Below are positions 1 through 38,834 of a DNA stretch of 38,834 bases, one piece after another. Positions within the stretch are counted from its first letter, which is position 1, and every line of letters begins with the position of its first letter. The DNA lies in contig WGCA01000001.1 in the NCBI GenBank assembly GCA_015494065.1, forward strand, positions 1-38,834. Direction: 5' to 3'. The DNA is from Thermodesulfobacteriaceae bacterium (GTDB taxonomy: Bacteria > Desulfobacterota > Thermodesulfobacteria > Thermodesulfobacteriales > Thermodesulfatatoraceae). A program made the translations under genes and the position numbers. The notes below the pieces were generated by a model. The model had not been told where the DNA came from and ran no database searches. It saw only the letters and a list, made by a program, of their open reading frames with translations.

Positions 1-130
1 CCTCTTGCTCCCCGGGCTTTGGCAGTTCTTGAAGTACTTGGAACCCCTTCGCTTTAAGAAAGCGGCTTACTAAAAAGGTATCACCCCGCCGGGAGAGTAG
101 CAGGACGATTGTGTGACGATTGGGGCTCAT
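1..130 (-). CDS. Start of a receiver-like protein (partial)
   Basis: An ATG on the minus strand at 130-128 opens a frame that continues without a stop to the window edge (43 codons). It starts one base after the stop of the KaiC-like gene, so the two are probably co-transcribed. The visible residues begin MSPNRHTIVLLL and continue SRRGDTFLVSRFLKAKGFQVL. This has the rhythm of the first strand and helix of a response-regulator receiver domain, but without the usual acidic pair after strand 1. Receiver or kinase partners are common next to KaiC-like ATPases, so a signalling role is an inference. Only the N-terminus is visible and the family is not established. Confidence 0.5.
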   Translation of the reverse strand, partial: MSPNRHTIVLLLSRRGDTFLVSRFLKAKGFQVLQELPKPGEQE

Positions 131-131
131 T

Positions 132-1572
132 TTATTCCACCTGAGGGATACCCGACAAAACTCCCTTAAGATGTGTGAGCGGAGCGCCAACTCTGAGGCC
201 CCGGGAAGAAATCTCAAACTCCCTCAGTTCCGGTTGGCAAAAACCAAATCTTTTCTTAAGACAATTAATCACTTTGATAATTTTACCCCGACATTCCGCA
301 TAACGCAGCAAAATGATATTATCTGCCAGATTGCTAATACCGATTTCGCTTATTTTTAGAGAGCCGATAAGATTTTCAATTTCATTGATGACAAAAGTAG
401 TGACTCCTTTGGAAGTAAGATAAGCTATCAGATTATAAAAATGGGATCTGAGGTTACTAAATTCCTCCATGGCCAACATGTAGCCTCGCATACTATCAAT
501 TAACGACCGCCCTTACCCCTTTTTCTACGTGGTGACGAACCATTTCTAAAAATTCATCGGGATAAAGCTCAAGCGGGTTTATCCTCTCAAAGAGCAAACC
601 ATTTTCTAAAGCTTGAGCCAGGGGAATATTGAGCTTCTCACACCTAGCAAGCATCATTTCCAGATATTCTTCAAAGGCATAATAAACGCTGGAAATTCCT
701 TCCTTCACCAGCTGGATAATAAGCTGGGCCGCTATGGTGGATTTTCCCAAACCGGATGGGCCGGTAATAAGGGTTACGGTGCCCGCCTCTATGCCACCTC
801 CCAGCATCTCGTCAAGCTCTTTTATGCCACTGCTAAAGACGCGCCGATCTTTAAGGGTATGGACCGGCTTCTCGATGAGGTGAGGAAAGACCTTGATTCC
901 GGAAGAAGTTATCCGGAAAGAGTGTTCTCCCAAAAGGACGTCAGAGCCTCTGAATTTTAATATCTCTAGGTTTCTAGAGCTTGTGAAATGGGCCTTGGAT
1001 GGCCTTAAACGGAGGCGTACGATGCCATCCACCGCCATTGAGATGGAAACCAGACTTTTTATTTCCTGAGCGTCTGCCAGAAAAAGGGTGGTGCAATTGT
1101 TTGCCAGCAAAAACTTAATGAAGGCGATCAGACGACGCCGGAAAGCATATTCGTTGGCGGAAAGGTCATGAAATACGGTGACCGAATCCAATACTAAACG
1201 GTCCGGCCTTTCTTCCTCTACCGCTTGGTATAATTTTTGCCAAAAAGATTCTTCTTCCACCTCCGCCGGATAAAAGACCTCATAATCACCGACGTGATTT
1301 AGCTCTGAAGGTTGAGGCGAAAAATCTCGGATCTTGAGGGAACTAAGGTCCCAGCCGAAACCAGAGACATTTTTGCGTAGCTGAGCCGCACTTTCGGCCA
1401 GGGTGACATAAAGTCCCTTCTCGTCCTTTTTTATTCCGTCAAGTAACCATTGCAAGGCCAAAATGGTCTTCCCCGTGCCCACGTCTCCTACAATGAGATA
1501 GGAAGAACCGCGGAAAAAACCTCCTTTTAAGATAAGATCTAACCCGGCAACCCCCGTGGGAACTCTTTCCAT
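132..1572 (-). pseudogene. KaiC-like tandem RecA/ATPase protein, frameshifted
   Basis: Two adjacent frames together encode one KaiC-family protein of about 480 residues, the usual length for two-domain members. The first frame (1572-496) starts MERVPTGVAGLD and has a P-loop GDVGTGKT at residues 29-36 and a second-domain P-loop GPSGLGKS near residue 270. It stops right after VEKGVRAVVN. The next frame resumes with IDSMRGYMLAMEEF and runs through the conserved C-terminal part, ending LSGIPQVE. Deleting one A from the TTAATTG run at about 498-502 restores a continuous reading with VVIDS at the Walker B position. KaiC-family proteins are ATPases that signal through partner proteins. The start is supported by AAAGGAG about 9 bases upstream. 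The sequence beyond the break is well conserved, so the lesion is recent, a sequencing error, or recoded. Confidence 0.8.
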
Positions 1573-1807
1573 AAAGCCTTTGCTCCTTTCAAAAAATAAA
1601 CTGCTTCGCCCCTTTTTTATGATTCGGAGTCAAAAATATCTAAAATTTTTCTAAACTTGTATTAAACCTACAGGAATAGAAGAATCATGACAAGAAATTT
1701 TTTAAAGACTTCTAGTGATCTCTTTGGCTCTTTACCGTTTTTAGGCGTTCTTAACCCTTTTTCCCTTTTGCCGATAAAGAAAGAAAAATAAAAAGGGGAG
1801 GGTAGAG

Positions 1808-2545
1808 ATGGAAAAGAGGTTTAGCGGGAGGGTTGCGGGTGTTTTGGTTTTGGTCCTCTGGGCCGCTGGCCTGGTCTACGCCGGGGTCTGTCAGTCTATC
1901 TCCAAGGAAAAGGCCGAAGAAATAGCCCGTTACATTGCCGACGTCATCGTAGCGGGGAGAGGGATTGTCGCAGAACACCAGGATCTCATTAATGACCCGA
2001 AAAAAGGAGAAAAGGGCTTCACCCCTGAATACGTAGAAAGACTTATCCGGGAGCGTTTCCGCCAGATGACCGGCAAGGACATCTCCGAACTTGACCCGGA
2101 GGCCCGGGCGGTGGTGGAGCAAGTGATTGCCGCCGCCAAAATGAGCGTGCAGATGAACCAGAAGCGTATCAATCAACCGGGTAAAGGTTTCAAAGGTTAT
2201 ATCCCAGCGGTCTTCGGCCGGGAGACCGGCCAAATCCTTAAGGCCCGCTGTAATATTCAGATCAAGCAGACCACCTTTAAATACCGTAACGCTTATAACC
2301 AGCCGGACCCTTTTGAACGGCAGGTGCTCAAGAAATTCGAAGACCCTAACTGGCCCAAAGGGAAAGGTTACGGGGCCTTTGTCAACGGCAAATACCGTTA
2401 TATGCGCCCCATCTACATCAAAAAGGCCTGCCTCAAGTGCCACGGGGAACCCAAAGGGGCCCGGGACATCGCAGGCCGGATCAAGGAAGGCTACAAGGAA
2501 GGTGAACTGCGCGGGGCCATCAGCGTGAGTTTTCCAGTCAAGTAG
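1808..2545 (+). CDS. Periplasmic haem-c sensor-like protein (Tll0287/DUF3365 type)
   Basis: This 245-residue protein has an N-terminal signal peptide (hydrophobic stretch about residues 10-25, ending near VYAG) and one c-type haem motif, CLKCH, at residues 208-212 close to the C-terminus. The arrangement of a helical domain followed by ACLKCHGEPKG and a final strand ending AISVSFPVK is typical of the Tll0287-like (DUF3365) domain, a haem-binding module found alone or as the sensor part of kinases and chemoreceptors. A GGGGAG ribosome site lies just before the ATG. The stop is 7 bases before a chemoreceptor gene, so I infer that it supplies haem-based redox or gas sensing to that receptor from the periplasm. 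The ligand is unknown. Confidence 0.8.
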   Translation: MEKRFSGRVAGVLVLVLWAAGLVYAGVCQSISKEKAEEIARYIADVIVAGRGIVAEHQDLINDPKKGEKGFTPEYVERLIRERFRQMTGKDISELDPEARAVVEQVIAAAKMSVQMNQKRINQPGKGFKGYIPAVFGRETGQILKARCNIQIKQTTFKYRNAYNQPDPFERQVLKKFEDPNWPKGKGYGAFVNGKYRYMRPIYIKKACLKCHGEPKGARDIAGRIKEGYKEGELRGAISVSFPVK

Positions 2546-2552
2546 GGGGTGA

Positions 2553-4352
2553 ATGATGTGGGCGAGGCTTTCTCTACGTCACAAATTGATCTTGCCAGTC
2601 GTTTGCCTGCTCTTTCTCTCTTCGGTTCTCACTTCTGGCTGGCTTTATCTGAGTATCAAAAAAGAAGGCCAGAAAGAAATTTTGAGCCAGCTGGAGATGT
2701 TTAAGAGGCGTCTCTATCAGGAAACCGAAAGCTTCAAGGGCCTTGGCCAATTTATTCTTGGTAATTTAGCCAGCAACACCGACCTTCAGTTCGGGGTGGC
2801 GCTAAAAGACCCAGGGATCCTGGCCAACCTGACAGCGCCCCTCCTTAAGACTTTAAAGGAACAAAGGCTCCTTAAGGGAGAACTCGTCTTTTTTGATGAA
2901 AAAGGAAACGTCTTTTATGCCACCGGCCAGGAATACCAACACCTTAAATGGCAGACCGGAGATAAAGATTTCACCCCGATCCTCATAGGGAAGAAGCTCG
3001 TCTTCCTGCTGACCAAACCGGTGGAATATAACGGGGAGAAGGCCGGCTACGTGGCCCTGCTGTCTAAACCAGAAGATCTTTTTGCCAAAATCAAAAAGGA
3101 AGCCCCAAACCTTGAACTAGCCTGGGTGGCGAAAGACGGGGGGCGTATTCTCCTGGGAGGTACACCTGGGACAGAAACCTTCCAGACCATGGTCCAGGAC
3201 TTAAAAGATTGGTCCGCCCAAATTATGCAAAGGGGCGCCTATCTCGTGGCCTTAAGCCCTCTTAACGAAAAGGCGGCCTATCTCGTGGCCTACGACCAGA
3301 AACCCAAGCTGACCGCCTTAAACCGGACTATTTTAAAACTAGTAAGTATCCTGCTCGTGACCTCGCTGGTCACCGTGGCCGTCCTGGTCTTGATTTCCTG
3401 GAAGATCTCCCAGCACATCCTGGGGGTGGTAAACGGCATCACCGCGGTTAGCCAAACCCTTGATCTTACACAATCCCTAAAGATAGAGACCCAGGATGAG
3501 ATAGGCAAATTGATAAAGGCCTTTAACCAATTGGTGGAACGAATCAAGGAACTTATAAACCACAGCAAAGAAGAGACCAATTTAATCAAAGCCACCGCGG
3601 CGGAGCTTGAGGGCGCAGGCCACGAACTCGATACGACTTCTCAGACCTTGAAAGAAAAGAGCAAGACCATCGCCGAGACCAGCAAGACCATCTCAACCCA
3701 GGTACAGGATGTTTACCGGATGATTGCAGAGATGGAGAAGGCCATCACGGAAATTTCGGCCCATACCAGCAAGGCCGCCGAGGTTTCCCACCACGCCCAG
3801 GAAAAGGTAAGTCACGTGCAGGACATCATCCATGAGCTTGGGGCGGCTTCCCGGGAAATCGGGGAAGTGCTTAAGTTTATCAGCCATATTGCGGAACAGA
3901 CCAATCTTTTGGCCTTAAACGCCACCATTGAGGCGGCCCGGGCCGGCGAGGCGGGCAAGGGTTTTGCCGTGGTGGCCGGAGAGGTAAAGGACCTGGCCCG
4001 TCAGACCGCAGAAGCCACCGAGGATATCACCAAAAAGGTTCACGGGATCCAGGAGGCCATAAACAAGGTGGTCTCTTCCATGGAAGAAACCACCAATATT
4101 ATTGGCGAGATTAACGACGCTTCCAGTACCATCGCGGCGGCGGTTGAGGAACAGACGATTACGGTCAGCGGGATCAACCAGAGCATGGGGCAGGTGGCTG
4201 AAAAAACCCAGGAGTTTGACGTGACGGTACCGGACCTTGAGGCTTCCATCAGGCAGGTCTCCAAAAACGTGGAGAAATTGCGGGAAGACAGCCGCAAATT
4301 AAAGGCCTGTTCACAAAAGATCGAAGCATTGGTGAGCCATTTCCGTACCTAA
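2553..4352 (+). CDS. Methyl-accepting chemotaxis protein
   Basis: This 599-residue receptor has one membrane helix at about residues 11-30, a periplasmic sensing region of about 230 residues resembling Cache-type domains, a second helix at about 265-288, then a HAMP linker and a long coiled-coil signalling domain. The hairpin tip is unmistakable: [20 protein letters not shown] followed by [17 protein letters not shown]. That segment docks CheA and CheW in all chemoreceptors. The ribosome site GGGGGTGA precedes tandem ATG codons. The haem-c protein directly upstream probably shares its transcript. The stop codon overlaps the stop of the convergent gamma-glutamyltransferase gene by three bases. 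No C-terminal pentapeptide tether for CheR or CheB is evident (the end is VSHFRT). Confidence 0.93.
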
Positions 4353-5818
4353 ACGACTTTGAAGGTGCCGGCCCGACGCTCGTCGCCGGCGCCTTCAAAA
4401 TAATCATCTACCAGGTGTACCCCTCCAAAGTAGAGGTCTTTTACCGGCCAGAAATTTACGGGGTAGGGAAACTGGCTAAAAATTTCTTGGTCAACACCTG
4501 GTTCCACCTGGAGGGTTTGGCCGTCAAAATGAAGCCTTGGAGCGGAAACCGCCTCCTGCGGCGGGAGAAAGAAATAAGCCTGGTTTATCAAGACCTGGAA
4601 AATAGCGGACCTGATCCTCTTACTGCCTCCGCTCCCCAGGGCTACCCGGCGCCCGTTTATGAAGGCGATACTTGGCGCCATCATGGAAGAAACCCTTTTG
4701 CCCGGAGGGTCCGCAAAAAAACCACGGGGATGAAGGTCGTCTTCCCCCATAATATTGTTTAAGACGATTCCCGTCCCCGGGGCCAAAAAGCCCGAGGCCT
4801 CTCCAAAGGTCATGGTAAGGGCGGCTAGGTTGCCTTCCTTGTCCACGGTGCTTATGTGCGTGGTCCCCCGGCTGGCTAAGGGTCTATCAAGGAGTTCAAG
4901 GACCCGGAAGGGGTCCTCCCTCACGATTTTTTCTCTCAAATCATGGACTCGGACCAAGGTCTCCGCCAGGGCCAAGAGGTGAGGCGGAGAAAGAAAGGGC
5001 CCTCCCTCAAAAAGGTCTTCGAAGAGTTTGAGGGAAAGACAGACCATAGGACCCCCGAAGGAAGGGGGTGGGTTGGTAAAGATTTGCCCCCCTTTGAAGG
5101 CAAAATGGAGGGGAGCGCGTTTATAGACTTGATACGAAGAAAGGTCTTCCTTGGTAAGGAGGCCTCCTCCTTCCCGCATTAGACGGGCCAGGCTTTCCGC
5201 TATGGAGCCCTCGTAAAAATCTCTAAGGCTTTCGGGGAGGGCCTCCAAAAAATCAGCCAAAGCCGGATTCCTGAGGCGAGTACCTTCTCTGGGCGGAGCC
5301 CCTTCGGGACAAAAGATGGCCTTAATTTCGTCGTTTAGCGTGAAAATGGGGGCCAACAGCTTGAAGCAGTAGGCCTGAAAGGCGTCCACCACAAAGCCGT
5401 GGCGGGCAAACCTGACGGCCGGGGCCACTACTTCTTTAAGGGGAAGGCGGCCGTTTTCCCGGTGCAATAGGATAAGGCCTTTTAAAGTACCAGGCACCGC
5501 CACCGAGGCCAGGCCCACGTGAAAGTCCTGAGAAGAACCAGGAAATTTCACGGTCACCGTGCGAAAATCAAGTTTAGCCGGACGCCCTGTAAGCCCCTTA
5601 CCCGGAGTATCTACAAAGAAATCATAGACCAGGGGCTTGCCTCGGGCGGGAAATATCGTGGCAAAACCCCCACCGCCAAGACTGGTGAGCGCCGCTTCAC
5701 ACACGCCGGCGGCCAAGGCCGCGGCACAGAGGGCGTCAAAGGCGTTGCCTCCGGCTTCAAAGATTTCAACCGCCGCTTGGGCCGTATAGGTGTTGCCACA
5801 GGCCACGGCTCCTTTCAC
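4349..5818 (-). CDS. ggt: Gamma-glutamyltransferase, no signal peptide
   Basis: The protein belongs to the gamma-glutamyltransferase family of N-terminal nucleophile hydrolases, which cleave themselves and then transfer or hydrolyse gamma-glutamyl groups. The self-cleavage and catalytic site is [15 protein letters not shown], with the nucleophile Thr at about residue 319. Downstream [15 protein letters not shown] and [11 protein letters not shown] match conserved small-subunit segments. At 489 residues it is shorter than the usual 550-580, and it begins with [18 protein letters not shown] and no signal peptide. Most bacterial homologues are periplasmic, so this one is probably cytoplasmic. 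I chose the GTG at 5818, which overlaps the upstream stop as GTGA and has GAGGGG 8 bases before it; a TTG at 5824 is also open. It ends a three-gene overlapping set with a GCS2 ligase and an M20 hydrolase. Confidence 0.9.
4358..4399. terminator. Near-perfect 15-bp inverted repeat at a convergent gene end
   Basis: Arms at 4358-4372 and 4385-4399 pair over 15 bases with a single T/C difference, around a 12-base loop. The repeat lies inside the last 17 codons of ggt and starts 6 bases after the stop of the chemoreceptor gene. There is no T-run on either side, so it is not a standard intrinsic terminator. It is the only structure I see that could stop or stabilise the chemoreceptor transcript. 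Confidence 0.45.
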
Positions 5819-6873
5819 CGCCAAAACCCCTCAAGCACCTCTTTTATGATGGCGGGAAAGGTAGCGCCCTTTTGGAAATGTGCAAGCATCAAAAACGAAA
5901 CCGGTTTACGTTCGGCAAGGACGGCAAGCCTTCTAAGATAAGTCCAGGTGCCCAATTTTTGCGCCGGGGCCGCAAGGATTTGCCAAAACTCATGGGCCAG
6001 AGAGAGAAAACCCAGCTTACGCAGGGTCTTCGGGTCTATCAAGGAACCTTCAAGGCCATGTCTGGCCGCCTGCCATTTTCCGTAAGCTATGGCTTCGTAT
6101 GGTATACCGGGCGGTGGTTTGCTTTCCGAAAGCCAGAAGGCCAGGGTCTGAATGAGGGCCACGATTACCAGGAGGTCTTCGAAACGACCGGGGACATCAC
6201 ATATCCTCACTTCCACCGTGCCGAATTCGGGCTTAAGCCTGATGTCCCACCAGAGATCACGAAAAGATGAGATAATACCCCGGCTTTTTAAAAAATTGAG
6301 CAGGGTTTCGTATTCCTCCCAAGAACCAAAACTTCGGGGGAGCCCCGCCAGGGGAAGCACTTCAAAGAGTTTGGTACGGTAGGAATGAAAGCCCGTCCTT
6401 TCCCCTTCATAGAAGGGAGAGGAAGTGCTCAGGGCCAACAAGAGGGGGAGATAGGGGCGTAAAAGGTTGTAAACTTTAAGGGCGGTTTCCTGGTCCGGCA
6501 TGCCCACGTGAACGTGCAGTCCCTGGGCGATAAACCGGCGCCCTACCAGTTGCAGTTCTTCAAAAATTTTAAGGTAGCGTTTTTTGCGCCAAACCCGTTG
6601 TTCTTTGGTCAGAGAAAAGGGGTGAAGACTAAGGGGCAAAAGATAAAGTCCTTTTTGCTGGGCCAAGGCGGCCAGTTCTTTAAGCGCGTTCTCGATAAAA
6701 GAGGCCACCTCGTCCAGATTCCGGCAAACCGGGGTCACCAGCTCCAGCATCGATTGATAGGCCTCAGGTTTGACCCAGCACTTAAGCTTTGGGGGCAACG
6801 AGGTCAAAAATGCGGGGCCTTTAGGGGTGAGGGCCAGGTTGTGGGCTTCGATAACTTCAAGCTCAAGTTCCAC
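5815..6873 (-). CDS. Carboxylate-amine ligase, GCS2/YbdK family
   Basis: The protein aligns by eye with YbdK-type members of the GCS2 family, which have weak glutamate-cysteine ligase (gamma-glutamyl bond forming) activity. Landmarks are GLHVHVGMPD at about residue 118, STSSPFYEGERTGFHSYRTK, and LWWDIRLKPEFGTVEVRICD, the last being the most conserved block. The only standard start codon is the GTG at 6873, but this falls inside the family's N-terminal motif (VELELEV). The same frame upstream reads DFKKSAPFTLG, matching the E. coli YbdK N-terminus as I recall it, so translation probably begins earlier at a non-standard codon such as ATA 6909 or CTG 6933. The gene overlaps ggt by 4 bases and follows the M20 gene closely. 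Confidence 0.85.
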   Translation of the reverse strand: MELELEVIEAHNLALTPKGPAFLTSLPPKLKCWVKPEAYQSMLELVTPVCRNLDEVASFIENALKELAALAQQKGLYLLPLSLHPFSLTKEQRVWRKKRYLKIFEELQLVGRRFIAQGLHVHVGMPDQETALKVYNLLRPYLPLLLALSTSSPFYEGERTGFHSYRTKLFEVLPLAGLPRSFGSWEEYETLLNFLKSRGIISSFRDLWWDIRLKPEFGTVEVRICDVPGRFEDLLVIVALIQTLAFWLSESKPPPGIPYEAIAYGKWQAARHGLEGSLIDPKTLRKLGFLSLAHEFWQILAAPAQKLGTWTYLRRLAVLAERKPVSFLMLAHFQKGATFPAIIKEVLEGFWR

Positions 6874-6898
6874 CCCTAAAGTGAAGGGGGCGCTCTTT

Positions 6899-8080
6899 TT
6901 AAAGTCTATTTTTTCGTAAGTGGGTAAGGGCAGTTTTAGCCACCTCAGCTAAAAATTTGGCCCCGATAGGTAAGACGGCTTCGTCAAAATCAAATTTGGG
7001 ACTGTGGGCCGGAACATTTTCCAGCCCTTGCTTTACGGCCCCGAAACGCACGAAACAGCCCGGTACGTGTTTCAAATAAAAGGCAAAATCTTCTCCCCCA
7101 AGGCTTGGGTGCGGTTGCTGCCGCAGGCCCTTTTCCCCCACCACTGCCACCGCGGCTTGTTTGGCTATTTTAGCGGCTTCTGCATCGTTGATCACCGGGG
7201 GATACCCTTCTTTTATCTTTACTTCCAGCCGGGCCCGATAAAGGTGGGCCAGCCCTTGGGCCATACGCTTGATGCTTTTGATGATCCGCTCCCTTACTTT
7301 AGGATCAGTAGACCTAATGGTGCCTTCTAGGACAGCCTCCTCGGCGATCACGTTGTGGGCCGTACCCGCCTGAAAACGCCCCACTGTGATCACCGAAGGG
7401 TGGGCCGGGTTTATCTCCCGAGAAATAATGGTTTGCAGATTCATCACGAGCAAGGCCCCGCAGACCACGGCATCCACCGCCTCGTGCGGCCAGGCCGCGT
7501 GTCCCCCTTTACCGGTGATACGGACTTTAAAGGTATCGGTAAAGGCACAGATCAGCCCTTCGTTTACCGCGATCTCACCCACCCGGAAGTGGCGATCAAT
7601 GTGCCCCCCGAAAATAAAAGAGACCTCTTCCAAAACCCCTTCTTTGATCATGGCTAAGGCCCCGGCCCCCTTTTCTTCCGCCGGCTGGAAAATGAGACGC
7701 ACCCTGCCTGGAGGGGGATGTTTTTTTAAAAGATAGGCGGCTCCGAGCAACATGGCCACGTGGCCGTCGTGTCCGCAGGCATGCATAACCCCCGGGATGC
7801 GGGAAGCAAAAGGAAGCCCCGTCTCTTCGGATAAAGGCAGGGCGTCCATGTCCGCCCGCAAGGCCACGAGGGGGCCATCCTGGCCTAACTCCGCCACCAC
7901 CCCGGTCTTGGCCAACCCTGTTTGATAGGGAAGCCCTAGCTTTTCGAGTTCTTCGGCGATCAGGGCGCTGGTGCGGTACTCCTGATAAGCCAATTCAGGA
8001 TGGGCGTGCAGGCGCCGTCTGATGTCAACTAACCATTGGTAGAATTCCTTTTCCGTCACGAAGTCAAGATTGTACCGCAA
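6899..8080 (-). CDS. M20 family metal-dependent amidohydrolase
   Basis: This 393-residue protein is a member of the M20 amidohydrolases that includes hippurate hydrolase and N-acyl-amino-acid amidohydrolases. The metal-binding and catalytic blocks are visible: RRRLHAHPELAYQEYRT near the N-terminus, VALRADMDALPLSEETGLPF, MHACGHDGHVAMLLGAA, QPAEEKGAGA and, near the C-terminus, LGGEDFAFYLKHVPG. The lid domain is of normal size. There is no signal peptide, so it acts in the cytoplasm. The substrate cannot be read from sequence. It heads a minus-strand set with a GCS2 ligase and a gamma-glutamyltransferase, so an N-acyl or gamma-glutamyl peptide substrate is a reasonable inference. The start is uncertain: the TTG at 8080 and the GTG at 8059 are both open and neither has a clear ribosome site. 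Confidence 0.88.
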   Translation of the reverse strand: MRYNLDFVTEKEFYQWLVDIRRRLHAHPELAYQEYRTSALIAEELEKLGLPYQTGLAKTGVVAELGQDGPLVALRADMDALPLSEETGLPFASRIPGVMHACGHDGHVAMLLGAAYLLKKHPPPGRVRLIFQPAEEKGAGALAMIKEGVLEEVSFIFGGHIDRHFRVGEIAVNEGLICAFTDTFKVRITGKGGHAAWPHEAVDAVVCGALLVMNLQTIISREINPAHPSVITVGRFQAGTAHNVIAEEAVLEGTIRSTDPKVRERIIKSIKRMAQGLAHLYRARLEVKIKEGYPPVINDAEAAKIAKQAAVAVVGEKGLRQQPHPSLGGEDFAFYLKHVPGCFVRFGAVKQGLENVPAHSPKFDFDEAVLPIGAKFLAEVAKTALTHLRKNRL

Positions 8081-8142
8081 TCTAGGGAAAGGGAAAACTT
8101 TTACGGATGGGCAAGGAGTTTTGGGTAGTTGCGTCTTAATAA

Positions 8143-8168
8143 ACCTAAAAATTAAATAATTTTTAGGT
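8143..8168. repeat. AT-rich perfect inverted repeat in a divergent intergenic region
   Basis: Eleven-base arms at 8143-8153 and 8158-8168 form a perfect inverted repeat (ACCTAAAAATT and its complement) around AAAT. It sits in the 250-base gap between the divergent M20 and response-regulator genes. There is no GC-rich stem or T-run pattern for a terminator. It could be an operator for a dimeric regulator or a cruciform; no function is shown. The rest of the gap is AT-rich with no recognisable gene. Confidence 0.4.
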
Positions 8169-8330
8169 CTAAATTTTCAAAGACCTTAAGCACAAAAATT
8201 TGATTTCTATTTGTCCCAGTAAATTCCTCAAAAATATTGATTTAGCCCTCTTTTTTAGGTTTGCTTCCTTCCAGGGAATTTAGTAAGGCCTAACCCAAAT
8301 CGTGTTATATTTTGCGGGAGGGGCTGGTAA

Positions 8331-8693
8331 ATGAAAAAGGTTCTAATTGTAGAGGATGAGGGAAGCGTTCTCGAAATTTTAACAGAATTCTTCGGTTTAC
8401 TGGGTTTTTCTGTTCGAGAGGCCCGGGACGGAGAAGAGGCCCTTTTAGCCCTCCAAGAAGGACCATATACTCTCTTTGTTTTGGATGTTAGACTACCCAA
8501 GATGGACGGTTTCACGCTGGCGGAAAAAATAAGGGAAAAGGAGCCCAAAACTCCGATTATTTTTCTAACCGGACTGATCAATGAAGGGACCCGTGAACGG
8601 GCTCAAAAGATTCCGCACGCTTATTATTTGCGCAAACCTGTCACCTTTGAAGAATTGCAAAAAACTTTAACGACGGTAGGAGTCTTTGGATGA
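8331..8693 (+). CDS. Single-domain response regulator (CheY-like receiver)
   Basis: The 120 residues are one complete receiver domain with all the phosphotransfer residues: acidic E8-D9-E10 after strand 1, phospho-acceptor D52 in FVLDVRLPKMDG, T80 in IFLTG and K102 in YLRKPVT. There is no output domain. GGGAGGGG lies close to the ATG. The stop overlaps the start of the transglycosylase gene as ATGA, so the two are translationally coupled. The lack of CheA or another kinase nearby leaves the signalling partner open. It could tune cell-wall remodelling by protein contact, but this is inferred from the coupling only. Confidence 0.9.
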   Translation: MKKVLIVEDEGSVLEILTEFFGLLGFSVREARDGEEALLALQEGPYTLFVLDVRLPKMDGFTLAEKIREKEPKTPIIFLTGLINEGTRERAQKIPHAYYLRKPVTFEELQKTLTTVGVFG

Positions 8694-9529
8694 GGAAATA
8701 TATTTGGCCCTGGCTAGTATTTTTCCTCTGGAACACCCCGGTTTGGGGGGCTGATTTTTCTCCCCTGATCTCAGCCTTGGCAGCCCGGGGCTACGATGAG
8801 GCTTATTTAAAGCAACTTTTTTCCCGCCAAGAAGTAAGATTCTTGCCGGAAATTATGCCCAAGAAGCTCTTGCACGACGAATACAAACTAAATTACGCCC
8901 AATTTTTACGGCCTGAACGCCTAAAAAGGGCCCAAGAATTTCTTGATAAGCACCAAGGTCTTCTCACCGCCCTGCAAGACAGGTTCGGGGTGCCCAAAGA
9001 GGTCCTGGTGGCCATGTTTTTGGTAGAAACTGACCTAGGGCGTTATCCTGGCCGTTACCGCACTTTTAACGTGTTAGCGAGCATGGCCCTCTCGAGCAAC
9101 TGGGAACAGGTAAGGTCTTATCTACCAGCAGGCCTTTCGGCCGAGGAGGAGACCCGGCTTAGGGCCTTTATGGCGCGCCGGGCCAAATGGGCCCTTAAGG
9201 AACTGGCGGCACTCCTCACCTATTGCCGTAATAATGGTCTGGATCCTTTGGCTATCAAGGGATCCATCTTTGGGGCCTTTGGCCTGCCCCAATTCGTCCC
9301 TTCAAGCGTATTACATTACGGCTATGATTGGGACGGAGACGGCAAAGTAGACTTATTTTCCTTGGAAGACGCCCTGGCCAGTATGGCCAATTATTTGGCC
9401 GCTCACGGCTGGCAGAAGGCGGTAGACCAAGAGGCCAAGCTCAGGGTTATTAAGACCTATAACCACAGCCAACCTTACGCGGAAACCGTCCTCAGGATAG
9501 CGGAAAGGCTTAGTAGTGCCGGCGGATAA
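8690..9529 (+). CDS. MltB-like lytic murein transglycosylase
   Basis: This 279-residue protein belongs to the MltB group (SLT_2 domain), which cleaves the MurNAc-GlcNAc bond of peptidoglycan to leave an anhydro end. The catalytic Glu is E113 in MFLVETDLGRYPGRYRTFNVL. The GAFGLPQFVPSS block and YGYDWDGDGKVDLFSLEDAL are the family's other hallmarks. A signal sequence (WPWLVFFLWNTPVWG, cleavage near residue 20) sends it to the periplasm. No lipobox cysteine is seen, so it is probably soluble or held by its signal anchor. There is no C-terminal peptidoglycan-binding domain. The start overlaps the response-regulator stop by 4 bases and the end overlaps the M24 peptidase start by 14. Confidence 0.9.
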   Translation: MRKYIWPWLVFFLWNTPVWGADFSPLISALAARGYDEAYLKQLFSRQEVRFLPEIMPKKLLHDEYKLNYAQFLRPERLKRAQEFLDKHQGLLTALQDRFGVPKEVLVAMFLVETDLGRYPGRYRTFNVLASMALSSNWEQVRSYLPAGLSAEEETRLRAFMARRAKWALKELAALLTYCRNNGLDPLAIKGSIFGAFGLPQFVPSSVLHYGYDWDGDGKVDLFSLEDALASMANYLAAHGWQKAVDQEAKLRVIKTYNHSQPYAETVLRIAERLSSAGG

Positions 9530-10688
9530 AGGAGAACTTGGGGCCCGCATAAAAAAACTGGCCACCGCTCTGGCGCAGGCCGGGCTTGACGCCGCTCTTA
9601 TCCGGTTTCCGCTTCATATCTTTTATTTCACCGGGGCTTTTGTAGATGGGCATCTGGTAATTACCGACCGGGCCGAGGCCTTTCTGCTGGTTTACCGTAC
9701 CCTGGGACGGCCGGAAAAAAGCCCCGTAGCCGAAGAGATCCCCTTCCGTTCTCTAAGGAAATTGCCTGCTTTTTTAAAAGACCTCGGGCTTAATGAACTG
9801 GGCCTGGAAGAGGAAAGGCTTCCGCACGCCCTTTTCAAAAGATACCAGCAGCTCCTTACGGATTTTTCCTTGGCAGACGTAAGCCCACTGGTGCGACAAA
9901 TCCGCAGCGTAAAAAGCCCTTACGAAATCTCCTGCCTTAAACAAGCGGCCCGGCTCCTGGCCGAAGCCCTGGCGGCCTTTCTCCCCCAGCTAAAACCCGG
10001 GCTCTCTGAGTTAGAGGCCGCCGGCCTCCTGGAGGTGGAACTGCGCAGGCGGGGGCACCCGGGCTTTACCCGGACGTCAGGTTTTGGCCAGGAACTCGCT
10101 TACGGGCACCTGCTTACGGGAAAAGAGGCCACCGTGCCTGCTTATACCACCACCGGTCAGGGGGGACTTGGGGTCTGGGGTTTCCCTCAGGGGCCTTCCG
10201 AGAAAAAGATCGGCCTTAACGAGCCCATTCTTATCGATTACGCGGGCTGGTTTGAGGGATACCTGGTGGACCAGAGCCGCGTCTTTTATTTCGGCCAATT
10301 GCCCCCCAAGGCCCATGAGATTTACGAAAAGATAGATTTCATCCTGCAAGAGATAGAAAAAATGTTGCGGCCCGGGACCTCAGGGGCAGAAATTTACCAG
10401 AAGGCCTTGTCTTTGGCGACCGAAGCCGGTCTTTCCCCGTATTTTATGGCTCACGGTCCGGAAAAGGTACCCTTTGTCGGACACGGAGTAGGTCTTGAAA
10501 TTGACGAGTGGCCCCCTATCGCTCAGGTGGATGTTCCCCTAAAAGAGGGAATGGTCATCGCCCTAGAACCCAAGTGTCACGTCCCGGGGCTTGGGGTTAT
10601 CGGGGTGGAGGACACTTACCTGATCACTTCCTCGGGCCCGGAGAGGCTTACCATCTTCCCTCGGGAGCTTCAAAGACTAAATTTTTAG
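9516..10688 (+). CDS. M24 family metallopeptidase (Xaa-Pro aminopeptidase-like)
   Basis: This 390-residue protein has an N-terminal creatinase-like domain (about residues 1-130) and a C-terminal pita-bread catalytic domain. The five metal ligands are all present: D241 and D252 in LIDYAGWFEGYLVDQSR, H323 in GHGVGLEIDE, E351 in ALEPK and E365 in GVEDTY. Such enzymes remove an N-terminal residue before proline, in the cytoplasm. The GTG start overlaps the transglycosylase gene by 14 bases and has GGAAAGG upstream. Specificity for proline is a family expectation and has not been shown. Confidence 0.88.
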   Translation: MPADKGELGARIKKLATALAQAGLDAALIRFPLHIFYFTGAFVDGHLVITDRAEAFLLVYRTLGRPEKSPVAEEIPFRSLRKLPAFLKDLGLNELGLEEERLPHALFKRYQQLLTDFSLADVSPLVRQIRSVKSPYEISCLKQAARLLAEALAAFLPQLKPGLSELEAAGLLEVELRRRGHPGFTRTSGFGQELAYGHLLTGKEATVPAYTTTGQGGLGVWGFPQGPSEKKIGLNEPILIDYAGWFEGYLVDQSRVFYFGQLPPKAHEIYEKIDFILQEIEKMLRPGTSGAEIYQKALSLATEAGLSPYFMAHGPEKVPFVGHGVGLEIDEWPPIAQVDVPLKEGMVIALEPKCHVPGLGVIGVEDTYLITSSGPERLTIFPRELQRLNF

Positions 10689-10717
10689 TTGACCTAACCC
10701 GACTTTTAACCTAAGAA
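10689..10717 (+). promoter_or_regulatory. Possible sigma-70 promoter for HU
   Basis: TTGACC (10689-10694), a 17-base spacer and TAAGAA (10712-10717) lie directly after the M24 stop and before the HU gene. The -35 is good (5 of 6 consensus bases) and the -10 weak (3 of 6). Confidence 0.35.
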
Positions 10718-10772
10718 ACTGTAAAGGTCTTTATTTTAAAAGCATTCGAACATTTCACTAAGGAGGTAGTCT

Positions 10773-11045
10773 ATGAATAAGGCGGAATTGGTAAACAAAA
10801 TGGCTGAAATCGCGGATCTCCCCAAAGTTACCGCAGAAAAAGCCCTCAACGCCTTTATGGAAGCCGTAACCGAGGCCTTGAAGGCTGGGGACAAGGTGAC
10901 TTTGGTAGGTTTTGGAACCTTCATGGTGGTAGAAAGGGCGGAGAGAATGGGGCGTAACCCGCGTACCGGGGAGCAGATAAAAATTCCGGCCCGGAAGGTG
11001 GTCAAATTCAAGCCGGGAAGCAAATTGGAAGAGGCTATCAGTTAA
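10773..11045 (+). CDS. hup: HU family DNA-binding protein
   Basis: This 90-residue protein has the full length and sequence pattern of bacterial [14 protein letters not shown] at the start, [20 protein letters not shown] covering the end of the body and the DNA-gripping beta arm, and [19 protein letters not shown] at the end. HU dimers bend and compact DNA and take part in replication and regulation. A strong AAGGAGG ribosome site lies 6-7 bases before the ATG. The gene stands alone with its own likely promoter and a terminator, as expected for an abundant protein. IHF subunits share the fold, but the arm sequence [10 protein letters not shown] is HU-like. Confidence 0.95.
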
Positions 11046-11051
11046 AAAACA

Positions 11052-11069
11052 GAGGGGCTTTAGCCCCTC
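11052..11069. terminator. Bidirectional intrinsic terminator
   Basis: A 7-bp GC-rich stem (GAGGGGC / GCCCCTC) closes a TTTA loop. On the minus strand it is followed by TGTTTTTT, a good T-run; on the plus strand a weaker CTTTCCATTTTT follows. It lies between the convergent HU and 114-residue genes, and the stop codon of the latter is in the loop. Confidence 0.8.
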
Positions 11070-11404
11070 CTTTCCATTTTTACCCCTGCAAGGGCAAACA
11101 GTTTTTTAGCCAGGTCCAGTAAAAAGATCTTCTGTTCCGGTGTGGCCGGACTAATACAATCACAGCGTACTCGGTTAAAATTGCGTACCAAAAACTCAAA
11201 ACTGATAAAGTCTTCCCCTATTTCGATGGCAAAATAGTGAGGCCCGCAGCTTTCTTTATGGGCCTTTTGTACAGGGGCCAAATATCTTTCAGGGATTTTG
11301 ACCCAGAAAAGGCCCCCCACTGCCGAGGGTTGGGTTTCCCGCTGTAAGACCTCTTCCAACTTTCTGACTTCTTCTTTGGTCAATTTGTCCACGGTAAATT
11401 GCAT
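11060..11404 (-). CDS. Conserved small protein of unknown function
   Basis: I do not recognise this 114-residue protein. It begins MQFTVDKLTKEEVRKLEEVL, an amphipathic helix, followed by a mixed region (GGLFWVKIPERYLAPVQ), a cysteine-histidine spot (ESCGPHYFAIEIGEDFISFEF) and a CDC pair (VRCDCISPATPEQ), and ends with a helix. There is no signal peptide or membrane segment. Its ATG overlaps the stop of the M1-ChaN-PDZ fusion (TAATG), so the two are translationally coupled, which makes it likely to be a real gene. The fusion is exported and this protein looks cytoplasmic, so a direct partnership is uncertain. Confidence 0.7.
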   Translation of the reverse strand: MQFTVDKLTKEEVRKLEEVLQRETQPSAVGGLFWVKIPERYLAPVQKAHKESCGPHYFAIEIGEDFISFEFLVRNFNRVRCDCISPATPEQKIFLLDLAKKLFALAGVKMERRG

Positions 11405-14376
11405 TATTTAACCCCTTCCCGGCTTTGAAACGGGCCTACCGTGATTTTCTCTTTACGCCCGTCTCTTAAGATTTCGAGTCTTATCTTATCTTCCGGCTTC
11501 TTGGAATAGAGGGCCAGTTTGAGGTCAGTGACGGACTCGATGAGCTTGCCGTCTGCTTTAAGGATCAAATCCCCTTCTTTAAGACCGGCCTTGGCTGCCG
11601 GACGACCGGGCAAGACCTTTCTTATTACCAACCCTTTTGGGGTTTCTTCTACCAAAACGCCCAGTCTGGCGGTAAAGGGTGGGGCTTCAGGGGCTGGGAA
11701 AAGGACGTAGTCTGCCATGGCCGGACTAAGATTCTGGCCAGGGCTAAGCAATACGATTACGTAATCCCGGAAACCGCGCCGCGCCAGGCGGGACGGGATG
11801 CCGTATCCGTAGGCCACGTGGGCGCGCCCCACTATGACCACCATCTGACGTTCCGGGTGTTGGGCCAGGTAACGGGCGATGCTTTCGGCCATCCCTTCGT
11901 CCCAGAGGAGTTGAGCCTCGTAAAAGGTCTCAAAATCTTTGATTTCTTTCCGGTTTTCCGGGTGGCTTTCGTAGACTAGACGGAGATAAGCCCGGTAGGC
12001 CTGGTTGGACTTGTCAAGCGGAGGCAACAGGGCCCGTTCTTCCGAGCTTAAGGCCTTAAGCCCCCCCTTGGCCACTTTGTCCGTGATTTCAGCCCGAATA
12101 TTTAGGGCTACCAGCGGGATGCGGTGTTGGCGGGCGTAATCAATAATGGGCTTATAGAGTTTCCAGTTAAACCCCCAACGCTTAAAATATTCACTCTGCC
12201 GCAAAAACTCTTCCTCGCTCAGTTTCCCTTCGATATAGGCGTCAAGGACTTTCTGGAAGGGACGCTGGAACATCTCCAGACCGATGGCCAGGCGATGGCC
12301 CGCTTCGTTCAACCATTTGATAATTTCAAGCTGGGCCAGGTGTTCTTCGTAACGGTCGTGCTGTTCTCCCAAGAAAATTACCTGGTGCAAGGAGATGGCC
12401 CGGGCGATGGTCTCTAAAGGAAAGAGGTTGCTAAGAGAGGTTCCCCTTACGTCTCCCTTGAGCTTGATTTGGATGCCGGCGGTAAAACGTGGCCTCTCCT
12501 TTAGAACGATCTTTCCGTTTGCGGTACAGACGTTCTGATAATCACCCAGGTGTATCAGTTTATAAAGGGCCCTTTCCACTTCTTGGGAAGAGGCCCCCCG
12601 GGCGTAAGCAATGATTTTGTCAGGACGGCCCGGATTTTCCTGGACCGAGAGGCAAAAGTCCCCCTCCAGCTCAGGAAAAAGGATCTTTACCTTCTCCGGG
12701 ATGCTATCCAGATAGAGGAGGTCCCGCTGGACTTCGCTGGGAAGCAAGGCTATGGTCTCCAAACGGAAATGCCTTTTTTTAAAAAAGGAAAGAAATGGAC
12801 GATAAAGGTTGATCTTCCTCTTGGGGGTTAAGACCAGATACCCCCCTTCGGCCCCCAGGAGGCGGGAGATGACCGGGGGAAACTCCGGTTCTGTCAGGTG
12901 CCGCGCCACGTCGTAGCCGGGGTCAAGCACGGCCAGCAGGGGTTTGCCCTTAATCTCTACGTCTATCCTGGCCCTGGGCCCTGAAATATAAAGGAGGGTT
13001 TCTTTTTCTTCTTGGTCGGAAACGACTTTCAAAGGCAGGGTGAGCTCGTAATAGGGCTCGTTTTGTGTCACTAAAAGGCCCACCATATACTTGTGGTCGC
13101 CCACCGGGATGATCCGTTCTCGCTGGAAGGAAAGCCGGGGCAGGCCGGCGCGGTCGATCCACTGGCGGAAGAAGCTTTCAAGCTTGCTGTTACTTACCTT
13201 TTCAAAGGATCGTCGTAAATCATCCCAGGAAGCATAGGTAAACAGGTGTTTTTCGTAGAAAAGGCGCAACCCAGCGTTAAAAAGCTCATCCCCCAAACGT
13301 TGTCTTAGCATGTGAAAGACCAGGGCCCCTTTGCCGTAACCAATGGCCTGGGCAGCCCGGTTATAACGGAAACGGAATTCCCTTAAAGGGAACTCATTTT
13401 CAGGACGGACGTAGCTTTCATAAGTGGTAAGCAGACGGTGACGATAAAGGGCCCCTTCTTTCTTTTTTTCGAAAACGGCGTGATCCGCCAGATAGGTGAC
13501 CAGCCCCTCACTCCAATTGCCTTTCTCCCACATGGGATAGACCCCACAACCAAACCAGTTGTGAAGCAGTTCGTGGGGTAAAGAAATTTCCCTGATAAAA
13601 GGCAGGGGCAGGAGGCGGTTTCCGATAAGGGTAAGGGTCGGGTAGGCAAAGCCCGTCTGGTTGACGTTTTCCACCACGGCAAAACGTTGGTAAGGGTAAG
13701 GGCCAAAGAGCTTTTCATAATGGGCAAGCTTTTTCTCTACGGTTTTGAGATAAAGTTGGGCCAGTTTCTTATCCGGCTTTAGTAAATAAACCGCCAAAGT
13801 GCGGCCTCTTAACTTTTTTTCGTAATAATGATAGGGGGCAGCGATGAGGGGTGGGGATTCCTGGGGATGGTTAAAAACGAAATGGTACTGGGCAAATTTA
13901 CGGGTCCTCTTTACTTTGATGACGTCTGCCGGGGCCACCGCCCGAAACCGGCTTGGTACGCGGACACGAAGATCGTAATAGGCTAGGTCTTCTACCGCCG
14001 GGAACCAGGTCCCGGTAAGGACGATCGCCCTGCGAGAAATCAAGTTTTCCGCGTTCTTAAAGCGGGCGGCAAAGACGATTTTGAGCTTCTGTTTGGCGGA
14101 GGTGGCCAGAATACGGAAGCGGCCGTTTTCGATGGCGGGTTCAATGAGCCGGCCTGAGAGAGAAACCCTTTTAAGGGTCAGACCTTGGGTTTTGATCCAC
14201 ACCACCTTGCGGGGGGGAAGTTCAATTTGGGCCTCTCCGGTGACCAGGTGTTGGGCAGGATTAAACCGGGCGTTAAGGGTTACCCGGGCCATCCTGTTCA
14301 GAGTTTCGGGGTCCTTGGCTCCCAAAGCGTTTCCTAAAAGGCCCAACACGAGAAACAAGACCAGAAAAAAAGACAT
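11404..14376 (-). CDS. Fusion protein: M1 peptidase + ChaN-like domain + PDZ domain
   Basis: I place the start at the ATG at 14376 (990 residues), which has AAAGGAGG upstream and opens with a signal peptide (SFFLVLFLVLGLLGNALGA). The frame is open further upstream but that part is not protein-like. Residues about 20-490 form a gluzincin M1 peptidase: HELLHNW at 268-274 supplies two zinc histidines and the catalytic Glu, and E290 in NWSEGLVTY is the third ligand. Residues about 655-870 are a ChaN/DUF399-like domain (IFLGEQHDRYEEHL, GLEMFQRPFQ, VVIVGRAHVAYGYG), a family linked to haem or iron binding. Residues about 895-985 are a PDZ domain (GLVIRKVLPGRPAAKAGLKE). The combination suggests an exported protease with a haem- or peptide-related role. 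The TAATG overlap couples it to the next gene. Confidence 0.9.
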   Translation of the reverse strand: MSFFLVLFLVLGLLGNALGAKDPETLNRMARVTLNARFNPAQHLVTGEAQIELPPRKVVWIKTQGLTLKRVSLSGRLIEPAIENGRFRILATSAKQKLKIVFAARFKNAENLISRRAIVLTGTWFPAVEDLAYYDLRVRVPSRFRAVAPADVIKVKRTRKFAQYHFVFNHPQESPPLIAAPYHYYEKKLRGRTLAVYLLKPDKKLAQLYLKTVEKKLAHYEKLFGPYPYQRFAVVENVNQTGFAYPTLTLIGNRLLPLPFIREISLPHELLHNWFGCGVYPMWEKGNWSEGLVTYLADHAVFEKKKEGALYRHRLLTTYESYVRPENEFPLREFRFRYNRAAQAIGYGKGALVFHMLRQRLGDELFNAGLRLFYEKHLFTYASWDDLRRSFEKVSNSKLESFFRQWIDRAGLPRLSFQRERIIPVGDHKYMVGLLVTQNEPYYELTLPLKVVSDQEEKETLLYISGPRARIDVEIKGKPLLAVLDPGYDVARHLTEPEFPPVISRLLGAEGGYLVLTPKRKINLYRPFLSFFKKRHFRLETIALLPSEVQRDLLYLDSIPEKVKILFPELEGDFCLSVQENPGRPDKIIAYARGASSQEVERALYKLIHLGDYQNVCTANGKIVLKERPRFTAGIQIKLKGDVRGTSLSNLFPLETIARAISLHQVIFLGEQHDRYEEHLAQLEIIKWLNEAGHRLAIGLEMFQRPFQKVLDAYIEGKLSEEEFLRQSEYFKRWGFNWKLYKPIIDYARQHRIPLVALNIRAEITDKVAKGGLKALSSEERALLPPLDKSNQAYRAYLRLVYESHPENRKEIKDFETFYEAQLLWDEGMAESIARYLAQHPERQMVVIVGRAHVAYGYGIPSRLARRGFRDYVIVLLSPGQNLSPAMADYVLFPAPEAPPFTARLGVLVEETPKGLVIRKVLPGRPAAKAGLKEGDLILKADGKLIESVTDLKLALYSKKPEDKIRLEILRDGRKEKITVGPFQSREGVK

Positions 14377-14437
14377 AAGGCCTCCTTTGTTTCCAAACTG
14401 CAAACAAAAATAATCTGCTAACAGATTTAGAAAAAGT

Positions 14438-15799
14438 CTAAAGTTGGCAAGCCGCGGCCCGAGCCACAAAATTTTCCGCCGCTTCCGGAAAGCTGCCCAA
14501 GTGAACGTGCACGTAACTGGCAAACAGGTTTTCCTTGACCACCCCGAAGGTTGAAACCCCTTTTCCCCAGGCATCCACCACTTCAAAGCCATGCTGCATG
14601 GGTTCTTTTAAGGTGCTGTAACGAAATTCATGCCCCCTCAAGGGGGCGGGGCTCAAAAAATTGGGAACCAGAGGCCGAAGCTTGCGGTACCCAAGGGCCT
14701 TTAACCGGTTGGTCATCTCTACCTTGCCTGGTAGCACACCGGAGAGGCGAAAGGCTTTCTCCTCTACCGTGAGCTGCTGATTTAAGAACATAAAGCCACC
14801 GCATTCCGCCAGAATTGGTTTGCCTCTCCGGTAGGCCTCTTTTAAGGCCTTAAAAAGGCTTTCCCTCTTGGTCAGCTGGGGGGCAAAAAGCTCCGGATAC
14901 CCCCCTCCGAAATAATAACCCTGGGCCTCGGGCAAATCCTCTTTAAGGGGAGAAAAAAAGAGGAGGGAGGCGCCGGCCTCCTTGAGCAGGTCTAAATTTT
15001 CCTGGTAATAAAAGCAAAAGGCCTCGTCCCGGGCCACTGCGATAGAAGCCTTCGAGGACTTCGGCCGGAGGGGAGGGGGAGGGAAGGCCACCTTGCGGGC
15101 CCCGGCCCGAATCTCATCAAGATTTACGTTTTCCGCTACTAAACGCCCCAATTTCTCATAAAAAGAAGAGCTAATTTCTCCTGCCAGAAAAAGGCCCAGG
15201 TGCCGCTTGGGCAGTCTCAAATCTTTGAGCCGGGGAAGGAAACCAAGACACTTAAGACCCGTCCAGGAGAAGGCCTCTTCTAACATCCTTTCTTGTCTTG
15301 GGCTGGCCACGTTGGTAACCACCACCCCCAGGTAGGACACCGTCGGATCAAAATTTAAAAAGCCCTCCACCTGGGCCGCCAGACTCTGCCCCACGCCTTG
15401 GGCGTTTAAGACCAGAAGGACTGGAGCCCTGAATAATTTGGCGATTTGGGCGGTAGAACTAAGGCCTCCTGCCACCCCGTCAAAGAGCCCCATCACCCCC
15501 TCAATGACCGCCAAATCTCCCCCGCAGGCCCCTCTGGCAAAACTCCTTACGGTCCCCAAGGTTCCGGTCATCCAGGGGTCAAGGTTGTAACAGGGACTTT
15601 TAGCGGCCCGGGCCAAATGGCTGGGGTCGATGTAGTCCGGGCCCACCTTGAAAGGGCGTACCGCTATCCCTTTTTGCCGCAGGGCGGCCAAAATCCCGCA
15701 GGCCAAGGTGGTCTTACCACTCCCGCTCCGGGTTGCTCCGATCACCAGGGTGGGAATCTCCATGGCCTTCAAACTAACTTGATCTTCTTTAACGGTCAC
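14438..15799 (-). CDS. cbiA: Cobyrinate a,c-diamide synthase (CbiA/CobB)
   Basis: This 453-residue enzyme amidates the a and c carboxylates of cobyrinate (or hydrogenobyrinate) with glutamine and ATP in cobalamin synthesis. The N-terminal synthetase half has the P-loop GATRSGSGKTT at residues 21-31, followed by RPFKVGPDYIDPSH and DGVAGGLSSTAQIAK. The C-terminal glutaminase half has C333 in AECGGFMFL and the downstream HEFRYSTL block. It is normal length. The GTG at 15799 has GAGG at about 11 bases; the ATG at 15763 (MEIPTLVIG) would also fit the family. No other cobalamin gene is in the window, and the leader is too short for a cobalamin riboswitch. Confidence 0.9.
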   Translation of the reverse strand: MTVKEDQVSLKAMEIPTLVIGATRSGSGKTTLACGILAALRQKGIAVRPFKVGPDYIDPSHLARAAKSPCYNLDPWMTGTLGTVRSFARGACGGDLAVIEGVMGLFDGVAGGLSSTAQIAKLFRAPVLLVLNAQGVGQSLAAQVEGFLNFDPTVSYLGVVVTNVASPRQERMLEEAFSWTGLKCLGFLPRLKDLRLPKRHLGLFLAGEISSSFYEKLGRLVAENVNLDEIRAGARKVAFPPPPLRPKSSKASIAVARDEAFCFYYQENLDLLKEAGASLLFFSPLKEDLPEAQGYYFGGGYPELFAPQLTKRESLFKALKEAYRRGKPILAECGGFMFLNQQLTVEEKAFRLSGVLPGKVEMTNRLKALGYRKLRPLVPNFLSPAPLRGHEFRYSTLKEPMQHGFEVVDAWGKGVSTFGVVKENLFASYVHVHLGSFPEAAENFVARAAACQL

Positions 15800-15827
15800 C
15801 TATAGTTTTTCCTCAAAAAGGCATCTG

Positions 15828-15836
15828 TGGTACAAT
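15828..15836 (+). promoter_or_regulatory. Extended -10 promoter for hflX
   Basis: TGGTACAAT fits the extended -10 form (TG-N-TATAAT with one change) and lies 42 bases before the hflX ATG. A clear -35 is absent, which extended -10 promoters tolerate. Confidence 0.4.
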
Positions 15837-15878
15837 TAGTTCAAAAATTAATGAAATTAGCCAAAACGCTCAAAAAAG

Positions 15879-17555
15879 ATGAGTAAGACGTTGCACGGAA
15901 ATTTAAGTGGTCTGAAACCCAGCCAGATAAAGAGGCTTGAGCGCCTTTATCGTCGGCGCGTAAGTCCTAACCAGATCATTTCGCACGAATTGGCCAAAGA
16001 GATTTGTGCCCTTTCCCGGGAGTTGAACCGTCAGCTGGGGCTCCTTATTAACCGGCGGGGGGAGATTGAGTTTGTCATAGTGGGAGAACACGGAAGAATA
16101 GTGATACCAGCCATTACCCGCTACCGGGAAAGCAGCGGCCGCCTGCGAGGCCTGCGCTGTATCCATACCCATCTCTCCCACGAAGGCCTTGACCAGGACG
16201 ATCTGTTGGACCTGGCCTTTTTGCGGCTGGACCTGATGGGCGCCCAAATGGTAAAGGAGGACGGTTTCCCCGGAAAGCTATATCTGGCCCACTTATTACC
16301 CACCGGGGAAAACGGCAACCACTACGCCTACCTGGCTCCGGCCTTTCCCTGGGAGCTTAAAGAAAATTTCCAGGAACTCATCAATTCTCTGGAGAGCGAG
16401 CTTGAAAGGAGACGTCCGGCCAAAGAAGTTGGGGACCGGCAGGACCGGGCCATTTTGATCAGCGTGACCACCCGGGCCAAGCACGAGGCCGAAGAAAGTC
16501 TTGCCGAACTTAAAGAACTGGCCCGGAGCGCCGGGGTCACCGTCCTGGATACCATAATCCAGCGCCGGGCCAAAATAGACCCCCGCTATCTGATGGGGAA
16601 AGGAAAGCTTTCGGAACTCATCATCAAGGCCATGCAACTTTCGGCCAACCTCCTCATCTTTGACCAGGAACTTACCCCGTCCCAGATGCGTTCTATTACT
16701 GAGGTTACGGAACTTCGGGTCATTGACCGGACTCAGCTCATCCTAGACATTTTCGCCCAGCGGGCCCGTAGCCGCGAGGGTAAAATCCAGGTGGAGATGG
16801 CCCAATTGCGCTATCTTTTGCCCAGACTTCGCAGCCGTGACGACGCCTTCTCCCGCCTCACCGGTGGGATCGGTGGTCGTGGTCCGGGAGAAACCAAGCT
16901 TGAGGTTGACCGCAGGCGCATCAAAGACCGAATCGCCAGGCTGGAAAGGGAGCTCAAAAGTATTTCTTCCCAACGCAAGCTCCGGCGCAAACGCCGCAAG
17001 CGGGAAGGGCTACCGGTGGTGGCCATCGTGGGCTACACCAACGTGGGAAAGACCACCCTGCTAAACCAACTTACTCAAAGTAATCTTCTGGCGGAAAACA
17101 AGCTTTTTGCTACGCTTGATCCTGCAAGCAGGCGGGTCAGGCTCCCTGACGGAAGCTTTGCCATCTTTACCGACACCGTAGGTTTTATCAGGGATCTGCC
17201 CAAAGACTTGGAACGGGCCTTTCGGGCCACGCTAGAAGAACTCTACGAGGCTAACCTTCTCCTCCACTTGGTCGACGCTTCCAATCCCTATTTTGAGGAA
17301 CAGATCCTCGCCGTGGAAAAGATCTTTGAAGAAATGGGGCTTTATCAGCCTGTCCTCTTGGTCTTTAACAAAATCGATCTCATCGATCCGCTGGAAGTGG
17401 AAATCCTTAAGCGACGCTACCAGGCCGAAGCCATTTCGGCCTTAAACAAAGAAAGCCTGGCCCCGCTTCTTGAACGTATAAGCCAGCTGCTGGCTGTCCG
17501 GAATCTTAAAGAGGCCCCACCTCAGGCGGTCTCATCTCTGGAAGAAAGGTGGTAA
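15879..17555 (+). CDS. hflX: GTPase HflX, long form
   Basis: The protein is a GTPase that splits or rescues stalled ribosomes. Residues about 190-350 hold the HflX N-domain (RRAKIDPRYLMGKGKLSEL, DQELTPSQMRSITE) and the linker LTGGIGGRGPGETKLEVDRR. The G domain starts with GYTNVGKTT at about 385-393 and continues with DTVGFIRDLP and NKID. At 558 residues it is about 130 longer than E. coli HflX because of an extra N-terminal domain of about 185 residues (YRRRVSPNQIISHELAKEI, IHTHLSHEGLDQDDLLDLAF). I know similar extensions only generally, from other deep-branching bacteria, and the role of this part is unknown. The ribosome site is weak. The gene stands alone, ending at a strong terminator. 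Confidence 0.93.
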   Translation: MSKTLHGNLSGLKPSQIKRLERLYRRRVSPNQIISHELAKEICALSRELNRQLGLLINRRGEIEFVIVGEHGRIVIPAITRYRESSGRLRGLRCIHTHLSHEGLDQDDLLDLAFLRLDLMGAQMVKEDGFPGKLYLAHLLPTGENGNHYAYLAPAFPWELKENFQELINSLESELERRRPAKEVGDRQDRAILISVTTRAKHEAEESLAELKELARSAGVTVLDTIIQRRAKIDPRYLMGKGKLSELIIKAMQLSANLLIFDQELTPSQMRSITEVTELRVIDRTQLILDIFAQRARSREGKIQVEMAQLRYLLPRLRSRDDAFSRLTGGIGGRGPGETKLEVDRRRIKDRIARLERELKSISSQRKLRRKRRKREGLPVVAIVGYTNVGKTTLLNQLTQSNLLAENKLFATLDPASRRVRLPDGSFAIFTDTVGFIRDLPKDLERAFRATLEELYEANLLLHLVDASNPYFEEQILAVEKIFEEMGLYQPVLLVFNKIDLIDPLEVEILKRRYQAEAISALNKESLAPLLERISQLLAVRNLKEAPPQAVSSLEERW

Positions 17556-17561
17556 AAATAA

Positions 17562-17588
17562 AAAGGCCCCGCTTGAAGCGGGGCCTTT
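17562..17588. terminator. Bidirectional intrinsic terminator after hflX and ppaC
   Basis: A perfect 12-bp stem (AAAGGCCCCGCT and its complement at 17577-17588) closes a 3-base loop. The A-flank and T-flank of the stem provide short U-tracts in both directions. It lies between the convergent hflX and pyrophosphatase genes. Confidence 0.85.
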
Positions 17589-17609
17589 AAAGCTACCCAA
17601 ACGTTTGGC

Positions 17610-18533
17610 CTAACCGGCAAAGGCCTTTTCCAGGTTGGGAACCACCTGTTTTTTACGGCTCATGACACCGGCCAGCCACACGGAGTTGCCTTCAGGCTTA
17701 ACACCCCAGGCCTTTTCCACCACGCTCGGGTCATCGGAGACAATAAGAAGCTCAGTCCCTTCCTTCATAATGTCGGTGAGCATGAAGAAGATGCTGTGGT
17801 AACCGCCTTCTTCTTTGATCTTTTTGAGCTCTTCGTAAAGCTGGTCTTTGATGGGCTCAACCAAAGAGAGGTCCACCACTTCCAGCTGGCCGATACCGAC
17901 CTTGTTCCCGCTCATGTCAAAGTCTTTGTAGTCACGATAGATGAGGTCACGAATCGGGGTGCCCTCAATGGCGCTCTTTACCTTGAACATCTCAAGACCC
18001 AGGGCCTTGAGGTCATCAATGCCGGCGATCTTGGCCAAGGCCTCGGCCGCCTTTACGTCCTGATCCGTGCAGGTGGCGGACTTAAAGATAACGGTATCGC
18101 TCAGGATGGCACAGCACATAATCCCCGCAATCTCCTTGGGGATCTCCACCCCGTAAAAATCATACATGCCCTTTAACACGGTGCAGGTGCAGCCCACAGG
18201 CCAGACCCAGATCTCGATGGGGTTAGGGGTGGTGATGTCACCGAGTTTGTGGTGGTCAACGATGCCGAGGATCTCGCCCTTTTCAAGGTTGTCAAGGCTT
18301 TGGGCCTTATCACTGTGGTCTACCAGAAAGATCTTTTGCCCGGTGGCGTCGGTTACGATCTCCGGGGCCTGGAAACCAAACTTTTCTAGGACAAACTTGC
18401 TCTCAGGATTTACTTCCCCCTGGGCCACGGGTTTGGCCTCTACGCCGAGCTTGCTCTTAAGATAAGCCAAAGAAATCGCCGCGCAGATGGAATCCGTGTC
18501 CGGGTTTTTGTGTCCTACTACAATCGCCGCCAT
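17610..18533 (-). CDS. ppaC: Manganese-dependent inorganic pyrophosphatase (family II)
   Basis: This cytoplasmic enzyme hydrolyses pyrophosphate to phosphate, pulling biosynthetic and activation reactions forward; in sulfate reducers it also removes pyrophosphate made by ATP sulfurylase. The DHH-family metal sites are present: H8, D12 and D14 in GHKNPDTDS, D72 in VDHSD and D93-H94-H95 in VDHHKLGD. The C-terminal DHHA2 part ends with the SRKKQVVP substrate motif. At 307 residues it matches the short, CBS-free form. The ATG at 18533 has AAGGAGG at 7 bases; the longer open frame upstream has no matching homology. A likely promoter lies about 65-95 bases upstream. Confidence 0.95.
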   Translation of the reverse strand: MAAIVVGHKNPDTDSICAAISLAYLKSKLGVEAKPVAQGEVNPESKFVLEKFGFQAPEIVTDATGQKIFLVDHSDKAQSLDNLEKGEILGIVDHHKLGDITTPNPIEIWVWPVGCTCTVLKGMYDFYGVEIPKEIAGIMCCAILSDTVIFKSATCTDQDVKAAEALAKIAGIDDLKALGLEMFKVKSAIEGTPIRDLIYRDYKDFDMSGNKVGIGQLEVVDLSLVEPIKDQLYEELKKIKEEGGYHSIFFMLTDIMKEGTELLIVSDDPSVVEKAWGVKPEGNSVWLAGVMSRKKQVVPNLEKAFAG

Positions 18534-18597
18534 TTTTAACCTCCTTTTGTATTTTGGACTTGGGTCTTTCATAAAGAGGGTATTTGAGACCCGTCTA

Positions 18598-18627
18598 AAA
18601 ATAGCCCAGAAAGACGGCCTTTGCCAA
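18598..18627 (-). promoter_or_regulatory. Possible sigma-70 promoter for ppaC
   Basis: On the minus strand TTGGCA (18627-18622), an 18-base spacer and TATTTT (18603-18598) sit about 65 bases before the ppaC ATG. The leader would contain a weak GGGTCT/AGACCC inverted repeat at 18562-18592. The remaining bases up to the next gene at 18807 show no other gene. Confidence 0.35.
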
Positions 18628-18806
18628 GTTTTAAAATGGAAAACTACGGCAAAAAAGCCCCCATTTCTTCCGGCAAAACTTTCCAAAAAGGTATTTTTGA
18701 GAGTAAATAAAATTTGGATCTTTTTACTTTGGTAACCTAATGGACTAAGGGAAAATTTAGCCGACAGGCCTGGAGGGTTACAATAATATGCTCAAAGGAG
18801 AGGGTC

Positions 18807-19343
18807 ATGAGTGAGAAACTTTTGCGGGAAGATTTTCGGCTGGAGCCGGCCTCTTGTTACGTAGACGCCCGTTGCCCCAGGTATAAAGCTATCGTGCCAG
18901 CAGAAATGGACCTCGCCCCCCTTATGCCCTATTTGAACGCTGTGGCCCGGGTGGTCTTTTATGATCCCGAAGAGCCGGTCCTTGTCTTTAAGTTTGACGG
19001 ACGAAAGGTCGCTGTTAGACGTCACGAAGTGAGGATCTCTGATGTCCCTGACATTGAGGAAGGGCGAAGACTTAGGGAAAGGGTGGTGGCTTATCTAGAA
19101 GAAATCTGGACCAAGCGCGCCGAAATCACCCCTCGTCACGAACCCCGCACCTTGCCCCCGGCCTTAAAGATTTATCAGCTTCTGCCTAAGACGAACTGTG
19201 GCAAGTGTGGTGAGGCCACCTGTCTGGCCTTTGCGGCCAAACTTTCCACCGCTGAAGCAGAGCTCTCCGCCTGTCGCCCCTTATTTGAAGAGGAAGGCTT
19301 TGAGGCGGCCCGAAAAGAGCTCGAAAGGCTGCTCAATCAGTAA
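18807..19343 (+). CDS. 4Fe-4S domain protein of unknown function
   Basis: This 178-residue protein ends with a four-cysteine Fe-S domain: C131, C134, C139 and C156 in the spacing CX2CX4CX16C (LPKTNCGKCGEATC...SACRPL). This is the FeS domain (PF04060 type) found in corrinoid iron-sulfur proteins and RnfB-like proteins, where it carries one 4Fe-4S cluster. The first 110 residues are mixed alpha/beta with no motif I recognise (FKFDGRKVAVRRHEVRI). There is no signal peptide or membrane segment. GGAGAGG precedes the ATG. The stop is only 3 bases from ktrB, so it is probably the first gene of the potassium-uptake operon. A redox link to transport is an inference from position. Confidence 0.75.
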   Translation: MSEKLLREDFRLEPASCYVDARCPRYKAIVPAEMDLAPLMPYLNAVARVVFYDPEEPVLVFKFDGRKVAVRRHEVRISDVPDIEEGRRLRERVVAYLEEIWTKRAEITPRHEPRTLPPALKIYQLLPKTNCGKCGEATCLAFAAKLSTAEAELSACRPLFEEEGFEAARKELERLLNQ

Positions 19344-19346
19344 AAT

Positions 19347-20705
19347 ATGCGCCCCAAGTTTTTATCTTCCCGACTTTGGGCCAATCCGGCGCTTTTAATA
19401 GTTTCTTCTTTTGCCTTAACAGACCTGGTAGGGGCCCTTTTGCTCTGGCTTCCCTTCGCGCACCAGCAAAGGTTGTCCCTGATTGATGCCCTTTTTACCT
19501 CTACTTCGGCGATATGCGTGACGGGGCTTACGGTGGTCAACACCGCCCAGGTCTTTACCAGGCTGGGCCAGACTGTCATCCTTTTGTTGATCCAGCTCGG
19601 CGGCCTGGGGGTCATGACCTTTTCCGTACTCATCTCCCTGGGGCTAAGAAAAACCCTCAACTTTAGAAGCCGTCTCATCGTACAGGAAACCTTCCTCCCT
19701 TACCGACTGACCGATCTTTCCACCCTGATTTTTACCATCGTTATCTATACTTTTTTTTCAGAATTTATTTTGGCCTTTTTATTATTTTTCGCGTTTATAA
19801 TGAATTTTCCCTTGAGAGATGCCTTATTTCATGCAGTTTTTCACGCCATTTCGGCCTTTTGTAACGCGGGCTTTTCCACCTTTCCCGAAGGTCTCATACT
19901 TTATCAAAAAAGCTTTTACGTGCCGGTCATAATTATGCTGGGCGTACTTTTGGGGAATACAGGTTTTCCCATTATTTATGAAGCGGTGGAATATTTAAGA
20001 AAAGTAAAACACAGGTTTAGCCTCCATTTTAAGTTGACTTTGTTGACCCATTTTCTTTTAATAGTTATTGGTTTTTTGATCTTGGCTTTCTTGGAATGGA
20101 ACGGGGCCTTGGCACACCTCTCTTATTCGGAACGGATTCTGGCCGCCCTCTTTCACAGCGTAAGTGCCAGGACCGCCGGTTTTAATACCCTGGATTTGAC
20201 CTCTTTTTCCGAACATGGCCTCTACTTTTTGGTCCTCCTTATGTTTATAGGGGCCTGTCCGGGTTCTACCGGGGGAGGGATTAAGACGACCACGCTGGCG
20301 GTGATTTGGGCCTCGGCCCTCAGCCGTATGCGCGGTTATTACCGTACGGTGGCCTTTAAGCGGACCATCCCGGAGGCCCAAGTCCTAAAAGCCATAGTTT
20401 TATTGGTGGTAGCGGTTATGGTGATTGTAATTCTCCATTTTGTTTTGACTTTTTCGGTACCCAGCGTTCCCCTCTACCAGGCTCACGGTGAATTCCTGGC
20501 CACTTTATTTGAAGCGGTCTCAGCCTTCGGGACGGTGGGGCTTTCCACCGGGCTTACCCCCAAGCTTGACCCTTTGGGTAAGCTGGTGATTATAGTGCTG
20601 ATGTTTGGGGGCCGGGTGGGATTCCTTTCCCTGGTTTCCCTCCTGACTCAGGTGAAAGAACCCAAGCCTTTCCACTATGCTCCAGAGGAGGTTATGATCG
20701 GCTAA
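19347..20705 (+). CDS. ktrB: Potassium uptake channel subunit, KtrB/TrkH family
   Basis: This 452-residue membrane protein has the four repeated membrane-pore-membrane units of the TrkH/KtrB family. The four selectivity-filter segments are TSTSAICVTGLTVV, HAISAFCNAGFSTF, HSVSARTAGFNTLD and EAVSAFGTVGLSTG, each with the expected glycine. GACPGSTGGGIKTTT is the conserved block between units three and four. The short length and lack of an extra N-terminal pair of helices point to KtrB over TrkH. No ribosome site is obvious, so translation may depend on the gene 3 bases upstream. It shares one base with the following KtrA gene. Confidence 0.93.
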   Translation: MRPKFLSSRLWANPALLIVSSFALTDLVGALLLWLPFAHQQRLSLIDALFTSTSAICVTGLTVVNTAQVFTRLGQTVILLLIQLGGLGVMTFSVLISLGLRKTLNFRSRLIVQETFLPYRLTDLSTLIFTIVIYTFFSEFILAFLLFFAFIMNFPLRDALFHAVFHAISAFCNAGFSTFPEGLILYQKSFYVPVIIMLGVLLGNTGFPIIYEAVEYLRKVKHRFSLHFKLTLLTHFLLIVIGFLILAFLEWNGALAHLSYSERILAALFHSVSARTAGFNTLDLTSFSEHGLYFLVLLMFIGACPGSTGGGIKTTTLAVIWASALSRMRGYYRTVAFKRTIPEAQVLKAIVLLVVAVMVIVILHFVLTFSVPSVPLYQAHGEFLATLFEAVSAFGTVGLSTGLTPKLDPLGKLVIIVLMFGGRVGFLSLVSLLTQVKEPKPFHYAPEEVMIG

Positions 20706-21361
20706 TGGCACGCTTCCTGGTGATTGGACTGGGCAAATTTGGTTTTTATCTGGCCCGAAAACTAGCGGAAGAAAAGCAAGAAGTTCTGTGCCTGGACAAG
20801 GACGAACGGGTGGTGGAAGAGATTAGCCAGTACGTACCGGAAGCCTTGGTAGGGGATGCCACCCGGAAGGAGGTCCTAAAAAATCTCGCCGTTTCCGAAG
20901 CAGAAAAAGTGGTGGTGGCTACGGGAGACCTTACCGCAAGCATTTTGATCACCCTTTACCTAAAAGAACTGGGCGCTAAACATATAGTGGCAAAAGCCAG
21001 AGACGAAGACCACGCCCGCATCCTTTCCCTGGTGGGCGCCAACCGGGTCATAATTCCCGAAAAGGATTCCGCCCTGAGGGAAGCCCAGCTTTTAGTTACC
21101 CCCAATATCATCGATTTTTTGCCCTTGCTACCTGATTTTTCCGTCGCCCAAATTGATCCCCCGCCTGAATTCATAGGCAAGAGTTTTAAAGAACTCCATT
21201 TGCGCAGCAAATTTAATGTTTACGTCATTGCCGTCCGTAATAAATTGACCGGTCGCTTTTTATTGCTCCCCCCAGCTGATCACGTAATCGAAAAAGACGA
21301 AGAACTGTACCTGTTGGGCCGCAAAGAACACCTTACCCGCCTTTCCGCCAAGGCCTTATAA
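20705..21361 (+). CDS. ktrA: Potassium uptake regulatory subunit KtrA/TrkA (RCK)
   Basis: This 218-residue cytoplasmic protein has an RCK_N Rossmann domain starting ARFLVIGLGKFGFYLARKL, with the nucleotide-binding GLGKFG at residues 8-13 and an acidic residue at the end of strand 2 (CLDKD). An RCK_C domain follows, from about residue 135. KtrA rings bind ATP, ADP or NAD(H) and gate the KtrB channel. The start codon shares one base with the ktrB stop (TAATG), which supports a two-subunit K+ system. The 108 bases after the stop contain no gene before the next promoter. Confidence 0.93.
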   Translation: MARFLVIGLGKFGFYLARKLAEEKQEVLCLDKDERVVEEISQYVPEALVGDATRKEVLKNLAVSEAEKVVVATGDLTASILITLYLKELGAKHIVAKARDEDHARILSLVGANRVIIPEKDSALREAQLLVTPNIIDFLPLLPDFSVAQIDPPPEFIGKSFKELHLRSKFNVYVIAVRNKLTGRFLLLPPADHVIEKDEELYLLGRKEHLTRLSAKAL

Positions 21362-21469
21362 GGATAGTTAAAATAACAAATTAGTTTGCTTGATTAATTG
21401 TGAGGCTAATCTGGGCCTTAAGAGAGAGCTAAAGGGCGCCAACGCTCACATTTTAACCTCAAATCCTTT

Positions 21470-21498
21470 TTGACAACCAAATTTGAGAGAGTTATGGG
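21470..21498 (+). promoter_or_regulatory. Sigma-70 promoter for the TauE operon
   Basis: A consensus TTGACA (21470-21475), a 17-base spacer and TATGGG (21493-21498) lie about 50 bases before the ATG at 21548. The same TTGACA contains a TTG that opens a longer frame, so that upstream start is unlikely. Confidence 0.55.
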
Positions 21499-21547
21499 TC
21501 GGTTGATTAACGCTTTTCAAAAAATCGTAATGGGAGGTGTTTCAAAA

Positions 21548-22561
21548 ATGCGCTTTGGGCGAAGTTGGTTTTTTTTATTTTTGAGTCTGTTTTTGGTCTT
21601 ATTCTTTACGAATCACCTTATGGCAGGGGAGCCTTCCGTAGCAGAAGCGGCCAAAGAAGCAGTGGCTGCTACGGGCGCCAAGGGGTCGAATATTCCCTGG
21701 TGGCTCTGGCCGGTGATCCTCTTCGGTTTCACTTTTATTATCGGTATCATCGCGCCCCTTTCTGGGGTAGGTGGCGGAGTCTTGTTCGTACCTTTATCCA
21801 CGGCCTTTTTTCCTTTCAGTGTAGACTTCATCCGTGGTGCAGGGCTTATCATGGCTTTAACCAGTGCCCTTTCCGCCACCCCTCAGTTTATTCGTAAAGG
21901 TCTGGCCAATATCCGTATCATGGCCCCTCTCGTATGCGTGTCCATGGTCACTTCGATCCTCGGCGGTATCGTCGGTCTTTGGATTACCAACGCCTTTCCG
22001 GCGGGGAAATATTACATTACCATCGCCCTGGGCCTGGTCCTGTTATTGATCTTTTTTGTCATGCTAACCTCTAAAAGGGTAGAATTCCCCGAAGTCAAAG
22101 AACAGGACGCCTTGTCCCGGGCCCTTGACTTATCCGGTAGCTGGTACGAACCTACCCTGGGAAAGATCTTAGAATACAAAGTAACCAGGTTGCCCATCGG
22201 GCTTATCTGTTTTGCGGCGGTGGGTTTCATTGCCGGCATGTTCGGTCTAGGCGCTGGTTGGGCCAACGTCCCGGTGCTCAATCTGATCATGGGGGCCCCG
22301 ATCAAAGTAGCGGTGGCCACCAGTATGACCATCATTTCCATTAACGACGCCGCGGCAGCGTGGATCTATCTGGCTAAGGGGGCGGTCCTTCCGAAAATCG
22401 TGGTCCCATCGGTGCTTGGAATTTCTATCGGGGCCCGGATCGGGGCCAAACTGGCAGTTAAGGCCAAGCCGGCTTTTGTTAAGATCCTGGTCATGGGGAT
22501 TATGCTTTTGGCCGCAGCCTTAAATATCATCAAAGGCCTTAAGGGGCTCCATATAATTTAA
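21548..22561 (+). CDS. TauE/SafE family sulfite/organosulfur exporter
   Basis: This 337-residue membrane protein has an N-terminal signal-like helix, a short periplasmic stretch, then the two repeated halves of the TauE/SafE (DUF81) family. The first has FIIGIIAPLSGVGGGVLFVPL and the second FIAGMFGLGAGWANVPVLNL; each glycine-rich turn is the family signature. Members export sulfite, sulfoacetate and similar anions. The start is the ATG at 21548 with GGGAGGTG before it; earlier in-frame starts overlap the promoter. A small membrane protein follows after 21 bases. In a sulfur-metabolising anaerobe, export of sulfite or thiosulfate-type anions is plausible, but the substrate is unknown. Confidence 0.88.
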   Translation: MRFGRSWFFLFLSLFLVLFFTNHLMAGEPSVAEAAKEAVAATGAKGSNIPWWLWPVILFGFTFIIGIIAPLSGVGGGVLFVPLSTAFFPFSVDFIRGAGLIMALTSALSATPQFIRKGLANIRIMAPLVCVSMVTSILGGIVGLWITNAFPAGKYYITIALGLVLLLIFFVMLTSKRVEFPEVKEQDALSRALDLSGSWYEPTLGKILEYKVTRLPIGLICFAAVGFIAGMFGLGAGWANVPVLNLIMGAPIKVAVATSMTIISINDAAAAWIYLAKGAVLPKIVVPSVLGISIGARIGAKLAVKAKPAFVKILVMGIMLLAAALNIIKGLKGLHII

Positions 22562-22582
22562 ATCTTTGAAAAGGAGGAAAAA

Positions 22583-23017
22583 ATGGCGGAAAAAAACCAA
22601 GTCCACGTCGATCCGGCTAATTTGGTTTTCGCCAAAGCCATGGAAATCGTAACTTACATAGGTATTGCAGTAATGATCGTTTTTGGTCTGCTCTATTTAT
22701 TCGGTCTTTCTTCCTTTGTGGACATGAAGGCTGCCATCGCCCACTGGCACCTGCCTGTAGAAAGATTCTGGCACGAAGTGGTGGGCATTCATATTTCGGG
22801 ATACGATTGGTTTTTGAAAAATTTGACTAAAATGGATTGTCTTTCCATGTTAGGAATCTGTATTTTGGCCCTGGCTCCTCTGGCCGGTATATTGGCGGCC
22901 TGGCCCAAGGTGGGGGCTACGCATAAAGTGCTTGCTCTCCTCTTTTTAATTCTGGTAGTAGAATACCTTTTTGCCATTTTTAAACCCATCATCCTTCCTG
23001 GCGTAGGTGGACACTGA
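22583..23017 (+). CDS. Small three-helix membrane protein, TauE partner
   Basis: This 144-residue protein has three hydrophobic segments at about residues 22-44, 84-106 and 113-134. The pattern (ITYIGIAVM-like first helix, then LGICILALAPLAGILAAW, then LLFLILVVEYLFAIF) resembles the DUF1634 proteins that often accompany TauE exporters, but I cannot assign it firmly. A loop between the first two helices carries several histidines (IAHWHLPVERFWHEVVGIHI). AAAAGGAGG precedes the ATG, and the gene is followed by a strong terminator, so it forms a two-gene operon with the exporter. Confidence 0.75.
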   Translation: MAEKNQVHVDPANLVFAKAMEIVTYIGIAVMIVFGLLYLFGLSSFVDMKAAIAHWHLPVERFWHEVVGIHISGYDWFLKNLTKMDCLSMLGICILALAPLAGILAAWPKVGATHKVLALLFLILVVEYLFAIFKPIILPGVGGH

Positions 23018-23035
23018 TCTTATCTTTTCTCTCTT

Positions 23036-23059
23036 AAAGCCCGGCTTCGGCCGGGCTTT
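23036..23059 (+). terminator. Intrinsic terminator of the TauE operon
   Basis: A perfect 10-bp stem (AAAGCCCGGC at 23036-23045 with its complement at 23050-23059) closes a TTCG tetraloop and is followed by TATTTTTT. It separates the TauE pair from the ArsB-type permease. Confidence 0.9.
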
Positions 23060-23148
23060 TTATTTTTTAAAGCTCCGAAATTGCGCTAATAAGTTCACAG
23101 CGCTGACCGATAAGACTTAAGAGCCATCTTTAGACAAGGAGGATATTC

Positions 23149-24900
23149 ATGATGAAACGGGGGCTTTGGCTGTTTATTTTGGGATTCTGTCTGCTGTTAG
23201 GGGGATACGCATGGGCCTCCGGAAAGTTGGAAAGTTCCACGGATAATTTGACCCGCCTCAACCTCTTTGGCCGAATCTTAAACCCTCACAAAAAGGGGGT
23301 GCCGGATGCGGAGATAAAGATTTTCGTTGACGGTCAAGAAATCGAACCCCCTACCCACGGACACGCCCCTCACGGAAGCGGCCTCACCACGGAATTCGAC
23401 GGCAGTTTTCAGGTGGAACTGGACCTTCCCCGGGAAACCATTAAAAACGGTGAAATAAAGCTGCTTATTTTTAAACCAAGCTATAAAAAGGAAACACTGG
23501 TTTTAAAACCTGAAGATTTTGCCGTCAAAGACGGAGAATATTACGCCAAGGTAGAAATAATTATCCCGCGTACCAAAGGTCCCGCTTTTTGGATAGCGAC
23601 GGTGGTCTTTGTCTTAGCTTACGTCTTGATTTCCTTTGAGCTTTTACATCGTACCCTGGCTGCCATGCTTGGGGCTTCCATTATGCTTCTTATTAGCTAT
23701 ACCCTGGGAACCTGGAACCCTGAATATCACATACTTTCTTATGAAAGCGCTATTCACAGTATAGACATGAACGTCATTTTCTTGCTTATGGGTATGATGA
23801 TTATTGTGGGTATCCTTAAAAATACAGGAGTCTTTCAATGGTGTGCTTATAAATGCTATCAACTGGCCCGTGGAAATGTAATTTTATTGTCAATAATTTT
23901 GATGACTTTCACAGCGGTGGCCTCGGCCTTTCTTGATAACGTGACCACCATGCTTCTTTTGACTCCAGTTACTATTGAGATTGCCCTTTCCCTTGGTATA
24001 AATCCTCTTTCTTTACTTATCCCTGAAATTTTGGCATCGAATATTGGCGGAACGGCAACTTTAATTGGTGACCCACCAAATATTATGATCGGTTCCTATG
24101 CCGGCCTTACCTTTATGGATTTTGTTAAGAACTTGGCCCCTGTTTGTATTATCTCAATGATCGTCCTTTTTATTTACAATAAGTTTGTTTACAACCGCGA
24201 ATATCATAAGGCCAAAATTGACGATATTCAGGCTTTTATTGAAAAGCTTCGTCAGGAATATCGTATCACCGATGCTTCTCTATTAGGCTTTGGTCTAGTC
24301 ATTATGGCCGTTGTTATCTTGATGTTTTTACTGCACGGTGTCCTTCATATGGAGGTTTCTATTGCTGCCCTGTTCGGGGCAAGTGTCCTTTTCACTTACG
24401 CACTGGTGACTAAGAAAATAGATCTTGTTCATCTAATAGAGAAAGACATTGAATGGCCCACTCTATTATTTTTTATCTTTTTGTTCATCTTGGTGGGTGC
24501 AGTGGAAGACGTAGGGTTATTGGATATGATTGCCGACTGGGTCTTTCACCTTTCAGCGGGAAGTCTGGTGACCGCGGTCTGTCTAATTCTTTGGGTCTCC
24601 GCTATTATGAGTGCTTTTGTGGATAATATCCCTTTTACCGCCACCATGCTCCCCATCACAGCCTATTTGACGAAGGTGATCCCGGGAGCAGAATCAGGGG
24701 TGCTCTGGTGGGCGCTGGCCCTGGGCGCCTGTTTCGGGGGAAACGGGACCATGATCGGGGCCAGTGCCAACGTGGTCACCCTTGGAATCGCCGAAGCCGC
24801 AGGGCACCGTATCACTTTCTTTGGTTTCATGAAAGTGGCCTTTATTTATATGATCATTAGCGTGGGTATCGCTAACGCCTGGCTGCTCATTTTCTATTAA
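23149..24900 (+). CDS. ArsB/NhaD-type (ion transporter superfamily) permease with periplasmic N-terminal domain
   Basis: Residues about 1-23 are a signal peptide. Residues about 35-145 form a beta-rich carboxypeptidase-regulatory-like domain (LNLFGRILNPHKKGVPDAEI, GLTTEFDGSFQVELDL). About eleven membrane helices follow. The permease carries the duplicated ion-transporter signatures: AFLDNVTTMLLLTPV with NIGGTATLIGDPPNIMIG, then AFVDNIPFTATMLPI with GGNGTMIGASANVV. These are closest in style to the ArsB/P-protein (SLC13-like) branch. The substrate is unknown; arsenite, sodium and carboxylates are all transported in the superfamily. AGGAGG lies before the tandem ATG codons. A universal stress protein starts 12 bases after its stop. 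Confidence 0.85.
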   Translation: MMKRGLWLFILGFCLLLGGYAWASGKLESSTDNLTRLNLFGRILNPHKKGVPDAEIKIFVDGQEIEPPTHGHAPHGSGLTTEFDGSFQVELDLPRETIKNGEIKLLIFKPSYKKETLVLKPEDFAVKDGEYYAKVEIIIPRTKGPAFWIATVVFVLAYVLISFELLHRTLAAMLGASIMLLISYTLGTWNPEYHILSYESAIHSIDMNVIFLLMGMMIIVGILKNTGVFQWCAYKCYQLARGNVILLSIILMTFTAVASAFLDNVTTMLLLTPVTIEIALSLGINPLSLLIPEILASNIGGTATLIGDPPNIMIGSYAGLTFMDFVKNLAPVCIISMIVLFIYNKFVYNREYHKAKIDDIQAFIEKLRQEYRITDASLLGFGLVIMAVVILMFLLHGVLHMEVSIAALFGASVLFTYALVTKKIDLVHLIEKDIEWPTLLFFIFLFILVGAVEDVGLLDMIADWVFHLSAGSLVTAVCLILWVSAIMSAFVDNIPFTATMLPITAYLTKVIPGAESGVLWWALALGACFGGNGTMIGASANVVTLGIAEAAGHRITFFGFMKVAFIYMIISVGIANAWLLIFY

Positions 24901-24912
24901 AGGAGGAGAAGC

Positions 24913-25863
24913 ATGGGTCAAGCCAAAGATTTCTTGCCCAATATGCAAAAGGTGTTGATCCCTCTGGACAAGTCTGATGCCTCAGAACGGGCCTTAAAAT
25001 TTGCCGGCTGTCTCTTGGCCCCCATTTCTTGTGATGTGGTAAACGAAATCATCCTTTTACACGTCTTGGGGATATCTTTTATAGAAAAGATGGCCACCAA
25101 TATAGATTTACGTTTTGCCGCCTTAAAAGAAAGCCCGCTTTTTAAAAGATTGGCCCAGGAATACATCAATAAAGAAATTGCCCCCTTTTTAGAAGAGAGT
25201 GAGGCCTTTTTGCGCAAGGCCGGGGTCAAATGCGAAATAAAAAAAGAGATCCTTGAAGGTGATCCTACCAAAGAAATTGTTAATTACGCCCAAAAAAAGG
25301 GCGTCCATACCATCATCATGGGGCGTAGGAGGCGATCGGCCATTAAAGAAAGGGTTTTGGGGAGTTGCAGTTACGCGGTTTCCCACCGGCCGGGGCGTCA
25401 CACAGACTACATCGTAGGTCTGGAAGAAGTCTTTTTGGAAACCTGCCCGGTACCTAAAATCCTGGTGCCTTTTGACGGTTCAGATTATGCCCGTTACGCC
25501 CTGCGGGAGGCCACGGGTTTGGCCCTGGCCTTTCCCAAAGGGGTAGTCAAACTTACGATTCTCCACGTGGTGGAAGTTGCTTATGTCAACCAGCTTGAAG
25601 CCACCGAAGAAGCCAAAAAAATGCTGGAAGAAGTCAAAAAGGAATTTGTCAAAAACGGTGTTTCTAATTCCATTATCGATACGGAATTACGTTTTGGTGA
25701 TCCAGCCGAGGAGATCGTAAAAGCCGCGGACGAGGGCAATTATAATATCATCATGATCGGTCGGACCGGAAAATCCGGTTTAAAAGAACTGGTTTTGGGA
25801 AGCGTCTCTTCCCGCGTACTGCACCTGGCGGAACGTCAAACCGTGGCCTTGGTCAGCGCCTAG
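24913..25863 (+). CDS. Universal stress protein with two UspA domains
   Basis: This 316-residue cytoplasmic protein contains two UspA domains (about residues 12-150 and 175-315). The second has the ATP-binding pattern GRTGKSGLKELVLGSVS (G-x2-G-x9-G-S). In the first, the same place reads GRRRRSAIKERVLGSCS, with Arg replacing the second glycine, so nucleotide binding there may be lost. Paired Usp proteins are often found beside transporters and are thought to report energy state. A strong AAAGGAGGAG ribosome site and close spacing (12 bases) put it in one operon with the ArsB-type permease. Confidence 0.9.
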   Translation: MGQAKDFLPNMQKVLIPLDKSDASERALKFAGCLLAPISCDVVNEIILLHVLGISFIEKMATNIDLRFAALKESPLFKRLAQEYINKEIAPFLEESEAFLRKAGVKCEIKKEILEGDPTKEIVNYAQKKGVHTIIMGRRRRSAIKERVLGSCSYAVSHRPGRHTDYIVGLEEVFLETCPVPKILVPFDGSDYARYALREATGLALAFPKGVVKLTILHVVEVAYVNQLEATEEAKKMLEEVKKEFVKNGVSNSIIDTELRFGDPAEEIVKAADEGNYNIIMIGRTGKSGLKELVLGSVSSRVLHLAERQTVALVSA

Positions 25864-25891
25864 GCCTGGTACCCGTTGGCCACTTTACTGA

Positions 25892-25934
25892 AGGATCCGT
25901 TCCCGTTTTAACTTCGAAAATGGGAACGGATCCT
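25892..25934. repeat. Large intergenic inverted repeat (18-bp arms)
   Basis: Arms at 25892-25909 and 25917-25934 pair over 18 bases with a single G-T wobble, around a 7-base loop (AACTTCG). It follows the universal stress gene by 28 bases. There is no T-run on either strand, so it is not a standard intrinsic terminator, though it could act as a transcript end or stabiliser. The following 130 bases up to the cytochrome promoter contain no gene. Confidence 0.7.
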
Positions 25935-26073
25935 ATAAGATGCGACGCCCGCGCCCTCACGCCAAGGATTAAACAATCTTTGTTAAGACCAACGCCTTAA
26001 AGCAATTTATCCCTCAAAAATTAAAAAACCCGTTCGAGAACTTTGCCTATCTAAAAAATATATAGAATTTTTC

Positions 26074-26103
26074 TTGACAAAGTTTTGGGATTTCTGATAT
26101 GGA
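26074..26103 (+). promoter_or_regulatory. Sigma-70 promoter for the multiheme cytochrome
   Basis: TTGACA (26074-26079), an 18-base spacer and TATGGA (26098-26103) lie 35 bases before the ATG at 26138. The ATG at 26099 lies inside the -10 element, so it is not the start. Confidence 0.5.
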
Positions 26104-26137
26104 TTTTCTAATAAAAAAACTCAAAGGAGGGTTTTAT

Positions 26138-27343
26138 ATGGCATTGTTGGTTAGTATCTTCATTTTTCTCTTATTTTCTTCGTTTTCAATGGCTGAAAAG
26201 CTCACCTTCCCCAATCAGTTGATTGACGATTTCGACACTTTTGTGGCCACTTACGACGCTAAACGTTGTGCCGAGTGTCATGAAGATGTTTACGAAGAGT
26301 GGAAAGAATCTTATCATTCTCGCTCCATGATTTCTTCTATCAAAGGAATCGCCAACTTCTTCACCGTAGGCGTGCCTAAAGAATGGGAAAAGGAACTCAA
26401 TAAACAGGAGATCATAAAGTGTCTTGACTGCCATTTACCCCAGATCAAATTTGCCACCGAAAGACTGGCCCAGGAAATCGCCACTTATATGATTAAAGCC
26501 AAAATTGGTAAAGGAAAGGAAAAAGAAGAAGCCCGGGCCAAGCTAAAAAAATTGAATCTTTCCTGTTACGGGTGTCATAATATCAAAATCGCCGGCACGG
26601 CCCCTGGTATTACCGGACACATTGATCCCAACGTGATCTACACCTCTGGAGAAGGGGAATCTGACGCCCACGAAACCGAACACACCCCGATCCTCAAACG
26701 GGCGTTTTTCTGCGTCCAGTGTCACGGGGTCTATATCGCGCCTGACGGAGAGAGTACCTATTGTAACACGCTTTCTGGCAGTTACGTGCACAACTATATC
26801 GGCCAGGGGGGTCGTAAGACCTGTCAAGAGTGTCACATGTACGCCAAAGGGCGCGGCCACCGGATGCCCGGAGGACATGACCTAGAAATTGTGAAAGAAG
26901 GGATCGATTTTCAGGCGGAAATACGCGCCTTCCGTTACGGGGTAGGGAAATGGGTCCCCGCCGTTAACGTGGAAGCTTTCCTTACTAACAAGGCCGGGCA
27001 CCGCATCCCCGACGGGTGACTCTGGTCTGGCAAAGTGGTCCTGGAAGTGACCGCTAAAGACCCTGAGACCGGCAAAGTCCTTTACCACGATACCCGTAAG
27101 TATTTCGAAATTGGTTTGGATCTGGATGGTTTTATGCGCTATGGCGCCTGGCAGATTAAGGAAATCGTTGATCTCACCCTTCAGCCCTTAAAGACCCAGC
27201 ACGAGCGCTTTTTCTTCACCTTTGCCCAAAAAGATCTGGAAAAGGCCGAGATAGCCGTTAACGTCTACTACTATATCAGCGGCAAAAAAGGCGACCTCAT
27301 CTATCAGGTGAAAAAACTGGTCGAATTTCCAGAAATGCCCTAA
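26138..27343 (+). CDS. Multiheme c-type cytochrome, candidate selenoprotein (ExtKL-like)
   Basis: One frame encodes 401 residues if the single UGA at 27017-27019 is read through. A signal peptide (LLVSIFIFLLFSSFSMA) leads to five CXXCH haem motifs: C44, C95, C143, C192 and C229. The first, RCAECHEDVYEEW, is typical of cytochrome c554-like multihaem proteins. After the haems, TNKAGHRIPDG runs directly into UGA (position 294), then LWSGKVVLEVTAKDPETG continues as an ordinary beta-rich domain to ...EFPEMP. A candidate SECIS stem-loop follows the UGA. I recall that Geobacter ExtK and ExtL were split by such a UGA, hence the ExtKL-like label. Without Sec it would be a nonsense-mutated gene. AAAGGAGG precedes the ATG. 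The role is periplasmic electron transfer, partner unknown. Confidence 0.8.
27034..27055 (+). promoter_or_regulatory. Candidate bacterial SECIS element
   Basis: Bases 27034-27040 pair with 27049-27055 (A-T, G-C, T-G, G-C, G-C, T-A, C-G). After a C/T mismatch and a T-G pair, a GGAA apical loop lies at 27043-27046, with the first loop G 23 bases past the UGA. Bacterial SECIS elements have a guanine-led apical loop about 16-37 bases after the UGA, so the placement fits. The stem is only moderately strong. Confidence 0.5.
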
Positions 27344-27370
27344 GGGTTGCTCAAACCAGGGCGGGCTTTA

Positions 27371-27400
27371 AAAAAGGGAGGGGAGTTCCCCTCCCTTTTT
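27371..27400. terminator. Bidirectional intrinsic terminator
   Basis: A perfect 13-bp stem (AAAAAGGGAGGGG with its complement at 27388-27400) closes an AGTT loop and is followed by ATTTTTATTCTTTTTTTT. It lies between the convergent cytochrome and thi4 genes and its A/T flanks serve both directions. Confidence 0.9.
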
Positions 27401-27414
27401 ATTTTTATTCTTTT

Positions 27415-27452
27415 TTTTAAGCGTTCAGAAATCTTTTAAGCGTTCAGAAATC
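27415..27452. repeat. Perfect 19-bp tandem duplication at the 3' end of thi4
   Basis: Bases 27415-27433 are repeated exactly at 27434-27452. On the minus strand the coding copy reads ISERLK; because 19 is not a multiple of three, the second copy is read in another frame and gives DF and a stop. The thi4 C-terminus is therefore set by the duplication. Confidence 0.9.
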
Positions 27453-28210
27453 AATTCTGCCGCCCGTTCGCCGGAAAGTAACATTCCTCCAAAAATGGGG
27501 CCCATGCGGTAAGCCCCGAAGGTGGCGTTGGCCGCCATACCCGCTACGAAGACCCCGGGATAGACCTCACGGGTATAATTCACCGTCAGATTTTCCGCCA
27601 CTTCCGCCCACATAGACTTCTCTCCCATAACCGTGCCGGTCTCGGTGTTTAACTTGGCCCCCAATTTCCTCTGCATGACCTGGAGTACGGCAGTTTCGTG
27701 CCCGGTGGCCTCAATCACATACTTGGCCCTGACCGCCAAAGGGTCTACGTGCAGCCCAGCGATTTCGGTGGCAGACCAGTTAAGTACCAGCCCCACCACC
27801 CGCTCGTCGCGCACCATTACGTCTTCCACCATGATAAGGTTAAAGATTTTGGCCCCGGCCTGGACACAGCGGGCCGCCAGGATACAGGCCACTTCCACCG
27901 CGTCGGCGGTGTAATATTCACCCCCGTTCCAGGGCTCAACGCGTACCCCGATTTCTTTTAATAAACGGGCCCCTTCTTCCTGGACCACTATCTCGTTAAA
28001 CATCATCCCGCCACCCCAGATGCCACCACCGATACTCATACGTCTTTCAAAAACTGCCACTTTGAAACCCTTCTGGGCCAGCTTGTACGCCGCCATAAGC
28101 CCTGAAGGTCCGGCCCCCACCACCGCCACGTCCATCTCTAAATAGTCGGTCAATTTTTTGAAAAACCGCTCTATAATGGCCCTGCTGATCTTGATTTCAT
28201 CTAACGGCAT
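27425..28210 (-). CDS. thi4: Sulfide-dependent ADP-thiazole synthase (Thi4)
   Basis: The 261-residue enzyme makes the thiazole part of thiamine from NAD, glycine and a sulfur donor. Its dinucleotide-binding motif is VVGAGPSGLMAAYKL (GAGPSG at 32-37), followed by FERRMSIGGGIWGGGMMFN. Eukaryotic Thi4 gives up an active-site cysteine as sulfur donor; here the equivalent position is His154 in AGLHVDPL, as in the sulfide-using enzymes of methanogens. This protein should therefore be a true catalyst using free sulfide, which suits a sulfidic anaerobe. A strong AAGGAGG precedes the ATG. NadC, which makes the NAD precursor, lies 56 bases upstream on the same strand, so substrate supply may be linked. 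The last residues derive from a tandem duplication. Confidence 0.92.
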   Translation of the reverse strand: MPLDEIKISRAIIERFFKKLTDYLEMDVAVVGAGPSGLMAAYKLAQKGFKVAVFERRMSIGGGIWGGGMMFNEIVVQEEGARLLKEIGVRVEPWNGGEYYTADAVEVACILAARCVQAGAKIFNLIMVEDVMVRDERVVGLVLNWSATEIAGLHVDPLAVRAKYVIEATGHETAVLQVMQRKLGAKLNTETGTVMGEKSMWAEVAENLTVNYTREVYPGVFVAGMAANATFGAYRMGPIFGGMLLSGERAAELISERLKDF

Positions 28211-28266
28211 TTTCTACCTCCTTGCTAGGAAATTAAGCTTTAATGATAGCCGAGTTCAGGTCTTTC

Positions 28267-29133
28267 TCAAGGCAAAAGCGCTACGATTTTTAAGTGTAAA
28301 TCCACCGCGGGAGCAGAGTGGGTGAGGCGCCCGACAGAAATCAAATCCACCCCAGAAGCGGCGATGGCTCTTACGTTTTCCAGCCTTACCCCGCCTGAGG
28401 CCTCAAGGATTACGTCTTTTTTGATTTTTCTTGCCAGTTTTACCGCTTCTTTCAAGGTCTCCAGATCCATGTTGTCGAGTAAAACCGCCTCTGCCCCAGC
28501 CTCAAGGGCTTCCTTAAGTTCCTCCAAATCCTTGACTTCGATTTCAATTTTATAAACGTGGGGCAGGCAGGCCCGAGCCCGGGCCAAGGCCTCTTTTATC
28601 GAGCCGCAGGCCTTAATATGATTGTCTTTTATGAGGACCCCGTCCGAAAGGCCAAAGCGGTGGTTGCTACCCCCACCACAAACCACCGCGTATTTTTCAA
28701 GTACCCGAAACCCTGGAAGGGTCTTGCGCGTATCAACTATTTTTACCGGGAAACCCTTTACTGCTTCCACAAATTTATTGGTCAGGGTGGCCACTCCGGA
28801 GAGGTGTTGCAAAAAATTAAGGGCCACCCGCTCCCCCTTCAGGATGGAACTGACCCTGCCCCTCAGTTCCGCCACCACTTCTCCCTTTAAAACTCTCTCC
28901 CCATCCCGTTTGATAGGGACAAAGGCCAAAGACTCGTCGATACACCGGAACACCAGCCGGGCCACCTCAAGGCCACAGAGGATCAATTCTTCTTTGGCCC
29001 GCAGATGTCCCACTCCCCGTTGGCCTTCTTCGATAAGGGCGTTGGTGGTGACGTCTCCATGACCCAGGTCTTCTTTTAAGGCCTCTACCACCAAAGCCTT
29101 GTATAACAAGGGATGGGGCGGGCTGAGGGGCAT
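28267..29133 (-). CDS. nadC: Nicotinate-nucleotide pyrophosphorylase (quinolinate phosphoribosyltransferase)
   Basis: This 288-residue enzyme converts quinolinate and PRPP to nicotinate mononucleotide in de novo NAD synthesis. Family blocks are EDLGHGDVTTNALI near the N-terminus, GERVALNFLQHLSGVAT, VDTRKTLPGFRVLEKYAV, CGGGSNHRFGLSDGVLIKDN, and YKIEIEVKDLEELKEALEAG. The acidic and basic residues that hold the phosphates are all in place. It has normal length. GGAGG lies 6-7 bases before the ATG. It precedes thi4 on the same strand; NAD is a substrate of Thi4. NadA and NadB are not in the window. Confidence 0.96.
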   Translation of the reverse strand: MPLSPPHPLLYKALVVEALKEDLGHGDVTTNALIEEGQRGVGHLRAKEELILCGLEVARLVFRCIDESLAFVPIKRDGERVLKGEVVAELRGRVSSILKGERVALNFLQHLSGVATLTNKFVEAVKGFPVKIVDTRKTLPGFRVLEKYAVVCGGGSNHRFGLSDGVLIKDNHIKACGSIKEALARARACLPHVYKIEIEVKDLEELKEALEAGAEAVLLDNMDLETLKEAVKLARKIKKDVILEASGGVRLENVRAIAASGVDLISVGRLTHSAPAVDLHLKIVALLP

Positions 29134-29167
29134 CAGGAACCTCCGTCAATTTTATGACAGAAAAAGT

Positions 29168-29197
29168 TTGACACTTCTTGCCTCCCAAAGTTATTTT
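29168..29197 (+). promoter_or_regulatory. Sigma-70 promoter for the NtrC-type regulator
   Basis: A consensus TTGACA (29168-29173), an 18-base spacer and TATTTT (29192-29197) lie about 40 bases upstream of the regulator's ATG, in the 102-base divergent gap with nadC. Confidence 0.5.
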
Positions 29198-29235
29198 CTT
29201 TAAGAAGTTTCGCAAGGGTGGAGGTCATTTTTTAG

Positions 29236-30633
29236 ATGCATGAGTCTATTCTAATCGTAGAGGATAACGTTTCTGAAGCCGAAATATATCAAGATTTTTT
29301 GCAACAGAAGGGTTTCCACGTAGAAGTGGCCTATGACGGGGCAGAAGGTATCTCACGCTTAAACGAAAACTTCTACGACGTGGTCATCACTGATCTTTCC
29401 ATGCCCAAGGTAAGTGGGCTTAAGGTCCTTGAGCATATCGTAGAAAACACCCCTGAGACCATCTGCATCATCCTTACGGGTTTTGGAAGCATAAAAAGCG
29501 CGGTGGAGGCCATCAAATTAGGGGCTTACGATTATCTTACCAAACCCATCGCCCTGGAAGAACTCTTGCTCACCATCGAAAAGGCCCTGGAGACCAGACA
29601 GCTTAGACGCGAAAACGAATATCTTCGCCGCAAACTGTGGCAGGAGTGGGGCTACGGGGAGATTATCGGCAAGAGCAAGGCCATGCGCCGGGTCTTCGCC
29701 CTCATCGAGAAGGTGGCTGATACCGAAAGCACCGTCTTGATTTTAGGGGAGTCAGGCACCGGAAAAGAACTGGTAGCCCGGGCCATTCACGCCGCCAGTG
29801 ACCGGCGGGAAGGGCCCTTTATCCCCGTCAACTGCGGGGCCATTCCCGAAGAACTCTTGGAATCAGAACTATTCGGGCACGAGAAAGGGGCCTTTACCGG
29901 GGCTATCAAGACCCGCATCGGCCGTTTTGAACTGGCCCACGGAGGGACCATCTTTCTTGACGAAATTGCGGAAATGAGCCCCAAACTCCAGGTCAAACTC
30001 CTTAGGGTCCTTCAAGAACGTACCTTTGAGCGCATAGGCGGCACCAAACCCATCAAGGTGGACATCCGGGTGATTGCGGCCACCAATAAGGATCTGGAAA
30101 AAGAAGTCAAGGAAGGACGCTTCCGGGAAGACCTTTATTACCGCCTGAACGTCATTCCGATCAAGCTGCCCCCTCTAAGAGAACGTCTAGAGGATATCCC
30201 CCTGCTGGTGGAGCATTTTCTCGCCCGTTTCAGTAACCGTAAAAAAGAACCGATCCAGGGTATCAGCAAAGAAGCGCTTGAGTGCCTTATGAAGCACGAC
30301 TGGCCGGGCAACGTCCGGGAGCTTGAAAACGTAATAGAACGGATGGTGATCCTGTCCAACGGCCCACAACTGACCCTTGAAGACGTACCGGAATACATCC
30401 TGGAGAAGACGGGCACGGTTAAAAATACCGCCTATGTTCAAGAATTTGACATTCCCGATGAAGGGGTTCATCTTCCCACTCTGGTGGCAGAATTTGAAAA
30501 GAACCTCATTTTAAAGGCCCTTGAGAAAACAGGCTGGGTCAAAAACCGAGCGGCCAAGCTTTTGCGCATCAACCGAACTACCTTGATCGAAAAAATGAAG
30601 AAACAAAAAATCATGGCGCCCAAAAGCCTTTAG
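29236..30633 (+). CDS. Sigma-54-dependent response regulator (NtrC family)
   Basis: This 465-residue regulator has three domains. Residues 1-120 are a receiver with E9-D10, phospho-acceptor D53 ([10 protein letters not shown]), and the T and K of FILTG-like ILTGFG and YDYLTKP. Residues about 145-375 are the sigma-54 AAA+ domain with P-loop GESGTGKE at about 171-178 and an intact GAFTGA loop ([13 protein letters not shown]). A Fis-type helix-turn-helix closes it ([20 protein letters not shown]). Phosphorylated hexamers open sigma-54 promoters. No cognate kinase lies nearby. A candidate sigma-54 promoter begins about 90 bases downstream, before the flagellar operon, making that operon a possible target. 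GGAGG is about 12 bases from the ATG. Confidence 0.95.
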
Positions 30634-30719
30634 TGTCAATTTTTTGGCCGGTTTCCGGCGGCGCCCTCTTTAAGGCCTGCTCTTGCTTCCCTTTTAGCCG
30701 AATAAAAACTTCCATCTTT

Positions 30720-30735
30720 GGGCATAACCTTTGCT
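30720..30735 (+). promoter_or_regulatory. Sigma-54 promoter before the flagellar operon
   Basis: GGGCAT-N5-TTGCT matches the sigma-54 consensus TGGCAC-N5-TTGCW. The key GG (30721-30722) and GC (30733-30734) are exactly 10 bases apart. Transcription should start at about 30746, next to the first ATG of the TPR gene. Two sigma-54 activators flank it. Confidence 0.6.
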
Positions 30736-30750
30736 TGATAACCCATGGTG

Positions 30751-32658
30751 ATGAAAAAAACTCTCTTTTTGCTGATAGTCCTGGTATGGGTCAGCCAGGT
30801 GCTCGGGGCGGAGAATCCGGCCCGCTGGTGGTATGAACAGGCCCAGCTGCTCTACCAGGAAGGAGACCGGGAGGGGGCCTTGGCCTTACTCCTTGAGCTT
30901 GAGAAGCGCTTTCCTGAAAAGAGGGCTGTCCTCATCCGGGCCAAAGTTTTGGCGGCGCGGATCTATTTTGACCGGGAAGAATACCAAAAAGTTATAAAGA
31001 CTCTGAGGCCCCTGATAAAAGAGAACCAGCTTCCGGCGCAGGCCTTTTTACTCCTGGCCCAGGCGGCGGAAAGACTCGGCCTCTACGACGAAGCCCTCAC
31101 CTATTTGCGCTACCTAAAGCGGCGTTTTCCGGAAGAAAAGGAGATTTGTACGGGCAACCTAGTAGCGGCGCGCATCTTTATTAAGCGAAAGCTGGAAGAA
31201 AAGGCCAACCGTTTGGCCACCCGGGTACTAAAGCTTCCCTTCTGCACCGTTGAGGAAAAGGCCCAAGCCGTATCTCTCCTCTTACAAACCGGCCAAGAGC
31301 CGCAAACAGTCCTTTCCTTTCTTGAGGAAAACCCCCAGGCCAAACGCTACGCCCCGGAAATTTTAAAGGTTTTGGCCCTCTGGCACATAAAGGTTGGAAA
31401 AATCACCCAGGCTGAGACTGAAATCTTTGAATACCTGAATTATTCAGGGGATTTTAAGGAGGCCCCGGTCCTCCTTTATACCCTGGCCGAGGCCTATTAC
31501 CAGGCCCGAAAGTACCGGGCCGCCCGTCGCCTCTTTGAACTGATCCTCACCTCCTGGCCCCACCAAAAAGAGGCCCTCCTGGCCAAGTTCAGGCTGTATC
31601 AAATGCGCTACTTATTTGAGGCAAAGATCGGACATAAAAGCCCCCAAACCAGAAGGATGCTTATAGCCATATGCAACCGCCTTGAGAAGGAATACCCTCA
31701 GGAACCTTTAACGGAAGAGGCCCTGGCCCTGCACGCTCGCCTCCTTTTTGAAGAAAAAAGACTGGAAGAAAGCCTTGCCAAGATCTGGACCTTCCTCCAG
31801 AAGTATCCTGCTTCCAGGTTTAAGCCCGAAGTACTTGAGCTTCTCTGCAAAGTGGGTTCCCTTTTCGAACAGGGCCTCCTGGCCAAGAAGGAATACCAAG
31901 AGACCTATCTCTTTTTGAAAGAACACCAGCAAGAATTTGAAGAAGCCCGTTGCGGCGCAAGCTTTTATTTCGCCGCCGAAGCCTGCCTGGCCCTGTCCCT
32001 CACCGAGGAGGCCAAACTCGTCCTCCTTGAGGGTTACGTCTTAGACATTCCTGAAGCCTGGGCCCCTGATTACTACTTGACCCTGGCAGATCTGCTACTT
32101 TCAGCCCAAAGCCCTGAAGAAAAACAGCTAGCCCGCCAAATTCTGGCTTCCACCGCCAAGAAATTTCCTTCTACTGTCCGCTCGCCCTATTTCATTTTCT
32201 TACAGGGAAGGGCCGTGGCTCAAACCGAGCCAGCCGCGGCCTTAAAAAACTTCAAGACCGTTTGGGAAAAGGCTTTAGACCAGGAGCTTAAAGAACGCGC
32301 CGCCCGCAGCTACTGGGACCTCCTTGTCAAATTAGGGCGTTTTGAAGAGGCCTTCTCTTTCCTTAAGGAAAACAAGCCCAGGGATGCGGCTTCCTATAAA
32401 CTCTTGGCCGTAGAGCTGCTGGCCGAAGAAAAACTCACTTTGGCCCAAAAGGTCATAAGCGCGCTTGAAAAAATGTCTCCCAAAGACCCGGAAGTGCGGT
32501 GGCTCAAAGGGCTTTGGCTCGAGAAGGAAGGGGAGGAGGCCAAGGCCCTTTCCGTCTGGGGAAAGATGACCCAGGGGGATGATCTTTTCGGTTCTCTGGC
32601 CACCGCGATCGTTAAGGCCGCAAGACTGGTGGAAGCTACGCGGGAAGAGATTTACTGA
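30751..32658 (+). CDS. Exported TPR-repeat protein, first gene of the flagellar operon
   Basis: The protein (about 635 residues from the ATG at 30751) begins with a signal peptide, MKKTLFLLIVLVWVSQVLG. The rest is a chain of TPR-like helical pairs, for example ARWWYEQAQLLYQEGDREGA, QAFLLLAQAAERLGLYDEAL, LLYTLAEAYYQARKYRAARR and SPYFIFLQGRAVAQTEPAAA. There is no membrane anchor after the signal. Such periplasmic repeat proteins act as scaffolds, and a place before flagellar genes suggests help in basal-body or motor assembly, which is an inference. An ATG at 30745 is also in frame but lies at the predicted transcription start, and neither has a ribosome site. The stop shares one base with the next ATG (TGATG). 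Confidence 0.85.
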   Translation: MKKTLFLLIVLVWVSQVLGAENPARWWYEQAQLLYQEGDREGALALLLELEKRFPEKRAVLIRAKVLAARIYFDREEYQKVIKTLRPLIKENQLPAQAFLLLAQAAERLGLYDEALTYLRYLKRRFPEEKEICTGNLVAARIFIKRKLEEKANRLATRVLKLPFCTVEEKAQAVSLLLQTGQEPQTVLSFLEENPQAKRYAPEILKVLALWHIKVGKITQAETEIFEYLNYSGDFKEAPVLLYTLAEAYYQARKYRAARRLFELILTSWPHQKEALLAKFRLYQMRYLFEAKIGHKSPQTRRMLIAICNRLEKEYPQEPLTEEALALHARLLFEEKRLEESLAKIWTFLQKYPASRFKPEVLELLCKVGSLFEQGLLAKKEYQETYLFLKEHQQEFEEARCGASFYFAAEACLALSLTEEAKLVLLEGYVLDIPEAWAPDYYLTLADLLLSAQSPEEKQLARQILASTAKKFPSTVRSPYFIFLQGRAVAQTEPAAALKNFKTVWEKALDQELKERAARSYWDLLVKLGRFEEAFSFLKENKPRDAASYKLLAVELLAEEKLTLAQKVISALEKMSPKDPEVRWLKGLWLEKEGEEAKALSVWGKMTQGDDLFGSLATAIVKAARLVEATREEIY

Positions 32659-33956
32659 TGGCCAAAATCTTAATAATTGACAGCACCCACGCCCATTTGG
32701 CCGGACTGGTCGACCAGCTACTGGCAAGTGGCCAGGAAGTAAGGCTGGCCCATGAGCCGTCCCAGGCGGAAAAGCTGCTCCAGGAAGAAGAAAACGACCT
32801 GGTTATCTTTAACCTGGAGGCCGAAGGTTTCGACCGCCTTCGTTTCCTGGAAAAGGCCCTTTTACTGGCCCCCTTCACCCCTGTTATCTGTCTTTCCGAC
32901 CAGGCCGATCTCGAAGAGGCGGTAGAAGCCGTAAAACTCGGGGCGCTGGACTATAAACTCCTTAACACCTCTTCAGAAACTCTGGCTGAAATTATTTCTG
33001 TAGCTGTTGAAAAACCTCAAACCTTGGAAGGCCCGTTTCTTACCGCTAACCCTTCCCTTAAGAACCTCCTTTTCCGCCTAAAAGACGTGGCCAAAAGTGA
33101 CGCCACCATCCTTATTACGGGTGAGTCCGGGACGGGGAAAGAAGTCCTGGCCCGTTTTATCCACCAGGAGAGCCCGAGGAATAAAGGTCCTTTCATCGCC
33201 ATAAATTGTGCCGCCCTTCCCGAACACCTGCTGGAATCGGAGCTTTTCGGTTACGAAAAAGGGGCCTTCTCCGGGGCCTTCACCAGAAAGATGGGCAAAT
33301 TCGAGCTAGCCAACGGAGGCACCCTCCTCCTTGATGAAATTACCGAAATGCCCCTCGCCCTCCAGGCCAAACTCCTGCGGGTCCTGCAGGAGGGGGAGGT
33401 CGACCGCCTCGGGGGCGCCTACCCCGTCAAGGTGGACGTCCGGGTGATCGCCACCACCAACCGTGACATTGAGGCCGAGGTGGCCCAGGGGCGTTTTCGG
33501 GCAGACCTTTATTTCCGGCTAAACGTGATTCCGGTCAAGCTTCCCCCTTTGAGGGAAAGACCGGAGGACATCAAATTGCTGGCCCTTCATTTCTGTCGTG
33601 AATTTGCCAACCGTTACGAAAGACCCATCAAAGGGTTTGCCGAAGGGGTGCTGGAACGCCTGGCCCAGTATCATTGGCCGGGAAACGTAAGGGAGCTAAA
33701 AAACGTAATCGAACGGGCGGTACTCCTGGCCCAGGGCCCATGGATCACCTCAAAAGACCTCTTCCCCGAAGAATTCCGCCCCAAAGCCAGGGAGGGACTC
33801 CCTTTAAAACCTTTGAAAGAAGTGGAAAAAGAGATGATCCTCAAGGCCTTGAAGGCGGCTAACGGTAACCGCACCAAAGCCGCCGAAATTCTGGGTATTA
33901 GCGTACGGACCCTGCGCAACAAACTGCAATTATACCGGCAAGCCGGTTTGATTTAG
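32658..33956 (+). CDS. FleQ-like sigma-54 activator with degenerate receiver
   Basis: This 432-residue protein has a receiver-like N-domain (about 1-115) in which the phospho-acceptor position is N52 (LVIFNLEAEGF) and the acidic pair is reduced to D8, so it cannot be phosphorylated in the usual way. The AAA+ domain follows, with GESGTGKE at about 155-162, and the sigma-54 contact loop reads GAFSGA, Ser replacing Thr. A Fis-type helix-turn-helix ends it (NRTKAAEILGISVRTLRNKL). This resembles flagellar master regulators of the FleQ/FlrA type, which are controlled by nucleotide or protein binding. Its place directly before flgB fits that role. It overlaps the TPR gene by one base. Confidence 0.88.
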   Translation: MAKILIIDSTHAHLAGLVDQLLASGQEVRLAHEPSQAEKLLQEEENDLVIFNLEAEGFDRLRFLEKALLLAPFTPVICLSDQADLEEAVEAVKLGALDYKLLNTSSETLAEIISVAVEKPQTLEGPFLTANPSLKNLLFRLKDVAKSDATILITGESGTGKEVLARFIHQESPRNKGPFIAINCAALPEHLLESELFGYEKGAFSGAFTRKMGKFELANGGTLLLDEITEMPLALQAKLLRVLQEGEVDRLGGAYPVKVDVRVIATTNRDIEAEVAQGRFRADLYFRLNVIPVKLPPLRERPEDIKLLALHFCREFANRYERPIKGFAEGVLERLAQYHWPGNVRELKNVIERAVLLAQGPWITSKDLFPEEFRPKAREGLPLKPLKEVEKEMILKALKAANGNRTKAAEILGISVRTLRNKLQLYRQAGLI

Positions 33957-33965
33957 GAGGAAACC

Positions 33966-34373
33966 ATGTTTGCGGGGAAAATTTTTGGCCGAACCTGGGC
34001 GGTGGTAACCAAGTCCCTTAAAGTCCGTCTGGCCCGCCACGACCTGATCGCCGCCAATATCGCCAACGTGGATACCCCGGGTTACCGCAAAAAAGACATC
34101 CCCTTTGAAAAGGTAATGGAGGCCTATTTAAAAGGAAAACCCCCTCTTAAAATAACCAATCCGCGGCACCTGAAACCTTCGGTATTAGAACCCCCCACCT
34201 ACCCCGAAGAAGAGGCCCTTCCTCCTGAGGAGGGGACTCCTAATAACGTCTCACTGGAAGAAGAAATGGCCAAACTTTCGGAAAATAACCTCATGTATCA
34301 GGCCACCGTACAGGCCTTGATCAAAGAACTTGAGCTATTGCGTGAAGCCATTACCGAAGGAGGTAAGCGCTAA
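33966..34373 (+). CDS. flgB: Flagellar basal-body rod protein FlgB
   Basis: This 135-residue protein is a proximal rod component. The N-terminal flagellar rod motif is clear: RLARHDLIAANIANVDTPGY, followed by RKKDIPFEKVMEAYL. The central region is short and proline/glutamate-rich. The C-terminal helix SENNLMYQATVQALIKELEL packs against its partner helices in the rod. TTTAGGAGG precedes the ATG, 9 bases after the regulator stop. Its stop shares one base with flgC (TAATG). Confidence 0.95.
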   Translation: MFAGKIFGRTWAVVTKSLKVRLARHDLIAANIANVDTPGYRKKDIPFEKVMEAYLKGKPPLKITNPRHLKPSVLEPPTYPEEEALPPEEGTPNNVSLEEEMAKLSENNLMYQATVQALIKELELLREAITEGGKR

Positions 34374-34807
34374 TGAAACTCTTAACCGCTTTCAGGCTGG
34401 CCTCTACCGGCCTTAGCGTACAACGGACCCGGCTTAACGTCACCGCCATGAATCTGGCCAATGCCCACGTCACCCGCACCCTGGAAGGCGGCCCTTACCG
34501 GGCCAAAAACCTAATCATTCAGGCCGCCCCTCTCACCCCGGAACTGGCGGACAAATTGGGAGAATTGGCCGACAAGCTCGAAACCCCAAAGGTTATAGCC
34601 CTGGTGGATGACCAAAGCCCTTTCAAAGAGGTCTACGATCCTACCCACCCCGACGCCGACGAAAGGGGCATCGTACGTTACCCTAACGTTGACGTATTGA
34701 CGGAGATGGTGGACCTGTTGGCGGCTTCCCGGGCCTATGAAGCCAACCTTTCGGTGGTGACGGTCACCAAAAACCTGGCCCTTAAGACGCTAGAAATTCT
34801 CAAGTAA
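34373..34807 (+). CDS. flgC: Flagellar basal-body rod protein FlgC
   Basis: This 144-residue proximal rod protein starts with AFRLASTGLSVQRTRLNVTA and MNLANAHVTRT, the N-terminal rod helix. The C-terminal helix is PNVDVLTEMVDLLAASRAYE followed by ANLSVVTVTKNLALKTLEI, the most conserved part of FlgC. A typical FlgC middle, with VIALVDDQSPFKEVYDPTHP, is also present. It is co-translated with flgB by a one-base overlap. Confidence 0.96.
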   Translation: MKLLTAFRLASTGLSVQRTRLNVTAMNLANAHVTRTLEGGPYRAKNLIIQAAPLTPELADKLGELADKLETPKVIALVDDQSPFKEVYDPTHPDADERGIVRYPNVDVLTEMVDLLAASRAYEANLSVVTVTKNLALKTLEILK

Positions 34808-34821
34808 ACAAGGAGGAGACG

Positions 34822-35109
34822 ATGAAGATAGAAAACTTAAACTACCCCACCCCCAAAGTCTTTGGCCAGGAAGAGAAGAAACCTCAGGAAGGAGAATTCT
34901 GGCAACGGCTCAAAAAAGAATTGCAGGAAGTAGACCAGGCCCAGAAAACGGCGGAGAAAAGGCTGGTGGCCTTTGCCACCGGGCAGGATCCTGACCTTTC
35001 AGGCCTTACCCTTTCTCTGGCCCGGGCTGAAGTCAGTTTTCGTTTCCTCCTTCAGGTACGAAACAAGATTATCCAGGCCTATGAAGAAATTATGCGCATG
35101 CAACTTTAG
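34822..35109 (+). CDS. fliE: Flagellar hook-basal body complex protein FliE
   Basis: The 95-residue protein links the MS ring and the rod. The family core is in the C-terminal half: FWQRLKKELQEVDQAQKTAE, SLARAEVSFRFLLQVRNKII and AYEEIMRMQL at the very end. The short N-terminal region is variable. AGGAGG precedes the ATG; the position between flgC and fliF is the standard one. Confidence 0.95.
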   Translation: MKIENLNYPTPKVFGQEEKKPQEGEFWQRLKKELQEVDQAQKTAEKRLVAFATGQDPDLSGLTLSLARAEVSFRFLLQVRNKIIQAYEEIMRMQL

Positions 35110-35119
35110 GGGTTAAACC

Positions 35120-36733
35120 ATGGCCTTTCCCGCACCCAAGGAACTTTTGCGACAACTGAAAGAATTTTGGCAAAACCTTTCTAAACAGCAACGGCTGGCC
35201 CTTTTGGGTACCTTGGTCATCGTGCTCGGGGGACTTTTAGGGCTGGTTTATTACCTAAATCGGGTGGACTGGGGCCTCCTTTACCGGGGGCTTCCTGAAG
35301 AACAGGCGGCCCGGGTCCTGGAATACCTGAAACAGGAAAAAATTCCCTACCGCGTAGAGGCCGGGGGGACCATAAAGGTCCCCAAAAACAAAGTGCCAGA
35401 AGTGCGTATGGCCCTGGCGAGCCAGGGGGTTTTGAGCCCCAACTTGGAAGGGTTTGAGATATTTGACCGGAACCAATTGGGGGCTACGGACTTTTTACAA
35501 AGGGTCAATTACCAACGCGCCCTGGAAGGCGAACTGTCAAGGACCATCACTGCCCTGAAAGCCGTGGAAGCGGCGAGAGTACACCTGGCCCTCCCCCGGG
35601 AAAGTCTCTTCATTACCGAAGAAAAACCCCCAAAAGCCTCTGTCTTCGTCAAACTAAAAGAGGGGGAGAGGCTTACCAGGCGTGAAGTCCAGGGAATCGT
35701 TAACCTGGTAGCCAGTGCCGTGCCAGGCCTGACCCCTGAAAACGTGACCGTGGTAGATACTAATGGGCGGGTCCTTTACCGGGAAGAAACCCCGGAAGAA
35801 CGCCTTACTTCCGAACAAATTGCCTTTCGTAAACAGCTTGAAAGCGCCTTTCAGGAAAAGATAGAAAGCCTGCTCACCCAGGCCCTCGGGCCCGGACACG
35901 CGGTGGCCCAGGTCTCCGTAGACGTGGACTTTACCAAAGAAGTACGTCAGGAAGAGACTTACGACCCAGAAGGGATCGCTATCAGGAGTGAACTTTCGGA
36001 AGAAAGCCAGAAAGAGGGCCTTTCGGAAGGGGGAGTGCCCGGGGTCAAAGGGGCGGTAGTCAACAAGGTGGAAGGAAACGCCAAAAGCCTTTCGCAAAGT
36101 CAAAAAGAAGTACGCCGCAGTCTTACCCGTAATTACGAAGTGAGTAAGGTGGCCCGCACCCAGGAATTTTTACCCGGGGCCATCAAAAAGATTTCCGTGG
36201 CCGTTTTACTTGACGAAGCGGTGCTTAAGCCAGCGGCCAAGGAAGGAGAGGCCCAGGCTGCCACGGACAGACTGGCCCAGGTGGAAAGACTGGTTAAAGG
36301 GGCTATCGGGTACAATCCAGACCGGGGCGACCAGGTGGAAGTGATCAGCATGCCCTTTGAAGGCTTTAAGGAGATTTCTCCCCGGGCTGCCTGGCTGGAA
36401 TACGCCGACCGCTTCGCCCGCCCCTTTATCGAATTCTTGCTTGTGGTACTCTTCCTCTTGCTAGTGATCCGGCCGGTACTCAAGACCTTCCTCAAGAGGA
36501 TGGAACCCGAACCGCCACCGCCGCCTGAAGAGGCGTTACCTGAAGGGGAGGAGGCCGAAGCCCTTGAAGCCGAAGAGCCCACCCCGTTGCCTCAAGAAAT
36601 AGCCCTTAACATAATCCAAAACCAGCCCGAACGGGCGGCGGTCCTGGTCCGCCGCTGGCTGGCGGAAGAAAGCGAAGAGGAAAGGAAAAAGGCCCTGAAG
36701 GAGGCGGAAACCCATGCCGGCGTACAAGGTTGA
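35120..36733 (+). CDS. fliF: Flagellar MS-ring protein FliF
   Basis: This 537-residue protein forms the membrane ring of the motor. Membrane helices lie at about residues 26-46 and 433-455. Between them are the ring-building motifs, including VDWGLLYRGLPEEQAARVLE, NYQRALEGELSRTITALKAV and RVHLALPRESLF. The loop with QEETYDPEGIAIRSEL and GVPGVKGAV is also typical. The cytoplasmic tail is rich in Pro and Glu and ends with the FliG-binding segment (AVLVRRWLAEE). The gene overlaps fliG by 20 bases. Confidence 0.97.
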   Translation: MAFPAPKELLRQLKEFWQNLSKQQRLALLGTLVIVLGGLLGLVYYLNRVDWGLLYRGLPEEQAARVLEYLKQEKIPYRVEAGGTIKVPKNKVPEVRMALASQGVLSPNLEGFEIFDRNQLGATDFLQRVNYQRALEGELSRTITALKAVEAARVHLALPRESLFITEEKPPKASVFVKLKEGERLTRREVQGIVNLVASAVPGLTPENVTVVDTNGRVLYREETPEERLTSEQIAFRKQLESAFQEKIESLLTQALGPGHAVAQVSVDVDFTKEVRQEETYDPEGIAIRSELSEESQKEGLSEGGVPGVKGAVVNKVEGNAKSLSQSQKEVRRSLTRNYEVSKVARTQEFLPGAIKKISVAVLLDEAVLKPAAKEGEAQAATDRLAQVERLVKGAIGYNPDRGDQVEVISMPFEGFKEISPRAAWLEYADRFARPFIEFLLVVLFLLLVIRPVLKTFLKRMEPEPPPPPEEALPEGEEAEALEAEEPTPLPQEIALNIIQNQPERAAVLVRRWLAEESEEERKKALKEAETHAGVQG

Positions 36734-37730
36734 TCCGAATAATCTCACCGGTCCCCAAAAAGCGGCCATATTCCTCCTCACCATGGGTGAGGAGTTTACC
36801 GCCGAGGTTTACAAGTACCTTACGGAAGAAGAGATAAAGCGTATCGGGGTCGAAATGGCCCGCCTGGATTACATCCCCGCGGAAGCCGTCAAAAAGGTGC
36901 TTGACGAGGCCAATATGGAAAGCAAAGAACTTTTGGCCGACATAACCGTCTCGCCGGAAGATTTCTTAAAACAGAGCCTGGTCAAGGCCTACGGCGACCG
37001 TGGCAAAGAGATCTACGAAGAGATAAGACAGGAATTGGGCCCCAAAGTCTTCGAAAAACTAAGGCGGCTTGACCCGCGCACCATCGCTAACTTTCTGCGT
37101 AACGAACACCCCCAGACCATCGCCATTATTTTGGTACACCTGGACCCGGACAAAGCCGGCCAGGTAATATCCTTTTTGCCGGAAAACCTGCGCCCAGAAG
37201 TGATTTACCGCATCGCAGAACTAGACAAGGTAGACCCAGAAATTATCCAGGAAATAAGCGCTGCCCTGGAAGAGGAACTGGAATCCGTGGGCGGTACTTT
37301 CAGCAAAAAGCTCGGTGGGGTAGAGCGGGCAGCGGAGATCCTGGCGCACGTGAGCCGCGATCTAGAAGAGGAGATCCTTTCCGAAGTAGAGGAAGAAAAC
37401 CCCACTCTCGCCGAAGAAGTACGGAAACACCTCTTCACCTTTGAAGACCTGCTCAAGGTGGACGATACCGCTATCCAGGCCATCCTCAAGGAAATCTCTA
37501 CCGAAGACCTCAAACTGGCCCTCAAGACGGCCTCTGAAGAACTGCGCGAGAAATTCTTTAGCAATATGAGTGAAAGGGCCGCACAGCTCCTCAAGGAAGA
37601 CCTCGAGATCATGGGGCCGGTGCGGGTCTCTGACGTAGAAGCCGCCCAGCAAAACATCATTAAAGTGGCCAAACGCTTAGAACAGGAAGGGAAAATCGTC
37701 CTAGCCGTAGGGGAGGAGGAGTTTGTCTAA
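36714..37730 (+). CDS. fliG: Flagellar motor switch protein FliG
   Basis: This 338-residue protein couples ion flow to rotor turning. It has the N-terminal FliF-binding domain (LTGPQKAAIFLLTMGEEFTA), the middle domain with the EHPQT motif at 131-135 (NEHPQTIAIILVHLDP), and the C-terminal torque domain with its charged helix (LKEDLEIMGPVRVSDVEAAQ). It is normal length. The start overlaps the 3' end of fliF by 20 bases, with GGAGG upstream. Confidence 0.97.
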   Translation: MPAYKVDPNNLTGPQKAAIFLLTMGEEFTAEVYKYLTEEEIKRIGVEMARLDYIPAEAVKKVLDEANMESKELLADITVSPEDFLKQSLVKAYGDRGKEIYEEIRQELGPKVFEKLRRLDPRTIANFLRNEHPQTIAIILVHLDPDKAGQVISFLPENLRPEVIYRIAELDKVDPEIIQEISAALEEELESVGGTFSKKLGGVERAAEILAHVSRDLEEEILSEVEEENPTLAEEVRKHLFTFEDLLKVDDTAIQAILKEISTEDLKLALKTASEELREKFFSNMSERAAQLLKEDLEIMGPVRVSDVEAAQQNIIKVAKRLEQEGKIVLAVGEEEFV

Positions 37731-38559
37731 GATTATCAAGGGAGGCCATACTAAATTTTTTAATTTCTTCTGGAAGGAAGGGGAAGAAACCTTTAACCCC
37801 TTAAAGACCCTCCTTCCTGAAGAGGCCCTGGCCGAAGCCGAAAAAGGATCTGAGGGAGACCTTACTGAAGAAAAGACCAAACCCAAAGTGGCAGAAGATA
37901 CTACTCAAGAAGATACTACTCAAGTAGAAGTGGGACCGAAAGAAGCAGAAAGGGAGGAGGTCCTTCAGGAAGAACCGGCTGAGCCTGCGCCCCTGGACCT
38001 TGCCCAGTTAAGTCTTGAGGAGCTACGGGCTCACCCTGAAATATCAGCCAAGCTCGCCCTATTAGAACAGGAGGCCTACGAGAAAGGGTTTGCCCAGGGG
38101 CAAAAAGATGGAGAACTCATCGGCCGAAAAAAATACGAGACCCTGGCCAACCGGCTGGCCGAAATCCTCAAGAACCTGGAAAAAGACCTTTCTGAACACG
38201 TCCTGGCCCTCGAACCCCAGCTCCTGACCCTGGTCAAACTGATGGTGGAAAAACTGGTCTTGAAAGAAGTGAACACCGACGCCCAGCCTATTAAGGCCTC
38301 GCTCAGGGAGGCCTTAAAACACGTGGTAGAACAGACGCAGATCAAGATCCACCTCCACCCGGATGATACGGAATTCCTGGAAGAGATATTGGCGGAACTC
38401 AGAGAAGAATTTTCAAAGATCAAAGACTTTGAAATCGTCCCCAACCCCAACCTCAAAAGGGGAGGGTGTTTGCTGGAAACGGACTTTGGACTGGTAGACG
38501 CTACGCTGGAAAGGAGATGGCAAGAAATACTGAAAAGATTGGAAGATGAAGGTTCCTGA
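37723..38559 (+). CDS. fliH: Flagellar assembly protein FliH
   Basis: This 278-residue protein is the regulator (stator-like) of the export ATPase FliI. A disordered, acidic N-terminal half contains EDTTQEDTTQ, from an exact 15-bp tandem duplication at 37894-37923. The coiled stalk begins with YEKGFAQGQKDGELIGRKKY, the GxxxG-like part of FliH, and the globular end has VLKEVNTDAQPIKASLREAL and RGGCLLETDFGLVDATLERR, the best conserved block. The start is the TTG at 37723 with a strong GGGGAGGAGGAG; it overlaps the fliG stop by 8 bases. Confidence 0.92.
   Translation: MSKIIKGGHTKFFNFFWKEGEETFNPLKTLLPEEALAEAEKGSEGDLTEEKTKPKVAEDTTQEDTTQVEVGPKEAEREEVLQEEPAEPAPLDLAQLSLEELRAHPEISAKLALLEQEAYEKGFAQGQKDGELIGRKKYETLANRLAEILKNLEKDLSEHVLALEPQLLTLVKLMVEKLVLKEVNTDAQPIKASLREALKHVVEQTQIKIHLHPDDTEFLEEILAELREEFSKIKDFEIVPNPNLKRGGCLLETDFGLVDATLERRWQEILKRLEDEGS
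37894..37923 (+). repeat. 15-bp tandem duplication in fliH
   Basis: GAAGATACTACTCAA occurs twice in direct tandem, adding EDTTQ in frame in the disordered part of FliH. Confidence 0.9.
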
Positions 38560-38834
38560 TTTTGAGGCCCTTTTTAAGAGCGTGGCCGAAATAGAGCCTG
38601 TGGCCATCTGCGGGCAGGTAAAAAGGGTAGTGGGCCTGGTGATCGAGGCGCAAGGGCCAAACGTAAGCGTGGGGGGCCTTTGCGAAATCGAGGTCCCGAA
38701 AGGCAAAAACCTGGTGGCTGAAGTGGTGGGATTTCGGGACGAGCGGGTCCTTTTGATCCCTTTTGGTGACCCGAGAGGGATAGAACCCGGGAGTAAAGTG
38801 TTTGTGCGGCCGGAAATCGGGGTCAGGGTAGGGG
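38546..38834 (+). CDS. fliI: Flagellum-specific ATPase FliI (5' part)
   Basis: The ATG at 38546 overlaps the fliH stop by 14 bases and opens a frame that runs to the window end (96 codons). It reads MKVPDFEALFKSVAEIEPVA, then QVKRVVGLVIEAQGPNVSVG, GLCEIEVPKGKNLVAEVVGF and RDERVLLIPFGDPRGI, matching the N-terminal beta-barrel of FliI (GLVIEA.GP.., GLCEI, AEVVGF). The ATPase P-loop lies beyond the window. FliI powers flagellar export together with FliH. Confidence 0.93.
   Translation, partial: MKVPDFEALFKSVAEIEPVAICGQVKRVVGLVIEAQGPNVSVGGLCEIEVPKGKNLVAEVVGFRDERVLLIPFGDPRGIEPGSKVFVRPEIGVRVG

Follow-up and report, generated by a model that had tools for sequence, protein, structure and literature searches.

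The closest described relatives of the gene reported here are ExtKL of Geobacter and the cytochrome MccSep. Fujita et al. 2007 (PMC1914089) found the Geobacter pair GSU2937 and GSU2936 and suggested selenocysteine, but they reported neither a SECIS element nor Cys homologues and retained a conserved operon as the alternative. Later work linked ExtKL, as a putative selenoprotein, to selenite reduction (PMC5877670) and described it as a pentahaem cytochrome of the periplasm, possibly made as a single protein through the UGA (PMC6148476); it is also listed among prokaryotic selenoproteins (PMC13188914). MccSep, a multiheme cytochrome c selenoprotein, is represented by the PDB entries 9wt8, 9wt9 (the U325A variant), 9wta, 9wtb and 9wtc.

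We analysed a window of 38,834 nucleotides, the whole stretch taken from the genome of a heat-loving bacterium close to Thermodesulfatator atlanticus, and found in it one gene of this type. Its product scored 449.3 bits against the NCBIfam equivalog model NF040886 "multiheme c-type cytochrome (seleno)protein ExtKL", for which the curated cut-off is 250 bits, and it carries the five CXXCH motifs and the GHxIPDG[U/C] signature of the family. Five CXXCH motifs, GHxIPDGU, the in-frame UGA and a C-terminal sandwich domain are common to this protein and Geobacter sulfurreducens ExtKL (GSU2937-GSU2936, NF040886); the window protein differs in belonging to a sister clade, where U is followed by LWSGKVV and not by PTPNRLV, and in having no extHIJ genes near it. 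A PDB sequence search matched 9wt8/9wt9 with E about 1e-48. MccSep aligned across residues 49-380 with an identity of about a third, and its DGxPTPNRLV motif places it in the ExtKL clade. The residue that differs between its Sec and U325A chains, Sec325, aligned exactly with the UGA of the window gene. Taken with the evidence below, the window protein is almost certainly a genuine selenoprotein of the ExtKL (MccSep) family, with UGA 294 decoded as selenocysteine, and it adds one member to an already known selenoprotein family. The features are as follows.

26138..27343, + strand: pentahaem cytochrome gene, almost certainly encoding a selenoprotein (ExtKL family, sister clade); open frame with one TGA, NF040886 449 bits (cut-off 250), PDB MccSep E 9e-49
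26124..26129, + strand: Shine-Dalgarno-like region, AAAGGAGG at about 26122-26130, for ATG 26138; from sequence
26138..26197, + strand: signal-peptide-like N-terminus MALLVSIFIFLLFSSFSMAE, suggesting periplasmic export; translation, judged by eye
26267..26281, + strand: haem-binding motif 1, CAECH; translation, invariant in family
26420..26434, + strand: haem-binding motif 2, CLDCH; translation, invariant in family
26564..26578, + strand: haem-binding motif 3, CYGCH; translation, invariant in family
26711..26725, + strand: haem-binding motif 4, CVQCH; translation, invariant in family
26822..26836, + strand: haem-binding motif 5, CQECH; translation, invariant in family
27017..27019, + strand: UGA almost certainly read as selenocysteine, residue 294; TGA in 83 and Cys in 4 of the 89 family sequences that span it; equivalent to MccSep Sec325
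27035..27054, + strand: SECIS-like hairpin, stem GTGGTC/GACCGC, loop CTGGAAGT, 15 nt past the UGA; synonymous-codon freeze, pairing in 30/30 clade members, lost in Cys homologues
27371..27400, + strand: intrinsic terminator-like hairpin and T run; from sequence

The first-pass annotation had proposed a multihaem cytochrome whose two halves lie in one frame and are separated by UGA alone, and translation of the window agreed with this: positions 26138-27343 (+) hold 402 codons with a single internal stop, the TGA at codon 294. The five CXXCH motifs and AGHRIPDG precede this codon and LWSGKVVLEVTAKD follows it in the same frame, so the 107 residues after the TGA form a C-terminal part collinear with the part before, as had been claimed; the only correction is a trivial one, the omission of L295 between the UGA and WSGK. 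The full product would have 401 residues, Sec being number 294, and a haem-free mass of about 45.4 kDa. ATG 26138 has a strong Shine-Dalgarno sequence, AAAGGAGG, and is followed by a hydrophobic leader, and inspection of the sequence upstream of ATG 26099 found no Shine-Dalgarno there. The gene appears to be monocistronic.

When 395 genomes of the phylum were searched, 46 gave a match, in most cases with one in-frame TGA, and a GTDB genome search brought in further members from Nitrospirota and Desulfobulbales. Among the 89 family sequences that cover the site, the codon was TGA in 83, Cys in 4 and Ile or Val in 2, so the check for U or C at residue 294 in homologues found both, and the same-column TGA persisted down to about 30% identity. 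A sequencing error, or a pseudogene with a nonsense mutation, might be proposed for the window gene, where one TGA is the sole disruption, but the same codon stands in the same place in dozens of species with conserved flanks, and also in a 98% identical gene copy from an independent assembly (L032). Since the TGA recurs in the same column of 83 family sequences and in that assembly, it is neither a chance occurrence nor a sequencing error; the latter explanation is already refuted by the comparative data, and its probability is vanishingly small. A second TGA that had been flagged in another member (L008) lies near the C-terminal end and reads as an ordinary stop.

Cys stands at the Sec site in L117, L118, the second copy of L122, and L123, and copies with Cys and with Sec coexist in the same genome in G309, G269, G027 and G281. 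The two paralogues with Ile or Val have the motif changed to PDS[IV]SS and keep every haem motif, which means that the haem domain can do without Sec. Some of these loci have features of their own. L122 (G027:C12:96193-98659) holds a tandem pair of Sec-free ExtKL-type genes, with Cys at the site in one and Ile in the other, and G027 also has a Sec copy elsewhere, which makes a natural Sec/Cys/Ile series. The Cys paralogue L118 (G269:C11:70616-71821) has two TAA codons within it, and the gene may be degenerating or split into pieces; L117 is an intact relative. An ExtKL-type frame in L031 (1006-2619) has nine CXXCH motifs if read upstream past an earlier TGA, and the extra motifs possibly belong to an adjacent cytochrome gene that shares the frame.

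FastTree analysis divided the family into clade A, with 33 sequences including the window protein (support 0.96), clade B of the ExtKL type with 51 sequences (support 0.96), and a small PHGU clade of 4 sequences (support 1.0), of which one member, L063, scored 289 bits and thus falls within NF040886. The motif of the window's clade is DGULWSGKVV, versus DGUPTPNRLV in the ExtKL clade. Two genomes, G248 and G345, each hold both A and B copies, so clade A represents a line of paralogues rather than simply a diverged orthologue. The neighbours of the gene in the window encode a citrate-type (CitMHS) transporter, a universal stress protein (Usp), Thi4 and a quinolinate-type phosphoribosyltransferase (QRPTase). 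The extHIJKL cluster, with its porin and rhodanese, was not present at the window locus; this cluster is a feature of the Geobacter locus and not a criterion of the model. The context had been called unusual at first, and the absence of ext genes nearby was confirmed, but it is ordinary for the window's clade, which stands alone: comparison of the clade loci showed no conserved neighbours beyond the synteny of close relatives. In the literature consulted we found no description of this cluster-free clade. The small pentahaem cytochromes (sPHC) of cable bacteria are described as structural homologues of ExtKL, with one two-gene arrangement and not beside an outer-membrane porin gene (PMC11976967); the likeness is by description only. 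As the window's clade contains many Desulfobulbales, these proteins may be members of it.

All four components of the selenocysteine machinery, selA, selB, selC and selD, were present in the genome. Profile searches gave 638 bits for selA, 383 bits for selB and 389 bits for selD, and tRNA-Sec (selC) was found by two programs. In L096 (1112-1596, G000:C21) the tRNA-Sec gene lies directly after two tRNA-Ser genes (CGA, GGA). The selD gene (L113, G000:C12:10071-10994) has its own in-frame TGA, in the context RAAG-U-AAKIPP, followed by the strong hairpin CCACCAG-CGGAA-CTGGTGG; therefore, at least one further selenoprotein is made by this genome. selA was present in 40 of the 40 genomes with a TGA member, but also in 40 of 45 genomes of the phylum without a family match, so its presence in all carriers is consistent with the selenocysteine reading and only weakly telling. 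The frame would also be open if the UGA were read as another residue, such as Trp or Gly, by near-cognate decoding or under a changed code. Against this, TGA is the stop codon of 8 of the 32 genes in the window, the homologues that lack TGA carry Cys (4) or Ile/Val (2) and never Trp or Gly, and the full Sec machinery is present together with a SECIS element, which makes such decoding exceedingly unlikely.

The putative SECIS hairpin has the RNA form GUGGUC-CUGGAAGU-GACCGC and coincides with frozen codons for V-V-L-E/D-V-T just past the UGA (GTG GTC CTG GAW GTG ACC). Numbered as in P0001, whose start lies 13 residues before that of the window protein, codons 313-315 and 317-318 had a top-codon fraction of 0.97-1.0, versus a background of 0.54 over 111 other conserved columns, and no other stretch of the gene was as frozen, in the window's clade and the ExtKL clade alike. 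The six stem pairs formed in 180 of 180 cells in the window's clade (30/30 distinct sequences) and in 271 of 312 stem cells in the sister clade, and when the partner was slid by 1-2 nt as a control, pairing fell to 23-42%. Compensatory versions of the stem were seen, for example CUGGUA/UAUCAG and GCGGUG/CACCGC (L024, L133, L015). The four Cys members had no hairpin and encoded similar residues there with other codons. Freezing in Sec members and loss in Cys members is the pattern as expected of a SECIS element. Folded alone, the hairpin showed no unusual stability given its composition (z -1.0 to -3.0), and an Rfam search at the gathering threshold gave no match within the window; the case for the predicted element is comparative, and single-sequence folding is not decisive. 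In the third clade (PHGU motif; L063, L065, L066, L070, Nitrospirota) the hairpin past the UGA is built differently.

These data also bear on whether the UGA is a true stop in an operon of two genes, one for a truncated pentahaem cytochrome and one for a small separate protein. Gene finders annotate two genes in this way, as with ExtK and ExtL in Geobacter, and Fujita et al. left the conserved operon open, having found no SECIS. However, the second part has no signal peptide of its own and no ribosome site: its first possible start past the TGA, GTG 27035, was inspected and has none, as had been said of the C-terminal half. In addition, Cys homologues, L117 for example, each form one protein without interruption, codon freeze and a hairpin occur right after the UGA, and a stop there would split a beta sandwich, so we consider two separate genes very improbable. 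The reading of the UGA as selenocysteine, as the first-pass annotation had suggested, is supported by the machinery, the TGA and Cys homologues, the independent assemblies and the SECIS-like hairpin, and it is also matched by the Sec that the depositors named at the equivalent MccSep residue. The first three of these are the points on which that annotation had said it could be refuted, and each spoke for selenocysteine.

An AlphaFold2 model of the read-through protein, built on 52 aligned members, was confident (pLDDT 93.1, pTM 0.89). It has a helical haem domain and then a beta domain with strands from both sides of Sec, and Sec itself (model residue 274, gene residue 294) lies in the loop that joins strands 253-264 and 279-287. 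The nearest solved fold that Foldseek found in the searchable PDB was the pentahaem cytochrome c552 of Thermochromatium tepidum (5ze8; TM 0.61, 21% identity); the MccSep entries were not among the matches and seem newer than the searched library. The PHAMPTG loop of 5ze8 is at the same place as the Sec loop of the window protein, but it has Ala at the Sec site, neither Sec nor Cys.

Only four His residues outside the CXXCH motifs are invariant in the family (73, 191, 254 and 301 of P0001), versus five haems, and the other invariant ligand candidates are Cys222 and U307 in the same numbering. This count of distal His suggests that one haem may be five-coordinate or have a chalcogen ligand, and the authors of the cable-bacteria study likewise concluded a five-coordinate haem for their sPHC models (PMC11976967). 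It is possible that Sec is bonded to the haem iron. We also considered Cys222 as the redox partner of Sec, which was unsupported, since Cys222 is kept where Sec is replaced by Ile or Val.

We propose that SelA, SelB, SelD and tRNA-Sec would decode UGA 294 as selenocysteine, so that one gene gives one protein, and that the SECIS hairpin inside the coding sequence, which starts 15 nt downstream of the UGA, would direct this decoding. The product would be an exported pentahaem c-type cytochrome, with a five-haem domain and then an immunoglobulin-like beta sandwich, and Sec would sit in the conserved GHRIPDGU loop that joins two strands of the sandwich. Judged from its leader, the protein would be exported to the periplasm, where its role is most likely in electron transfer as an electron carrier. 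We moderately favour a role of Sec at a haem: it may serve the haem domain through redox activity of its own, or by acting as a ligand at or next to the haem that has no fifth invariant distal His, and the selenium probably does redox chemistry at, or coordinates, one haem. A more specific idea, which we regard as rather unlikely, is that the window's clade is a solitary sister clade of ExtKL (Thermodesulfobacteria, Desulfobulbales, Nitrospirota) that has a partner and a substrate of its own, and that one haem of its cytochromes has Sec as a distal ligand or as a catalytic residue.

Both points that were open in 2007, the SECIS element and the Cys homologues, are answered by the present data, although others may have done so earlier, and together they make the Sec assignment firm for the ExtKL family. 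Multihaem electron carriers rarely contain Sec, and natural variants with Cys or Ile/Val, which stand beside Sec copies in the same genomes, are ready controls for the contribution of selenium. Within this family, the clade of the window protein appears as a separate branch without the ext cluster.
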